Both the position numbers and the translations under genes were made by a program. The notes beneath the pieces were generated by a model. It was not told the DNA's origin and ran no database searches. It was given only the letters and a program-made list of their open reading frames with translations. From Serratia oryzae (lineage in GTDB: Bacteria; Pseudomonadota; Gammaproteobacteria; Enterobacterales; Enterobacteriaceae), in the NCBI RefSeq assembly GCF_001976145.1, contig NZ_MOXD01000001.1:434001-498000 (forward strand): a DNA stretch of 64,000 nucleotides, written 5' to 3'. This document shows, one piece after another, positions 1 to 64,000 of this stretch. The first letter of the stretch is position 1. Each line of letters begins with the position of its first letter.

Positions 1-742
1 TACCGTCAGGTTCGACGGAAACCTTCACCGGCTCGTTGATGATCTGCACCCGCGTGCCTTGGGGGATCATATTGAACAAGGCTTCGATGTCGTCTGGACG
101 CAAGCGGATACAGCCGGAACTGACGCGCATGCCGATGCCAAAGTTGGCATTAGTACCGTGGATCAGGTATTGGCCATGCCCCATCGACAGGCGCAAGGCA
201 AACAGCCCCATCGGGTTCTCTGGCCCAGCCGGGATCACCGCCGGAAGTATTTCGCCTTTAGCCGCATAGCGTTTACGGATGTTGGCCGTTGGCGTCCAGG
301 TTGGGTTCGGGATCTTCTGGCTGACCGACGTCACCTGCAGCGGGGTGTTCATTCCTGTCTGGCCAATGCCGATCGGATAGACGATAACCTTGTCTTCCCC
401 TTTCGGATAGTAGTACAAACGCAGCTCTGCCAGGTTAACCACTATCCCTTCGCGTGGCGTATCCGGCAGCAGCATTTGGGTTGGGATCGTCAGCGTTGAC
501 CCCGGCGTTGGCAGATAGGGATCGGTACCCGGGTTAGCTTCGAGCATCCCCAGCAGGCCTATCTTGTATTCAGCGGCAATCATCTCAAGCGAGCGCCCAT
601 CGTTCGGCACCTGATAAATAATATTTTCACCAATCAGGCGGCTACCTGCTGGCGGCAATGGATATTCGTTCGCGCTGGCAGCCTGGATGCCTGTCAGCGC
701 GGTGGCGAAAAACATGCCTAGTAGAGTCAACGTACGTTTCAT
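1..742 (-). CDS. ldtE: L,D-transpeptidase LdtE (YnhG-like), 3' end outside window
   Basis: About 247 N-terminal residues are present and the C-terminus runs off the left edge. The product begins with a signal peptide ([16 protein letters not shown]...), then a LysM-like segment near residues 35-80, then a YkuD catalytic domain. The active-site block contains [10 protein letters not shown] followed by SSGCIRL, which supplies the catalytic His and the nucleophilic Cys. Enzymes of this family act in the periplasm, forming 3-3 peptidoglycan crosslinks or attaching Braun lipoprotein; E. coli LdtE is a crosslinking member. It lies downstream of sufE on the same strand, as in E. coli. The ATG at 742 was chosen because the signal peptide starts there. 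Assignment to LdtE rather than a paralogue rests on this context. Confidence 0.88.
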
Positions 743-1066
743 TCTCATCCCTATTCTTAATTACACCTTCGAATCTGCGCCCACAGGGCAGCAAAAACTT
801 TAGGTATACAGTTCAATCACAAGAGTATCTGGCGCTTGCCGGTGGGTAAATCGGATAAATGCTCGAACAATACTAGCAAGAACGGGGGTAAAGGCAATAA
901 GTTGTCTAAAAATCAACACGTTATAACACAATCCATACGTCAGATTGTCAACGAAACGTCAATGACTAACTTGCTGAAATACCACTGATTTAGCCGAGGT
1001 AAACGGAGGATTTATCAGGATTGTAAAGGCTCATTGACATTAATATCTGCTCAATGAACCTGGATA
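743..1066. other. sufE-ldtE intergenic region
   Basis: These 324 bases between two minus-strand genes show no convincing ORF and no hairpin followed by a T-run. They presumably hold the ldtE promoter. No specific site could be assigned. Confidence 0.5.
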
Positions 1067-1483
1067 TTAGGCTAACTGCGCGGCGCGGCTGCGAATAGCG
1101 CGGATCATCGCCTCAAGCCCCTGAGACCGGGAAGGCGTCAAATGCTGGCTAAGCGCCAGTTCAGCGAAGAATGGCCGCACGTCCAGATCGATAATCTGTT
1201 GCGCCGTAAGCCGGTGATACAAAATAAAGACCACCGCCAGCAACCCCTTGACGATCGCAGCATCGCTGTCGCCATGAAACTCAACCCGCCCTTCGCCCGC
1301 ATCGCGCAGCACAATCCATACCTGGCTCTGGCAGCCAGCGATCAGATTACCCGCCCGCCGGTCGGTTTCTGCCAACGGCGGCAATTGATTGCCCAATTCG
1401 ATCACGTACAGGTACTTCTCTTCCCAATTCAGGCAACGGGAAAAATTACGCACCAGTTTATCTTTGTTCGGTAAGTTTGCCAT
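1067..1483 (-). CDS. sufE: Cysteine desulfuration protein SufE
   Basis: A 138-residue protein of normal length for SufE. It takes the persulfide sulfur from SufS and passes it to the SufBC2D scaffold in the cytosol. The acceptor cysteine is Cys51 in the conserved GCQSQVW motif. The start at 1483 is chosen over a longer reading frame because it matches the family N-terminus ([10 protein letters not shown]) and is preceded by a GAGGGAG ribosome site. It is the last suf gene and follows sufS after a 25-base gap, so it should be in the same transcript. Confidence 0.95.
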
Positions 1484-1508
1484 ACGGCTCCCTCTGTGAT
1501 GAAAGGCG

Positions 1509-2729
1509 TTAGCCAAGTAACCGCTGGATCCGTTGCAACCCGGCAACCAACCGATCCACCTCTTCCTGCGTGTTGTATAGCGCCAAAGAGGCACGACACA
1601 TGCTCGGCACGCCATAGAAGGCCATCAGCGGCATCGCACAGTGGTGCCCGGTACGAATGGCAATGCCGTACTGATCGAGAAAACTGCCCACGTCATAGGC
1701 ATGATGTTCACCCAAATTAAAAGCAATAACGCCCGCCCGCGCCGCTGGGCCATAAATCTTTAGCGCTGGCACCTGCTGCAGCGCCTCCAGCGCGTAGTGC
1801 ATCAGCGATTGTTCATAATCGTGGATCGCCTCCAGCCCCAGATCGTTCACATATTCAATCGCTGCCCCCAGTCCCATGATGCCCGCGCTGTTGGGCGACC
1901 CGGCTTCAAAACGCCACGGTGGTGCGGCAAAGGTGGTGCCTGCCGTCAGACTGACCTGCTGGATCATCGCGCCACCGCCTTCCCACGGCGGCATCTGTTC
2001 TAGCAACGCTTGCTTGCCGTATAAAATGCCGATGCCAGAAGGCCCGTAGAGCTTATGGCCGGAGAACGCATAGAAATCACAATCCAGCGCCCGGACGTCA
2101 ACCCGCTGGTGCATCACCGCCTGCGCACCGTCCACCAATACCTTCAACCCAGCGGCTTTAGCCACAGGAATGATGTCACTCAGCGGATTGACGGTGCCCA
2201 GCACATTAGAAATTTGAGCGATCGCCAGCAGGCGGGTAGAAGCGTCGATCAGGTGCGGTAACTGCGCCTGATCCAAGGTGCCATCCGGCTGCAGTGGCCA
2301 GACGCGCAGCTCAATACCGCGCTCCTGTGCCAGCATCTGCCAAGGCACAATGTTGGCGTGATGCTCCATTTCGGTGATGATGATACTGTCGCCCGCCGCC
2401 AGTAAATGGCGGCCAAAGCTGTTAGCCACCAGGTTGATGCCTTCGGTGGTGCCTTTCACAAACACGATCTCTTCTGCCGATGCCGCATTGATAAAGCTAG
2501 CTACCTGCGCGCGCACCGCTTCCATCTGCTGCGTCGCTTCCGCACTCAAGGTATGTATGCCACGGTGCACGGCGGCGTAGCCGTGGCGATAAAAATCCAG
2601 TTCGCGGTCAATCACCGTCTGCGGTTTCTGCGCGCTGGCGGCGCTGTCCAGATAGGCCAGCGGTTGCCCGTTCACTTCGCGTGCCAGCAAAGGGAAATCG
2701 CTGCGCACCCGCTCCAGGGGGTAACTCAT
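1509..2729 (-). CDS. sufS: Cysteine desulfurase SufS
   Basis: A 406-residue PLP-dependent class V aminotransferase-fold enzyme. It converts cysteine to alanine and leaves a persulfide on its active-site cysteine. The PLP lysine is Lys226 in SGHKLYG and the persulfide cysteine is Cys364 in RTGHHCAMP; this short active-site loop is the type II (SufS/CsdA) form that depends on a sulfur acceptor such as SufE, the neighbouring gene. Its ATG overlaps the sufD stop by 4 bases (ATGA), indicating translational coupling. Length and motifs are typical. Confidence 0.97.
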
Positions 2730-4000
2730 GCGCCCTCCTTTGGCAGGCGTTCAGCAATGCGTGCCAACACCTGGGCACGCACGATCGGGTTGACAATCCC
2801 TTCAGTCAGTTCAGCGGCGAAGGCAAAAATGATCATCCTCTGTGCCGCCTGTTGATCAATCCCGCGCGATTGCAGGTAGAACAGTTGTTCGCCATCAATG
2901 CGCCCCACGGTAGCACCATGGCTACACTTGACGTCATCCGCATAGATCTCCAACTGCGGTTTGGTGTCCACCTCTGCCACTTTCCCTAACAACAGGTTAT
3001 GGTTGGTCATCTGACCATCGGTTTTTATCGCGTGTGGGGCCACTTTGATCATGCCGTTGAACACCGCCTTGGCGCGATCGCTCACCACCGTTTTATGCAA
3101 CTGGCGGCTTTCGCCATAGCCGCGGTTGTGTTCCAGATAGGTTCGGGTATCACACACCTCTTTCCCCACCGGCAGCACCAAGCTGTTGAACACCAGATTA
3201 GCCCCTTCACCATTCAACTGCGCGCTGGTGTTATGACGAGTCAGCCCCGCGCCAAGCAGGAAGCTGTCACTTTTTACCCGCGCATCTCGGCCAACCTGCA
3301 GATCGTTATGCGCAAAGTGAAAACTGGCCTGGTTTTCAAACGCCAGTTTGCAATGCTGTAACACCGCGTTGTCGCCAATCGTCGCGGTCAGGCGTGTGCC
3401 GGTAAAATGAGCCGCTGGACCGAGGCTGACATAGTGCTCGATCACTTCCGCCTGCGCACCCGATGCGATATCCAGGTGGTGCCGGTGATACAGGGTATTC
3501 ACTTCTCCTTCATCATCACGCCCAGCGCTGATATGCAGCAAATAGAGCGGTTTGCCGGGCACTTTCCCGGCCGGCAGGCGGATCACGCGGGTTTCCTGCG
3601 CCAGGCTTTCGGTCAGATGCAGAAAAATCTCCGGCTGAATCGGCTCCGGCAGCGTGTGGGGTGCCTTCTCCAACTGGTAATCCCCCAAATCCTTGTCGCT
3701 CAACTGCGGGCAGAAACGCCCATCGATAAATACCAGGCGATAGGCGTCAATCTTCAGCGCCAGGGCATCGCGCTGGGCAGCACTGAAGGTTTTCCCCAGA
3801 GGTTCCACAAACTGTTGATCCAGCAAAGCGTCCAGCGGGGTATATTTCCAGTTTTCCTGCTTGCGAGTTGGCCAGCCAAGGCACAGAGCCTGCTGCCAAT
3901 GGGCCTGCGCGTGAGGAGAGAACTCGCCACCACGGGCAACGAACAGGTGGCGCATCTGCTGCAGCACCGGGGAATCATTGTTGCTCGGAAAGCCAGCCAT
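2726..4000 (-). CDS. sufD: Fe-S assembly scaffold subunit SufD
   Basis: A 424-residue SufB/SufD-family protein that forms the SufBC2D scaffold with SufB and the ATPase SufC. The C-terminal half has the repetitive beta-helix pattern of the family, including the [18 protein letters not shown] block that carries the conserved Cys-His region near residue 358. SufD is needed for iron acquisition in the known E. coli complex. The gene overlaps sufC by 26 bases at its start and sufS by 4 bases at its end, so sufCDS are tightly coupled. Confidence 0.96.
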
Positions 4001-4721
4001 AGCCCTGCTCCTCCAGCTGTTTCACCAACGAGAAATCACCCGATTTAACGATGCGCCCTTGAGAAAGAACATGCACATAGTCCGGCTGGATATAATCCAG
4101 AATACGCTGGTAGTGAGTGACGATGATAAAAGCGCGCTGGCCGTCGCGCAGCGAGTTAACGCCGTTGGCGACAATCTTTAACGCATCAATATCCAGCCCG
4201 GAATCGGTTTCATCAAGGATGCACAAATCCGGCTCCAGCGCCGCCATTTGCAGGATATCGTTACGTTTCTTCTCGCCGCCGGAAAAGCCGACGTTTACCG
4301 AGCGGGTCAGCAGATCGGCGGGCATACTCAGCAAGGCGATTTTCTGTTCAATAAAGTCGGCAAAGTCGAAGCGATCGAGCGCCTCTTGCCCACGGTATTT
4401 GCGCACCGCATTAACCGAGGTTTGCAGGAAGAAATGATTACTGACGCCGGGGATCTCAACCGGATACTGAAACGCCAGAAAAATCCCTTCTCCGGCACGA
4501 TCTTCAGGCGCCAGCACCAGCAGATCTTTACCTTTGAAGGCCACGTTACCGGCGCTCACCTGATACTCTTCACGCCCGGCCAGCGTGGCGGCCAGCGTAC
4601 TTTTGCCCGAGCCGTTCGGGCCCATGATGGCATGAACTTCACCCGGCTTAATTTCCAGGTTCAGGCCCTTGAGGATCTCATTGCCTTCTGCGCTAACGTG
4701 CAAATTTTTGATGCTTAACAT
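3975..4721 (-). CDS. sufC: Fe-S assembly ATPase SufC
   Basis: A 248-residue ABC-type ATPase without membrane domains. It shows Walker A GPNGSGKST (34-42), the signature FSGGEKKRND and Walker B CILDETDSGLD. SufC dimerises on the SufBD heterodimer, and ATP hydrolysis drives the conformational change needed for cluster assembly. It is placed between sufB and sufD as in other enterobacteria, 21 bases after sufB. Glu follows the Walker B Asp with the extra D of the SufC subfamily (DETDSG). Confidence 0.97.
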   Translation of the reverse strand: MLSIKNLHVSAEGNEILKGLNLEIKPGEVHAIMGPNGSGKSTLAATLAGREEYQVSAGNVAFKGKDLLVLAPEDRAGEGIFLAFQYPVEIPGVSNHFFLQTSVNAVRKYRGQEALDRFDFADFIEQKIALLSMPADLLTRSVNVGFSGGEKKRNDILQMAALEPDLCILDETDSGLDIDALKIVANGVNSLRDGQRAFIIVTHYQRILDYIQPDYVHVLSQGRIVKSGDFSLVKQLEEQGYGWLSEQQ

Positions 4722-4742
4722 GCTGTATCCTCATTGGCGTGC

Positions 4743-6257
4743 TTAGCCGACGCTATGTTCCAGGCTGATCGCCAGCAGTTTTTGTGCCTCAACGGCAAAC
4801 TCCAACGGCAGTTCGGAGAACACATCCTTGCAGAATCCATTGACGATCATCGAGATAGCATCATCTTCACTGATGCCTCGTTGCAGACAATAAAATAGCT
4901 GGTCGTCACCAATCTTCGAGGTGGTCGCTTCATGCTCCAACTGGGCGCTGTTATTGCGCACTTCCACATACGGGAAGGTATGCGCGCCACTATCCGGCCC
5001 GATCAGCATGGAGTCGCACTGGGTAAAATTGCGCGCGTTTTCTGCCCCAGGCAGGATCTTCACCAGCCCGCGATAGGTATTCTGGCTGTGCCCGGCGGAG
5101 ATCCCTTTGGCAATAATGGTGGACTTGGTATTTTTGCCGATATGGATCATCTTGGTGCCGGTATCCGCCTGCTGACGGCCGTTGGTCAAGGCCACTGAGA
5201 AAAATTCACCGATGGAGTTGTCACCTTGCAGGATCACGCTGGGGTATTTCCAGGTGATCGCCGAGCCGGTTTCCGACTGCGTCCACGACATTTTGGAACC
5301 CGCCCCTTCACACAATGCGCGCTTGGTGACAAAGTTCAGAATGCCGCCCTGGCTTTCGCCACCGGCAAACCAGTTCTGCACCGTGGAGTATTTCACCTCG
5401 GCGTCTTTATGCAGGATCACCTCCACCACCGCCGCGTGCAGCTGATAGCTGTCGCGCACCGGCGCTGAGCACCCCTCAATGTAGCTGACGTAACTGCCTT
5501 CATCGGCGATCAGGATAGTGCGTTCGAACTGGCCGGTCTTGGCCGCGTTGATGCGAAAATACGTGGAGAGCTCCATCGGGCAGCGAACGCCTTTCGGCAC
5601 ATAGACAAAGGTGCCGTCGGAAGCCACCGCAGCGTTAAGCGCGGCAAAAAAGTTGTCATTATGCGGCACCACGCGGCCAAGGTATTTGCGCACCAGATCT
5701 GGATGCTGTTGAATCGCCTCACCGAGCGAGCAGAAAATCACGCCGCTTTCCGCCAGCTTGGCTCGATAGGTCGTGGCCACGGAAACCGAGTCAAAGATGG
5801 CGTCCACCGCCACCTCGCTGCCTTCACGCACCGGCACGCCCAGCTGATTGAACGCCAGTTCCACTTCGCTGGTCAGATAACTGTTTTCCACCACCGCACC
5901 GGGTTGCTGTTCTGCCCCCGGCTGAGAATCGCAGGTATCATCACAATGGCCGCAGGAAGGGGCCGAGTAATAGCTGTAATCCTGATAGTTCAGAGCGTCA
6001 TAGTGGGCTTTCAGCCAATGCGGCTCGTCCATTTGCAGCCAGGCACGGTAAGCCTCCAGACGGAACGCCAGCATCCACTCGGGCTCATTGCGCTTGGCAG
6101 AAATAGCGCGCACCACCTCTTCATTGATGCCCTTGGCTAACTCATCGGTGGCCAACTGGGTGAAAAAACCTTCCTTGTAACGCCCGTCGCTGACCCAAGC
6201 CTGTACATCATAAGTAACGTCTACCTTGCTTCGCGTCATGTTGGTTGCATCGCTCAA
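4743..6257 (-). CDS. sufB: Fe-S assembly scaffold subunit SufB
   Basis: A 504-residue scaffold protein on which the nascent Fe-S cluster is built and which receives sulfur from SufE. The C-terminal core is strongly conserved, including [11 protein letters not shown] with the cysteine equivalent to E. coli Cys405. A Cys-rich stretch (CGHCDDTCD, about residue 103) lies in the N-terminal region. The ATG overlaps the sufA stop by 4 bases. Length is close to the roughly 495 residues of E. coli SufB. Confidence 0.97.
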
Positions 6258-6625
6258 ACGCCAAAGCTCTCACCACACCCGCAGGCGTTCTGAGCTTTAG
6301 GGTTATTGAATTTGAAGATCTGATTCAGCCCATCACGGACAAAATCCACCGTGGTTCCATCAATAAACGGCATGGCTTTCAGTGGCACATACAGCACCGC
6401 GCCATCACGTTCAAAACGCAGATCGTCCGCGGCGGGCTCACGGGTCAGATCCAGCACATAGGCAAAACCGGCACAACCTGACTGTTTCACTCCAAGCCGC
6501 AACCCCAACACCTGTGCGTCCTGCTGCATTAATTTGCTAATCTGCTTCACTGCGCTGTCACTGAGCGAAATCCCCTGCCAGACCTGGTCTGCCAAAGAGA
6601 AAGTACCGACATTTTCCGTTTGCAT
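6254..6625 (-). CDS. sufA: A-type Fe-S carrier SufA
   Basis: A 123-residue HesB/IscA-family carrier, first gene of the suf operon. The three cluster-binding cysteines are in SGCAGF and the C-terminal NACGCGESF. SufA takes clusters from SufBC2D to apoproteins. It is preceded by a roughly 200-base AT-rich region expected to hold the iron- and oxidative-stress-responsive promoter. It overlaps sufB by 4 bases. Confidence 0.96.
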
Positions 6626-6740
6626 AAATTTGCCTCACCGTTGTGTTTCACCACAGCCAATTGAACATAGATATAAAATACCTATTTATGCATTTTATCT
6701 GTCGCAAAAATGCGCTTTTCTGTTTTAAGTTTAGTCGTTA
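6626..6740 (-). promoter_or_regulatory. suf operon promoter region with inverted repeat
   Basis: The AT-rich stretch upstream of sufA includes an imperfect inverted repeat (GATATAAAAT at 6670-6679 and ATTTTATC at 6692-6699). In E. coli this region is controlled by Fur, IscR, OxyR and IHF. I could not fit a clean Fur or IscR consensus here, so only the region and the inverted repeat are reported. Confidence 0.4.
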
Positions 6741-6804
6741 CTGAATTTTTTGAGCCGCCGGTGAGCAAATGGGCAGCAGGAGGAAGAAAAGCGTGGGCTG
6801 AATG

Positions 6805-6827
6805 GCCCGCAGGTCGGCTCTGCGGGC
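6805..6827. terminator. Hairpin downstream of menI
   Basis: A 7-bp perfect stem (GCCCGCA / TGCGGGC) with a 9-base loop lies just after the menI stop codon. There is no T-run on the minus strand, so it may stabilise the 3' end rather than act as a strong intrinsic terminator. Confidence 0.4.
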
Positions 6828-6834
6828 ACAAGGA

Positions 6835-7251
6835 TTAATCAATAACTGCCGTAGTAAGGCGAGAGGTGCAGCACAGACGATCGCGCTCGTCGAAAATTTC
6901 GATCTGCCAGACCTGATTACGGCGGCCCGCGTGCAATGCACGGCAAACACCGCGCACCTGCCCGGCAAACACCGCCCGAATATGGTTGGCGTTGATTTCC
7001 AACCCAACCACCTTTTGCTCCCCTTCGGTACAGAGGTAACCGGCCATGGATCCCATCGACTCCGCCAGCACCACCGAAGCCCCACCGTGCAGCAGGCCGA
7101 ACGGTTGCGTAGTGCGATGATCAACCGGCATCACCGCCTCCAGGTAATCATCCTCAAGGCGGGTAAACAGGATCCCCACATGCCCGACCATGCACCCTTC
7201 ACCGGTGCGGTTGAGCTGTTCCAGCGTTGCTTCACGTTTCCACAATTTCAC
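6835..7251 (-). CDS. menI: 1,4-dihydroxy-2-naphthoyl-CoA hydrolase MenI
   Basis: A 138-residue hotdog-fold thioesterase of the YdiI/PaaI type, which hydrolyses DHNA-CoA in menaquinone synthesis. The family core [17 protein letters not shown] holds the catalytic glutamate region. A GTG start at 7251 is chosen: it gives the expected N-terminus ([14 protein letters not shown]), has a GGAG site at the right spacing, and overlaps the ydiJ stop as GTGA. An upstream in-frame extension has no family similarity. Coupling to ydiJ and proximity to sufA match E. coli order. Confidence 0.92.
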
Positions 7252-10200
7252 GCCATTATCTCCAGAAGAGCCTGTAACGGATGCCGCACGCCATTGCCTT
7301 CGATGCGTTTCACCTGGCTGCGGCAGGAATAACCGGTCGCCAAGCAACGTTGCCGTGGCAAACGTTGCAGCGCCTGGTGCCAAGAGAGTTCATAAATCCC
7401 CAAGGAATTCTGCAGATTCTTGGCCTCATGGCCGTAGGTTCCCGCCATGCCGCAACAGCCGACGCTGACGTTCTCCAGTTTTGCACCAAAACGGCCAAAT
7501 ATCGCAGCCCACTGCTGGGTGCTGGCTGGCAGCGCCGTGGTTTCGGTACAGTGGCCAAACAGATACCAGACCTCCCCCGTTGCCGCTTGTTCCGGGCGAT
7601 CGGCCAACAACTGCTGCAACCACTCGTGCACCAACTGCACCTGGAAACTGCCGCGGGCAGCGCCGAGTATTTCTTGGTATTCATCGCGATAGCATAATAC
7701 CAAGGCCGGATCGACCCCCACCATCGGCATACCGAGCTTCGCTACACGGTTGAGGAAGTCGGCCGTTTTACGCGCCGTCTTGGCAAAGCGAGCCAGGAAC
7801 CCTTTGATATGCTGTGCTTTACCGTTGGGCGAGAATGGCAGCAATACCGGTTGGTAGCCCAGCTTTTCCACCAGCCGCACAAAGTCTGCCACCACCTGCG
7901 CGTCGTAGTAGCTGGTAAAGGGATCCTGGACGATCAGCACATGCTGTTCACGCTGTGCCTCGCTCAAGGCCTCAAGCTGTTCCAGCGTCATGGTAAAAGC
8001 ACGGTGGCCGGAAAGCTGCTGACGCAAGGTCGGGCTGGAAAGCAGCGGCAAATCCACCATGCCGATCGTGCTGCGGCTCAGGTTGCGCACCCACGGCTGT
8101 TTAAAGAAAAAGTTGAACACCTTCGGCGCTTTGGCCATCAGTGGCGTGTAGCTTTCGACACCGGCGACCATGTAATCGCGCGCCGGGCGCAGGTAACGGG
8201 TGTGATAAAGCTGCAGGAAACGGGAACGGAAGCCTGGTACGTCGATCTTGATCGGGCACTGGGTCGAACAGGCTTTACAGGCCAGGCAGCCGGACATGGC
8301 CTCTTTCACTTCATGCGAGAAATCATACTCACCTTTACCCGCACGCCAGCTATTGCGGGTTTTCTCGATCACACTGCGGAAACTCAGGCGCTGCTGTGGC
8401 AGTTGCTGCTCCAGCGCTACCGGATCGACGCCCTGCTCGGCCAACAAACGCAGCCACTCTCGCACCAATGCCGCACGGCCTTTTGGCGAGTGAATGCGGT
8501 TACCGGTAATCTTCATCGACGGGCACATCGGGCTGCGCGTATCAAAGTTGAAGCACAGGCCGTTGCCGTTACACTCCAGCGCACCACGGAACGAAGTGCG
8601 AACATCAAGCGGAATGCGGCGATCCAACGTGCCGCGTTTGGCGGCATCCACCTTCATCATCGGCTCATCCACACCGATTGGCGGGCAGATTTTGCCCGGG
8701 TTGAGACGGTTCAGCGGATCAAACGCGGTCTTGATGCGGCGCAACTCCTCATACAGCACGTCACCAAAGAAGGCCGGGCTGTACTCCGCACGGAAGCCTT
8801 TACCGTGCTCGCCCCACAGCAACCCGCCGTATTTGGCGGTGAGGGCCACCACCCGATCGGAGATTTCCTTCATCAGCACTTCTTGCTGCGGATCGCACAT
8901 ATCCAACGCCGGGCGCACATGCAGCACCCCTGCATCGACGTGGCCAAACATGCCGTAGCTCAGGTTGTGGCTGTCGAGCAACTGGCGGAATTCGGTAATG
9001 TAATCGGCCAGATGCTGCGGCGGCACGCAGGTATCTTCGGCAAACGGAATCGGCTTGGCCTGCCCTTTGGCGTTACCCAGCAGCCCAACAGCCTTTTTGC
9101 GCATATTGTAGATACGCTCGATACCAGTGAGGTCGCTACAAATCTGGTAGCCAATCACCCCAGATTGTTGCCTGGCGATCAAATCGTCCAGGCGTTCACA
9201 CAGCGCCGCCATCTGGCCGTCGATCAGCGCTTGATCGTCACCGGCAAACTCAACGATGTTCAGCCCGAGCATCTCTTTATCCGGCACGTTGGTGATCAAC
9301 TCGCTGACTGAATGCCAGACGATATCCTCACGCGCCAGATTGAGCACCTTGGAATCGATGGTTTCTACCGACAGCGCTTTGGCCTCCACCATCACCGGCG
9401 CATTGCGCAGTGCAGAGTCGAAAGAGTCATATTTGATGTTAACCAGGCGGCGCACTTTCGGCAGCGGCGTAATATCCAGCCGCGCTTCGGTGATAAACGC
9501 CAGCGTGCCTTCGGCCCCGGTAAGGATGCGCGTCAGATCGAAGGTTTGCAGATCGTCGCTCAGCACATGGCGCAAATCGTAACCGGTGAGAAAGCGGTTA
9601 AGCTTAGGGAATTTTTCCAGGATCAGCGCGCGCTGTTCTCGGCAACGGTTGAGCACCGTGGCATAAATACGCCCTTCCGGCGTATCTTCCTGGGCAATCG
9701 TTTCCGCCAGCGGCGTCGGCATGGCGCGAGTATCAATCATCTCTCCCCCCAGCAACACCGCCCGCAGCCCGAGCACGTGATCCGAGGTTTTGCCATACAC
9801 CAGTGAACCCTGGCCGGAGGCGTCGGTATTGATCATCCCGCCAAGCGTGGCGCGGTTGCTGGTGGAAAGCTCAGGAGAGAAGAAATAGCCGAACGGCCGC
9901 AGATACTGGTTAAGTTGGTCTTTAATCACCCCGGCTTCAACCCGTACCCAGCCCTGTTCAACATTGATATCCAAAATGCGGTTCATATAGCGCGACATGT
10001 CAACCACAATGCCGCTATTCAGCGCTTGGCCGTTAGTGCCAGTGCCGCCACCGCGTGGGGTAAAAGCCAGCGCCTTGAAGCGCTCTTCTGCCGCCAAACG
10101 GGCCAGCAACGCCACATCGCTGGTTGAACGGGGGAACACCACCGCATCGGGCAGGAGTTGATAAATGCTGTTGTCTGTCGCCATGGTCAGGCGATCGGCA

Positions 10201-10304
10201 TAACTGGTGGCAGTATCGCCGCTGAATCCGTTCTGTTTTAACGCTTCCAAAAAATCGAGCACCCGTTGAACGAGACCAGGTGCCTGAGAAATCTGTGGGA
10301 TCAT
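7248..10304 (-). CDS. ydiJ: FAD/4Fe-4S oxidoreductase YdiJ
   Basis: A large fused oxidoreductase of 1018 residues. The N-terminal half is an FAD-linked oxidase of the GlcD/D-lactate dehydrogenase type, with FAD-loop [14 protein letters not shown] and metal/substrate motif [10 protein letters not shown]. The C-terminal half has two 4Fe-4S motifs ([10 protein letters not shown]...CPSMK and [12 protein letters not shown] near residue 675) and a CCG domain ([12 protein letters not shown]). YdiJ family members have been reported to oxidise D-2-hydroxyglutarate; this is from memory and not shown by the sequence. It is co-transcribed with menI through a 4-base overlap. Confidence 0.9.
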
Positions 10305-10549
10305 TCGCTTTTTTGACCCTGTTTGTCTAATTTTTAACTACTTAACCGGGCCTAGATGCAGACCCACCCCTATCTTTTATCGTCGGTAAAAACTAGCATA
10401 CTTCGTTTCGTGGAGGCACTCACATTATCACAAACTCACGGCAACAGAAGCGCCAGCGGCAAAACGTGCGCTTGGCTGTGAAAGTTGCCCGAAATGCTCC
10501 ATGATAACAAGGGATAGAAGATTTCACTGAATAGGATGAAAACGCATTC

Positions 10550-11650
10550 ATGACACAACCGCAACGCCACTATGACTTACCCACGATTATTTTTGGCGTG
10601 TTGTTTATTGCCATTATGATCGTCGCCAGTTTTTGGGTGGTTCAACCGTTTATTCTTGGCTTTGCCTGGGCTGGCATGGTGGTGATAGCAACCTGGCCGG
10701 TATTGATTAAAGTACAGCGCCTGCTGTGGGGCCGCCGCTCGCTGGCCGTCCTGATCATGACCATTCTGCTGATCCTGCTGTTTGTGCTGCCTATTTCGCT
10801 GCTGGTCAGCAGCGTTGTCGATAACAGCGCCCCCATCGTCTCCTGGGTGAATTCACCGGGTAAGGTCAGCATTCCCGATCTGGAGTGGTTACGCGCCATC
10901 CCGCTGATCGGCGACCGGGTGTATAACAGCTACCACCTGCTGGTGAGCACCGGCGGAACTGCGCTGATCGCCAAAGTGCAGCCTTACTTCGGCCAGACGG
11001 CAACCTGGTTTGTCACGCAGGCTGCGCATATTGGCCGCTTTCTGGTGCACTGTATGCTGATGGTGCTGTTTAGCGCCTTACTGTACGCACGCGGAGAACA
11101 AGTCGGGCTGGCTATCCGGCATTTTGCGGTGCGCCTAGGGGCCGAACGTGGCGATGCTGCCGTGCTGCTGGCCGGGCAAGCGATTCGTGCCGTAGCGTTA
11201 GGCGTGGTAGTAACGGCTCTGGTGCAATCGGTGCTGGGGGGGATTGGTCTGGCCGTTGCTGGCATTCCTGCCGCTACGCTGCTGACCGTGCTGATGTTTG
11301 TGTTCTGCGTGGCGCAGTTGGGGCCATTGCTGATCCTGATCCCAGCGATTATCTGGCTGTACTGGACCGGAGAAACCACCTGGGGCACCGTATTACTGAT
11401 CTGGAGCTGCGTGGTGGGCACCTTGGACAACTTCCTGCGCCCGGCGCTGATCCGCATGGGGGCCGATCTGCCATTGATTTTGATCTTATCCGGTGTCATC
11501 GGCGGCCTGCTGGCATTTGGTATGATTGGGCTGTTTATCGGCCCGGTGGTGCTGGCGGTTTCTTACCGTTTAGTCAGTGCCTGGGTTAATGAAGCACCGC
11601 AACCCAATCGCGATATAAAAGAAGTGGTCAAAGATTTAGAACAACTGTAA
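10550..11650 (+). CDS. ydiK: AI-2E family membrane protein YdiK
   Basis: A 366-residue polytopic inner-membrane protein of the AI-2E/PerM transporter family. Hydrophobic segments occur near residues 15-50, 60-85, 155-175, 205-275 and 290-345. The substrate of YdiK is unknown; other family members export autoinducer-2 or act as Na+/H+ exchangers. It is divergent from ydiJ over 245 bases and directly upstream of rprA, as in E. coli. The ATG at 10550 gives the family N-terminus; its ribosome site is weak. Confidence 0.88.
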   Translation: MTQPQRHYDLPTIIFGVLFIAIMIVASFWVVQPFILGFAWAGMVVIATWPVLIKVQRLLWGRRSLAVLIMTILLILLFVLPISLLVSSVVDNSAPIVSWVNSPGKVSIPDLEWLRAIPLIGDRVYNSYHLLVSTGGTALIAKVQPYFGQTATWFVTQAAHIGRFLVHCMLMVLFSALLYARGEQVGLAIRHFAVRLGAERGDAAVLLAGQAIRAVALGVVVTALVQSVLGGIGLAVAGIPAATLLTVLMFVFCVAQLGPLLILIPAIIWLYWTGETTWGTVLLIWSCVVGTLDNFLRPALIRMGADLPLILILSGVIGGLLAFGMIGLFIGPVVLAVSYRLVSAWVNEAPQPNRDIKEVVKDLEQL

Positions 11651-11657
11651 TCTCCCC

Positions 11658-11681
11658 GGCCTGCCCGACCACAGGCAGGCC
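11658..11681 (+). terminator. ydiK terminator hairpin
   Basis: An 8-bp perfect stem (GGCCTGCC / GGCAGGCC) starts 7 bases after the ydiK stop. No strong T-run follows, so termination strength is uncertain. Confidence 0.55.
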
Positions 11682-11794
11682 ATCAATCCCATTATTGCTG
11701 TTTACTCCCCCTGCCACACATGACTCTTTATGCCTCGGCACAAAAAAGTTGCACTCGGGGATATTGCCAGCCGTTTTTATTCCCCGGGTTTTAT

Positions 11795-11808
11795 TAGGAT
11801 GAATCTTA
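11795..11808. promoter_or_regulatory. Candidate RcsB box of rprA
   Basis: The reverse strand reads TAAGATTCATCCTA, matching 11 of 14 positions of the RcsAB-box consensus TAAGAATATTCCTA. It is centred about 50 bases upstream of the inferred rprA start. E. coli rprA is activated by RcsB from a similar position. Confidence 0.6.
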
Positions 11809-11850
11809 ATGACGCCTACAGCCTAAGTGCTTAGTCTTATTACTCTATTT

Positions 11851-11953
11851 GGTACAAAACCTTAGCTTCTCCATCACGTATCAAATCGATCATCCCATGT
11901 ATATAAATTGCTGTGTGTAGTCTTTGCCCGTCACCTTCGATGGGCCTTTTTTT
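11851..11953 (+). ncRNA. rprA: Small regulatory RNA RprA
   Basis: The 3' half, AATTGCTGTGTGTAGTCTTTG at 11906-11926 followed by a GCCCGTC/GATGGGC hairpin and a T7 run, is nearly identical to E. coli RprA as I remember it. The place between ydiK and the following transporter gene is also the E. coli position. RprA is an Hfq-dependent activator of rpoS translation under Rcs control. The 5' end (about 11851) is set by the known length of roughly 105 nt and by a -10-like TACTCT just upstream. The 5' half is diverged from E. coli. Confidence 0.85.
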
Positions 11954-11992
11954 ATCCTTTTCACGTGCCGGGTACCCGGCATTGTTCCAGGA

Positions 11993-13324
11993 TTATTCAA
12001 CCGTAACGGGTTTTACTGCCGGGAGAGGTTGGCTTGTGACGCGATGCTTTAGCACATAACAGGCGACGATGCCAAAACATGCCATCACTACGGTATAGCC
12101 AAAATAAAGCTGATAACCGGTTTTCTGATCGGGGGCATAATCCATAATATAGCCATTAATCAGTGGGATAAAGATATCTGGGCAATAACCCACCGCAGAA
12201 ATCACCCCGATTGCCAGGCCGAGCTTGGTTTCCGGCACCTTCAGGTTCTCGATAATCGCCCAGTATAGGCCGCGTACTGCATAAGTCAGCAGGCCGACAA
12301 AGAGAATAAAGAAAACACAGAATCCAACCACCACACCGGAAGGCAAATGAGTTGCCGGGATAGCGATCAGGCCGACCAGGCCAAGCGCACTTAGCATTAA
12401 CGCGTAGGTTAATACCTTGATATTCCCTAACTTGTCACCCAGGAAACCACCGACTACCCCCCCGACCGGCCGCAACCATAGTTTGATCGTGGTGATCGTC
12501 CCTGCCATCACGGCAGTAAATCCCCAACCGCCGGCCTGCAAATAGCCTGAAAAGCTGTAGGTAGACCAGAATAAGTGGTAACCAGAAGAGATGATAATTG
12601 CGATCAACCACACCTCGGGCTGGCGCAGGATAAAACCCAGATCCTTAATCACGTTTTTATTGGTGGTTTTAGCCCGCTTTTCTTCTGTCTCATGTGGAGC
12701 GTTGGCTTCAAACCAGATACAGACAAAGCAGACCACGGCTAAGGCTATGCAGAACCAAGAGTACAGGTGAATCACGTAGACCAGCCCCTGAACCACGTTT
12801 GCGTCATTCGGGCCAACCGTTACCGAGAAAATAAACAGCGCAATGCTGGCCAGGATCGATTCAACCAGGCCGCGACCGCCATCGTAAATCCCGTAAAAGC
12901 GCCCAGCCTCATTTTTTGCCGCCAGCAGCTTGATGCGCTTCATCACCGCCCCCCAGAAGGTCAAGCCGGTAGTGATTCCCCAGCCTGAAAAAATGATTAA
13001 CAGTGCGGTATAGGAAGGCAAGGTACTGTACCAAAGCCCTAACAGGCCCGTCCCCAATAGAGACAGGGTGATCAGCTTCATCGGTTTCACTCTATCGGCT
13101 AACCAACCGCTGGGTGTATAGCAGATAAAAAACAAAAACCCCATGATTGAATACAACTCACCGAGTTGCACATTAGTAATATTAAAAGCTTGGATCATCG
13201 TATCCTGATAAATCTGCCTCAAATATAGCATCGGATATATTGCACCGCCGGCGATGGTCAGCAGTAATATCTGTATATATCGAGTGCTATTTTTAACTTG
13301 CTCTGTCTTTACTCTATTTTCCAT
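11993..13324 (-). CDS. MFS transporter of the accessory catabolic island
   Basis: A roughly 443-residue major facilitator transporter with about twelve hydrophobic segments. It shows the loop 2-3 motif GWLADRVKPMK near residues 74-84. Its general look is that of the OPA/YihN branch, but the substrate cannot be read from the sequence. It is the last gene of the SDR-oxidase-kinase-MFS set, separated from the kinase by an ERIC element. The start at 13324 (MENRVKTEQ) is the likely one; an ATG at 13333 is also possible, with the AGG site lying between 1 and 10 bases from the two. Confidence 0.8.
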   Translation of the reverse strand: MENRVKTEQVKNSTRYIQILLLTIAGGAIYPMLYLRQIYQDTMIQAFNITNVQLGELYSIMGFLFFICYTPSGWLADRVKPMKLITLSLLGTGLLGLWYSTLPSYTALLIIFSGWGITTGLTFWGAVMKRIKLLAAKNEAGRFYGIYDGGRGLVESILASIALFIFSVTVGPNDANVVQGLVYVIHLYSWFCIALAVVCFVCIWFEANAPHETEEKRAKTTNKNVIKDLGFILRQPEVWLIAIIISSGYHLFWSTYSFSGYLQAGGWGFTAVMAGTITTIKLWLRPVGGVVGGFLGDKLGNIKVLTYALMLSALGLVGLIAIPATHLPSGVVVGFCVFFILFVGLLTYAVRGLYWAIIENLKVPETKLGLAIGVISAVGYCPDIFIPLINGYIMDYAPDQKTGYQLYFGYTVVMACFGIVACYVLKHRVTSQPLPAVKPVTVE

Positions 13325-13454
13325 AATAGTCATACCTGTGTGATATCGTTTACCCTCTTTTATCCAAGCGGCACGGCGGCGCAAACCAGATGTTTATTTA
13401 ACTTCTGGGTGCACTACCGGAAGATTTGCTGGAATAGACCGGAGAGATTTTTTA

Positions 13455-13581
13455 TATACCCTTCATACTTCAAGTTGCTTGGGTGTTGGCTGCCTTTACT
13501 CACCCCAGTCACTTACTTGAGTAAGCTCCTGGGGCTTCGCTCAGTTGCCGCCTACAAGCAACTCGAATTATTTTTGGTATA
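13455..13581. repeat. ERIC element (intergenic repeat unit), 127 bp
   Basis: The core carries CACCCCAGTCACTTACTT and GTAAGCTCCTGGGG, the conserved ERIC sequences used for ERIC-PCR. The ends are the usual imperfect inverted repeats (TATACCCTTCATACTTCAAG... and ...CTCGAATTATTTTTGGTATA). The length of 127 bp is standard. It lies between the kinase and the MFS gene of one transcription unit, and its right end supplies the kinase stop codon and last residues. Confidence 0.92.
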
Positions 13582-15018
13582 TTTTGATGGTCTATTAAGA
13601 AAATCATAGACCTCTGACAACAGTGGATCTGTATAACTACGTACTTTCATATAGACGTTTTTATTAATGCCATCATAATAAATATGATTTTTTTGATTAG
13701 GGATATACTTTTTCTTAATCTGCACCATATCTCTTTTTGCCTGGTTAAAATCCTGTACCACCCCTAATCCAACGGCAGTACACATAGCCGCACCCAGGCA
13801 GGCTGAACTGTTGGCTTGCAGGGTATAGGTCTCTTTACCAAAGAGATCGCAGATAATCTGCACTAAAACATCGCTTTTTGCCCCGCCGCCAATAATCCGG
13901 ATGCTATTGATGGAGGATGCTGTTTCCTGCAGCATGGCATCAATATTGTTCTTTATCGTGTAGGCAATAGCTTCCAAAATAGAGCGATAAATATGGTACT
14001 TAGTATGGCGCTGATCAAAACCGAACATCATCCCCTTACGGAATTGATGGCTTGGCGGGCTCAGCCAATCAAGAATAGTAATCAACCCTTCTGAACCCGG
14101 GGCAATGGATTCGGCAATACGGTTTAATACATCTTCTTCACTGATGTTTTCCATCTCAGCAATCTTGCTGATATCTTCACCCGCTAAATGTTTAAACCAA
14201 CTCACCGTCCACATACCCCGCCGGATCCCGGTAGATTCATAGACATATTTGAAAGGTTCACACGCCAGCGTCGGGAAAAAACTCTCGGCATGGGAGAAAT
14301 AATCATGGCGGTACAGCATGGCCGAAATAAATGTCCCCAGCGAGATCATAATTTCATCAGCGGCGGTAATGCCCGCGCCAAGCACTTCAACAGCCTTGTC
14401 ATTACCGGTAGCAAATACGCAAATATCCGCATTCAGACCAAAACGCTCGGCGAGTTCTGCCCTGAGCGGCCCGTAGCTCTCGCCGGGTTTGATCAGCTCA
14501 AACAGTTGGCTGCGCGTGAGCCCCTGGCGCTGGATCTCAGCATCATCTGCCCATTGCAGGGTCTGCCAATCCATAGGCCAATAAACTTCCTGATTGGAAC
14601 AACTGTCTTTGAAAGCGCCGGTTAAGCGTAAACCAAGATAACCGGACGTGGTGGTCACATATTTTACCGCGTCATTCTGATGAACATAGGGCTGCGACAT
14701 ACGCATATCCATCCAACTGATGACCGGTTCAACCAGTTCACCCTTCTCATCCAGCAGCACCCTGCAACAGCGAATAGTACACAACCCTATTCCCAGGATC
14801 TGACGCCGATCGCCGGTAAATTTATCCAGGCAATCTTCTATGGCGCGAACCAGGCTCTCCCAGAGATCTTCTCCGGGATGGTAAACAACGCCCGGTGCCG
14901 GTGTTTCTGTATTCTGCAATAAATCACTGCCATAACAGATTTCATTACCCTGTTGGTCAAAAATACCTACCTTGGTACTTTGCGATCCACTATCAATACC
15001 CATAAATAGTTTTTTCAT
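13552..15018 (-). CDS. FGGY-family carbohydrate kinase
   Basis: A 488-residue kinase of the ribulokinase/xylulokinase/glycerol kinase superfamily. It has the N-terminal ATPase motif MGIDSGSQSTK (6-16), the FGGY catalytic aspartate Asp207 in GNDKAVEVLGAG, and the C-terminal adenosine-site IIGGGAKSDVLVQI. It should phosphorylate a sugar or polyol brought in by the neighbouring transporter. The substrate is not deducible; it is not a close match to GlpK, XylB or AraB by eye. The final nine codons and the stop lie inside an ERIC element, so the native C-terminus was replaced or extended by that insertion. Confidence 0.85.
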   Translation of the reverse strand: MKKLFMGIDSGSQSTKVGIFDQQGNEICYGSDLLQNTETPAPGVVYHPGEDLWESLVRAIEDCLDKFTGDRRQILGIGLCTIRCCRVLLDEKGELVEPVISWMDMRMSQPYVHQNDAVKYVTTTSGYLGLRLTGAFKDSCSNQEVYWPMDWQTLQWADDAEIQRQGLTRSQLFELIKPGESYGPLRAELAERFGLNADICVFATGNDKAVEVLGAGITAADEIMISLGTFISAMLYRHDYFSHAESFFPTLACEPFKYVYESTGIRRGMWTVSWFKHLAGEDISKIAEMENISEEDVLNRIAESIAPGSEGLITILDWLSPPSHQFRKGMMFGFDQRHTKYHIYRSILEAIAYTIKNNIDAMLQETASSINSIRIIGGGAKSDVLVQIICDLFGKETYTLQANSSACLGAAMCTAVGLGVVQDFNQAKRDMVQIKKKYIPNQKNHIYYDGINKNVYMKVRSYTDPLLSEVYDFLNRPSKYTKNNSSCL

Positions 15019-15079
15019 TATTCACTTCCATTATTCTTGATATCTATAGTGGGGATAGAGTGACTTATCCCTTTAGCCT

Positions 15080-15106
15080 GAGTTGCAGCCTTATTGACCG
15101 CAACTC
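15080..15106. repeat. Hairpin between oxidase and kinase genes
   Basis: A 7-bp perfect inverted repeat (GAGTTGC / GCAACTC) with a 13-base loop sits in the 148-base gap between the oxidase stop and the kinase start. The arms resemble the ERIC ends (CGAGTTGC), so it may be an ERIC remnant. No T-run follows on the minus strand. Confidence 0.4.
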
Positions 15107-15166
15107 GAAGCTCTTAGGATATTACACCGACCGCTCCCGTTCCCCTTGGGGATTGATCCGTGAAGG

Positions 15167-16639
15167 TTACTCGAAGAAATGCTCAGTGCCTGGCTGCGGA
15201 TAAATACAGCCGAAATTCATGATACCTTTCGGATCATAAACCTGTTTCAGCCCTTGCAGAATATAATAGGCGCTGCCATGCTCCTGCTCGGTCCATTCAT
15301 TTCGATATTTACCAATGCCGTGATGGTGACACATTGAACCACCCAGTTTCAGCGTCTCTTCCACAATAATGCGCTGAATAGGATGGTGATAAATACGCAT
15401 TTCATCTTTCGCTTCGCAGTGGATATTGTAGTTATAAACAAAGTACATATTGGTACCGTTAATATAACTGTGCGATGAGTGCCCACCCAGCATGGTGAGA
15501 TCTTCACTGCGTTCAAATTCACTGCGAATACGCTGGATCACGCGATCGTAGATTTTCGGGATCATTTCCCAACTTGCAGAGATCTCGGTAGTGAAACCAT
15601 CATGACGATTATGATTCACCATCTCGCTCACTTCTTGCTCGATGCGCGCCTGCGACCAGTTGAGATGATTGAACCAGTCTTCGATCAGCTGGCTTTTAAC
15701 CGGTTTCAGGATCCCCGCAGCATGTTCCTTGATGATTTCGTTGATGCCATCAATGGTGGCATTCACAATGCCGGAAGGCCCTTCCACCATAAAGATCAGA
15801 ACACACTTGCCTTCGTGGAAGGCCGAGAAATGCTGCGCCGCATCCTCTTCTGAATAAACCCGCGCCACCGAAGGGCGGTAACCTGCCACCATGACGTCAC
15901 GCAGGATCTTGATACCTGAGGCAACATCCTTGATTAAGTGCCCGATAAACCGGTTATTCTCCGGGTAGAACTTGAACAGTTTCACCGTGACTTCGGTGAT
16001 AAAACACAGGGTACCTTCGTTACCAATCACCACATGGCGGATGTCCGGGCCGCCGGCGCGGCGTGCGACACTCTTGATACGTGAAATGTGCCCATCAGGG
16101 AAGACACACTCCAGGCCAAGTACCATATCCTCAATTCCACCGTACAGGGTAGAAAACTGGCCGATACTGCGCGTGGCCACTAAGCCACCATATTGTGCAA
16201 CCGGCTTGGACTGCGGCGAATGGCCGGTTGTCAGCCCCTGTTTGCGCGCTTCATCTTCCAGCGTTTGCAGGCAAACCCCGGCTTGCACCGTGGCTTCCAT
16301 ATTGTAGCTGTCGATCTTGATGATTTTATTCAGGCGTGCCGAGTCAATCACCAGGGTATTTTCTTTCCAGTTTTCCAAGCCACCTTCGGTCGCCGTCTTG
16401 CCGCTGCGTGGAATAACGTTAATGGCATTTTCATTACAGAATTTGAGTATCTCAGCCACTTCATCGGCACTTTCTGGCAGCACAATGGCGGTAGGGAGAG
16501 GAACATTAAGCTGCTCTTTGGCCTTAGCATATTTTTTATATCTGTCGGCTGCTGCATCATAGAGCTTGGCATGATCGGTCACGATCTGATCCGCTTTCAA
16601 TAGGCTATGCAATTGCTTTAATGTGTCATGCTTATTCAT
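15167..16639 (-). CDS. FAD-binding oxidase, alkyl-DHAP synthase-like
   Basis: A 490-residue VAO/PCMH-type flavoprotein. The N-terminal FAD domain (about residues 50-230) includes PRSGKTATEGG. The C-terminal cap domain ends with HHHGIGK (438-444), the triple-histidine active-site motif of alkyldihydroxyacetonephosphate synthases, and a YDPKGIMNFG tail. AGPS makes ether-lipid precursors, but bacterial relatives have many unknown substrates, so the specific reaction is open. The ATG at 16639 has an AAGGG site; an ATG five codons upstream lacks one. It lies between an SDR gene (21-base gap) and the kinase. Confidence 0.82.
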   Translation of the reverse strand: MNKHDTLKQLHSLLKADQIVTDHAKLYDAAADRYKKYAKAKEQLNVPLPTAIVLPESADEVAEILKFCNENAINVIPRSGKTATEGGLENWKENTLVIDSARLNKIIKIDSYNMEATVQAGVCLQTLEDEARKQGLTTGHSPQSKPVAQYGGLVATRSIGQFSTLYGGIEDMVLGLECVFPDGHISRIKSVARRAGGPDIRHVVIGNEGTLCFITEVTVKLFKFYPENNRFIGHLIKDVASGIKILRDVMVAGYRPSVARVYSEEDAAQHFSAFHEGKCVLIFMVEGPSGIVNATIDGINEIIKEHAAGILKPVKSQLIEDWFNHLNWSQARIEQEVSEMVNHNRHDGFTTEISASWEMIPKIYDRVIQRIRSEFERSEDLTMLGGHSSHSYINGTNMYFVYNYNIHCEAKDEMRIYHHPIQRIIVEETLKLGGSMCHHHGIGKYRNEWTEQEHGSAYYILQGLKQVYDPKGIMNFGCIYPQPGTEHFFE

Positions 16640-16660
16640 ATTTACCCTTATCATTATCGA

Positions 16661-17446
16661 TTAACGCACTAAAAAACCACCGTCGACAGCTATCACTGAG
16701 CCGTTAACATAATTGGATGCATCTGAGGCCAAAAAGACTGCCGTCCCCATCAGATCGGCAATATTTCCCCAACGATTGGCCGCAATATGCGAAAGTACCC
16801 GCTTATTAGCATCAGGATCTGAGCGTGTTTTTTCGGTTAATGGCGTTGCATAATATCCAGGCGCAATCGCGGTGACCTGAATATTGAATTGTGCCAATTC
16901 GTCGCAGTAGGCTTTCGTCAGCCCAACAATCCCGTGCTTACTCGCCGAATACGCCGGTGACCATTGCCCGCCCAAATAAGAGAACATGGAAGCGATATTG
17001 ATGATCTTCCCACTCCGCTGCGGGATCATGTATTTGGCCACTTCGTGCGACATTTCAAAGGCGGCGCTCAGATTGAGGGCGATCATTTTATCCCACTGCA
17101 CGCGGGTGAATTTGAGAACATCCGGTTCGTTAATGCACATCCCAGCATTGTTGACCAGTATATCGATGCGCCCAAAACGAGCTGCTACCTGATCTATTGC
17201 CTGTTGGGGTTCCCCTTCACGGGTAATGTCCGCCAGAATAAAGTGATAATCCACCCCGCACTCTTCTACCAGACGCCGGGTTTCCCCTTCGTCGTCCGCA
17301 ATGGCGATAACGGCGACATTAGCCCCAGCTTTGGCAAACGCCAGACTGTATGCCTGGCCCAGCCCGCTGTTGCCCCCCGTGACGATCGCTGTTCTTCCTT
17401 TTAGAGAGAACAGGTTCAAACTGAAGTCTGTGATTTTTTCCAACAT
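16661..17446 (-). CDS. SDR-family dehydrogenase (KduD-like)
   Basis: A 261-residue classical short-chain dehydrogenase. It has the cofactor motif TGGNSGLG (23-30), NNAG (99-102), the catalytic Ser153, Tyr166 and Lys170 (YSASK), and the PGYYATPLT loop. It resembles 2-deoxy-D-gluconate and sugar-alcohol dehydrogenases and probably oxidises or reduces a sugar hydroxyl with NAD(P). It is the first gene of the minus-strand set. The start at 17446 has an AGGA site 7 bases upstream; a longer frame would begin with non-conserved residues. Confidence 0.85.
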   Translation of the reverse strand: MLEKITDFSLNLFSLKGRTAIVTGGNSGLGQAYSLAFAKAGANVAVIAIADDEGETRRLVEECGVDYHFILADITREGEPQQAIDQVAARFGRIDILVNNAGMCINEPDVLKFTRVQWDKMIALNLSAAFEMSHEVAKYMIPQRSGKIINIASMFSYLGGQWSPAYSASKHGIVGLTKAYCDELAQFNIQVTAIAPGYYATPLTEKTRSDPDANKRVLSHIAANRWGNIADLMGTAVFLASDASNYVNGSVIAVDGGFLVR

Positions 17447-17516
17447 GAGCGTTTCCTGATAATTTTTTAACGTTTCACTTTCATCACCTCTAACTCTGGA
17501 CAACATTTATACCGAT

Positions 17517-17560
17517 AATTTTCCATAAAAACATGCTTTAGATCCAATTTATGGAAAATT
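17517..17560. promoter_or_regulatory. Candidate operator: 13-bp perfect inverted repeat
   Basis: AATTTTCCATAAA at 17517-17529 and its exact reverse complement at 17548-17560 are spaced 31 bp centre to centre, about three helical turns. It lies 70-115 bases upstream of the SDR start, between the divergent regulator and catabolic genes, so it is the best candidate for the RpiR-type regulator's binding site. Confidence 0.6.
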
Positions 17561-17669
17561 AACGCAACAACATTTATTAATTCTTTATAAAAAGATAAAA
17601 TTGACATTATTTTTATTTATAATGCTAATTTATGGTTTTTAAAACTTAATAACTTTATTTTATCAGAAC

Positions 17670-17691
17670 ATAATTCTGATGTTGGAATTAT
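17670..17691. promoter_or_regulatory. Second inverted repeat upstream of the regulator gene
   Basis: ATAATTC and GAATTAT form a perfect 7-bp inverted repeat with an 8-base spacer, 117 bases before the regulator ATG. A TTGACA at about 17591 could be part of a plus-strand promoter. A role in autoregulation is inference. Confidence 0.35.
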
Positions 17692-17807
17692 AAATACGGA
17701 GCGATCTTGCCAAGATGGTTATCTCTTCAGCAAGTGGGGTACTCATTGGGAGGTTTTTCTCGTAACATTGAACGAGGATGCTCTGGGCCTAACATCGGAA
17801 ATAAATC

Positions 17808-18524
17808 ATGATAAAAATTGATTACAATGGTTTGAATGCGTTGGAAAAGAAACTATTAGACAGCACTAAAGAATGCATTCAACATAATTCAACGGTTTCT
17901 ATTACTGAGCTTAGCGCACAGTTTGATGTTTCAACGTCGAAAATATCCAAGTTTGTCAGAAAACTGGGGTTTGAATCTTTCAAACAATATAAAAAATATA
18001 TTATCAGCGAACATAATGACACCTCCCCAGAAAAACCATCAAGTGAATTACAGCGTATAGCAGATTACATCGCCAATTTTGATGATCGCCTTGCTCATGA
18101 TTTTTGGTTAAAGATAAAAGATTGCAATAAGCTGATTATCTATGGGTTAGGCCCCTCTTACATTTGCGCTGATTACTTCGCCTATCGCCTGCGGATCTTT
18201 TCTGATGTATTTACGCTAGCCACCAATGAAGTCACAACCGTCAGAAACTCTGACAGTAAGGACACTAAACTCCTGGTGCTATCAACGACCGGATTATTCA
18301 AATCCTTTGATGAAGACCTCTCCGGTTTAAATTACAAAGAGATTATCTTTTTATTTGAAGAGTTCCGTTATTTCCCTAAACTACAGCAAAACACGCTTTT
18401 TTATCTTACCAATAGCGGTGGCAACAGCAAGCTGAAGCCTTATGAAAAATCGCGGACGTTGTTTTTTATTTTCTTGGAAGAAGTGATACAAAAGTTCATG
18501 CCAAATAGTAAACCCGGTGAATGA
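17808..18524 (+). CDS. MurR/RpiR-family transcriptional regulator
   Basis: A 238-residue protein with an N-terminal HTH_6 domain (TELSAQFDVSTSKISKFVRK, about residues 31-50) and a C-terminal SIS sugar-phosphate-binding domain (YGLGPSYICADYFAYRL, LLVLSTTGLFKSF). It is somewhat shorter than the usual 280 residues. Family members sense a phosphorylated sugar, which fits control of the divergent dehydrogenase-oxidase-kinase-transporter genes. Its coding sequence is clearly more AT-rich than that of flanking core genes, suggesting acquisition. A GGAA site lies 7 bases before the ATG. Confidence 0.85.
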   Translation: MIKIDYNGLNALEKKLLDSTKECIQHNSTVSITELSAQFDVSTSKISKFVRKLGFESFKQYKKYIISEHNDTSPEKPSSELQRIADYIANFDDRLAHDFWLKIKDCNKLIIYGLGPSYICADYFAYRLRIFSDVFTLATNEVTTVRNSDSKDTKLLVLSTTGLFKSFDEDLSGLNYKEIIFLFEEFRYFPKLQQNTLFYLTNSGGNSKLKPYEKSRTLFFIFLEEVIQKFMPNSKPGE

Positions 18525-18530
18525 AATGCT

Positions 18531-18664
18531 TATACCCAAAATAATTCGAGTTGCTTGACAAAAACGCAATGCGTTTTTGAACAGCGCTTGCCCCTAAGAG
18601 ACTCGGCCCTGACTTGGGCCGAGTAACGCAGAACACCCAGGCAACTTGAAGTATGAAGGGCATA
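18531..18664. repeat. 134-bp repeat with ERIC-like ends and an unrelated core
   Basis: The ends (TATACCCAAAATAATTCGAG... and ...TTGAAGTATGAAGGGCATA) match the ends of the ERIC element at 13455-13581 in inverted order. The core is different. It contains a near-perfect palindrome (AAAAACGCAATGCGTTTTT) and a 9-bp stem (ACTCGGCCC / GGGCCGAGT). It lies between the convergent regulator and ppsA genes and may act as a bidirectional terminator. Confidence 0.75.
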
Positions 18665-18686
18665 GGGGCACCTAGTGGCGCCCCTA
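18663..18686. terminator. Hairpin 3' of ppsA
   Basis: TAGGGGC and GCCCCTA form a 7-bp stem extended by CC/GG after one mismatch. It abuts the repeat at 18531-18664 and precedes the ppsA stop at 18697. It has no T-run but is well placed to end ppsA transcripts. Confidence 0.45.
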
Positions 18687-18696
18687 GAGAGAAGAG

Positions 18697-21075
18697 TTAC
18701 TTTTTCTGCGCCAGATTCATCCAGGTTTGCACCACGGTATCCGGGTTAAGTGACAGGCTGTCGATTCCCTGCTCCATCAGCCACTTGGCCAAATCCTCAT
18801 GATCCGATGGGCCTTGGCCGCAAATCCCCACGTACTTGCCATGACGTTTGGCAGCTTGGATCGCCATGGTCAGCAGCATTTTGACCGCTTCGTTGCGTTC
18901 ATCGAACAGCTCAGAAACCACGCCGGAATCGCGATCCAGCCCCAAAGTCAGCTGCGTCATGTCGTTGGAGCCAATCGAGAAGCCGTCGAAATATTCCAGG
19001 AACTGATCGGCTAACAAGGCATTGGAAGGGATCTCGCACATCATAATCACTTTCAGCCCGTTCTCACCGCGCTTGAGCCCCTGACGCGCCAGCTCCTCTA
19101 CCACCGCCTCAGCCTGTGCCACGGTGCGCACAAACGGCACCATAACCTCAACGTTGGTCAGCCCCATGTCATTACGCACCCGCTTCATCGCTTCACACTC
19201 CATGGCGAAGCAGTCACGGAAACTTTCGGCAACGTAACGGCCAGCCCCACGGAAGCCCAGCATCGGGTTCTCTTCATGTGGTTCGTACTTCTCGCCGCCC
19301 ACTAAGTTGGCGTATTCATTGGATTTGAAGTCGGAAAGACGCACGATAACGCGCTTAGGCCAGAATGCCGCACCCAGCGTCGCGATCCCTTCGGTTAAAC
19401 GACCAACATAGAACTCGACCGGATCGTCGTAACCTTGCATCAGCGCCCTGATTTCGGCTTGCAGTTCTGGCGGCTGCTGGTCAAATTCCAACAACGCGCG
19501 CGGGTGCACGCCAATCATGCGGTTAATGATAAATTCCAAACGCGCCAGACCTACCCCTTCATTCGGCAGACGGGCAAAATCGAAGGCTCGATCCGGGTTG
19601 CCCACGTTCATCATGATCTTCAGCGGGAGCTCTGGCAGTTCGGTGACTTCAGAACTTTGTACGCTGAAGTCCAGCATATCGCTGTAAACAAAACCGGTAT
19701 CACCCTCGGCACAGGAGACCGTGACTTTCTGCCCATCCTTCAGCAGATCGGTGGCATGCCCACAGCCAACCACCGCTGGGATCCCCAGTTCACGGGCGAT
19801 GATCGCCGCGTGACAGGTTCGGCCGCCACGGTTGGTGACAATTGCGGCCGCCTTTTTCATGATCGGTTCCCAGTCCGGGTCGGTCATGTCAGTCACCAGC
19901 ACATCCCCTGGCTGAATGCGATCCATTTCGCTGATGTCGTTAATCACTTTCACCGGGCCTGCGCCAATGCGGTGCCCGATGGCGCGCCCTTCCACCAGCA
20001 CGGCGCTATTGCCGTTCAACTGGTAGCGCTCCATCACCTGCTCATTGGAACGCACGGTTTCCGGGCGCGCCTGCACAATCAATAGCTTGCCGGTGTGCCC
20101 ATCTTTTGCCCACTCGATGTCCATCGGGCGACCATAATGCTTTTCGATCAGTAAAGCCTGGTGCGCCAACGCCTGCACTTCATCATCACTCAGAGAGAAA
20201 CGATTGCGCTGCGCTTCTGGCACATCTTCAATCCGAACCTGTTTGCCGTGATCCTGCGAGGGCGCGTACACCATGCGGATTTTCTTCGACCCCAGATTAC
20301 GCCGCACAATGGCAGGTTTGCCTTTCAGCAGCGTCGGCTTGTGCACGTAGAATTCGTCCGGGTTGACCGCCCCCTGCACAACCATTTCACCCAGACCAAA
20401 TGCCGAAGTGATAAACACCACCTGATCGAAACCAGACTCGGTATCAATGGTGAACATGACTCCTGACGAAGCCAGATCGGAACGCACCATGCGCTGCACA
20501 CCGGCAGACAACGCCACGCCGCGATGATCGTACCCTTGATGCACCCGGTAGGAGATCGCACGATCGTTGAACAACGAAGCAAATACGTGCTTGATCGCCA
20601 CCATCACGGCCTCAATGCCCTGCACATTGAGGAAAGTTTCCTGTTGGCCAGCAAAGGAGGCATCCGGCATATCCTCTGCCGTGGCGGAAGAACGCACGGC
20701 GAAAGAGGCATTACTTTCACCGCCAGCCAGTTGCTGATAGGCCAACGTGATTTCACGTTCAAATTCTGCATGGAAAGGTGTGTCGATCACCCATTGGCGA
20801 ATTTGCGCACCGGCCTTGGCCAGTTGAGCAACGTCGTCAACATCGGTTTGATCCAGTAACTGATAGATGCGCTGATTAACACCGCTTTGCTCAAGAAAAT
20901 CATTGAACGCCTGTGCGGTGGTAGCAAAACCGTTCGGCACGGCTACACCTAAATCGGAAAGATTGGTGATCATTTCACCGAGGGAGGCGTTTTTACCCCC
21001 AACACGGTCAACGTCGTGCATGCCAAGCTGGTTGTACCAAAGCACATTACGCAAGTCTGGGCCATTGTTAGACAT
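18697..21075 (-). CDS. ppsA: Phosphoenolpyruvate synthase PpsA
   Basis: A 792-residue enzyme that converts pyruvate and ATP to PEP, AMP and phosphate in gluconeogenesis. The N-terminal ATP-binding domain is followed by the swivelling phosphohistidine domain with [15 protein letters not shown] (phosphorylated His near 421). The C-terminal PEP/pyruvate domain ends with the catalytic GICGQGPSD cysteine. Length equals E. coli PpsA. It is divergent from its regulator ppsR. A Cra site lies upstream. Confidence 0.98.
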
Positions 21076-21587
21076 CGAGACAATCCTTATTGCTATCAGT
21101 AGGGTCTAAGCGAATTTAATTCGGTAAGCGAAGCGAAATCAGACTAGCACAATGACCCAAAGAAAATGGAAAGGTGAATCGATCAACCCAATGAAAAAAA
21201 TGAATTTTAAGAGAAAGACGCAGCGGCATAATTTTAATGGGGATCGTTCCCTTAAACACTAACAAACTGATATTAAACAAATTAAGTAAGATTTTAAATT
21301 TCGATTAAATACACACTCTCAAACGGGCTGAATTTGACGGAAATAACCTGTTCGGCGTGATAAAATTGTTTAAAATTAGGCGCAACAGTTTTATAAAAAA
21401 TAAAATTGCGTTTTATAATAACGCGTAATCCGCTATTTACTCACCTTGCCTGATTAAAATATGACTTTATTTATCGCGATTGCTCGTGTTATCACAAATT
21501 TCTGACCCGGCGCTTTACCCGCCAATCATTCACAGACCATGATATTTTGCTACAACAGGATTATCGTTTTCAGCGAGAGAGTGACGA
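21076..21587. other. ppsA-ppsR divergent intergenic region
   Basis: A 512-base AT-rich region without an ORF. It holds the Cra site listed separately and the promoters of both genes; no further sites could be assigned. Confidence 0.5.
21173..21186. promoter_or_regulatory. Cra (FruR) operator upstream of ppsA
   Basis: GGTGAATCGATCAA matches every position of the Cra consensus RSTGAAWCSNTHHW. It lies about 100 bases upstream of the ppsA start. E. coli ppsA is activated by Cra from an equivalent site. Confidence 0.75.
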
Positions 21588-22409
21588 ATGGAAAGAAGCG
21601 TTTTTTATATTTCTGATGGTACGGCCATTACTGCCGAAGTGTTGGGACATGCGGTACTGTCACAGTTTCCGATCGCGGCCACGACCTATACCTTGCCATT
21701 CGTAGAAACCGAAGCACGTGCCCGCGGCGTGTGCCAACAGATTAACGATATTTACCAGCAAACCGGGGTGCGCCCGCTGGTGTTCTATTCGATTATTTCC
21801 CCGGAGGTGCGCCTGGTGATCACCCAGAGCGAAGGTTTCTGCCAGGATATCGTGCAAGCCCTGGTTGGGCCGTTACAAGGGGAACTGGGGGTAGAACCTA
21901 CGCCCATCGCCAATCGCACCCACGGTTTGACCGAAAGCAATCTCGACAAATATGACGCCCGTATCGCCGCTATTGATTACACTTTGGCGCATGATGATGG
22001 CATTTCGCTGCGTAATCTCGATCAGGCACAGGTGATCCTGCTGGGCGTTTCACGCTGTGGCAAAACCCCCACCAGCCTGTATCTGGCCATGCAGTTTGGC
22101 ATCCGTGCGGCCAATTATCCGTTCACCGCCGACGATATGGACAATCTGCAACTGCCTGCCGCGCTAAAACCCTTTCAGCACAAGCTGTTTGGCCTGACGA
22201 TTGACCCGGAACGCTTAGCCGCCATCCGTGAAGAGCGGCGAGAGAACAGCCGTTATGCGTCAATACGCCAGTGTCGGATGGAATTAGCGGAAGTCGAAGC
22301 CTTGTTCCGCAAGAATCAAATCCGCTACCTCAATACCACCAACTATTCGGTAGAAGAAATCTCCACCAAAATCCTCGATATTCTCGGCATGAGCCGCCGT
22401 ATGTTCTGA
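21588..22409 (+). CDS. ppsR: PEP synthase regulatory protein PpsR
   Basis: A 273-residue DUF299-family bifunctional kinase/pyrophosphorylase that inactivates and reactivates PpsA by ADP-dependent phosphorylation and Pi-dependent dephosphorylation of a threonine. The P-loop-like [11 protein letters not shown] (about residues 154-164) is the family nucleotide-binding site. Divergent placement next to ppsA fits its single known target. A hairpin (GTGGTAGGC / GCCTGCCAC, 22423-22445) follows the stop. Confidence 0.96.
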
Positions 22410-22422
22410 AGCTAAAATATGC

Positions 22423-22445
22423 GTGGTAGGCCTGCTGCCTGCCAC
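22423..22445 (+). terminator. ppsR terminator hairpin
   Basis: A 9-bp stem with one mismatch and a 5-base loop, followed by TTAATTTTAA, 14 bases past the ppsR stop. Confidence 0.55.
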
Positions 22446-22528
22446 TTAATTTTAACCTGCGTTGCTTTTTACAGGTTTATGCAAAATAACCGGCCCACTA
22501 CGGTTGAATTCAGCGATTTTTACGTTAT

Positions 22529-22544
22529 TGTGATCCTCATCACT
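22529..22544. promoter_or_regulatory. Candidate CRP site upstream of aroH
   Basis: TGTGATCCTCATCACT matches 9 of 10 conserved bases of the CRP consensus TGTGA-N6-TCACA. It is 45 bases before the aroH ATG, so it may lie near the -10/-35 region and could be repressive. No TrpR-type CTAGT motif was found between ppsR and aroH. Confidence 0.5.
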
Positions 22545-22588
22545 TCCCGGTATTCCTGCCGTAGCGAAGAACAGTTTTAGAGAAAATC

Positions 22589-23635
22589 ATGCAAAAAACA
22601 GATGAACTGCGGACCGCGCGCATCGATAACCTCGTTACGCCCCAAGCGTTAGCGGAAAAGTTGCCGATCTCAGACGCCATTGCCGATAATGTGACAGCGT
22701 CACGTAAACGTATTGAAAACATCCTGATGGGCGAAGATCGTCGCCTGTTAGTGGTCATTGGCCCCTGCTCCATTCACGATCTGGATGCGGCTACCGACTA
22801 TGCACACCGCTTGAATGCCCTGCGCGAACGCTATCAGGATCGTCTGGAAATCGTGATGCGTACCTATTTTGAAAAACCGCGTACCGTTGTCGGCTGGAAA
22901 GGGTTAATTTCCGATCCCGATCTGGATGGCAGTTTTCAGGTCAACCGTGGGATTGAAATAGCCCGCAAGCTGTTGCTGGCCGTCAACCAGCTTGGCCTAC
23001 CTACCGCCACCGAGTTTCTGGATATGGTGATCGGCCAGTATATTGCCGATTTAATCAGTTGGGGGGCGATTGGCGCTCGTACTACCGAAAGCCAGGTTCA
23101 CCGCGAGATGGCCTCTGCGCTCTCCTGCCCAGTAGGCTTCAAGAACGGTACCGACGGTAATACCCGTATTGCCATCGATGCGATCCGCGCGGCTCGTGCC
23201 CGCCATATGTTCCTGTCGCCCGACAAGCATGGCCAGATGACCATTTATCAGACCAGCGGTAATCCGTTCGGCCACATTATTATGCGCGGGGGCAAAAAGC
23301 CGAACTATCACGCCAGTGATGTAGTGGCCGCCTGCGACAGCCTGCGTGAGTTCGATCTCCCAGAACATCTGGTGATCGATTTCAGCCACGGTAATTGCCA
23401 GAAGATGCACCGCCGCCAGCTAGAGGTGGCTGAGAACGTCTGCCAGCAGATCCGTGCCGGTTCAATGGCCATCGCCGGCGTGATGGCGGAAAGTTTCCTG
23501 GTGGAAGGAACACAGAAAATCGTCAGCGGCCAGCCGTTAACCTACGGCCAATCGATCACCGATCCTTGCCTGAGTTGGGCCGACAGCGAACAGTTGCTGG
23601 CCATGTTGGCAGATGCGGTGGATACTCGTTTCTGA
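22589..23635 (+). CDS. aroH: DAHP synthase AroH (class I, Trp-sensitive type)
   Basis: A 348-residue 3-deoxy-7-phosphoheptulonate synthase, the first shikimate-pathway step (PEP plus erythrose-4-phosphate). Family blocks are visible: VVIGPCSIHD, GARTTESQVHREMASALS and VIDFSHGNCQK, which supply substrate- and metal-binding residues. Position after ppsA-ppsR matches E. coli aroH, the tryptophan-inhibited isozyme; isozyme identity rests on this synteny. It sits between a candidate CRP site and a glutathione peroxidase gene. Confidence 0.93.
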   Translation: MQKTDELRTARIDNLVTPQALAEKLPISDAIADNVTASRKRIENILMGEDRRLLVVIGPCSIHDLDAATDYAHRLNALRERYQDRLEIVMRTYFEKPRTVVGWKGLISDPDLDGSFQVNRGIEIARKLLLAVNQLGLPTATEFLDMVIGQYIADLISWGAIGARTTESQVHREMASALSCPVGFKNGTDGNTRIAIDAIRAARARHMFLSPDKHGQMTIYQTSGNPFGHIIMRGGKKPNYHASDVVAACDSLREFDLPEHLVIDFSHGNCQKMHRRQLEVAENVCQQIRAGSMAIAGVMAESFLVEGTQKIVSGQPLTYGQSITDPCLSWADSEQLLAMLADAVDTRF

Positions 23636-23687
23636 TCGCTTTGAGTGGGGTGTTTAACGCGCCCCACCGGCAACGCGGAGCCTTGGC

Positions 23688-24170
23688 ATGAGCAACTCGC
23701 TGTTAACCATTCCCTGCATTACCCTGCAGGGGGAGCACAAAACGCTAGCCGACTTCCCCGCACGGGTTTATCTGGTGGTCAACACCGCCAGTCGTTGTGG
23801 CTTTACCCCACAGTACCGGGGGTTGGAAACTCTCTGGCAACGCTACCGCGCACGCGGCTTGGTGGTGCTCGGGTTTCCCTGCAATCAATTTGGCAAACAA
23901 GAGCCAGGAGATGCACGCGCGATCGCCGACTTCTGCACTCTGAATTACGGCGTCAGCTTCCCATTGTTCAGCAAGATCGACGTTAACGGTGCGGATGCTC
24001 ATCCGCTGTTCAGCGAACTGAAACGCCGAGCGCCCGGTTTGCTGGGCAGCCAACGCATCAGATGGAATTTCACCAAGTTTCTGTTCACTGCAGAGGGTGC
24101 CCGAATCACGCGCTTTGCTCCGTTTACCAAGCCAGAACGGCTCGGTGAACATATCGAAAAACTGCTCTAG
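23688..24170 (+). CDS. Glutathione peroxidase-family protein (BtuE paralogue)
   Basis: A 160-residue GPx-like peroxidase. The catalytic tetrad is complete: Cys37 in ASRCGFT, Gln67 in FPCNQFG, and Trp126-Asn127 in RWNFTKF. It is probably a thioredoxin- or glutathione-dependent thiol peroxidase in the cytosol. It is distinct from the btuE-linked copy at 37517-38068 and occupies the place where E. coli has ydiE. The stop is 2 bases from the convergent selO stop, with no room for a terminator. Confidence 0.85.
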   Translation: MSNSLLTIPCITLQGEHKTLADFPARVYLVVNTASRCGFTPQYRGLETLWQRYRARGLVVLGFPCNQFGKQEPGDARAIADFCTLNYGVSFPLFSKIDVNGADAHPLFSELKRRAPGLLGSQRIRWNFTKFLFTAEGARITRFAPFTKPERLGEHIEKLL

Positions 24171-24172
24171 CC

Positions 24173-25615
24173 TCAGCTTGAGCAGGAAATCTCCAGATGC
24201 TTACCCCATTCAGGGGGTAAGCCTGCCAGATCGTCATACTGCGGATCATCGGCAAACGGCTGCAGCAATGCCTGGTGCAGCCGCGCAAGTTTGCTGACAT
24301 CATTCTGTTCGGCCGCTTCGATTGCCTGCTGCGCCAGATAATTGCGCAAAATCAGCTTGGGATTCACCGCTTTCATCGCCAGCTGGCGTTCAGCATCGCT
24401 CACCTGCTCTTGCTGCAAACGCAGGCGGTATCGCTGATACCAACGATCGAACGCAGCACGATCGATAAACTCATCTCGCAAAGGGGAATGCGCCTGCCAT
24501 TGCTCCACATCGCTCAGCAGGCGGAACGTTCGGGTATAATCCCGCCCTTCCTGCATCATCAGGCTCAACAGACCCGTCAATAGCTCGTTGTCCTGCTCTG
24601 AGGGGGTAAAGAAACCCAGCTTCGCGCGCATCTGTTCACCATAGGCCTGCATCAACGCAGGCTCATACGCTGCTAACGCCGTCTGTAACTGCTCAGTGGT
24701 CATCAGGCCAGAGAGCGTTTGCGCCAGGCGATGCAGATTCCACAACCCAACCGCCGGTTGATTGTCAAAGGCGTAACGGCCCTGGTGATCGGAGTGGTTA
24801 CAGATGTAATTGGGTTGGTAATCATCAAGGAAACCGTAAGGCCCAAAGTCCAGAGTGAGGCCGAGAATTGACATGTTATCGGTATTCATCACCCCATGGG
24901 CAAAACCAACGGTCTGCCAATGCGCCATCAGGCGCGCGGTACGTTCTACCACCTCGGTAAACCACAGCGCATAACGCTCTGTTTCCTCATGCCACTGCGG
25001 CCAGTGGTGCGCAATCACGAAATCTGCCAGTTGCTTCACCTGCTCTGGCTGCCTGCGGTAATAAAAATGCTCAAAGTGACCAAAACGGATATGGCTTTCT
25101 GCTACACGCAGCAGCATCGCACCGCGCTCTGGCTGCTCGCGAAATACCGGTTGCTCGCTGGTTACGATGGTCAACGCACGCGTGGTGGGTATTCCCAGGT
25201 GATGCAGCGCTTCAGAAGCCAGAAACTCCCGGATCACCGAACGCAATACCGCTCGCCCATCCCCCATGCGCGAATAAGGCGTCAGCCCGGCCCCTTTCAG
25301 ATGCCAGTCCATGCTGCGCCCGTCGGCTAATTGCTGTTCACCCAGTAAAATTCCACGGCCATCACCCAACTGCCCGGCCCAGGCACCAAACTGGTGGCCG
25401 CTATAAACCTGCGCCAGGGGTTGCATGCCTGGCAGCAGCCTCTCCCCGGCCCAAACCGGCGTGTTTTCCGGCGTAAACCAGCTTTCATCCAGCCCGAGTT
25501 CACGCGCCAAAGGCTGGCTGTGGTACAGCAAACGAGCACCGGTAAGGGGCGTGGGGTTCAACTCGGTGTAAAAACCGGGCAACTGCTGGTGGTAAGTATT
25601 GTTAAACTGCGGCAT
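24173..25615 (-). CDS. selO: Protein adenylyltransferase SelO (YdiU)
   Basis: A 480-residue pseudokinase-fold enzyme that transfers AMP from ATP to Ser, Thr or Tyr of target proteins. The UPF0061 blocks are present: [34 protein letters not shown] and the [11 protein letters not shown] / DFGPYGFLD active region. The C-terminus ends in Cys-Ser-Ser, the position of the redox Cys/Sec of SelO. Preceded by the unannotated small ORF at 25717-25836 on the same strand. Confidence 0.95.
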
Positions 25616-25686
25616 AGGCCCTCCATTACCCTCAGTGTAGAGCTTGAGTACGCGGATTAATACGGAGGAATTGCAGGGATAACGCC

Positions 25687-25705
25687 CTGCCCGTTAACCG
25701 GGCAG
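25687..25705. terminator. Hairpin after the 39-aa ORF
   Basis: CTGCCCG and CGGGCAG form a perfect 7-bp stem with a 5-base loop, 12 bases past the small ORF stop on the minus strand. No T-run, so it may be a weak terminator or attenuator before selO. Confidence 0.4.
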
Positions 25706-25716
25706 AGGCGAATATG

Positions 25717-25836
25717 CTACCGGCGACGCCGGGTGACTTTTAATGATTTACTGCGCTGACAAAAAAAATGCTTGGCGAACGAAAATAATGCGATAAATAA
25801 CAATACCGGGAGCGCGAAAACAATCATTCCGTCCAT
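25717..25836 (-). CDS. Small membrane protein, 39 aa, unrecognised
   Basis: The reading frame starts at ATG 25836 with an AGGG site 7 bases upstream. The product has a hydrophobic segment at about residues 4-21, then a strongly basic tail ending in four arginines. This is the layout of single-span small inner-membrane proteins with the positive tail in the cytoplasm. It lies in the 250-base gap between the EAL gene and selO on the same strand. I do not recognise a family. The ribosome site, composition and position support a real gene, but no homologue check was possible. Confidence 0.6.
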   Translation of the reverse strand: MDGMIVFALPVLLFIALFSFAKHFFCQRSKSLKVTRRRR

Positions 25837-25865
25837 TATTAACCCTATTATATGTGTTAACAATA

Positions 25866-26603
25866 TCAGTTATTGTTGTCGAATTCTGTAGAGATCCTTC
25901 GCAGAGTTCGCAAATTATCCACACTAGTGACAGGCCATAACCCCCCCTGCAGCCCTAAAACACCAGCGTTTCTAAGTTTATTAATGCATTCTTTTTTTCC
26001 TACTCCACAAACTATCACCCCCTTACAGAGAAGATTGATATTCTTCAATAATGAATCTATGACCACGTCATAACCTGGATGAGTAAACAGCTGCCAATAA
26101 AAGCGTTTATCAATCTTTACGTAGTCAAACAACCCGTCATACAGCGCGGTAAGCGTTGTTTTCCCCGAACCAAAGTCATCCAGCCACAAGGTAAAATAGT
26201 CACTCAGTAGCCTGATCTTTTGATTGTGTTTCCCCGCAGATAAATTAGGAAAACCCTCACTAATTTCAAAGGTAAGAAATGGTAACTGTTGAATACGCCG
26301 GCGTAATACAAAATCGCCGAGTAGCAAGTCAACGACGTTTTCTTCAATGTTAATGGTCAATAATACGTCATTTTCAATAAACCATGTTGCCTGCTGCTCA
26401 ACCAACAACATTTGTTCATTAAATAATTCAATCCGTTGCTCAGGGGATAATAAATTAATCCCAATATCCATTGGTATTGCCAAATCGCCATCCAGACTAT
26501 TGAAACGGCTGAGAATTTCCACAGCCAGCAACTCCCCCCCCATTGAGTAAACCGGTTGAAAAACAGAGTGACTAATAAAGTCAGATTCAAATTGAATTTT
26601 CAT
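25866..26603 (-). CDS. Degenerate EAL-domain protein, YdiV (RflP)-like
   Basis: A 245-residue stand-alone EAL domain. Some catalytic positions remain: Glu29 (AVEIL), Asn85, Glu113 (EISE), Asp142-Asp143 (DDFGSG), Lys163 and Gln219. The late AEGVE motif is replaced by VCGVG near residues 198-202, so cyclic-di-GMP hydrolysis is probably lost or weak. The end (LQGGLWP) and the position beside selO match E. coli YdiV, a non-enzymatic inhibitor of FlhD4C2. A motility or virulence regulatory role is inference. The ribosome site is weak. Confidence 0.75.
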   Translation of the reverse strand: MKIQFESDFISHSVFQPVYSMGGELLAVEILSRFNSLDGDLAIPMDIGINLLSPEQRIELFNEQMLLVEQQATWFIENDVLLTINIEENVVDLLLGDFVLRRRIQQLPFLTFEISEGFPNLSAGKHNQKIRLLSDYFTLWLDDFGSGKTTLTALYDGLFDYVKIDKRFYWQLFTHPGYDVVIDSLLKNINLLCKGVIVCGVGKKECINKLRNAGVLGLQGGLWPVTSVDNLRTLRRISTEFDNNN

Positions 26604-27139
26604 TTTAATGCCAAAAACTTAACGGCGAGAATTTCATCCTATATGAATATATTTTACCTATCAACCCCCATGAGATTAATCTGAAACATAAATATTATTA
26701 CCAATAAATTATGAATTAATCGATAGATTTAAGCTATGTTAAAAGCACAAATAATCCCACTGAAAATTAATTTATCTTAAGACTGCAATAACCAAAGAAA
26801 GCGTGTTTTTTATACTATTAAAATTTATGATCGCCAGACACATAACCCCTAATGAGTTACCTCTGATTTTATTAGAAAAATCCCAAAAAAGAGAACGCTG
26901 AGATGATAACGTCGTGAACATTCACCCTATTGAATGTCACAAAAAAACATTAATTTTACTTATATACAAATAACTTGTGCTACGCAAAAAATCAGCCCCC
27001 TCATGGCGTGTCATCTTGACTTATAAGTTCCTTTGGTCTAATACCAGAATTAATATTTACAAACCTGCCGTGAATGTTAATCAAATGGTCTTTTTTTGAG
27101 CACTGTGCTTATTATCAGAAAACCCGCAAAGAAAAGAGA
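26604..27139. other. AT-rich intergenic region upstream of the EAL gene
   Basis: About 540 AT-rich bases with no supported ORF. They presumably contain the promoter of the EAL gene. No operator was recognised. The adjacent inverted-repeat element at 27140-27209 is listed separately. Confidence 0.5.
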
Positions 27140-27209
27140 GCTTGCTACATATTTTACCCTGTGGCGCTAATCGTCGGATTGGCCAATCCAGAAAGGTAAA
27201 TTAGCAAGC
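27140..27209. repeat. 70-bp nested inverted-repeat element
   Basis: Outer arms GCTTGCTA (27140-27147) and TAGCAAGC (27202-27209) are perfect. Inner arms TTTACC (27153-27158) and GGTAAA (27195-27200) nest inside. The middle holds a perfect 14-bp palindrome GGATTGGCCAATCC (27176-27189). It could be a repetitive intergenic element or the core of a structured RNA. Confidence 0.5.
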
Positions 27210-27225
27210 GATAAGACAGAGGGAT

Positions 27226-27251
27226 AAAAAAAGGACAGGTTTCCCCATCCT
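27226..27251 (-). terminator. lplA rho-independent terminator
   Basis: On the minus strand an 8-bp stem (AGGATGGG / CCTGTCCT, with G-U pairs) closes a GAAA tetraloop and is followed by seven Ts. It is 27 bases after the lplA stop. Confidence 0.85.
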
Positions 27252-27277
27252 TGGTCTTTCCGTATGGTAGGCAACGG

Positions 27278-28291
27278 TTACTTAATCGTTTCCATCAACC
27301 ACCCTCGCAACTCGGTAAGTTCAGCAGACTGTTGCGGGAACTGTATTTGCAGACGATCGCAGCAGGCTGCCAGTGCCTCACTACGATAAGCGCAGCCCAT
27401 CAGCATCTTGGCCAAGGCTTGCAAAGGGGCCGGATTAAGGCTGTCGGTGAAAATTTGCGCCCGGACAATGCCTCCCTTTTCAACATCAAAAAAGATATCC
27501 ACACCTCCCCAGCTAAAACGCTCATTCAGCAGATGGCTGAACGCAGGTGCTTTACCAAAATTCCATTCCCAACTGCTCTGTTTAGCAAACTGTTGTGCAA
27601 AGTTCGGCAAATTGGGGAAAACATCCGGTGAAATCACCTCCGCGGTTGCGCTTTCACCATAATGGGCAAAAAAGGCCTGGATGATGGCGTCACAAACCTG
27701 CTGATGGTCAATCTCTGGCAAGAATTCTGCCAGGTTAGCCACACGCGAACGGACGGAAGTAATACCTTTCGCCTGCAGTTTTTTAGGATCGGGATTGAGG
27801 TAATCAGCCAAACGATTGAGATCGGCGTTCAGCAACAGAGTACCATGATGAAAACCACGATCCTGTGTCTCACGATAGGCAGAACCGGATATTTTGCGGA
27901 TCCCATCGGCCGTATCCACCACCAGATCGTTGCGCCCAGAGGCCGTTGCGCTAATCCCCAACTGGTTCAACGCTTGCAGAATAATACCGGTCGATACGGT
28001 TTTATCATAACCCGGCTTCCCCGCCATAAACGTGAAACAGGTATTACCGAGATCGTGAAATACAGCACCACCGCCGCTGCTGCGCCGTGCCAAACGAATG
28101 CCGTCCTGCTCCATGCGCCGGGTATTACACTCTTTCCACGGATTTTGTGACTGGCCAATCACCACGGTTTCCGCATTACGCCACAGGAACAGGATTTTCT
28201 GCGTCGTCATTTCGCGGAAGATGCACTCTTCAACCGCCAGGTTGAACCAAGGATCGTAAGAGTCAGAAATTAATAAACGTAAATCATTCAT
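27278..28291 (-). CDS. lplA: Lipoate-protein ligase LplA
   Basis: A 337-residue ligase that activates lipoate with ATP and attaches it to lipoyl domains of 2-oxoacid dehydrogenases and the glycine cleavage H protein. The lipoyl-AMP site blocks [15 protein letters not shown] and GRNDLVV.../KISGSAY are clear, and the C-terminal accessory domain is present. The ATG at 28291 has a GGAA site and gives the E. coli-type N-terminus ([15 protein letters not shown]). In E. coli the gene lies elsewhere, near ytjB; here it follows nlpC by 58 bases. Confidence 0.95.
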
Positions 28292-28349
28292 GGTGATTTC
28301 CGCAAGCATTGGGATGAGGCCATGATACACCAGCGCAACGGGTCACACG

Positions 28350-28808
28350 CTAGATTCGGCGCGCTTGCCAATAGACTTTCCGCCAGTACACATTATTAAG
28401 CGAGGAACGGGTCACACCCTGGCTTGTGGAAGCATGGATAAACTGGTTGTTGGTATCGTAGATCCCAACATGCAGGCCATTGCCACCGCTGCCGGTTTTG
28501 AAGAAGACCAGATCCCCCGGCAACAGTTCGTCACGCGATACTTGAGTACCAACGCCGGTCTGCTGTTCAGTAGAACGAGGCAATTGCAGGTCAAAACGAT
28601 CGCGGAAAGTACGGTAGACAAAGCCAGAACAATCCACACCGCCACGATCTAAACCACCATAGCGATACGGGGTGCCATACCATTGGCGTAATTGCTCATT
28701 CAGTTGCGCGACAACGACGATTGAATCGGACAGGCGGCCATTCGGCGGTGGCGCATTGCTGCTGCAACCCGCCAGAATCAAACAGACGAATAAAAACCAC
28801 ACACGCAT
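28350..28808 (-). CDS. nlpC: Lipoprotein NlpC, NlpC/P60 peptidase
   Basis: A 152-residue lipoprotein with a lipobox LAGC (Cys15). The NlpC/P60 domain carries the catalytic Cys60 in VDCSGFV, His113 in HVGIY and a third polar residue near His125. It probably cleaves peptide bonds in peptidoglycan stems from the inner face of the outer membrane. It lies between arnF and lplA; in E. coli it follows btuD directly, so the arn operon is inserted between them here. Confidence 0.93.
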   Translation of the reverse strand: MRVWFLFVCLILAGCSSNAPPPNGRLSDSIVVVAQLNEQLRQWYGTPYRYGGLDRGGVDCSGFVYRTFRDRFDLQLPRSTEQQTGVGTQVSRDELLPGDLVFFKTGSGGNGLHVGIYDTNNQFIHASTSQGVTRSSLNNVYWRKVYWQARRI

Positions 28809-28961
28809 CGCATCATTTCCTTCACTGAATCACGCTACCCGCCTATTACCAGCGAGCAAGCACAGAGTAACTTAAGTAAGGATAGCGTTGTTTTGCGCTA
28901 ATTTATCTCTCAAGACACGAAAAAGGCAAGCATTGTGAAGGAGATATAGCGGATCTATCCG

Positions 28962-29354
28962 CTATTGGGAGGAGTTATCGCCCGCCTTGCTGTTAATTAG
29001 CCAGACACCCAACAGAATAAACAAGGTGCCCAATGTTTTCAGCAACGTCGCTGGCTCATCAAACCAAGGTAGGAACACCGCGGCCAGATAAACCAACGCG
29101 TAGCTGACGCTCAACAACGGGTAAGCACGATTCAGCGGCAGGTGGCGTAAGGCAAAGAACCAGCACAGCATCGATAAGGCATAGCCGAATATGCCACCAC
29201 TGACTGCCAATAGCGCCTGCCAATAGTGGCCTACCAGTTCCAAACTCACCTCTGCCAATGATAAGAGTGGAATTTGCGCCATTCCCCATTTCATCAGCAA
29301 TTGTGCCAACGTCACCAGCAGAACGCTGGCGGCGCCCCAAGCGTAACCCCTCAT
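28962..29354 (-). CDS. arnF: ArnF, undecaprenyl-P-L-Ara4N flippase subunit
   Basis: A 130-residue EmrE-like membrane protein with four hydrophobic segments. With ArnE it is proposed to flip undecaprenyl phosphate-alpha-L-Ara4N to the periplasmic face. It overlaps arnE by 4 bases and is the last gene of arnBCADTEF. Sequence shows the paired family features [19 protein letters not shown] and [12 protein letters not shown]. Confidence 0.93.
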
Positions 29355-29695
29355 GAATTAAGGCTCATCAGCAGGATCCCCAGCATAATTGACACCACTC
29401 CACACCAGTGGCGCAGCGTAGTAGGCTCGTTAAACAGCCAACGTGCCGTCAGCGTCACCAACACAAAGTTCAGGCTGAGCATCGGGTAGGCCAAGCTGAG
29501 CGGCAAACGCTGCAGCACGTTAAGCCATAACAGCATGCCCAGCCCCAGGAAGATGACCGCCAGAGACAGCCAGCGTAGCGTCGTGCTCACACGCTGGTTT
29601 CCCGCCCGATCCCAGGTTTGTGCAGCCTGTTTTTGGCATAACTGCCCTGCGCAGGTAAACAGGCTAACCAGCATAACCAGTACATAAGCCATCAT
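29351..29695 (-). CDS. arnE: ArnE, undecaprenyl-P-L-Ara4N flippase subunit
   Basis: About 114 residues with four membrane segments and the ArnE hallmarks AGQLCQKQA and [11 protein letters not shown]. Two consecutive ATG codons (29695 and 29692) overlap the arnT stop; the first forms the usual ATGA overlap and is taken as start. An upstream in-frame ATG at 29713 would lie inside arnT and is less likely. It acts with ArnF. Confidence 0.9.
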
Positions 29696-31356
29696 GGCAG
29701 CTGTTTGTACCATAGCAGCGCTAAACGGTGCATTTTGGTCATGCTATCCGGCACAGGGAGATTCTGTGATACCTCCTCGCCACGGGAAAGCTGCAACACC
29801 AGCGATACATCCCCCTGTTTGCGCGCCTGCTCAAGCCACTGCGGGAAATCCTCATCACGAATATAGTGGCTGCGAGAATCTTCGTAACTCAGGCCGTAGG
29901 ATACTTCCCCTTTTTGGCTGAACATCAGTATGTTGCTGCGTTTCAGTTCCCAAGCCAACCCTGCGGCAACCCCCACGCTGTCAGTGAGGACATAGTGACT
30001 CTGACTCAGCACCGGCAGATTAGCCCGTATAAAATTCTGCGGCTGTTTTGAATCAATGACCTGCTGCGGAATGGCATAACCAATCAGCAAGCAGAGCAAC
30101 AGTGGACAGGCCGCGGCCCAAGCCCAACGCTGCGCATTTTTGCGCGCAGAAATCACAGCAAACATCAGCCACCCAGCGAAAGCAACAAAGCCAAAAACAA
30201 TCTTCGGCCACTCATCTGGAGTGAACAGCTTAGCGTTAGGCAACAACCCCAGCACCATCAACAATAAAGCCGCGATCCCCACCAGGCCGAACAGACCGTT
30301 GAGTACGGCATTTGCTTTGAACACGCGGGTGCGCAATTGCGCTACGCAATCTTCCGCATAGGCCGCCATCAGCAATGCCAACGGTGCCATACACGGCAGA
30401 ATGTAGGTCGCCAACTTGCCCTTGGCGATGCTGAAAAAAATTAACGGCATCAGCACCCAGCTCAGCAGGAAAAACAGTTCTGGGCGCTGAGCGCGCTCAC
30501 GCCAACCTTTGAGTAATGAGCCAGGTAATAGGCCCAGCCAAGGAAATACTGCAGCAATCAGGATCGGCAGGTAATACCAGATTGGCGCTTTATGCTGGGC
30601 ATTCTCTTCGGCAAAGCGCTGGATGTGCTCGATCCAGAAGAAATAGTTCCAGTAATCCGGTTCACGCTGGGCCACCGCCAGTGCCCACGGCAGGCTCAGC
30701 AGCACCGCCACCACCACCGCCACCGGCCCGTAAATCAGCAGCTCTTTGATTTTGCGCTGCTGGATCACAATCGGGATCACCGCAATCACCGGTACCGCCA
30801 GCGCCAGGAACCCTTTGGTCATAAAGCCCATACCACAGGCCAAACCGAGCAGCACATAGCCCGTCAGTTTGCCTCTGACGCTAGTTGCTTTCAGCGTCAG
30901 ATAATAACTGACCATCGCCGCCGTCAGCCACAGCGAGATCATCGGATCGAGTACGCTGTAGGTGCCAACGCTGAACACCAGGAACATCGACAGGAAGATC
31001 AGCACCGCCAAGTAGGCACGGTGCGCGTTTTTCCACATCAGCCAGGCCAGGGCAAACACCAGCAATGCGGCCAGCCCGGTGCTGAATACGGAAGCAAAAC
31101 GCACGGCAAAATTGTTATCGCCAAACAGCCACTGACTGACGTTATTGAACCAGTAACCGGCGACCGGTTTTTCAAAATAACGCAGGCCAAGCAGATTAGG
31201 GACAACCCAATCCCCCTTCGCCAGCATTTCACGGCTAATCTCGGCATAGCGAGTTTCATCTGGTTGCCATAGCAGGCGTCCATTGAGCGGAATCAGATAG
31301 ACCAGAACAAAAAAAATGGCCACGACAATGGCCCAGGTTCCTTTCAGCGCTTTCAT
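29692..31356 (-). CDS. arnT: ArnT, lipid A 4-amino-4-deoxy-L-arabinose transferase
   Basis: A 554-residue GT83 polytopic glycosyltransferase that moves L-Ara4N from undecaprenyl phosphate to lipid A phosphates on the periplasmic side, giving polymyxin resistance. The acidic periplasmic motif [13 protein letters not shown] (residues 33-45) near the N-terminus and the many membrane segments are family features. Coupled to arnD by a 4-base overlap. Confidence 0.96.
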
Positions 31357-32264
31357 GAAACGTCTTTTTCCTCTACTTCAGTTTGACAACCTAACCAGCC
31401 TTCACGGCCAGGGAACGGTGCCCGCGTAATGCGGCCTAACGGCAGCGAGGCCGGATCCGCAGGTAACAAGGCGCTCAATGGGCAGAATTCGATGCCCTGC
31501 TGCTGCGCACGCTGCAACAGATCTTCAAACATGGCCGCTTGCGACATGCCCTCCACTTCGGTGTGAATGGTGTACACCGGCACGCCCCGATCGTTTTCGA
31601 TGGCGCGCAGAATGTAGTCATTGAAGCCCGCCATGCTGACTTCGCTGCCAATCACTTCATCAAAGGTGGGGAGTGTCACGGGGATTTGCACCGTTCCTGG
31701 TTGACCGTTGTTTAATAACGGACGAAACGGATGTGTGCCACGGCAATCGCTGTTGTATTGGAAATTGAACCCCTGCTTCACTTCAACGACCCGCTGATCG
31801 GCACGCCAACCTGCCACCGCCGAGCAGGTAACCGGTTGCCCGGTGCTCGCGGTCAGCGCGTCAACGCCCAACTGCACTTGTCGTTTCAATTCTTCTTCAG
31901 ACCAGCGCGCTACGCGAGCCTGCCAGCCTTGATGATCCCAGGCGTGCAGCCCCACTTCATGACCAGCCTCGGCGGTACGCTTCATCAGCGCCCCCAACGC
32001 ACGGGAGATGTTACGCCCCGGCCAGGCGGTGCCGGCCAGCAAAATATCCCAGCCATACAGCGAAGCCGCGTTTGAGCGCAGCATTTTCATCAGGAATTGG
32101 GGACGAAGGAGGCGCCACAAGTGGCGCCCCATATTGTCTGGCCCTACGCTGAAGAAGAAACTGGCCTGAATACCTTGCTTATCGAACAGCTCCAACAACC
32201 GCGGCACCCCTTCACGGGTACCGCTGAAGGTATCTACATCAACTCGCAGGCCAACCTTCTTCAT
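31353..32264 (-). CDS. arnD: ArnD, undecaprenyl-P-L-Ara4FN deformylase
   Basis: A 303-residue polysaccharide-deacetylase-family (NodB) enzyme. It removes the formyl group from undecaprenyl phosphate-L-Ara4FN, making the pathway irreversible. The N-terminal metal/catalytic Asp pair RVDVDTF (about residues 7-13) and the later [10 protein letters not shown] block are visible. It overlaps arnA and arnT by 4 bases each. Confidence 0.95.
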
Positions 32265-34246
32265 GCACCATTACCTTCCTTCACCGTAGTACGCAGGAAG
32301 TAATCCAGGGTGTCGGCAACGGTCTGCTGCATCGCGATAGTAGGCTGCCAGCCCAGCAAGCGGCGCGCATTTTTGATGCTTGGCGTGCGATGCTCTACGT
32401 CCTGATAACCCTTGCCGTAGTAGCTGCTGCTTTCCACATCTTTGAATCCGGCAAACGGCGGGAAGTTGCCACGCAACGGGTGGTTGTTGAAGCTTTCCAA
32501 CAACATTTCCGCCAGTTCACGAATGCTCGCTTCGTTGGTCGGGTTGCCGATGTTGACGATCTGGCCGTCACACATCCCATCACGGTTTTCAATAATGCGG
32601 TATAGCGCTTCAATACCGTCATTGATGTCGGTAAAGCAGCGTTTCTGCGCCCCACCGTCAACCAGTTTGATCGGTGAACCTTCAACCAGGTTGAGGATCA
32701 ACTGGGTGATAGCACGGGAAGAACCGATACGTGCTGCATCCAGATTATCCAGGCGCGGCCCCATCCAGTTAAACGGACGGAACAGGGTGAACTTCAGGCC
32801 TTCTTTGGCACCGTAGGCCCAGATCACCCGGTCCAGCAACTGCTTGGATACGGAATAGATCCAACGTTGTTTGCTGATTGGCCCAACGATCAGGCGTGAA
32901 CTGTCTTCATCAAACTCTTTATCATCACACATGCCATAAACTTCAGACGTGGATGGGAAAATGATGCGTTTGTTGTATTTCACACAGTCGCGAACGATTT
33001 TCAGGTTTTCTTCGAAATCCAGCTCGAACACTTTCAGTGGATTACGGGTGTATTCGATCGGCGTGGCGATCGCCACCAGCGGCAGGACCACATCACATTT
33101 CTTGATGTGATACTCGATCCACTCGGAATGGATGCTGATATCTCCCTCAACAAAGTGGAAGCGTGGGTTATCCAGGAAACGGCTGATGGCGTCGGAACCG
33201 ATATCCAGACCATAAATGTCATAACGGTCTTCACGCAGCAAGCGCTCGGTCAGGTGGTTACCAATAAAGCCGTTAACCCCGAGGATCAATACGCGGGTTC
33301 TGCGCTTCATCGCTGCACTTGGCTTCGGAGCCAGGCGAACATCGGTCACAATACCCATCTCCAGCGCCAGACGTGAGCCCTGTACGTATAAACCAGACTC
33401 GCTCTGGCCTGCGACGATCTCCAACGCGCCATCGCCACAGGCAATAATCAGCGGTGACGTGCTTAGTACGGTACCCGGCTGCTTGTCATGCCGGGTGTCC
33501 AACACGCGCGAACGCCATACGATCAGCTTGCGCTGGCCGAGATAGCTGAATGCACCTGGGTAAGGTTCGGTGACTGCACGCACCAGATTGTCGATCTCAC
33601 GGGCAGACTTGTGCCACAGGATCTCGCCATCCGCTGCCGTGCGGCGGCCAAAATAGCTGGCATCCGCTTCATTTTGCTGGGTGAAGGTTGCTGTGCCGTT
33701 TTTCAGCTTTGGCAACTGCTCTTTCAACAGTGCCTGTGCGGCTTCCAACACTTTCTTATGCAACGTCAGCGCAGTGTCGCTACTGGAGATCGCGACTTTA
33801 TGCTGGCCAACGATATCCCCTGCATCTGGACGCTTAACCATTTTGTGCAGCGTCACGCCGGTTTCTGTTTCGCCATTCAGCAGCGCCCAGTTAACCGGCG
33901 CACGCCCGCGATAACGTGGTAACAGTGAACCATGCAGGTTGAAACCGCCCTTCGGTGCCAATGACAGCACTTCTTCACTCAGCATGTTGCGGTAGTAGAA
34001 AGAGAAAATGATGTCAGGCTGCAGTTCACGAATGCGCTCAACCCACAGCGGGTGGTTCACATCTTCCGGTGCATAAACCGGCAAATCCAGCTCAGCCCCT
34101 TGGCGGGCAACAGAAGAGAAGAAGTTGTTTTCACCAGGATCGTCGGTATGGGTGAACACCGCCTGCACGTCATAACCCGCTTCAGTCAGCGCCTGCAAAC
34201 CAGCACAGCCGATATCATGGTAAGCAAATACAATAGCTTTCATCAT
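32261..34246 (-). CDS. arnA: ArnA, bifunctional UDP-L-Ara4N formyltransferase / UDP-GlcA decarboxylase
   Basis: A 661-residue two-domain enzyme. The N-terminal formyltransferase domain (1-300) has [16 protein letters not shown] and the C-terminal SDR domain (315-661) has the NAD motif [10 protein letters not shown] and YSVSKQ. It oxidatively decarboxylates UDP-glucuronate and later formylates UDP-L-Ara4N. Length equals E. coli ArnA (660). It overlaps arnC and arnD. Confidence 0.97.
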
Positions 34247-35223
34247 TCTTCTTCCTGAGTATTTTGGGTCTGCTTATCGCCGACCACTTTCTGAACAAAA
34301 TAACGAGGGCGTGCGCGAACATCATTGTAAATCCGGCCGATATACTCCCCCAGCAAACCCATGCCAACAAACTGCGCGCCAATGAAGGTGAAAAGCACGG
34401 CAAACAGGGTGAACACCCCACCGGCAGCCCATTCAGGCCCCAGGATCAAACGCAGGGCGATCAACAGTACCGCCAAAATAAACCCGGATAACGCCACCAC
34501 GCTACCGATCACACTCAGCAAACGCAGTGGCGTGGTCGTCAGGCAAGTGATCAGGTCATACATCAGGTTGATCAACTTCATCAGGCTATATTTGGAATCA
34601 CCGAACTCACGTTCGGCGTGGCGCACCTCAATTTCAGTGGTGCGGCGGGCGAAAGTATTCGCCAGGATAGGGATAAAAGTGCTGCGCTCGTGACAATGTA
34701 ACATTGCCTCAACGATATGACGGCGATAGGCACGCAGCATACAGCCGTAATCCCCCATCGACTTGCCGGTAGCACGCTGAATCATCATATTGATCATGCG
34801 TGAAGCCGACTTGCGGAACCAGGAGTCCTGACGGTTGGCACGCACGGTGCCCACCACGTCGTATCCTTCTTCAGCCACGCTCACCAAGCGTGGGATTTCT
34901 TCCGGTGGGTTTTGTAAATCGGCATCCAGCGTGATCACCAGATCGCCGCTGACCTGATTGAAACCGGCCATAATGGCAGAATGTTGGCCGTAGTTACGGT
35001 TCAGCAATACCGCAATAATGCAGCTATCTGGCTGCTCAGCGGCCGCCGTCAACATCTCGGCGGAATTATCGCTGCTACCATCATCAACCAGAATAATTTC
35101 ATAAGGTTGGGATAACTGCTTACAGGCGGCGGAGGTACGCTCCAACAGTGCAGGCAAGCTTTCCTGTTCGTTGAATACCGGGATGACCACCGAAACTTTC
35201 TTGATCGATTCAGCGCGCGACAC
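34243..35223 (-). CDS. arnC: ArnC, undecaprenyl-phosphate L-Ara4FN transferase
   Basis: A 326-residue GT2 glycosyltransferase with two C-terminal membrane segments. It moves L-Ara4FN from UDP onto undecaprenyl phosphate. GT2 motifs [20 protein letters not shown] and [14 protein letters not shown] are clear. A GTG start at 35223 is chosen: a GGAG site sits 7 bases upstream and the length matches the family (322 in E. coli). It overlaps arnB by 14 bases. An in-frame ATG upstream would lie inside arnB. Confidence 0.93.
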
Positions 35224-36364
35224 GAGATAACTCCACAACAGAAGATAAGGCATTGACCACGCGATCGACATCGGCTTCGGTCATGTCAGGGAATAGCGGT
35301 AAGGTGCATAAACGCGCCGAATTCCATTCGGTATTAGGCAACGAAAGCTGCGGATAACGCTCGCGATAGAATTTTTGCGTATGGGCAGCGCGGAAATGCA
35401 GGCCGGTGCCAACACCCACTTCTTTCAAGCGCTCCATCAGTTGATCACGCCCGATACCACAGCGCTCTTCGTCAACACGGACCATAAACAGATGCCAGGC
35501 GTGATCGTGCGGATAATCTGGCAACCCCAACGGCTGGAAAGGAGAATCTTTCAACGCATTGAGGTAACGTTCGGCCAGTATTTTGCGCCGCGTATTCAGC
35601 TCTGGCAGGCGCGCCAGTTGCACTACGGCAATCGCCGCATGAATATCCGAAAGGTTGTATTTATAGCCCGGCTCAACCACTTCAGCCTGCGGCTTGCGCC
35701 CTTGCAACTGACGATCGAAGGCATCAACCCCCAAGCCATGAAACTTCAGGCAACGCACACGATCGGCCAACGCATCGTCGTCGGTGGCAATCAGGCCGCC
35801 CTCAGCACAGGTCAAATTCTTTATCGCGTGGAAAGAGAAAATTGCGGTCCCACGTGCGCCGACCCACTCGCCGTTAAAACGGGCACCCACCGCATGGGCC
35901 GCATCTTCGATCAGGGGGATATTGTGGCGTTGGGCCACCTCGCGCAGCGCATCCATCTGCAATGGTGCACCCGCATAGTGAACGGGGATAATGGCTTTGG
36001 TTCGTGCTGTGATGGCGGCTTCCACATCGGCGGCACTCACCATCAGCGTATCGCGGTCAACATCAATCATCACCGGCGTTGCGCCTAGCAATTCGATCAT
36101 GTTCAGTGTTGAAACCCAGGTCTGTGACGGTGTTATCACCTCATCACCAGGCCTGATACCCAGTGCCATCAGGGTGATATGCATACCCGCTGTCGCAGAA
36201 CAAACGGCAACTGCATGTTTGCATCCGAAGGTTTTACAAAACTCACTTTCCAACTGCTGATTCTGTGGCCCGGTGGTGATCCAGCCGGAACGCAGCACCT
36301 TTTCTACCGCCGCAATTTCTTCATCACCAATCGCTGGGCGTGAAAAAGGCAGGAATTGATCCAT
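35210..36364 (-). CDS. arnB: ArnB, UDP-L-Ara4O aminotransferase
   Basis: A 384-residue PLP-dependent DegT/DnrJ/EryC1-family aminotransferase that makes UDP-L-Ara4N using glutamate. The PLP lysine is in [14 protein letters not shown]. It is the first gene of arnBCADTEF. A PmrA box lies about 117 bases upstream. Confidence 0.96.
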
Positions 36365-36745
36365 AGTTAAACCTCAAACGTCTTAATTTCTTTAAGCCAC
36401 TGTAAAACTGTTTCATTTAACCAACGCTAAACGCCGAAGAATGATTCTTGGTAGGTTCGCCGCCAATGTACGTCGGTTAGCTTAACAAAACCTTAAGCTG
36501 TAAGTGGCAATCTGGGAACTTTCTGAAAAACGCCGCCATTAACAGAAACTAAAATATTCAATATAATCAGATTATTGTGCTGTTTTAATTTTTTAAAAAC
36601 CCTAATTAAGCTTGTCTAGCGTAGCACGTCATTAACGCTTTTCAATGAAAGAATCTTTTTTGAGGGAAAAATCAGATGATAGATTGATGATTCGCAAAAT
36701 ATTCGCGCACAAACTTAACTGATTAAAATAACAGCAAAAAAACAA
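36365..36745. promoter_or_regulatory. arn promoter region
   Basis: A 381-base gap between btuD and arnB with no ORF. It holds the PmrA box listed separately; the remainder near the btuD stop is AT-rich and without a recognised terminator. Confidence 0.55.
36481..36497 (-). promoter_or_regulatory. PmrA (BasR) box of the arn operon
   Basis: Read on the minus strand the site is CTTAAGGTTTTGTTAAG: two CTTAAG-like half-sites with an 11-base period, the spacing of PmrA boxes. A TACATT about 10 bases downstream can serve as -10. The arn operon of related bacteria is PmrA-activated by low Mg2+, acid, Fe3+ or polymyxin. Confidence 0.7.
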
Positions 36746-37501
36746 CTATGCCGTCTTAGTCATAATCCAGCGCTGATCGCCTAGCGCCTGTAAGTGAAAC
36801 TCCACGTCATAAATGCGCGACAGCACCTCTGGCTTCATCACCTCATGCGTGCTCCCTTGCATCACCAATCGCCCGGCATGCAGCAACCAGACCTGTTCGG
36901 CCTGTTGCAGAGTATGGTTCAGATCGTGTGCGCAAATTAACGCGCTGCGCCCACTGTGACAAAATTCCCGCAGCAGGCGATCCAGAGCCACTTTCTGCGC
37001 CACATCCAGGCTGTTGGTCGGTTCATCAAGCAGCAGTAACTGACTGCGTGGGTTCACCGTAGGCCATACCTGCAACAGCGCCGCAGCCAAGCGCACTCGC
37101 TGCCATTCGCCGCCGGATAGCTGGGTCAACATGCGTGATAATTTGTCTGCCAGTTTCAAACAGCGTGACAAGTAAAGGATGGTGTTTTCCAACTCTCTGA
37201 CGTCTGCTCCCGCAGGCAGATGCAAAGCGAGGTATTGGAAGACCGGCATCAGAGCAACGGGTGGCTGCTGCTGGCAGAGATAAGCACGGCGCTGCGCCAA
37301 GTCATGGCCTGAATAATCCCCCAGCGGCCGCCCCGACAACAGAATTTCTCCCTGGCCGGGCAAAACCCCTGCCAGCCTCGCCAACAGCGTACTTTTCCCT
37401 GCGCCGTTGGGGCCAATCAGGTGAACCTGCAACCCAGCTCCTATTTGCCCCGAAACCGGGGCGAAACGACCTTCTACTGCCACTTGGCTGAGTTGCAACA
37501 T
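36746..37501 (-). CDS. btuD: Vitamin B12 ABC transporter ATPase BtuD
   Basis: A 251-residue ATPase of the BtuCDF importer. Walker A is GPNGAGKST, the signature LSGGEWQRVRLA, and Walker B LLLLDEPTNSLD. It works with the permease BtuC on the inner membrane. It is last in btuC-btuE-btuD, 15 bases after btuE. Confidence 0.95.
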   Translation of the reverse strand: MLQLSQVAVEGRFAPVSGQIGAGLQVHLIGPNGAGKSTLLARLAGVLPGQGEILLSGRPLGDYSGHDLAQRRAYLCQQQPPVALMPVFQYLALHLPAGADVRELENTILYLSRCLKLADKLSRMLTQLSGGEWQRVRLAAALLQVWPTVNPRSQLLLLDEPTNSLDVAQKVALDRLLREFCHSGRSALICAHDLNHTLQQAEQVWLLHAGRLVMQGSTHEVMKPEVLSRIYDVEFHLQALGDQRWIMTKTA

Positions 37502-37516
37502 GTTCTGATAGCCCCT

Positions 37517-38068
37517 TTACTTCGCCAGCGCCGCTGTAATCGCTTGTACCAGCAGCGGATCTTCCGGCGTCATATCAGGAGAAAAACGCTGAATTACCGT
37601 ACCATCACGGCCAATCAAAAATTTCTCAAAGTTCCACAAAATGTCACCCGTCTGTTTTGGCGCTCGCCCTTTGCTGCTCATACGCGCCAAAAACTCACTG
37701 CCTTCGGGGGCGATGGCCTGAGGTTTTGCCGTGATCAGTGCCTGATAAAGCGGATGGCGATTAGTACCATTCACTTCGATTTTGGCAAACATCGGGAATT
37801 GGACGCCAAAAGTACTGCGGCAGAAGGCCAGGATCTCTTCATTGCTACCCGGTTCCTGCCCCAAAAATTCGTTTGATGGGAAACCCAGCACGGCAAAACC
37901 CTGTTCTTGGTAGGCCTCATAGAGATTTTCTAACCCTTCATACTGCTTCGTCAGACCACATTCGGAAGCGACGTTGACGACCAGCAGAACGTTCCCTTCG
38001 TAGGCCCCAAGGGTCGTTAGCTGGTTCTCAATGGTTTGCAACGCAACGGTATAAATCGGTTTGCTCAT
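37517..38068 (-). CDS. btuE: Glutathione peroxidase-like BtuE
   Basis: A 183-residue GPx-family protein inside the btu operon, as in E. coli. The peroxidatic Cys37 (ASECGLT) and the Trp145-Asn146 pair are present. The usual FPCNQF motif reads FPSNEF: Cys65 is Ser and the tetrad Gln67 is Glu. E. coli BtuE is a nonessential peroxidase with no B12 role. The variant may lower or alter peroxidase activity. A second GPx gene with an intact tetrad is at 23688-24170. Confidence 0.92.
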   Translation of the reverse strand: MSKPIYTVALQTIENQLTTLGAYEGNVLLVVNVASECGLTKQYEGLENLYEAYQEQGFAVLGFPSNEFLGQEPGSNEEILAFCRSTFGVQFPMFAKIEVNGTNRHPLYQALITAKPQAIAPEGSEFLARMSSKGRAPKQTGDILWNFEKFLIGRDGTVIQRFSPDMTPEDPLLVQAITAALAK

Positions 38069-38139
38069 CAGATTTCATCCTATTGTTTTATTTGCAGGTG
38101 AAGCAGAGAAAGTGCCTGTGGTTCACACCGGCCACGGAT

Positions 38140-39147
38140 TTACCTTACGCTTTTTGAGCGAGCCAGTAACCAGATAAATAGCGGTGCCCCCAGCGTGGCC
38201 GTCACCACACCGATAGGCAATTCCGCAGCGAGCAGTGTGATGCGTGCCAGCACGTCAGCAATCAGCAAAACACCGGCCCCCGCCAGCGCACAACCAGGCA
38301 ATAGAAAGCGCTGATTGGTTAAGCCACTGAGCCGCAGCATATGAGGAATAACCAACCCGACAAAGCCGATCACCCCAGCCAGTGCCACGCTGGTGCCCAC
38401 CAGCCAGCCAATCGCCAGCACCAGCAGGTAGCGCCACAGATAGAGAGAAAGCCCAAGTTGGTGGGCCTGAACTTCGCCCAGAGTCATCAGGTTAAGCACC
38501 TTGCCCTGAGCGCACAGCCACAGCAGCACAGGCAAAACGAGCAGTAACAACCACTTCTGTCGCCAATCCACCCCGCCAAATCCCCCCATCATCCAATACA
38601 TCAGTTGCCGCAGATCGAGACTGGAACTGAAATAGACGGCCCAGGTCATGATGGCGCTGCAGACAATCCCCAAAGCCACTCCCACTAATAACAGGCGTGC
38701 ATTGCTCAAACGGCGACGGCGGGCAAAACTCAATAACAGGAAGGTCATCACCAGCGCACCGAGGATGGCACTCAGGCTCATCAGGGCAACCGGTAATAAA
38801 CCGTTGCCAAACAGCACGGCCAGCACCAGAGCCACTCCGGCCCCGTTCGCCACACCAAGCAATCCTGGCTCCGCCAACGGATTTTCAAACAGCGCCTGCA
38901 TTGCCGCCCCGGCAACCGCCAGGCTGGCTCCGACTAACATCACCGCTAACGCCCGCGGCAGGCGCAACTGCCAGACAAACAACCGAGCAGACTCACTCAG
39001 CCACTGCGTAGGCCAGATCCAGACGTCCCCGGCGCTCAAGCTGAAGATAAAGGCCACCACCACGCCCAACGTCAGTAATGACAAATGGCATTTATCCCGT
39101 CGGTGTTGATTTTGCTGCAATGAAGTAAACGTCTGGCTGGTTGGCAT
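38140..39147 (-). CDS. btuC: Vitamin B12 ABC transporter permease BtuC
   Basis: A 335-residue FecCD-family permease with about ten membrane segments. Family motifs [20 protein letters not shown] and the coupling-helix region [13 protein letters not shown] are visible. With BtuD it forms the BtuCDF importer. In E. coli ihfA lies directly upstream; here a DUF2502 gene does, marking the edge of the conserved block. Confidence 0.95.
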
Positions 39148-39304
39148 AGGTCGTCAGCGTGGCCTGATGATGAGTATCTTGCCGCAAATATTAGGGGGTT
39201 AGCGCCGTGAGGGAAAGGATTGTATTACAGATAGCAAGGAAAACAGCGGCTAATGGCGCGGATCATAGTCGTTTTGCGAATAAGGCCGACTATGGGGGCT
39301 AGCG

Positions 39305-39556
39305 TTATTGCCACGTTGATTGTACGGTTCGCCCCCAATACAGACCGTTGTCATTGGGTTCCCCTACACCGTGCCCCTGATGCGCATGCCACCACTGTGG
39401 CGGACGCCAATCATAGCCATCCCAGTAGCAGCCTCGTCTTTCCTGCTCTCCCAGATGCACTGAAACGCCGGACACATTGACAGCGATAGAGACATTTGCC
39501 AAAGCAGCTATCGGTAGCAGCAGGGGTAAACACACCAGCAACAGGCGCTTTTTCAT
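39305..39556 (-). CDS. DUF2502 family secreted protein
   Basis: An 83-residue protein with a signal peptide (residues 1-20, cut near ALA-N) and a mature part rich in Trp, Gly, His and Tyr with the GCYWDGYDWRPPQWW block, the pattern of the YpeC/DUF2502 family of small periplasmic proteins. Function unknown. It is between btuC and an orphan fimbrial-like gene. Confidence 0.7.
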   Translation of the reverse strand: MKKRLLLVCLPLLLPIAALANVSIAVNVSGVSVHLGEQERRGCYWDGYDWRPPQWWHAHQGHGVGEPNDNGLYWGRTVQSTWQ

Positions 39557-39997
39557 TGATAACCTCTCTTTATTTCGACGCTGGCAAGGTTATTTTCTTT
39601 GATATTTCTCCTCATGATTATTGCCACCCACTTCAGCGATGTGGGATTCAATATGTCCACACGCCCCACGTTATTTCTGCAACCCTTAATATAATAACGC
39701 AATCCATTTCATTAGCAGATATAACATCACTCCGTTTATACTCGTGACCGGTTGGCAATGCAAAGTTCAATGTAGCTCCAGATTGAAGCTCATTCCACCA
39801 GCCTTATAGTAACCAAGGTGACTATTAATGCGATATCCATCCAATAAGCTTGAAATTAATTCTCACACTCTTCTATCACCTAAATATTTTAATTTTCATT
39901 GTTGCTATTGCTATTCGAAAAAAGGCTGACTAGATTATTAATGACTGCTCGTATTTATGTTACATGGATGTGCACTCCTTGCTTAAAGAGGTGTACC
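39557..39997. other. Intergenic region before the fimbrial-like gene
   Basis: A 441-base AT-rich divergent region. It should hold promoters for both neighbours. No ORF or repeat was recognised. Confidence 0.45.
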
Positions 39998-40306
39998 ATG
40001 AACGCTTACAAGCTCGCCTGCATTTCAGCTTCAATGAGTCTCCTTTTACTCATCAACATCCCACTCGCGAACAGCGCCTCAAGCGGCGTCATCAACTTCA
40101 GAGGGGCGATTGTTGCTGGCGGTTGCACAGTTAACCACTCGCAGAGTACTGTCAATATCAGTTGTTATAACGATAAAGGTAAAGTGGTACATACTACAGC
40201 GCCGATCAATTCAGCGAATGTCAAATTCCTCAGTGGAAAGACTTCAAATATCAAATGGCTTAATCCTCAACACACTCTTGGAATTATGAATATAACGTAC
40301 TCATAA
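39998..40306 (+). CDS. Orphan fimbrial-like secreted protein, 102 aa
   Basis: A signal peptide (about residues 1-27) is followed by GVINFRGAIVAGGCTVN, the type of N-terminal strand found in type 1 pilus subunits, a paired cysteine (Cys43 and Cys56, the subunit disulfide), and a GIMNITYS C-terminus like subunit ends. At about 75 mature residues it is half the usual subunit length, so it lacks much of the Ig fold. No chaperone, usher or other fimbrial gene is nearby. The ATG at 39998 has a GAGG site 6 bases upstream. AT-rich. Possibly a shortened relic or a small specialised subunit. Confidence 0.6.
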   Translation: MNAYKLACISASMSLLLLINIPLANSASSGVINFRGAIVAGGCTVNHSQSTVNISCYNDKGKVVHTTAPINSANVKFLSGKTSNIKWLNPQHTLGIMNITYS

Positions 40307-40359
40307 ATTTAAATCATTTGATACTATGCCGACACCAGGGAATTAACTCACTTAATTAC

Positions 40360-40395
40360 CTCGCCCTGAATATTTTTATTTAACTTCAGGGCGAG
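40360..40395 (+). terminator. Terminator of the fimbrial-like gene
   Basis: A perfect 11-bp stem (CTCGCCCTGAA / TTCAGGGCGAG) with a 14-base AT-rich loop, 54 bases past the stop. Confidence 0.65.
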
Positions 40396-40621
40396 CTCTA
40401 TTATTACCGCAAAACCGTTCATCTATAAATAATTATTGATATAACAACTGATTTACTTCAATGAATAACGGTACGGTTCGTAAACCCACTCAACCGCACG
40501 CCCCCACTCGCCAAGTGCGCAGAAATCATTACCAAGTCTCCCCAACTGCCAGCGCATAGGCGCTACACTGAAACCAACGGCACCTGGCTTTCCTGGTAAA
40601 CAAGGTTTACCTGAGCTGTAA

Positions 40622-40693
40622 CGCACATTCGCAACGCATTTTATGCCGAATAAGGGTAATATCATCACCCTACAACAAAGCCTGGGTCATACA
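40622..40693 (+). pseudogene. Remnant of a phage-type tyrosine integrase
   Basis: The plus strand reads RTFATHFMPNKGNI then TLQQSLGHT in one frame, the catalytic R-x-x-[F/H] and LGH block of tyrosine recombinases of the P2/HP1 type. A stop lies just before it, and the frame lacks the rest of the domain. Only this block is recognisable. It appears to be what is left of an integrated element between the fimbrial-like gene and ribA. Confidence 0.55.
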
Positions 40694-40705
40694 GTTTTAA
40701 TAAAA

Positions 40706-40730
40706 GATCCCCTGCACAAACAAGGGGATC
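40706..40730 (+). repeat. Hairpin just upstream of ribA
   Basis: GATCCCCT and AGGGGATC form a perfect 8-bp stem with a 9-base loop, 18 bases before the ribA start. It could be a terminator for upstream transcripts without a T-run or a leader structure affecting ribA translation. Confidence 0.5.
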
Positions 40731-40748
40731 TCGTCAGTGGAGAGTAAC

Positions 40749-41342
40749 ATGCAGCTTAAACGGGTGGCAGAAGCCAAACTGCCAACGCCATGGGGTGATT
40801 TCCTGATGGTGGGATTTGAAGAACTGGCAACCGGGCACGATCATCTGGCACTGGTGTTCGGTGATATCTCTGGCGAAACGCCGGTACTCGCACGCGTGCA
40901 TTCCGAATGTTTAACCGGCGACGCCTTGTTCAGCCTGCGCTGTGACTGTGGTTTTCAATTGGAGGCCGCACTGGAGCGTATCGCGGAAGAAGGCCGCGGT
41001 ATTCTGCTGTATCATCGTCAGGAAGGCCGTAACATCGGCCTGCTGAACAAGATTCGCGCCTACGCTTTGCAGGATAAAGGGGCGGATACGGTAGAAGCCA
41101 ACCACCAGCTCGGCTTCGCCGCAGACGAGCGTGATTTCACCCTGTGTGCTGATATGTTCAAACTGTTGGGCGTGGATGCCGTGCGTTTGCTGACCAACAA
41201 TCCGAAAAAAGTTGAGATTCTGACCGAGGCCGGCATCAACATCACCGAGCGAGTGCCGCTGATTGTTGGACGTAACCCTAAGAACGAGCGCTACCTCGCC
41301 ACCAAAGCCGCCAAAATGGGGCATTTGCTGGACCAAAAATAA
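40749..41342 (+). CDS. ribA: GTP cyclohydrolase II RibA
   Basis: A 197-residue enzyme of riboflavin synthesis that converts GTP to 2,5-diamino-6-ribosylamino-4-pyrimidinone phosphate. Zinc ligands are the three cysteines in [18 protein letters not shown], and [11 protein letters not shown] holds catalytic residues. The ATG at 40749 has a GGAG site and gives the E. coli N-terminus. Close to E. coli RibA in length and sequence. Confidence 0.97.
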
Positions 41343-41357
41343 TTAGCGGTTATCAAC

Positions 41358-41385
41358 AGGGCGCCAGAACGGCGCCCTGATTGTT
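41358..41385. terminator. ribA-acnA bidirectional terminator
   Basis: An 8-bp stem (AGGGCGCC / GGCGCCCT) followed by a GATTGTTTTA tract between the convergent ribA and acnA stops. Confidence 0.75.
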
Positions 41386-44058
41386 TTACAGCATTTTACG
41401 GATGACATAGTGCAGAATGCCGTCGTGCTGGTAGTAGGTCAGTTCATTGCCAGTATCAATACGGCAACGGGTATTCACTACCTCCTGTCGGCCATCGGCG
41501 TAGGTGATACAGACCGGCACCCGCTGACCCGGCGTTAAGGCTTGCAAACCACTCACGTCGATCTGTTCTTCCCCGGTCAGCCCCAGCGTTTTGCGCGTTA
41601 CGCCTTGTGGGAATTCCAGCGGCAGAATACCCATGCCAATCAGGTTGGAACGGTGGATACGCTCGAAGGATTCGGCGATCACCACACGCACGCCGAGCAG
41701 GCGCGGGCCTTTCGCCGCCCAGTCACGGCTGGAACCGGAACCGTATTCTTTACCGGCAATGACCGCCAGCGGCACCCGTTCTTGCTGATAGCGCATCGCG
41801 GCATCATAGATCGACATCTGGTTTTGCGACGGCAGATGGCGGGTATACCCCCCTTCCACACCCGGCACCATTTCGTTGCGGATACGGATATTGGCAAAGG
41901 TCCCCCGCATCATCACTTCATGGTTACCACGGCGCGAGCCGTAAGAGTTGAAGTCATTCACCTCAACGTCGCGCTCACTCAGGTAACGCCCTGCCGGGCT
42001 GTCGCGCTTGATGTTACCCGCTGGCGAAATATGATCGGTGGTCACTGAATCGGCGAGCATCGCCAGAATTCGGGCATTTTTGATGTCCTGCACCGGATCC
42101 GGCAGCGCTTTCATGCTGCTGAAAAACGGCGGATGGCGAATATAGGTGGAATCTGCCTGCCACTGGTAGGTTGCCGAACCGGTAACCTGGATCGACTGCC
42201 ACTCCGCATCACCGTCAAACACCGCGCTATATTCTTTATGGAACATCGCTGTACGAACCTCTTCCACCGCCTGCGCAATTTCTTTACCGGTTGGCCAGAT
42301 ATCTTTCAGGTAGACCGGCTTGCCATCATGCCCTTCGCCCAACGGATCCCGGGTGAGATCCACCTTCATGTTACCCGCCAACGCATAGGCCACCACCAGC
42401 GGCGGTGAGGCCAGCCAGTTGGTCTTCACCAGCGGATGGATGCGCCCCTCGAAGTTGCGGTTGCCAGACAGCACCGCTCCAACGGTCAGATCGGCCGCCT
42501 TGATCGCCTGCTCAATCGGCTCAGGCAACGGCCCAGAGTTACCGATGCAGGTAGTGCAACCATAACCCACCAGGTTAAAGCCCAAGGCCTCCAGATACGG
42601 CGTCAACTTGGCGCTGTTGAAATATTCGGTGACCACCTTGGAACCGGGAGCCAGCGAGGTTTTCACCCAGGGCTTCGTCTTCAGCCCCTTCTCTACCGCT
42701 TTTTTCGCCAGCAGGCCAGCGGCCATCATCACGCTTGGGTTAGACGTATTAGTGCAAGAGGTGATCGCTGCAATCACCACCGCGCCGCTCTGCAGCTCAT
42801 GCTGCTCGCCATTCAGCGTGAAGCTCTTGGCCATCTGTTTATCTTTCTGGCTACCTAGCTCCAGCTCGGTTGCCGCATTGAACGCTTGTGGTACCTGCGG
42901 CAAGGCAACGCGATCCTGCGGGCGCTTCGGCCCAGCCAGGCTGGCTTCAACCGTCGACATGTCCAAGGCCAGAGTGCTGGTAAAGACCGGTTCGTCGCCA
43001 GGGTTACGCCACATGCCCTGCGCTTTGGCATAAGCTTCGACCAGTGCGATCTGCTCGGCGCCGCGGCCACTCAGCTTCAGGTAACCCAGGGTGACATCAT
43101 CCACCGGGAAGAAACCGCAGGTCGCGCCGAATTCCGGTGACATATTGGCGATGGTCGCACGATCTGCCAGCGGCAAATCCGCCAGCCCATCGCCGTAAAA
43201 TTCCACAAACTTACCCACCACCCCATGCTTGCGCAGCATTTGGGTGACGGTCAACACCAGGTCGGTGGCCGTGATCCCTTCTCTCAGTTTACCGGTAAGC
43301 TTGAACCCCACCACGTCAGGGATCAGCATCGACACCGGCTGGCCCAGCATAGCGGCTTCCGCTTCGATGCCCCCGACGCCCCAGCCTAGAATGCCTAAAC
43401 CGTTAATCATGGTGGTGTGAGAGTCGGTGCCGACCAAGGTATCCGGGAACGCAATACGCTGGCCGTTCTCTTCAGTATGCCAGACGGTTTGCCCCAGATA
43501 TTCCAGGTTAACCTGGTGACAGATACCGGTGCCCGGCGGCACCACGCGGAAACGGTTAAAGGCTTTTTGCCCCCAACGCAGGAAGGTATAGCGCTCGTGG
43601 TTGCGCTCCATTTCGATGCGCACGTTCTCGGCAAAGGCTCCGTCATCGCCAAACTCATCAACGGTGACCGAGTGGTCAATCACCAGATCTACCGGTGACA
43701 ACGGGTTTACCTGCTCGACGTTACCCCCCAAACGCTGTACCGCTTCACGCATCGCCGCTAAATCCACCACCGCCGGCACGCCGGTAAAGTCTTGCATCAG
43801 CACCCGTGCCGGACGATAGGCAATTTCACGCTCGGCATGGCCGTTTTGCAGCCAACCGACGATCGCCTGCAGATCCTCCTCCTGCACCGTATCGCCATCC
43901 ACATGGCGCAGCAGGTTTTCCAGCAACACCTTCATTGATTTCGGCAGCCGGTCGATATCCCCTAACTGTCTGGCCGCCAGTGGCAAGCTGTAGTAGCGAT
44001 ACTCACTATTCAGCACCACCAACTTATCCATACTTGTTTCACGAATATTGGGTGACAT
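41386..44058 (-). CDS. acnA: Aconitate hydratase AcnA
   Basis: An 890-residue aconitase of the IRP/AcnA type. It interconverts citrate and isocitrate with a 4Fe-4S cluster; cluster cysteines are in SCTNTSNPS and GYGCTTCIGNSG. E. coli AcnA is the stress-stable, SoxRS-induced isozyme. The ATG at 44058 has an AGGAG site 5 bases upstream. The order cysB-acnA matches E. coli. Confidence 0.98.
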   Translation of the reverse strand: MSPNIRETSMDKLVVLNSEYRYYSLPLAARQLGDIDRLPKSMKVLLENLLRHVDGDTVQEEDLQAIVGWLQNGHAEREIAYRPARVLMQDFTGVPAVVDLAAMREAVQRLGGNVEQVNPLSPVDLVIDHSVTVDEFGDDGAFAENVRIEMERNHERYTFLRWGQKAFNRFRVVPPGTGICHQVNLEYLGQTVWHTEENGQRIAFPDTLVGTDSHTTMINGLGILGWGVGGIEAEAAMLGQPVSMLIPDVVGFKLTGKLREGITATDLVLTVTQMLRKHGVVGKFVEFYGDGLADLPLADRATIANMSPEFGATCGFFPVDDVTLGYLKLSGRGAEQIALVEAYAKAQGMWRNPGDEPVFTSTLALDMSTVEASLAGPKRPQDRVALPQVPQAFNAATELELGSQKDKQMAKSFTLNGEQHELQSGAVVIAAITSCTNTSNPSVMMAAGLLAKKAVEKGLKTKPWVKTSLAPGSKVVTEYFNSAKLTPYLEALGFNLVGYGCTTCIGNSGPLPEPIEQAIKAADLTVGAVLSGNRNFEGRIHPLVKTNWLASPPLVVAYALAGNMKVDLTRDPLGEGHDGKPVYLKDIWPTGKEIAQAVEEVRTAMFHKEYSAVFDGDAEWQSIQVTGSATYQWQADSTYIRHPPFFSSMKALPDPVQDIKNARILAMLADSVTTDHISPAGNIKRDSPAGRYLSERDVEVNDFNSYGSRRGNHEVMMRGTFANIRIRNEMVPGVEGGYTRHLPSQNQMSIYDAAMRYQQERVPLAVIAGKEYGSGSSRDWAAKGPRLLGVRVVIAESFERIHRSNLIGMGILPLEFPQGVTRKTLGLTGEEQIDVSGLQALTPGQRVPVCITYADGRQEVVNTRCRIDTGNELTYYQHDGILHYVIRKML

Positions 44059-44204
44059 AGCTCCTCCATTTTTATTATGTCAAAACAGGGTAATGACTGA
44101 GGTCTGTTTAAAGATAACACAGACTGAGTTTTAACATTTTTATAACAACACGATTTGCACAGAATGGCAGAGAGCACGGCGGGCTGGTGGGAATGGCAGG
44201 AGAG

Positions 44205-44227
44205 CGGGCTGGTAAAACACCAGCCCG
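44205..44227. terminator. Hairpin after cysB
   Basis: A 9-bp perfect stem (CGGGCTGGT / ACCAGCCCG) with a 5-base loop just downstream of the cysB stop on the minus strand, without a strong T-run. Confidence 0.6.
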
Positions 44228-44236
44228 TTGGAAACA

Positions 44237-45507
<1,271 letters not shown>

Positions 45508-45535
45508 GAAAAAACCAGCCACGTTGGGCTGGTTT
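45508..45535 (-). terminator. topA rho-independent terminator
   Basis: On the minus strand, AACCAGCC and GGCTGGTT form an 8-bp stem with a 6-base loop followed by a T-run (TTTTTTCTT). Confidence 0.85.
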
Positions 45536-45558
45536 CTGATAAAGCGACCATGACCGGT

Positions 45559-48156
45559 TTATTTCTTACCTTCAACCCATTTGCCATCAACATAGAAGGC
45601 AGACCAGCCAGTGGCCTTGCCGTCTTTTTCTGAGGAGACATATTGCTGCTTGGTTTTCCGGCTGAAACGCACCATGGCCTTGTTACCTTCGGCGTCAGCC
45701 AGCGGCGCATCTGCCAGATAACGCAGTTTTTCCGGCAGGCGATCCTTGAAGCGCCGCAGCTCTTCCACCAGTGGCGCACGAGTTTCACGCGATTTCGGGA
45801 AGGTGTTGGCCGCCAGGAATACGCCCGCTGCGCCATCACGCAAGACAAAGTAGGCGTCTGATTTCTCACACGGCAGCTCTGGCAGCGGAACCGGATCTTC
45901 CTTCGGTGGTGCCACATCGCCGTTACGCAGAATTTTACGCGTGTTCTTACAGGTTTCGTTGGTGCAACCCATATATTTACCGAAACGCCCCATTTTCAGG
46001 TGCATTTCAGAACCGCATTTTTCACATTCTACGATCGGGCCATCATAGCCTTTCAGGCGGAATTCGCCTTCTTCGATCTCATAACCATCACAGGCCGGGT
46101 TATTACCGCAGACATGCAATTTGCGCTGGTTATCGATCAGGTAACTGTCCATCGCAGTGCCGCATTTCTGGCAGCGGCGACGGGCGCGCAGGGCGTTGGT
46201 TTCCGCATCATCCCCTTCGAGGATGTTCAGCACTTCCGCTTCCGGCACCAGGTTGATGGTGGTCTTGCAGCGCTCTTTTGGCGTTAACGCATAGCCGGAG
46301 CAGCCGAGGAAAACGCCGGTACTGGCGGTGCGGATCCCCATTTTGCGGCTACAGGTCGGGCAGTCAATGCTGGTCATCACCATCTGGTTCGGGCGCATAC
46401 CGCCTTCTTCCGGATCTTTTTCTGCCGTTTCCAACTGTTCACTGAACTCAGCGAAGAACCCATCAAGCACCGCTTTCCATTCAGCCTGGTTGTTGGCGAC
46501 CTGATCCAGGCCATCTTCCATCCGCGCGGTGAAATCGTAGTTCATCAGTTCACGGAAGTTCTCTTCCAGGCGATCGGTAACGATTTCACCCATTTTTTCC
46601 GCATAGAATCGACGGCTTTCAACCCGCACATAGCCACGATCCTGAATGGTCGAGATGATCGACGCATAGGTGGATGGGCGGCCAATGCCACGTTTTTCCA
46701 GCTCTTTCACCAGCGACGCTTCACTGTAACGCGCCGGTGGCTTGGTAAAGTGCTGGCTTGGGATCAGTTTTTGCAGATCCAAGTCAGAGCCGATCTCAAC
46801 AAACGGCAAGGTACGATCTTCATCACCCTTGCGCAGTGCCGGCATGACCTTGGTCCAGCCGTCAAAACGCAGCGTACGGCCTTTGGCACGCAGTTGGAAG
46901 TCACCGGCCTTCACCGTCAAGGTGGTGGAATCGTACTGCGCTGGCGTCATCTGACAGGCGACAAACTGGCGCCAAATCAGCTGATACAGTTTCTGCGCAT
47001 CCGCTTCCATGTCTTTTAGCTGCTCAGCCAAGACGCTAACATCGGAAGGACGAATCGCTTCGTGCGCTTCCTGCGAGTTTTCTTTGCTGCTGTACTGGTT
47101 CGCCGCTTTCGGCAAATATTTATCACCGAAGTTGTCGCCAATGTAACCGCGCACCATGTTGAGCGCATCCTGGCTCAGGTTGGTGGAGTCGGTACGCATA
47201 TAGGTGATGTGGCCCGCTTCATACAGGCGTTGCGCCATCATCATGGTTTTCTTCACGCCAAAACTCAGGCGGGTGCTGGCAGCCTGCTGCAGCGTAGAGG
47301 TAATGAAAGGCGCCCCTGGCTTGCTGCTGGTCGGTTTGTCTTCGCGATCCAGCACCGTATAACGGGCTTTTTCCAGCAGCTTGACTGCCGCATGGGTTTG
47401 CTCACGGTTAACCGGCTTGAAGGGCTTGTCGTGAACATGAGTGACTTCCATCTGCAGCGCGGTTTCATTCTTGGCCAGCAGATCGGCGTGCAATTCCCAG
47501 TATTCTTCCGGTACGAACGCTTTGATCTCGCGCTCGCGCTCCACCACCAGACGTACCGCTACCGATTGCACTCGCCCTGCGGACAGGCCACGCGCAATTT
47601 TCTTCCACAGCAGAGGTGAAACCATATAACCCACCACGCGGTCCATAAAGCGACGCGCCTGCTGGGCGTTAACACGGTCAATATTCAGTTCACCCGGGGC
47701 TTTAAACGCCTGTTGGATGGCGTTTTTGGTGATTTCGTTAAACACCACGCGGCTGAAGCGTTTGTCATCCCCACCGATCACTTCCCGCAGGTGCCAAGCG
47801 ATGGCCTCCCCTTCGCGGTCAAGGTCGGTTGCGAGATAAATGTGGTCGGCGTTTTCGGCTAACGATTTTAGCTCGGCAACCACTTTTTCTTTACCCGGCA
47901 GAATTTCGTAATGCGCCTTCCAGCCATGATAAGGATCGACGCCCATACGGTTGACCAGCGCCGTCTTTTCATCCTTCTTAACTTTCTTCTTGGCTTTGTC
48001 TTCGGTTGATTCAGCGCTCTTTTTACTGGCTGAGCCACTGGTCGGCAAATCACGGATATGACCGACGCTGGACTTCACCACGTAGTCACTTCCCAAATAT
48101 TTATTAATAGTTTTGGCTTTTGCCGGGGACTCAACTATTACGAGAGCTTTGCCCAT
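45559..48156 (-). CDS. topA: DNA topoisomerase I TopA
   Basis: An 865-residue type IA topoisomerase that relaxes negative supercoils. The Toprim domain starts [14 protein letters not shown]; the active tyrosine is in [10 protein letters not shown] near 319. The C-terminal part has four-cysteine zinc-ribbon blocks (for example CPTCSRKMG...C, CQKCG...C and CEKCG...C). The loop 36-60 carries a lysine/serine-rich stretch. Length equals E. coli TopA (865). Confidence 0.98.
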
Positions 48157-48584
48157 ATTTACCTTTACCTAATTTTATTTCTTCTAAAAAGAAGCCATTT
48201 ATCTCGCCGTACCGCGGCAATTCGTATCTCTTTTTTATATTGCGGCACTCTGGCAAGAGATCAACCTGTTTTTTCTCATGGTTGCCAAATTGCTCAACCT
48301 AACCACAGGTTCCCGATCGATGTCTGCTTATCGCCCGCGCCCAGAAGTTCGCCCCCACGGGGCCTCGCGAAGCGTAAACAAATCCTTCCACCAGAAGCTA
48401 CAAAATCCCACACTGTACCTGATAAAAGACGACACGCAACCTAATTAGCACGGAAAGCGATATTTCGCTAATGACTGCCTGCCATTGACACCCGCCAGAT
48501 GGCAAGTAAACCTTAGTCGGTTTGCGGATAAACGCGAACCAGCGTTAGAATAGCGGCAGAATTTTTTATCTGGAGTGTAATAAA
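48157..48584. promoter_or_regulatory. topA-yciN divergent region with a yciN promoter
   Basis: A 428-base divergent region. A plausible sigma70 promoter for yciN is TTGCGG (48522-48527), an 18-bp spacer and TAGAAT (48546-48551). The rest is unassigned; the topA promoter is presumably near the left side. Confidence 0.5.
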
Positions 48585-48842
48585 ATGCGCACGACGACTC
48601 AGCCTATTGCACGGGAAGCGCTGCTGGCAGAGGCAAATAACATCATCCGCCAGCACGAAGATTATCTGCACGGCATGATCGCTACCGATGTTGAGCAAAA
48701 AAACAACGTTCTGGTTTTCCGCGGCGAATTCTTTTTAGATCCCGATGGCCTGCCAACCGCAAAAACCACCGCAGTGTTTAATATGTTTAAACATTTAGCC
48801 CATGTGCTTTCCGAGAAATATCACCTGGCCGATGAAGCATGA
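48585..48842 (+). CDS. yciN: DUF2498 protein YciN
   Basis: An 85-residue small cytosolic protein that matches YciN, including the conserved [19 protein letters not shown] block. Function unknown in general. It is divergent from topA as in E. coli. A GGAG site lies 9 bases before the ATG. Confidence 0.92.
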
Positions 48843-48845
48843 AAA

Positions 48846-48865
48846 ACGGGGGCCGAAGCCCCCGT
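48846..48865. terminator. yciN-sohB terminator
   Basis: An 8-bp GC-rich stem (ACGGGGGC / GCCCCCGT) with a CGAA tetraloop, between convergent yciN and sohB. Confidence 0.7.
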
Positions 48866-48885
48866 AAGGTTGTTTCTTGCGCAAT

Positions 48886-49932
48886 TCAGAGCAACGGTTT
48901 CTCACCGCGCTGCCACCAGCGCAGCAGCAAGCGATCAATACTCTCTGCCGCACTGCCGGTAAAACGATCGATCAAACGTTTGCGGCGGGTATAGCGCACA
49001 CCAATTACCTCATGATTTTCCATCTCGGCAATCAGCAGATCGTCGCTGGTGCCTATCGCATCAATCAGCCCTTTTTCTTTCGACTGGATGCCGAACCAAT
49101 GTTCACCGGTCGCGACGCTGTCGATGTCCAATGAAGGCCGTTGTTGCTGGACAAACTGCTTGAACAGTTGGTGGGTCTCATTCAGTTCTTCGCGGAATTT
49201 TTCACGGCCTTGTTCGGTATTTTCACCAAACAACGTCAGAGTGCGCTTAAACTCGCCGGCGGTATGCAGCTCAACATCTATTTCATTCTTCTGTAACAAG
49301 CGATGAAAGTTGGGGATCTGCGCCACCACGCCGATTGAACCGATAATGGCGAAAGGGGCTGCCACGATGCGATCGGCCACGCAGGCCATCATGTAACCGC
49401 CGCTGGCAGCCACTTTATCCACGGCGACCGTCAGACGGATGCCACCTTTGCGCAGGCGCTCCAACTGCGACGCGGCCAGGCCATAACCGTGCACCACGCC
49501 GCCGGGGCTTTCCAGGCGCAGCAGCACTTCATCCTGCGCCGTTGCAACCGCCAATACCGCTGAGATCTCTTCACGCAGTGAAGTCACCTCGTGAGCATCC
49601 ATGCTGCCTTTGAAATCCAGCACATACAGGCAAGGTTTACTGGCCTCCACCGCACCAGACTTGGCACGCTGTTTTTTCAGTTTTTCATCGGCTTTGGTTT
49701 GTTTCTTAAACTGCTTGCTCCAGGCTTTCTGTTCCGCCGCCCCCATGCGTGCCAGGCGCATCTCGCGCTGCATCTCACGATACTGCTCACCCAGATCGGT
49801 CAGCTGTAATTCCCCTTTGTGCTGATTTTTACGCTGCCCCAGGCTGACCGCCAGTAATACCAATGCAGCAATGGCAATCACCACCGTGGCAACTTTGGCC
49901 AGAAAAAGGCCGTAAATAGATATAAACTCCAC
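48886..49932 (-). CDS. sohB: Inner-membrane peptidase SohB
   Basis: A 348-residue S49-family serine protease, a SppA relative. It has an N-terminal membrane segment (about 9-30), a charged stretch, and the active serine in KVAASGGYMMACVAD, with the general-base lysine in the family position later in the domain. Multicopy sohB suppresses htrA in E. coli. Position beside yciN is conserved. Confidence 0.95.
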   Translation of the reverse strand: MEFISIYGLFLAKVATVVIAIAALVLLAVSLGQRKNQHKGELQLTDLGEQYREMQREMRLARMGAAEQKAWSKQFKKQTKADEKLKKQRAKSGAVEASKPCLYVLDFKGSMDAHEVTSLREEISAVLAVATAQDEVLLRLESPGGVVHGYGLAASQLERLRKGGIRLTVAVDKVAASGGYMMACVADRIVAAPFAIIGSIGVVAQIPNFHRLLQKNEIDVELHTAGEFKRTLTLFGENTEQGREKFREELNETHQLFKQFVQQQRPSLDIDSVATGEHWFGIQSKEKGLIDAIGTSDDLLIAEMENHEVIGVRYTRRKRLIDRFTGSAAESIDRLLLRWWQRGEKPLL

Positions 49933-50206
49933 AGATTCCGCCTTTATTTACAGGTTGTTAGTATGATCTTGATTTATTTTAACCAATTGCTGCTACGGCT
50001 GTCGCGGCCAAATGAAAATTCCTTATGTGACCACTTCACTATGGTTTTCTCTCCGAGACAAGCAAGCCGTTTTTGTTACAAAAGAATGCCGATTCTGCGG
50101 GCTAATCATTGAAAATGCGATCCATTTCAGGCATATAACACGCATTATTCATCAAACCGATGATACACACTCATCACTATCGGCACTCCCTGCGCGAGGA
50201 GCTATT

Positions 50207-50968
50207 GTGCATTACCAACCGAAACATGACCTACTCGATCAACGCATTATCCTGGTGACTGGCGCTGGTGATGGTATTGGCCGCGAGGCGGCGCTGACCT
50301 ACGCACGATTTGGTGCGCAACTGATCCTGCTGGGGCGCACAGAAAGCAAACTGCAGGCGGTACAGGCGGAAATCGCCGCGGGCGGTGGTGCCCCCGCACA
50401 CATTGTGACGCTCGATTTATTGCAGGCCACGCCTGAACAGTGCCAGCAGATCGCCAACGCATTGCAGGCCTGCGTACCGCGTCTTGATGGCGTGCTGCAC
50501 AATGCCGGGTTACTGGGGGATATCGCCCCCATGGCTGAACTTTCGCTGACGATGTGGCACGACGTGATGCAGGTCAACGTCAACGCCACCTTCATGCTCA
50601 CTCAGGCACTGCTGCCACTGCTGCTGAAATCCAGCTCGGGCTCGCTGATCTTTACCAGCTCCAGCGTTGGCCGCATGGGCCGTGCCAATTGGGGCGCTTA
50701 CGCGGTTTCCAAATTCGCCACTGAAGGCATGATGCAGGTTTTGGCTGACGAATATAGAACTCGGAATCTGCGGGTAAATTGCATCAATCCGGGGGGAACT
50801 CGCACGCAAATGCGCGCATCTGCTTTCCCCGATGAAGATAAAAGCAAGTTGAAAACCCCGGCCGACATTATGCCGTTATACCTGTATCTGATGGGGGATG
50901 ACAGCCGTCGCAAGACCGGCATCAGTTTTGATGCCCAGCCTAACCGCAAACCCGGCGCAGCCGAATAA
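50207..50968 (+). CDS. yciK: SDR-family oxidoreductase YciK
   Basis: A 253-residue short-chain dehydrogenase with TGAGDGIGREA (cofactor), LHNAGLLG, and the catalytic Ser-Tyr-Lys (SSSVGR...YAVSK). The physiological substrate is unknown. A GTG start at 50207 with a GAGGAG site 5 bases upstream gives the E. coli N-terminus (HYQPKHDLL). It is followed after 13 bases by btuR, as in E. coli. Confidence 0.92.
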   Translation: MHYQPKHDLLDQRIILVTGAGDGIGREAALTYARFGAQLILLGRTESKLQAVQAEIAAGGGAPAHIVTLDLLQATPEQCQQIANALQACVPRLDGVLHNAGLLGDIAPMAELSLTMWHDVMQVNVNATFMLTQALLPLLLKSSSGSLIFTSSSVGRMGRANWGAYAVSKFATEGMMQVLADEYRTRNLRVNCINPGGTRTQMRASAFPDEDKSKLKTPADIMPLYLYLMGDDSRRKTGISFDAQPNRKPGAAE

Positions 50969-50981
50969 GGAGTTCCTTGAG

Positions 50982-51572
50982 ATGGCTGAAGATCGTCACC
51001 AACAGCGTCAGCAACGTTTAAAACAACAGGTGGATGCACGTATTGCCGCCGCTCAAGACGTGCGCGGTTTATTAATGGTATTTACCGGCAACGGCAAAGG
51101 CAAAACCACGGCAGCTTTCGGCACCGTCACCCGCGCGGTGGGCCACGGCATGAAAGCTGGCGTGATCCAGTTTATCAAAGGGCAATGGCCAAACGGTGAG
51201 AAAAACCTGCTGCAACGGCACGGCGTAGAGTTTCAGGTCATGGCGACCGGCTTTACCTGGGAAACTCAGGACAAAGAGAATGATACTGCTGCCTGTCAGG
51301 CCGTTTGGCAGCATGGCAAGCGCATGCTGGCTGACAGCAGCCTGGATCTGGTGCTGTTGGACGAGTTGACCTATATGGTGAGCTACGGCTATCTGGAACT
51401 GGAAGAGTTGCTCACCGCGGTGCATCAGCGCCCAGCGCATCAGACCGTGATTATCACCGGGCGCGGTTGCCACCGTGATTTATTGGAATTGGCGGATACC
51501 GTCACCGAAATGCGGCCGGTGAAGCACGCGTTTGACGCTGGGATCAAAGCACAGCAAGGGATCGATTGGTAA
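50982..51572 (+). CDS. btuR: Corrinoid adenosyltransferase BtuR (CobO)
   Basis: A 196-residue enzyme that transfers adenosyl from ATP to cob(I)alamin. The P-loop is GNGKGKTTAAFG and the DELTYMVSYGY block is conserved. The ATG at 50982 has an AGGAG site and gives the E. coli length. Works downstream of BtuCD uptake. Confidence 0.95.
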   Translation: MAEDRHQQRQQRLKQQVDARIAAAQDVRGLLMVFTGNGKGKTTAAFGTVTRAVGHGMKAGVIQFIKGQWPNGEKNLLQRHGVEFQVMATGFTWETQDKENDTAACQAVWQHGKRMLADSSLDLVLLDELTYMVSYGYLELEELLTAVHQRPAHQTVIITGRGCHRDLLELADTVTEMRPVKHAFDAGIKAQQGIDW

Positions 51573-51583
51573 CAGAACGCGCT

Positions 51584-51606
51584 AGCCCCGCCGTTCAGGC
51601 AGGGCT
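51584..51606. terminator. btuR-rluB convergent hairpin
   Basis: AGCCCcGCC and GGCaGGGCT form a 9-position stem with one mismatch and a 5-base loop in the 47-base gap between convergent genes. No T-run. Confidence 0.45.
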
Positions 51607-51619
51607 ATGCGGGGAGATC

Positions 51620-52516
51620 TTAACTACGTTTGGCAGGCTTACCCGGTTTGCTGCCCGGCGCACCGCGGCGACTGCCGGTTGCAACCTGGCTGTGGCGCTT
51701 GACCGCACGGCGGATCTGATTGGCTTTCACACGGCGGCGCTCACGCTCAACCGGCAGCTTGCTGACGGTTTCCGGCTTCAGTTCCACCAGTTCACGCAGG
51801 TAGTTGATCGCCTTTAAATCCAGCTCTGTCCAGCCGCCACGTGGCAGCCCTTTAGGCAGATCGATGTCACCATAGCGAACGCGAATCAGGCGGCTGACCT
51901 GAACGCCAACGGCCTCCCACAGGCGACGAACTTCACGGTTGCGCCCTTCGGTCAGGGTAACGTTGTACCACTGGTTGATGCCTTCGCCGCCCTGAAAAGT
52001 GATGGTACGAAAAGCCGCCGGGCCGTCTTCCAACTGCACACCGCGGCTCAGTTGCTTGATTTTCTCGTCATCGATCTGGCCGAATACGCGTACCGCATAT
52101 TCACGCTCGACTTCGCGGCTTGGGTGCATCAGGCGGTTTGCCAATTCACCGTCGGTGGTGAACAGCAGCAGACCGGAGGTGTTGACGTCCAAACGCCCTA
52201 CCGCCACCCAGCGCGAACCCCGCAGCTTTGGCAGGCGATCAAACACCGTTGGGCGGCCTTCGGGATCGCTACGCGTGCAAAGCTCGCCTTCCGGCTTGTA
52301 ATACGCCAATACGCGGCACACCGCTTCTTCGGATTCTTTGATAGAAACCACATGACCATCCATACGAATTTTCATCGCAGGATTCACTTCGACACGATCG
52401 CCCAGCTTGGCAATTTTGCCATCAACGCTGACGCGGCCAGCTTCAATCATGGTTTCGATTTCACGACGCGAGCCATGGCCGGCGCGCGCTAAAACTTTCT
52501 GTAACTTCTCGCTCAT
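51620..52516 (-). CDS. rluB: 23S rRNA pseudouridine(2605) synthase RluB
   Basis: A 298-residue RsuA-family synthase. It has an N-terminal S4 domain (about 3-60), the catalytic Asp in [12 protein letters not shown], and a basic C-terminal tail rich in Arg, Gly and Lys. The ATG at 52516 has a GAGG site 7 bases upstream; a longer frame is not conserved. Confidence 0.95.
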
Positions 52517-52667
52517 TGAGCAACCTCTAGTGTCGCCTTCACAGGCGTCGGGGGGATTTTGTGGCCGTATTCCGGCGGAGTGCGGCCACAAAAGTCATCT
52601 CTTGGTTAAAACCAACCGCGTATTATACAGGCTTTATCCGAGGTTGGAACCGCCTTCATCGGGCACT

Positions 52668-53288
52668 TCATCGAAAGGGAGCAGGATCGCCCGCCCCCTC
52701 GCGCACCACTTCTGGCGCAGACTCGGTCAGATCGATCACCGTGGTCGGCTGCTGGCCGAGGAAACCACCGTGGATCACCAGATCCACCTGCTTACCCAGG
52801 TGCTCACTGATCTCTTCCGGATCGGACTCAGCAAAATCATTGCCCGGCAGCATCAGCGTGGTCGACATCATCGGCTCGTTCAACACTTCCAGCAATGCCA
52901 GTGCGATCGGATTAGAAGGCACACGCAGGCCGATGGTTTTACGTTTGTCGTTCATCAGGCGGCGCGGCACTTCTTTGGTGGCTTTCAGAATAAAGGTGTA
53001 ATTACCCGGCGTATTGTTCTTAATCAGACGAAACGCCGTGTTATCCACATAGGCATAGGTCGACAGTTCCGACAGATCGCGACACATCAGGGTGAAATTG
53101 TGGTTGCCATCCAACTGACGGATACGGCAAATTCGCTCCATCGCCGCCTTTTCTTCCAGTTTGCAGCCCAGCGCGTAGCCAGAATCCGTTGGGTAAACAA
53201 TCACCCCGCCCTTGCGCAGCACTTCAACCGCCTGGTTAATCAGACGCTGCTGCGGATTATCTGGGTGAATATAAAATAACTGGCTCAT
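52668..53288 (-). CDS. yciO: YrdC/Sua5-family protein YciO
   Basis: A 206-residue protein of the L-threonylcarbamoyladenylate synthase fold, with VIVYPTDSGYALGC and the later NPIALALLE block. YciO is a paralogue of TsaC whose role is not settled. It lies beside rnm as in E. coli. Confidence 0.93.
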   Translation of the reverse strand: MSQLFYIHPDNPQQRLINQAVEVLRKGGVIVYPTDSGYALGCKLEEKAAMERICRIRQLDGNHNFTLMCRDLSELSTYAYVDNTAFRLIKNNTPGNYTFILKATKEVPRRLMNDKRKTIGLRVPSNPIALALLEVLNEPMMSTTLMLPGNDFAESDPEEISEHLGKQVDLVIHGGFLGQQPTTVIDLTESAPEVVREGAGDPAPFR

Positions 53289-53329
53289 CTGTTACTCCTG
53301 AAAATGATACATGCTGGCAACGCGAAAGC

Positions 53330-54217
53330 TTATTGGGCTGCGGTTTTCGCCTGCTGTGGCCAGTCACGCCACACCGGCTCAACGCCGCCGGGTAGCCACA
53401 GCTTCCGTCCCAGTTCGATCCACGAACAGGGCTGATGAAAATCAGAGCCCTGTGACGCCAGTAATTGGTAATCCTGCGCATACTTAGCCAACAACGTGCG
53501 TTCATGCGGTGCCTGCTGACACTGCGCCACTTCCATGGCATCGCCACCGTTTTCGGCAAAATGCGCCAGCAAACGCTTGAGCCACTTGGCCGTCAGTTCG
53601 TAGCGGCCAGGGTGAGCCATCACGGCTTGCCCGCCGGATTGATGAATCACATCAATAGCTTGTTCTATTGTACACCACTGTGGCGGAACATAGCCGGTTT
53701 TCCCCTTCGCAAGATACTTTTTGAATACCTGCGCCAGGTTATCGGCCACGCCGGTTTGCACCAGATAACGAGCAAAATGACCACGCGTCACCGCGCCATC
53801 TCCCGCCAGTTGCTGTGCTCCGGCAAACGCATCGGGAATGCGCGCTTTCGCCAGCCGCACGCCAATCTCCTGCGCTCGCAGGTTGCGGCGCTGCGTCTGT
53901 TCGGCCAGCAGTTGGGTCAATGCGGGATGCGCAATGTCCATGCCTAAGCCCACAATATGAATCTCGTGGTTTTCCCACAGGGTGGAAATCTCCACACCGT
54001 TGACCAACTGCAACGGCAACGCCTGCTGCACGATCGCCGCCGCGGCCTCTGCCAAACCATTAATAGTGTCATGATCGGTAATCGCCAACACACCAACGCG
54101 CATCTCAACCGCACGCTGCACCAACTGCGTCGGCGTCAGATAGCCGTCGGAGGCGGTGGTATGGCTGTGGAGATCGTACAGAGTAAAAGCGGAAGACTGT
54201 GGGCTACTGTCTGTCAA
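53330..54217 (-). CDS. rnm: RNase AM (Rnm/YciV), PHP-domain 5'-3' exonuclease
   Basis: A 295-residue PHP-family phosphoesterase. Metal-binding motifs [22 protein letters not shown] and SDFH are present. RNase AM matures the 5' ends of rRNAs such as 5S, and acts on nucleotides and short RNAs. It is divergent from the trp operon, as in E. coli. Confidence 0.92.
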
Positions 54218-54376
54218 AAGAGATGTCCTGCAATGGCTTGGTTTTATATCATAACCGTTATAGTAGGCTAGACGGAAATCTATTATCCCTTCGCCTTCAG
54301 CCCCAACGCCCTTCCACCTCCCCCTGTTAATGACAAGATTTCATACTTGGCGCTAAGCTGTTGTGCGAAAAGAGGG

Positions 54377-54413
54377 TTGACTTTACACTCCTGAACTAGT
54401 TTACTAGTACACA
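54377..54413 (+). promoter_or_regulatory. trp promoter and TrpR operator
   Basis: TTGACT (54377-54382), a 17-bp spacer and TTTACT (54400-54405) form the promoter. GAACTAGTTTACTAGTAC (54393-54410) is the operator, a 16-of-18 match to the TrpR palindrome and covering the -10. Transcription should start near 54413. Confidence 0.85.
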
Positions 54414-54459
54414 AGTTCACGGCAATGGCCGTGCTGGATGATAATCAAGAGAGCATAAG

Positions 54460-54519
54460 ATGATTAAGCAAACTTCTCTTCTTCGTTGGTGGCGTACCTC
54501 CCTTTCACGGGCGGAGTAA
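54460..54519 (+). CDS. trpL: trp operon leader peptide TrpL
   Basis: A 19-residue leader with tandem tryptophans at positions 10-11 (RWWRT). It senses charged tRNA-Trp in transcription attenuation of the downstream trpEGDCBA. Too short for standard gene finders. An AAGAGAG-like site precedes the ATG. The attenuator follows at 54556-54582. Confidence 0.9.
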   Translation: MIKQTSLLRWWRTSLSRAE

Positions 54520-54555
54520 TCACGCATACCTGTCATCTGACACTGCAGATTCCCT

Positions 54556-54582
54556 AAGCCCGCTAGTTACGCGGGCTTTTTT
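54556..54582 (+). terminator. trp attenuator terminator
   Basis: AAGCCCGC and GCGGGCTT form an 8-bp stem with a 7-base loop, then a T-run. It is the classic attenuator 3:4 hairpin, 36 bases downstream of trpL and 30 before trpE. Confidence 0.88.
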
Positions 54583-54612
54583 ACGGAAAAAATTTAACTG
54601 GAACTACCGATG

Positions 54613-56172
54613 ATGAACATCAAACCACAACTTAACCTGCTGACGGCGCAGGCCGATTACCGCGGCGATCCCACGGCGATTTTCCACCAGCTGTGTGGCG
54701 CCCGCCCGGCCACCCTGCTGCTGGAATCAGCAGAGATCACCAGCAAACAGAACCTGAAAAGCCTGCTGGTGATCGACAGCGCTCTGCGCATTACCGCTCT
54801 GGGCCGTAAAGTCAGCATTCAAGCACTCACCGCTAATGGCGCGGCGCTGTTGCCGTTACTGGACGAGGCGCTGCCGAGCGCAGTGCAGATCCAGGTGCGC
54901 CCGAACAGCCGTGAATTGGTGTTCCCTGCCATCGACGCCGTGCAGGATGAAGATGCCCGCCTACGTTCACTGTCGGTTTTCGATGCACTACGCTCCTTGC
55001 TGACGCTGGTCGATGCCCCGGCAGACGAACGCGAAGCCATGTTGCTCGGCGGCCTGTTTGCCTATGATCTGGTCGCCGGGTTCGAAGCGTTGCCGGAACT
55101 GCGCCACGACCAGCGTTGCCCTGACTTCTGCTTCTATCTGGCAGAAACCCTGCTGGTTCTCGATCACCAATGCGGCGTTGCCCGTTTGCAAGCCAGCGTG
55201 TTCACCGGTGAAAGCAGCGAGTCACAGCGTTTGCAACAGCGTCTTGAACAGATTCAGGCCCATTTGCAGCAGGTTCCCCAAGCGATCCCCCATCAGAAGC
55301 TGGAAAACATGCAGTTAAGCTGCAACCAGAGCGATGAGGAGTACGGTGCCGTGGTCAATGAACTGCAGCAGGCGATCCGCCATGGCGAAATCTTCCAGGT
55401 AGTGCCTTCACGCCGTTTCTCGCTGCCTTGCCCGGCACCGCTGGCCGCCTACCAAACGTTGAAAGACAGCAACCCGAGCCCTTACATGTTTTTCATGCAG
55501 GATGACGAGTTCACCCTGTTCGGCGCTTCACCGGAAAGCGCGCTGAAATATGACGCTACCAACCGCCAGATCGAAATTTATCCGATCGCCGGTACCCGCC
55601 CGCGTGGCCGCCGTGCCGATGGCTCTCTGGATCTGGATCTCGACAGCCGCATCGAATTGGAAATGCGTACCGATCACAAAGAGCTGGCCGAGCACCTGAT
55701 GCTGGTCGATCTGGCGCGCAACGATCTGGCGCGTATCTGCGAAGCGGGCAGCCGCTATGTGGCTGACCTGACCAAAGTCGATCGTTACTCCTTCGTAATG
55801 CACCTGGTTTCCCGCGTGGTCGGCACCCTGCGCGCCGATCTCGACGTGCTGCACGCCTATCAGGCCTGTATGAACATGGGGACCCTGAGCGGCGCACCAA
55901 AAGTGCGTGCTATGCAGCTGATTGCCGCCTCCGAAGGCTCACGCCGCGGCAGCTACGGCGGCGCAGTTGGGTATTTCACCGCCCATGGCGATCTCGATAC
56001 CTGTATTGTCATCCGCTCAGCCTATGTTGAAGACGGCATTGCCACCGTGCAAGCCGGTGCCGGTGTGGTGCTGGATTCCGTTCCCCAGGCAGAAGCCGAT
56101 GAAACCCGTAATAAAGCACGCGCCGTGCTGCGTGCCATCGCCAGCGCGCATCAGGCCAAGGAGGTGTTCTAA
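54613..56172 (+). CDS. trpE: Anthranilate synthase component I TrpE
   Basis: A 519-residue subunit that turns chorismate and ammonia or glutamine into anthranilate. It has the N-terminal Trp-feedback motif LLLESAE, and the catalytic block [10 protein letters not shown]. Closely resembles the known Serratia marcescens TrpE in length and sequence. Two adjacent ATGs (54610 and 54613) exist; the second matches the S. marcescens start. TrpE stop overlaps trpG start by one base (TAATG). Confidence 0.97.
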
Positions 56173-56753
56173 TGGCCGATATTTTGCTGCTCGATAACGT
56201 CGATTCCTTTACCTACAACCTGGTTGATCAACTGCGTGCCAGTGGTCATCAGGTAGTGATTTACCGTAACCAGATCGCCGCCGATATCATCGTCGAACGG
56301 CTGCAACAGATGGAACAACCGGTGCTGATGCTCTCCCCCGGCCCTGGCACCCCAGCGGACGCCGGTTGCATGCCAGAACTGCTGCAGCGGCTGCGCGGCC
56401 AGATGCCGATTATGGGTATCTGCCTCGGCCATCAGGCCATTGTTGAAGCCTATGGCGGCCACGTGGGGCAAGCCGGTGAGATCCTGCATGGCAAGGCGTC
56501 TGCTATTACTCATGATGGCGAAGGGATGTTTGCTGGCATGCCGAATCCGCTGCCGGTCGCGCGCTACCACTCGCTGGTCGGCAGTAATATCCCAGCCGAA
56601 CTGACGGTAAACGCCCGCTTCGGTGACATGGTGATGGCGGTGCGCCACGATCGGCACCGCGTCTGTGGTTTCCAGTTCCACCCTGAATCGATCCTGACTA
56701 CCCACGGCGCGCGTCTGCTTGAGCAGACATTGGCCTGGGCTCTGACGAAATAA
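56172..56753 (+). CDS. trpG: Anthranilate synthase glutaminase TrpG
   Basis: A 193-residue class I glutamine amidotransferase that supplies ammonia to TrpE. The active Cys is in GICLGHQAI near residue 83, and the His-Glu pair in FQFHPESI. It is a separate gene; in E. coli it is fused to trpD. Ten bases separate it from trpD. Confidence 0.96.
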
Positions 56754-56763
56754 TTGAGAGAAA

Positions 56764-57768
56764 ATGACTATGCAACCTATTCTTCAAAAGCTGTATCGAT
56801 CAGAGTCGATGGACCAGCAGGAAAGCCAGCAACTGTTCAGCGCCATCATGCGCGGCGAACTGGAACACAGCCAGTTGGCTGCCGCCCTGATCAGCATGAA
56901 AATTCGCGGCGAACGCCCTGAAGAGATTGCCGGAGCGGCCAGAGCATTGCTGGATGATGCGCTGCCATTCCCACGGCCGGATTATGATTTTGCGGACATC
57001 GTTGGTACCGGCGGTGACGGCACCAACAGCATTAACATTTCGACGGCCAGCGCCTTTGTTGCAGCAGCTTGCGGTGCCAAAATCGCCAAACACGGCAACC
57101 GCAGCGTTTCCAGCCGTTCGGGATCTTCCGATCTTCTGGCGGCGTTTGGCATCAGCCTGGATCTGCCGGCAGAAAAATCGCGCCAGGCACTAGATGAGCT
57201 CGGCGTGTGCTTCTTGTTTGCACCGCAGTATCACACCGGTTTCCGCCACGCGATGCCGGTGCGTCAACAGTTGAAAACCCGCACGGTGTTCAACGTGCTC
57301 GGCCCACTGATCAATCCGGCACGCCCGCCGCTGGCGCTGATTGGGGTTTATAGCCCGGAACTGGTGCTGCCCATCGCCGAAACCCTGCGCGTGTTGGGCT
57401 ACCGACGCGCGGCCGTGGTGCACGGCGGCGGGATGGATGAAGTGGCTATTCATGCCACCACCCACGTGGCCGAGCTGAATAACGGTGAGATTGAAAGCTA
57501 TCAACTGACGCCACAATCCTTTGGGTTGACAAGTTATTCGCTGGACTCCTTGCTGGGAGGATCACCGGAAGAAAACCGTGACATTCTGGCAAGGTTGTTA
57601 CAAGGTAACGGTGAACCGGCTCACGCCGCAGCGGTGGCCGCCAACGTAGCGCTGCTGATGAAGTTATTTGGGCAGGAAGATCTGCGCCACAACGCGCAAC
57701 AGGCACTGGATATGATTCACAGCGGGCAGGCCTATAGCCGTGTTACCGCTTTGGCAGCAAGAGGATAA
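56764..57768 (+). CDS. trpD: Anthranilate phosphoribosyltransferase TrpD
   Basis: A 334-residue enzyme that adds phosphoribosyl to anthranilate. The [18 protein letters not shown] loop and KHGNRSVSS blocks are clear. A stand-alone TrpD, without the amidotransferase domain found in E. coli. Start may be 56764 or 56770 (MQPILQKLY). Confidence 0.96.
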
Positions 57769-57771
57769 GTA

Positions 57772-59136
57772 ATGCAGCAGGAAACCGTGCTCAACAGGAT
57801 TGTTCGTGATAAAGCGCAATGGGTCGCGGCACGAAGCCAACAGCAACCACTCGCCCACTTTCAGCATGAGATTGTGCCAAGCAACCGTAGTTTTTATCAG
57901 GCGCTGCAAGGAACCCAAACGGCATTTATTCTTGAATGCAAAAAGGCCTCACCTTCTAAAGGTGTGATCCGCGAAAATTTTGATCCGGTGGAAATCGCTG
58001 CGGTCTACAAGGATTTCGCCTCGGCGATTTCTGTGCTCACCGATGAAAAATATTTCCAGGGCAGCTACGATTTTCTGCCGCTGGTGAGCAAAACCGTTAC
58101 CCAGCCGGTATTGTGCAAAGATTTCATTATCGATCCGTACCAGATCTACCTGGCGCGCTATTATCAGGCCGATGCCATCCTGCTGATGCTGTCGGTCTTG
58201 AATGACGAGCAATACCGTCAGTTGGCTGCGGTGGCCCACGGCCTGAATATGGGCGTGTTGACCGAGGTGATCAGCGAAGAAGAGCTGCAACGCGCGGTGC
58301 AGCTTGAAGCCAAAGTGATCGGCATCAACAACCGCGATCTGCGCGATCTTTCGATCGACCTCAATCGCACCCGCGTCTTGGCACCCCAGGTGCCGCAGGG
58401 CGTTACGGTGATCAGCGAATCGGGAATCAACAACTACGGTCAGATCCGCGAGCTCAGCCACTTTGCCAACGGTTTCCTGATCGGCAGTGCGCTGATGTCG
58501 GAAAGCGATCTGCGCAGTGCGGTCTGCCGGGTGATCCTGGGTGACAACAAAGTCTGCGGTCTGACTCGCCCGCAAGACGCCGCCGCCGCCTATCAGGCCG
58601 GTGCCAACTACGGTGGGCTGATCTTTGTTGAGCGCTCACCGCGCTGCATCGACATCGCCCGCAGCCGGGAAGTGATTGCCGCAGCGCCGCTGAAGTACGT
58701 TGGCGTCTTCTGCGACGCACCGGTGGAAACCCTGGCGCACACGGCAGAACAGCTGGGCCTGTATGCCGTGCAACTGCACGGCGCAGAAGACCAGGCTTAT
58801 ATCAGCGCCCTGCGCGCCAAGCTGCCCGCGGCCTGTCAAATCTGGAAAGCCTTGAGCGTAAAAGAGCACCTGCCCGCCCGCGATCTGCAGCATGTGGATC
58901 GTTATCTGCTGGATAACGGAGCCGGTGGTACAGGTGTGCGTTTCAACTGGGCGCTGCTGCAGGGGGAAACCCTGAGTAATGTGATGCTGGCCGGTGGCTT
59001 GAATGCCGACAACTGCGCTGCCGCCGCCCAGCTCGGCTGTGCGGGCCTCGACTTTAATTCCGGCGTAGAGAGCCAGCCCGGTATCAAGGATGCCGCACGT
59101 TTGACTGCGGTGTTCCAGGCTCTGCGCGCTTACTGA
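57772..59136 (+). CDS. trpC: Bifunctional TrpC (indole-3-glycerol phosphate synthase / phosphoribosylanthranilate isomerase)
   Basis: A 454-residue fused enzyme of two TIM barrels. The N-terminal IGPS half has FILECKKASPSKGVI and the C-terminal PRAI half starts near KVCGLTRPQDAAAAY and includes the LAGGLNADN block. The fused form is typical of enterobacteria. Spaced 3 bases after trpD. Confidence 0.97.
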   Translation: MQQETVLNRIVRDKAQWVAARSQQQPLAHFQHEIVPSNRSFYQALQGTQTAFILECKKASPSKGVIRENFDPVEIAAVYKDFASAISVLTDEKYFQGSYDFLPLVSKTVTQPVLCKDFIIDPYQIYLARYYQADAILLMLSVLNDEQYRQLAAVAHGLNMGVLTEVISEEELQRAVQLEAKVIGINNRDLRDLSIDLNRTRVLAPQVPQGVTVISESGINNYGQIRELSHFANGFLIGSALMSESDLRSAVCRVILGDNKVCGLTRPQDAAAAYQAGANYGGLIFVERSPRCIDIARSREVIAAAPLKYVGVFCDAPVETLAHTAEQLGLYAVQLHGAEDQAYISALRAKLPAACQIWKALSVKEHLPARDLQHVDRYLLDNGAGGTGVRFNWALLQGETLSNVMLAGGLNADNCAAAAQLGCAGLDFNSGVESQPGIKDAARLTAVFQALRAY

Positions 59137-59176
59137 TTGTGAACACAATTTTTAATGGATAATAACGGGAAACATC

Positions 59177-60367
59177 ATGACGCTGCTTAACCCCTACTTC
59201 GGCGAATTTGGTGGTCAGTATGTGCCACAAATTCTGATGCCGGCCCTGAAACAACTTGAAGAAGCCTTCGTCAGCGCACAGCGCGATCCAGAGTTTCAGG
59301 CAGAGTTTATCGATCTGCTGAAAAACTATGCTGGCCGCCCAACCGCCCTGACGCTGTGTAAAAACCTGACCGCAGGCACCAAAACCAAGCTCTACCTGAA
59401 GCGTGAAGATCTGCTGCACGGCGGCGCGCACAAAACCAATCAGGTACTAGGCCAGGCGCTGCTTGCCAAGCGCATGGGCAAAACCGAGATCATTGCGGAA
59501 ACCGGCGCAGGTCAACACGGTGTGGCTTCAGCGCTGGCCTGCGCGCTGCTCGGGCTGAAATGCCGCATCTATATGGGCGCAAAAGACATTGAGCGCCAAT
59601 CACCGAACGTATTCCGCATGCGCCTGATGGGCGCTGAAGTCATCCCGGTGCACAGCGGCTCCTCCACGCTGAAAGATGCCTGCAATGAAGCGCTGCGCGA
59701 CTGGTCTGGCACTTACGAAAAAGCCCACTACATGCTCGGTACGGCGGCAGGCCCGCATCCTTACCCTACCATTGTGCGTGAATTCCAGCGGATGATCGGG
59801 GAAGAAACCAAAGCCCAGATGCTGGAGCGCGAAGGCCGTTTACCGGATGCGGTGTTGGCCTGTATTGGCGGCGGTTCCAACGCCATTGGCATGTTTGCCG
59901 ATTTCATCGACGACGCCAGCGTCCGCCTGATCGGCGTTGAACCGGCTGGCATGGGTATCGAAACCGGCCAGCACGGCGCCCCACTGAAGCATGGCCGGGT
60001 CGGCATTTACTTCGGCATGAAGGCACCGATGATGCAAACCTCCGAAGGGCAAATCGAAGAGTCTTACTCTATTTCCGCCGGGCTGGACTTCCCTTCCGTC
60101 GGGCCGCAGCACGCCTATCTGAACAGCATCGGCCGCGCAGAATATGTGTCGATTACCGACGATGAGGCGCTGGAAGCGTTCAAAGCCTTGTCGCGCCACG
60201 AAGGCATTATCCCGGCGCTGGAGTCTTCCCATGCGCTGGCCTATGCGCTGAAAATGATCCGTGAAACCCCGGAAAAAGAGCAGATCCTGGTGGTTAACCT
60301 GTCCGGCCGCGGCGACAAAGACATATTTACCGTTCACGATATTCTGAAAGCTCGGGGAGAAATCTGA
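59177..60367 (+). CDS. trpB: Tryptophan synthase beta chain TrpB
   Basis: A 396-residue PLP enzyme that joins indole and serine. The PLP lysine is in [14 protein letters not shown] (Lys near residue 86) and the phosphate-binding loop is [10 protein letters not shown]. It forms alpha2-beta2 with TrpA and is coupled to it by a 1-base stop-start overlap (TGATG). Confidence 0.98.
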
Positions 60368-61173
60368 TGGAACGTTACCAGCAGCTGTTTAAACGCCTGG
60401 AAGGCAACAGAGAAGGCGCGTTCGTGCCGTTTGTCACCCTGGGCGATCCTAACCCGGCGCTGTCGCTGCAAATCATCGACACTCTGGTCGAAAACGGTGC
60501 CGACGCGTTGGAACTGGGGATCCCGTTCTCCGATCCGCTGGCCGATGGCCCGACCATCCAAGGTGCCGCCCTGCGCGCTTTCGCCTCTGGCGTCACGCCA
60601 AGCCATTGTTTTGAAATGCTGGCGGCGATCCGCCAGAAGCACCCGATCATTCCCATCGGCCTGTTGATGTATGCCAACCTGGTGTTCCACAAAGGCATCG
60701 ACGCTTTTTATCAGCGTTGCGCAGAAGTAGGGGTGGACTCGGTGTTAATCGCTGACGTTCCATTTGAAGAATCGGCACCGTTCCGCGCGGCGGCAACGCG
60801 CTACGGCATCGCGCCGATCTTTATCTGCCCACCGAATGCCGACGACGATCTGCTGCGTGAGATCTCCTCGCATGGCCGCGGCTACACTTATCTGCTGTCG
60901 CGCGCTGGAGTCACCGGCACAGAAAGCCGCGCACAGTTGCCACTGCATCATCTGGTGAACAAACTGCGGGAATACCATGCGGCACCGCCGCTGCAGGGCT
61001 TTGGTATTTCTGAACCTTCGCAGGTGAAAGATGCGCTGCAATCTGGCGCTGCCGGTGCGATCTCAGGTTCGGCGATTGTAAAAATCATCGAGCAGAACCA
61101 GGCACAACCCGCAGAAATGCTGGCTAAACTGGGCAAGTTTGTGCGCGAAATGAAAGCGGCAACCCACGCCTGA
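60367..61173 (+). CDS. trpA: Tryptophan synthase alpha chain TrpA
   Basis: A 268-residue TIM barrel that cleaves indole-3-glycerol phosphate. Catalytic Glu ([16 protein letters not shown], near residue 49) and Asp (about 60) are present, with the GVTGTESRA loop. Length equals E. coli TrpA. Last gene of the trp operon. Confidence 0.98.
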
Positions 61174-61262
61174 TCCCCATCAAATGCCGGGTGCAGCCGT
61201 TGGTGCCCGGTTATGAAACCCGTTCAATGTTGTGTTGGGTGGGTATACGGCAGATGAAACAG

Positions 61263-61286
61263 AGAGAGGCACCGAGCGGTGCCTCT
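61263..61286. terminator. trpA-ompW bidirectional terminator
   Basis: A 9-bp stem (AGAGGCACC / GGTGCCTCT) with a GAGC loop and a short TT tail, between convergent trpA and ompW. Confidence 0.75.
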
Positions 61287-61302
61287 TTGCTGTAAAGTGA
61301 TA

Positions 61303-61944
61303 TTAGAAACGGTAACCCGCACCGAACATGAAGACGAACGGATCCAGGCGCGTATCAATATTCTGATGTTGATCGCCAGCGTCAAAGCGAACTTGAGTCT
61401 CGATGTTCATCCACCATACTGACATGTTCAACATCCAGTGCTCATCCAGGTTGTAATCCAAACCAGCCTGAGCTGCTACACCCCAAGAGTTTTTCAGGTC
61501 CAGATTGCTCAGCCCGGCACTCTTACCATAGTCATTGAATTTCTCATCAAAGAACATTGTGTAGTTAAGACCAAGACCCAGATAAGGACGCAGTTTGTCC
61601 TGCTTGTCACCGAAATAGTACTGTGCCATCAGCGTTGGCGGCAGATGTTTCACGCTGGCAATATCACCGCTTACCGCGCTGCCTTTCAGTGACACGTTGT
61701 GGTTGAAAGGCGTCGCCGCCAACAGTTCAACGCCGATATTGTCCGTGACCATGTAACCGAAGGTTAAGCCCAACTGAGTATTGTTGTTGACACCAAACGA
61801 TCCCTGACCCAGAACATTATCCGAACCCGCATTTGGGCGCACTGTCGCGGTGCCCGCACGGAACAGGAAATCACCCGCCTGATGCGCACTTGCAAACATG
61901 GGGGCCATCATAGCCGCCAATACCACCAGAGTTGTCTTTTTCAT
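61303..61944 (-). CDS. ompW: Outer-membrane protein OmpW
   Basis: A 213-residue eight-strand beta-barrel with an N-terminal signal peptide (cleaved after ASA near residue 20) and a C-terminal Phe (FGAGYRF), the outer-membrane insertion signal. The hydrophobic channel family may pass small hydrophobic molecules and is a colicin S4 receptor in E. coli. The ATG at 61944 gives the E. coli start (MKKTTLVV). A FNR-type site lies upstream. Confidence 0.95.
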   Translation of the reverse strand: MKKTTLVVLAAMMAPMFASAHQAGDFLFRAGTATVRPNAGSDNVLGQGSFGVNNNTQLGLTFGYMVTDNIGVELLAATPFNHNVSLKGSAVSGDIASVKHLPPTLMAQYYFGDKQDKLRPYLGLGLNYTMFFDEKFNDYGKSAGLSNLDLKNSWGVAAQAGLDYNLDEHWMLNMSVWWMNIETQVRFDAGDQHQNIDTRLDPFVFMFGAGYRF

Positions 61945-62088
61945 TATCCATTCCATTTGTGTGGTTTACAGTCTCGAAGAATATACCTACTAAAGGGTAT
62001 TTATGATCCAATCGAGATCACATCTTATGTGTAAAAATTTAAATTCATACCAAAAACAAGGCCACCTAAGCCGCTAATAAATCAAGAA

Positions 62089-62102
62089 TTGACCTAAATC
62101 AA
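62089..62102. promoter_or_regulatory. FNR box upstream of ompW
   Basis: TTGACCTAAATCAA matches 9 of 10 conserved bases of TTGAT-N4-ATCAA. It is about 150 bases upstream of the ompW ATG. OmpW expression is FNR-controlled in E. coli. Confidence 0.6.
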
Positions 62103-62230
62103 AAAAGGCCGTTTGTTGCAAAAAATGATATGCATGCCAATTTTCAGTTGCTAAAAAAATTGCCGCTGAGTAACTTTGTCGTTCATGTTGGTTTTGGTTG
62201 GTGACCGTAAGGAGTCACTGGGCAATCAAG

Positions 62231-62656
62231 ATGAGCGAAATTCAAAATCCCTGTATCAGTTGCGGCGCCTGCTGCGGTTATTTTCGAGTATCATTCTATT
62301 GGGCTGAAGCGGAAGATGGCGGCGGCACTGTGCCTTTATCTGTCACTGAACCCCTAACCCCTTTCCTGCGCTGTATGCAGGGCACCAACAGCAAATCTCC
62401 ACGCTGTAGCGCCCTGCAAGGCGAGATCGGTAAAACGGTATCCTGTTCGATCTATCTCAATCGGCCAAGCCCGTGTCGTGAGTTCGCGCAATCTGGGGAA
62501 AACGGCGTGCATAATGAAGCCTGCGATCGGGCGCGTGCTCGTTACCAACTGCCACCCCTGCCGTTTGCTCCGAACAGGTTAATCGCCGAAGAAATAGGCG
62601 CTGTGCAACTCACGGGGTGCCACAGCGGCGCGGAACAGGGTACAATTACCTACTGA
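62231..62656 (+). CDS. YkgJ-family zinc/iron-binding cysteine cluster protein
   Basis: A 141-residue protein with an N-terminal cysteine cluster ([13 protein letters not shown]) and further cysteines ([15 protein letters not shown]...C) typical of the YkgJ/UPF0153 metal-binding family. The function is unknown. The ATG at 62231 gives the family N-terminus (MSEIQNP). An AGGAG site is 16 bases upstream, longer than usual, so the start is not fully certain. Confidence 0.75.
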
Positions 62657-62688
62657 TTTGTCTTTGTTCTCGACGCCAAGGAGTCTGC

Positions 62689-63441
62689 ATGCCTATCACG
62701 GCCAACACGTTGTACCGTGACAGTTTTAACTTTTTCCGTAACCAACTGGCCAGTATCCTGTTACTGGCTCTGTTGACCGGGCTCATTTCTGTGCTGCTCA
62801 ATCAGGCTTTCAGCCCGGATGTTGAGCAGTTGAAACTGCTGAGCGCCACGGAAAGTGATTTTACGTCAACCGCCGGTATGGGGATCCAGGAAATCATTCA
62901 GCAAATGACACCAGAGCAACAAATGGTGTTGTTAAAAGTCTCTGCGGCCGCGACGTTTTCTGCTCTGGTGGGTAATGTGCTGCTGGTGGGTGGGATGTTG
63001 ACACTGATCCGTCTGGTTTCCCAAGGCGTACGCACCAGCGCACTGCGGGCTATCGGTACTGCTGCACCGCTGCTGCCGCGTCTGTTGCTGCTGCTGTTTA
63101 TCTGCACCCTGCTGATCCAGCTTGGCCTGACGCTGTTCATCGTGCCCGGCGTGATCCTGGCGATCTCATTCTCGCTGGCGCCGGTGATTTCTGTTGCCGA
63201 CCAGAGAGGCGTGTTTGCTTCAATAAGATTGAGCTGCAAGCTGGCCTTCGCCAATGCCCGTGTGATTGTTCCTGCCATGATGCTGTGGTTGGCCGCCAAG
63301 TTGCTGGTGCTGTTTATGGTCAGCCATCTGTCGGTTCTGACACCAAACGTCGCCAGCGTGGTCCTGACGGCACTCAGCAACCTGGTTTCTGCCCTGCTGC
63401 TGATTTATCTGTCGCGCCTGTATATGTTGCTGCGCGACTGA
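62689..63441 (+). CDS. yciC: UPF0259 membrane protein YciC
   Basis: A 250-residue protein with about six hydrophobic segments, matching YciC. Unknown function. The ATG at 62689 follows an AAGGAG site; an upstream frame is not conserved. It is 32 bases after the YkgJ-family gene and probably cotranscribed. Confidence 0.92.
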
Positions 63442-63460
63442 TTTATTCACTGGATATGTC

Positions 63461-63488
63461 AAGGGCACGCTTCGGCGTGCCCTTTTTG
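63461..63488. terminator. yciC / SulP-gene rho-independent terminator
   Basis: A 10-bp stem (AAGGGCACGC / GCGTGCCCTT) with a TTCG tetraloop and a T-run on the plus strand. On the opposite strand it follows the SulP gene stop closely (3490 region), so it may serve both. Confidence 0.88.
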
Positions 63489-63489
63489 C

Positions 63490-64000
63490 TTAAGGCTCTG
63501 CTTGTTCCTTACTTTGGATCAGCTTCAGGGCCAAATAGAGGTCTGGCACCAGAATCAGGTCCTGATCGCGCCCTACGCGGTTGATGCGGAACCAGCGCGT
63601 CAGTTCGGTGCGCCGCCCAGCCAGCACCAGCTTCACGTTACGCTGTAACAGATCGCGCTTCAATTCATCAATGGCTGCCAATACGCTGATATCTGCATGA
63701 GTAAAACTGGCCACCGCGTCAATCACCACCCAGCGTGGCTGAAATGGCGTGCTGTCTACCAGGTTGAGGATACGCCGCTTGAAATAAGCCACGTTAAAAT
63801 AGGTCAGCGGTGAATTGAAACGGTACATCATCACCCCCGCGACCGCTTTCACGCCATTATTATTCCCCATCGAGTGAATCATGCCTTCGTCGTTCACCCC
63901 CAGCAATTGCTCGGTAGGGCGGAAAACGGTACGCAGAAATTGCATCAACCCAAGCAATACCGCCAGACCGATGCCACTGATCACCCCCACCAGCAGCACA
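63490..64000 (-). CDS. SulP-family anion transporter with STAS domain, 5' end outside window
   Basis: About 170 C-terminal residues are present. A last hydrophobic segment (about 3-26) is followed by a STAS domain (about 55-165) with the WVVIDAVASFTHADISVL block. SulP transporters move sulfate, bicarbonate or C4-dicarboxylates. Reading is open to the right edge, so the start is beyond the window. The family resembles DauA/YchM but the exact orthologue cannot be fixed. Confidence 0.8.
   Translation of the reverse strand, partial: VLLVGVISGIGLAVLLGLMQFLRTVFRPTEQLLGVNDEGMIHSMGNNNGVKAVAGVMMYRFNSPLTYFNVAYFKRRILNLVDSTPFQPRWVVIDAVASFTHADISVLAAIDELKRDLLQRNVKLVLAGRRTELTRWFRINRVGRDQDLILVPDLYLALKLIQSKEQAEP

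Follow-up and report, generated by a model that had tools for sequence, protein, structure and literature searches.

The window analysed here, a stretch of 64,000 nucleotides from Serratia oryzae, carries between rprA and ppsA five genes that form an acquired, mobile unit (Table 1). Tentatively, and with a confidence a little short of even, we regard this cassette as a mobile representative, complete with its regulator, of the widespread ygcW-ygcU-ygcE gene set, organized like a catabolic operon and with glyceryl-3-O-(N,N,N-trimethylhomoserine) as its substrate.

Table 1. Features of the cassette and its left border (window positions; a dot marks features without an assigned strand)
Feature	Position	Strand	Basis or remark
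RprA small RNA, left neighbour	11846..11955	+	RF00034
Acquired cassette, whole	11956..18696	.	No equivalent DNA in the rprA-ppsA interval of congeners; GC 46%
MFS transporter, predicted substrate importer	11993..13384	-	PF07690
Dispersed MITE-like repeat, between MFS and kinase	13455..13581	.	Repeat family: 46 matching pieces in the window genome
FGGY kinase, YgcE-related (41%)	13552..15018	-	PF00370/PF02782
AGPS-like flavoprotein, YgcU-related (54%)	15167..16654	-	FAD_binding_4/FAD-oxidase_C; Pfam and alignments
SDR oxidoreductase, YgcW-related (63%), KduD-like	16661..17506	-	Pfam
Operator-like inverted repeat, CGATAATTTTCCATAAA, 18 bases, TTTATGGAAAATTAACG	17513..17564	.	Predicted site of the RpiR-type regulator
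RpiR/MurR-type regulator, diverged SIS-like half, divergent to operon	17808..18524	+	PF01418
Second copy of the MITE-like family, right end of cassette	18531..18664	.	Inverted relative to the 13455..13581 copy

All five open reading frames are intact (11993-18524), and a Pfam search confirmed the family that the earlier note had named for each. That note was also right that other genes stand at this site in E. coli, where in K-12 the genes from ydiL to fadK separate rprA from ppsA. The insertion follows directly on the 3' end of RprA, which scored 64.2 bits (E 3e-8), just below the Rfam gathering score of 70, and is unlisted in a scan of the window at the Rfam gathering cut-offs. In blastn comparisons, homology to congeners stops at about 11955 and restarts at 18697 to 18721, ppsA starting at 18697. 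The island limits first proposed, 11993-18664, hold for the gene block, but their right end takes in a dispersed repeat. The regulator and the kinase had been called AT-richer than the core, and they are: their GC contents are 37.1% and 45.9%, against 56.7%, 55.4% and 57.7% in ydiK, ppsA and ydiJ. The MFS transporter and the flavoprotein both have 48.8% and the SDR 50.8%. Stretches of 717 bp at least as AT-rich as the regulator make up 1.7% of the window.

The cassette was present in two of the seven genus genomes examined. In six of six congeners, ydiK adjoins ppsA without it (blastn with window positions 10401-21200; the 3' part of rprA was aligned in four of the six), and Serratia sp. Ag1 carries it at another chromosomal place; these two observations mark the genes as acquired. 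The five proteins are 89-98% identical to those of Ag1. Flavoproteins 82-97% identical to that of the window occur in Serratia sp. Ag1 (97%), Thorsellia anophelis and an uncultured Cedecea, and the MFS transporter is 92% identical in Ag1, 75% in Cedecea and 71% in Thorsellia. A flavoprotein tree was built by a quick method from 92 of 100 rows, leaving aside L032 and L033 (copies of L050 and L052) and the distant rows of L044-L049. It groups the window with Ag1, Cedecea and Thorsellia in a single clade (100), next to rows from Aeromonas and Flavobacterium (85-90); the enterobacterial ygcU clade (100), to which E. coli ygcU belongs, stands separate. We take Thorsellia to be of mosquito origin. 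Serratia sp. Ag1 came from the gut of Anopheles gambiae (PMC10484321). The flavoprotein identities suggest spread among insect-gut bacteria. The enzyme trio occurs much more widely, from Enterobacterales to Clostridia, Enterococcus, spirochaetes, sulfate reducers and Flavobacterium.

The gene mix had at first seemed to match nothing described. A match exists in E. coli ygcW-ygcU-ygcE-yqcE: SDR, flavoprotein and FGGY kinase are clustered in both, with the identities given in Table 1 and 27% for the MFS protein yqcE. Unlike the cassette, the E. coli set sits, together with ygcNOPQRS, in the queD-queE region. The ygc cluster of E. coli strain 104 contains ETF genes, ygcNO, the YgcP antiterminator and a second MFS gene but no RpiR gene, whereas counterparts of ETF, ygcNO and YgcP are absent among the five cassette genes. 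RefSeq annotates the E. coli ygc set by family only, and the papers found in open-licence literature give no function for ygcW, ygcU or ygcE. Megablast retrieved no match to the cassette in E. coli. With short words, blastn found at least a partial hit in 5375 of 5426 genomes for a query that included kinase and repeat DNA, and ygcU and ygcW lie under the match in all ten best records listed.

AGPS is the nearest solved relative of the flavoprotein by sequence (153 bits; runner-up 110) and its best Foldseek match (PDB 4bby and 2uuu, identity about 22%). In the alignment, R265 corresponds to R419 of AGPS, T355 to S527, Y404 to Y578 and H443-H445 to H615-617; the catalytic residues R419, Y578 and H615-H617 all have counterparts. 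R265 and Y404 are kept in 100 of 100 rows and H443, H444 and H445 in 100, 98 and 100, counts that include L032, L033 and the distant L044-L049. Compared with AGPS, the cassette protein is shorter, stands in a bacterial context of catabolic type and shows no clear counterpart of Arg515 in the sequence alignment. Arg515 is presumably a substrate contact in AGPS, so the substrate of the flavoprotein step may be unphosphorylated. Fold comparison of the model gave Z 32 for D-lactate dehydrogenases and Z 30 for AGPS, and a fold search could not choose between them, the model being equally near both. The protein scores 160 bits against the equivalog cut-off of 568 for the glycolate oxidase GlcD (TIGR00387). 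GlcD-type FAD oxidases have a one-His motif. The LctBCD-type lactate dehydrogenase/EtfAB complex (PDB 7qh2, fold Z 30.3) resembles the cassette in that an FAD-oxidase has EtfB and EtfA genes nearby in most relatives; however, the cassette flavoprotein has the HHH motif, not one His, and a PF01012 (ETF) match is missing from the genome of the window.

The other enzymes likewise score below family cut-offs: 272 against the KduD equivalog cut-off of 339 for the SDR (TIGR01832), and, for the kinase, 182 against 380 for xylulokinase XylB (TIGR01312) and 102 against 590 for glycerol kinase GlpK (TIGR01311). The kinase is about 34-39 residues shorter than XylB and GlpK around residues 110-122, and its last codons overlap the dispersed repeat; among 83 rows, R83, D207 and K208 are kept in 83, C85 and R86 in 81 and C84 in 80. 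The SDR probably starts near 17446, since the Serratia sp. Ag1 open reading frame encodes 261 aa, and the MFS transporter is likely to start near 13324. The regulator passed the HTH_6 profile (PF01418; 37 bits, cut-off 28). As to the proposed sugar-phosphate-binding SIS half, Pfam gave no SIS match in the second part of the protein, and the structure model (pTM 0.62) matches the SIS regulators NanR, RccR and MurR (best E 3e-11; core TM at most 0.64 when normalized to target length; identity 14%). Twelve of the 80 related loci described below have the pattern TTTCCA-N18..34-TGGAAA upstream of their first gene (expected 0.12), and the strict pattern, with zero mismatches allowed, has no second copy elsewhere in the genome.

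Gene neighbourhoods were compared in the best 80 of 141 related loci, several of which end at contig ends; the linkage counts ignore kinship, are lower bounds and lean to close relatives. RpiR regulators were found in 74 of these loci, SDRs in 69, FGGY kinases in 67 and MFS transporters in 59. The homologue search that the earlier note had proposed as a check thus shows five co-conserved families, and the contrary possibility it had raised falls away. ETF genes are present in 58 of the best 80 (ETF-beta 55, ETF-alpha 53), which points to true dehydrogenation in those organisms and counts against cleavage of an ether. An ETF match was found in none of the four enterobacterial cassette genomes, which indicates that the flavoprotein can act without ETF, like AGPS. 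Quaternary-ammonium transporters of the OpuC or BCCT type occur in 38 of the best 80 loci (OpuAC-type protein 22, BCCT 16, both together 0; representatives confirmed by Pfam). Across 50 genomes, nine cassette loci have a BCCT match, against 0.46 predicted from 93 genome matches including fragments. The binding protein at locus L102 matches OpuCC-type structures (E 6e-89), and TRAP-like transporter genes were read by eye near L096, L098 and L127. OpuAC and BCCT are absent near the closest kin of the window (L050, L051 and L052). The substrate chemistry proposed below thus derives from gene neighbourhoods of other bacteria and not from those of the window itself.

Among those neighbours is a linked module. 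In Bacillales, the cassette can be joined by an ADH, a betaine-aldehyde-dehydrogenase-like ALDH and an AspA-like lyase, and in Aeromonas cavernicola the lyase and ALDH are linked to the cassette. Among 193 genomes belonging to a single family, six have the lyase (E<=1e-130) and eight the flavoprotein (E<=1e-100), all six being shared (6/6 lyase genomes against 2/187 others; Fisher p 4e-10, kinship ignored); in some genomes only 8 of up to 15 first candidates were scored, so a lyase may have been missed. The lyase subfamily (at least 57%) occurs in 5 of 50 cassette genomes drawn from the 80 loci and is absent from the window genome, whose best matches are AspA-like (40%) and FumC-like (35%).

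The module lyases belong to the AspA/AspB family and keep T187, K324, N326, S140, T141 and the catalytic S318. With AspB Thr101, Ser140 and Thr141 in the roles and numbering that we assume, T101 has become I, N142 S (A in one) and H/Q188 C in 10 of 10, and nine of the ten have Phe in place of Met321, a residue of the alpha-carboxylate pocket. Cys188 is not special, since the nine control rows have C in two (H in four, Q in three). According to PMC11744663, AspB His188 and Asn142 contact the amine and are also assigned to the carboxylate pocket. Judged by alignment, the module lyase has lost the residues corresponding to these amine contacts. The L082 lyase scores 442 against an AspA equivalog cut-off of 681. 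A plain aspartase was rejected: the tree splits the module lyases from nine AspA, FumC and related rows (100/99), although L108 and L163 are long branches, the Aeromonas L108 lyase being 37% identical to that of L082.

Quaternary-ammonium transporters, AGPS residues and the ADH-ALDH-lyase module fit together in a catabolism of glyceryl-trimethylhomoserine, and we infer from this both the substrate, a glyceryl ether of a trimethylammonium acid, and the order of reactions. This compound is the deacylated head group of the betaine lipid DGTS; betaine lipids occur in algae and fungi. DGTS is described as a lipid produced under phosphate starvation (PMC10132767). Searches of open-licence literature turned up no paper on a pathway of this kind for its head group. 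Import would be by the MFS transporter in the window and by BCCT, OpuC or TRAP systems in relatives. The SDR would oxidize the glycerol C2 hydroxyl to a ketone, and the FGGY kinase would produce an alkyl-DHAP analogue by phosphorylating the primary hydroxyl that is still free. The flavoprotein would then use the AGPS substitution for cleavage, water serving as the nucleophile, to yield DHAP and trimethylhomoserine; phosphorylation could come before or after ether cleavage. The SIS-like regulator may sense a phosphorylated intermediate and free the operator. In bearers of the module, ADH and ALDH would convert trimethylhomoserine to aspartate betaine, which the AspA-like lyase would split into fumarate and trimethylamine. 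The window genome, being without the special lyase, would use the triose only, or hand the betaine on.

Ordinary catabolism of a polyol, sugar acid or hydroxyacid, without any ether, we consider unlikely. Here the flavoprotein would be a dehydrogenase with ETF, quinone or oxygen as its electron acceptor; a second oxidation would fall to the SDR, and the kinase would trap the product. The ETF genes of the 58 loci point this way, as do ygcQR (ETF) and ygcNO (annotated as FAD-dependent oxidoreductase and ferredoxin family protein) near E. coli ygcU, the fold ties to D-lactate dehydrogenase and LctD of Ldh-EtfAB and the KduD-like SDR; the 18 genomes without linked ETF belong to genera that we take to be aerobic or facultative, in which oxygen could accept the electrons. 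It leaves unexplained, however, the BCCT and OpuC transporters of 38 loci, a lyase with altered amine contacts and the conserved AGPS residues including HHH, and it sits poorly with the four enterobacterial genomes devoid of any ETF match. The related model of the earlier note, sugar import followed by oxidation and phosphorylation, survives in outline, since the unit is acquired, co-conserved and catabolic in appearance and combines an AGPS-like flavoprotein with a kinase, an SDR, a transporter and a regulator probably of the sugar-phosphate type, but it accounts for neither the quaternary-ammonium transporters nor the lyase module.

Less probable again is a different quaternary-ammonium compound, such as another betaine-lipid head group, a choline or carnitine conjugate or a trimethylammonio sugar acid. 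The transporters and the BADH-like ALDH point to trimethylammonium compounds generally, and the TRAP-like genes near three loci suit an acidic substrate; yet among the compounds considered, homoserine betaine alone would be converted by ADH and then ALDH to an X-succinate that an AspA-type lyase could cleave to fumarate. Synthesis of ether lipids, with the flavoprotein making alkyl-DHAP as AGPS does, would explain the conserved residues but is very improbable beside an MFS transporter, kinase and RpiR-type regulator in catabolic layout, and Pfam found no acyltransferase or fatty-alcohol enzyme among the five proteins. We give equally little credence to a decaying or irrelevant island: AT-richness, internal repeats and presence in two of seven genus genomes are what decay might leave, but the frames are open, identity to Ag1 is high and the operator-like repeat is conserved.

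Glyceryl-trimethylhomoserine catabolism has a further implication, which we regard as possible but doubtful. The cassette would be the core of an undescribed DGTS head-group pathway, with an AGPS-like, ether-cleaving flavoprotein, DHAP passing to glycolysis and, in some bacteria, a trimethylamine-releasing lyase acting on aspartate betaine; the E. coli ygc genes would serve glyceryl-ether catabolism. If so, bacteria would have a route for recycling the betaine-lipid head group, ether-lipid-synthase chemistry would have a catabolic role and there would be a new microbial source of trimethylamine. An orphan cluster thereby becomes testable with a named compound.

The five genes that the earlier note placed between rprA and ppsA are all intact there, as listed in the table. 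The cassette is an acquired unit, because its site is empty in related species, its GC content is low, its presence in the genus is patchy and it is found elsewhere in other genomes. None of six congeners has counterpart DNA, ydiK and ppsA adjoining instead, and the 3' part of rprA could be aligned between these two genes in four of the six. The cassette averages 46% GC and its regulator gene 37%, versus 55-58% in ydiK, ppsA and ydiJ. Among seven genomes of the genus, the window-type cassette occurs in two (the window genome and Serratia sp. Ag1, G005), an E. coli-like version of the flavoprotein with 57-58% identity in three, and neither version in two. Contig C23 of Serratia sp. Ag1 carries the cassette and contig C14 carries ydiK-ppsA; clusters of all five genes are also present in Thorsellia anophelis and an uncultured Cedecea assembly.

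Features of the cassette region and one further RNA element of the window
Feature	Position	Orientation	Remark
RprA	11846-11955		E 3e-8
DNA without counterpart in congeners	~11956-18696
MFS, FGGY kinase, FAD-oxidase, SDR	between RprA and ppsA	minus strand	intact
RpiR-type regulator	between RprA and ppsA	divergent from the four minus-strand genes	intact
MITE-like repeat, copy	13455-13581
MITE-like repeat, copy	18531-18664
ppsA	18697-21075
Trp operon leader (RF00513)	54481-54584		sole Rfam match above gathering score in the window

The MITE-like repeat is a dispersed element of about 130 bp with inverted ends, and the copy overlapping the kinase gene supplies the last codons of its frame. At least 46 matching pieces were found in the window genome, with 40 of 205 first-look candidates scored. 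At the rprA-ppsA place, E. coli K-12 (L191, 1770372-1787112) carries ydiQRST, whose annotations are ETF subunits, ETF-quinone oxidoreductase and a ferredoxin-like protein; no ETF match was obtained in the window genome.

The earlier note could not match this mix of genes to a described pathway; the mix does have relatives, in the named set ygcW-ygcU-ygcE-yqcE of E. coli. The cassette is a further member of this orphan gene set, and ordinary in that sense. In E. coli strain 104, ygcE and yqcE adjoin ygcW-ygcU, and identities to the window proteins are 63% (SDR/YgcW), 54% (flavoprotein/YgcU), 41% (kinase/YgcE) and 27% (MFS/YqcE); the cluster additionally contains ETF genes (ygcQR), ygcNO and the antiterminator-like ygcP. 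In a nucleotide search, each of the ten top-scoring E. coli records that were listed showed both ygcU and ygcW. The titles and abstracts of the literature found on the ygc genes (promoter, regulator-site and strain-comparison papers) give no function for them.

A flavoprotein scan of named genomes retrieved 141 relatives, the best 80 of which (69-97% identity) were examined. Near these 80, we detected an RpiR-type regulator in 74 loci, an SDR in 69, a kinase in 67 and an MFS transporter in 59, and the two ETF subunits in 55 and 53. The earlier note had named a lack of co-conservation as grounds against its proposal; from these high counts, the five genes are co-conserved around the 80 relatives. 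A SurE-family phosphatase gene (family scanned on one representative) lies downstream in ten of the 80 loci (L063, L071, L072, L084, L091, L095, L103, L116, L119 and L124). One Bacillales relative (G303) has two flavoprotein copies, 92 and 91% identical to that of Mesobacillus foraminis (L082).

The gap between the SDR and regulator genes contains an inverted repeat at 17513-17564, TTTTCCATAAA and TTTATGGAAAA, with a spacing of 18 bases; similar repeats in Serratia Ag1 and Cedecea have spacings of 16 and 17 bases. Twelve of the 80 loci (0.12 expected) have TTTCCA-N18..34-TGGAAA upstream of their first gene, and the pattern recurs at six places in the remaining 1.44 Mb; a looser form was found in 21 of the 80 (0.66 expected). 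The strict pattern has no occurrence in the window genome other than at the cassette. The second half of the regulator had no Pfam match; its predicted structure is similar to those of sugar-phosphate-binding SIS regulators.

Sequence comparison with solved structures places the flavoprotein nearest to AGPS enzymes, at 153 bits against 110 for the next family. AGPS residues R419, Y578 and H615-H617 align with R265, Y404 and H443-H445; across 100 rows, R265 and Y404 are invariant and the three histidines are kept in 100, 98 and 100. AGPS mutants at R419 and Y578 are recorded in PDB titles. Foldseek ranked AGPS first (E 1e-28), and VIA-align put AGPS (Z 30) practically level with D-lactate dehydrogenases (Z 32). 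Alternatively, the flavoprotein may be a dehydrogenase that oxidises a polyol, sugar acid or hydroxyacid and passes electrons to ETF, quinone or oxygen, for which the main argument is the presence of ETF genes in 58 of the 80 loci. No ETF match was retrieved from the window genome, Serratia Ag1, Cedecea or Thorsellia, and thus the flavoprotein can act without ETF; a further 14 tested genomes with cassettes free of linked ETF genes encode ETF elsewhere. ETF-free action would suit a redox-neutral, AGPS-like substitution, or else oxygen could serve as the electron acceptor. The kinase falls under the NCBIfam cut-offs for both GlpK and XylB. Around residues 110-122 it is about 34-39 residues shorter than these, and the space gained might accommodate a substituted glycerol.

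Transporters in the relatives point to the kind of substrate. An OpuC-type binding protein is encoded in 22 of the 80 loci and a BCCT transporter in 16 different ones (families confirmed on representatives). At the rate given by 93 BCCT matches (fragments counted) across 50 of these genomes, the loci should hold 0.46; nine loci have one. The enterococcal binding protein (L102) closely resembles glycine betaine/carnitine/choline-binding proteins. For the wider family, a quaternary-ammonium substrate in general is probable.

Mesobacillus foraminis and its relatives keep the window's gene order (RpiR, SDR, FAD, kinase), and an AspA-like lyase, an ALDH and a zinc alcohol dehydrogenase adjoin the cassette or are encoded elsewhere in the genome (families scanned for L082, other Bacillales loci being assigned by eye or by lyase similarity). 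The best NCBIfam family for the ALDH is betaine-aldehyde dehydrogenase. In Aeromonas cavernicola (L108), a lyase and an ALDH adjoin the cassette. Of 193 genomes in a single family, eight have the flavoprotein and six have the lyase subfamily, each of these six being among the eight (Fisher p 4e-10, uncorrected). In five Bacillales loci (L157, L158, L173, L174 and L176), an IclR-like regulator gene (family by eye) is divergent from the lyase-ALDH-ADH trio, even where the trio stands apart from the cassette; none was seen by eye in L159.

According to PMC11744663, Ser318 is the catalytic residue of AspB, Thr187, Met321, Lys324 and Asn326 form the alpha-carboxylate pocket, and the amine is contacted by His188 and Asn142, two residues that are also part of the carboxylate pocket. 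In AspB numbering, all ten lyases have I for T101, S (A in one) for N142 and C at 188, and keep S140, T141, T187, K324, N326 and S318; Met321 is Phe in nine. The nine control rows carry T at 101 (eight rows), N at 142 (all nine) and H (four), Q (three) or C (two) at 188. Loss of amine contacts from a dicarboxylate site, as in these lyases, would be required for N,N,N-trimethylaspartate. Traced back through the ALDH and then the ADH, this compound would derive from N,N,N-trimethylhomoserine, which occurs naturally as part of the betaine lipid DGTS, in ether linkage to glycerol.

The full model is catabolism of glyceryl-trimethylhomoserine, the DGTS head group. The SDR would oxidise this substrate, the kinase would add a phosphate, before or after cleavage, and the flavoprotein, working in the direction of AGPS-like ether cleavage, would release DHAP and trimethylhomoserine, which, in genomes that have them, the linked ADH, ALDH and lyase would convert to fumarate and trimethylamine. 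We regard this model as a serious possibility, at slightly under even chances. The cassette is unusual in that evidence from its relatives converges on a single testable compound.
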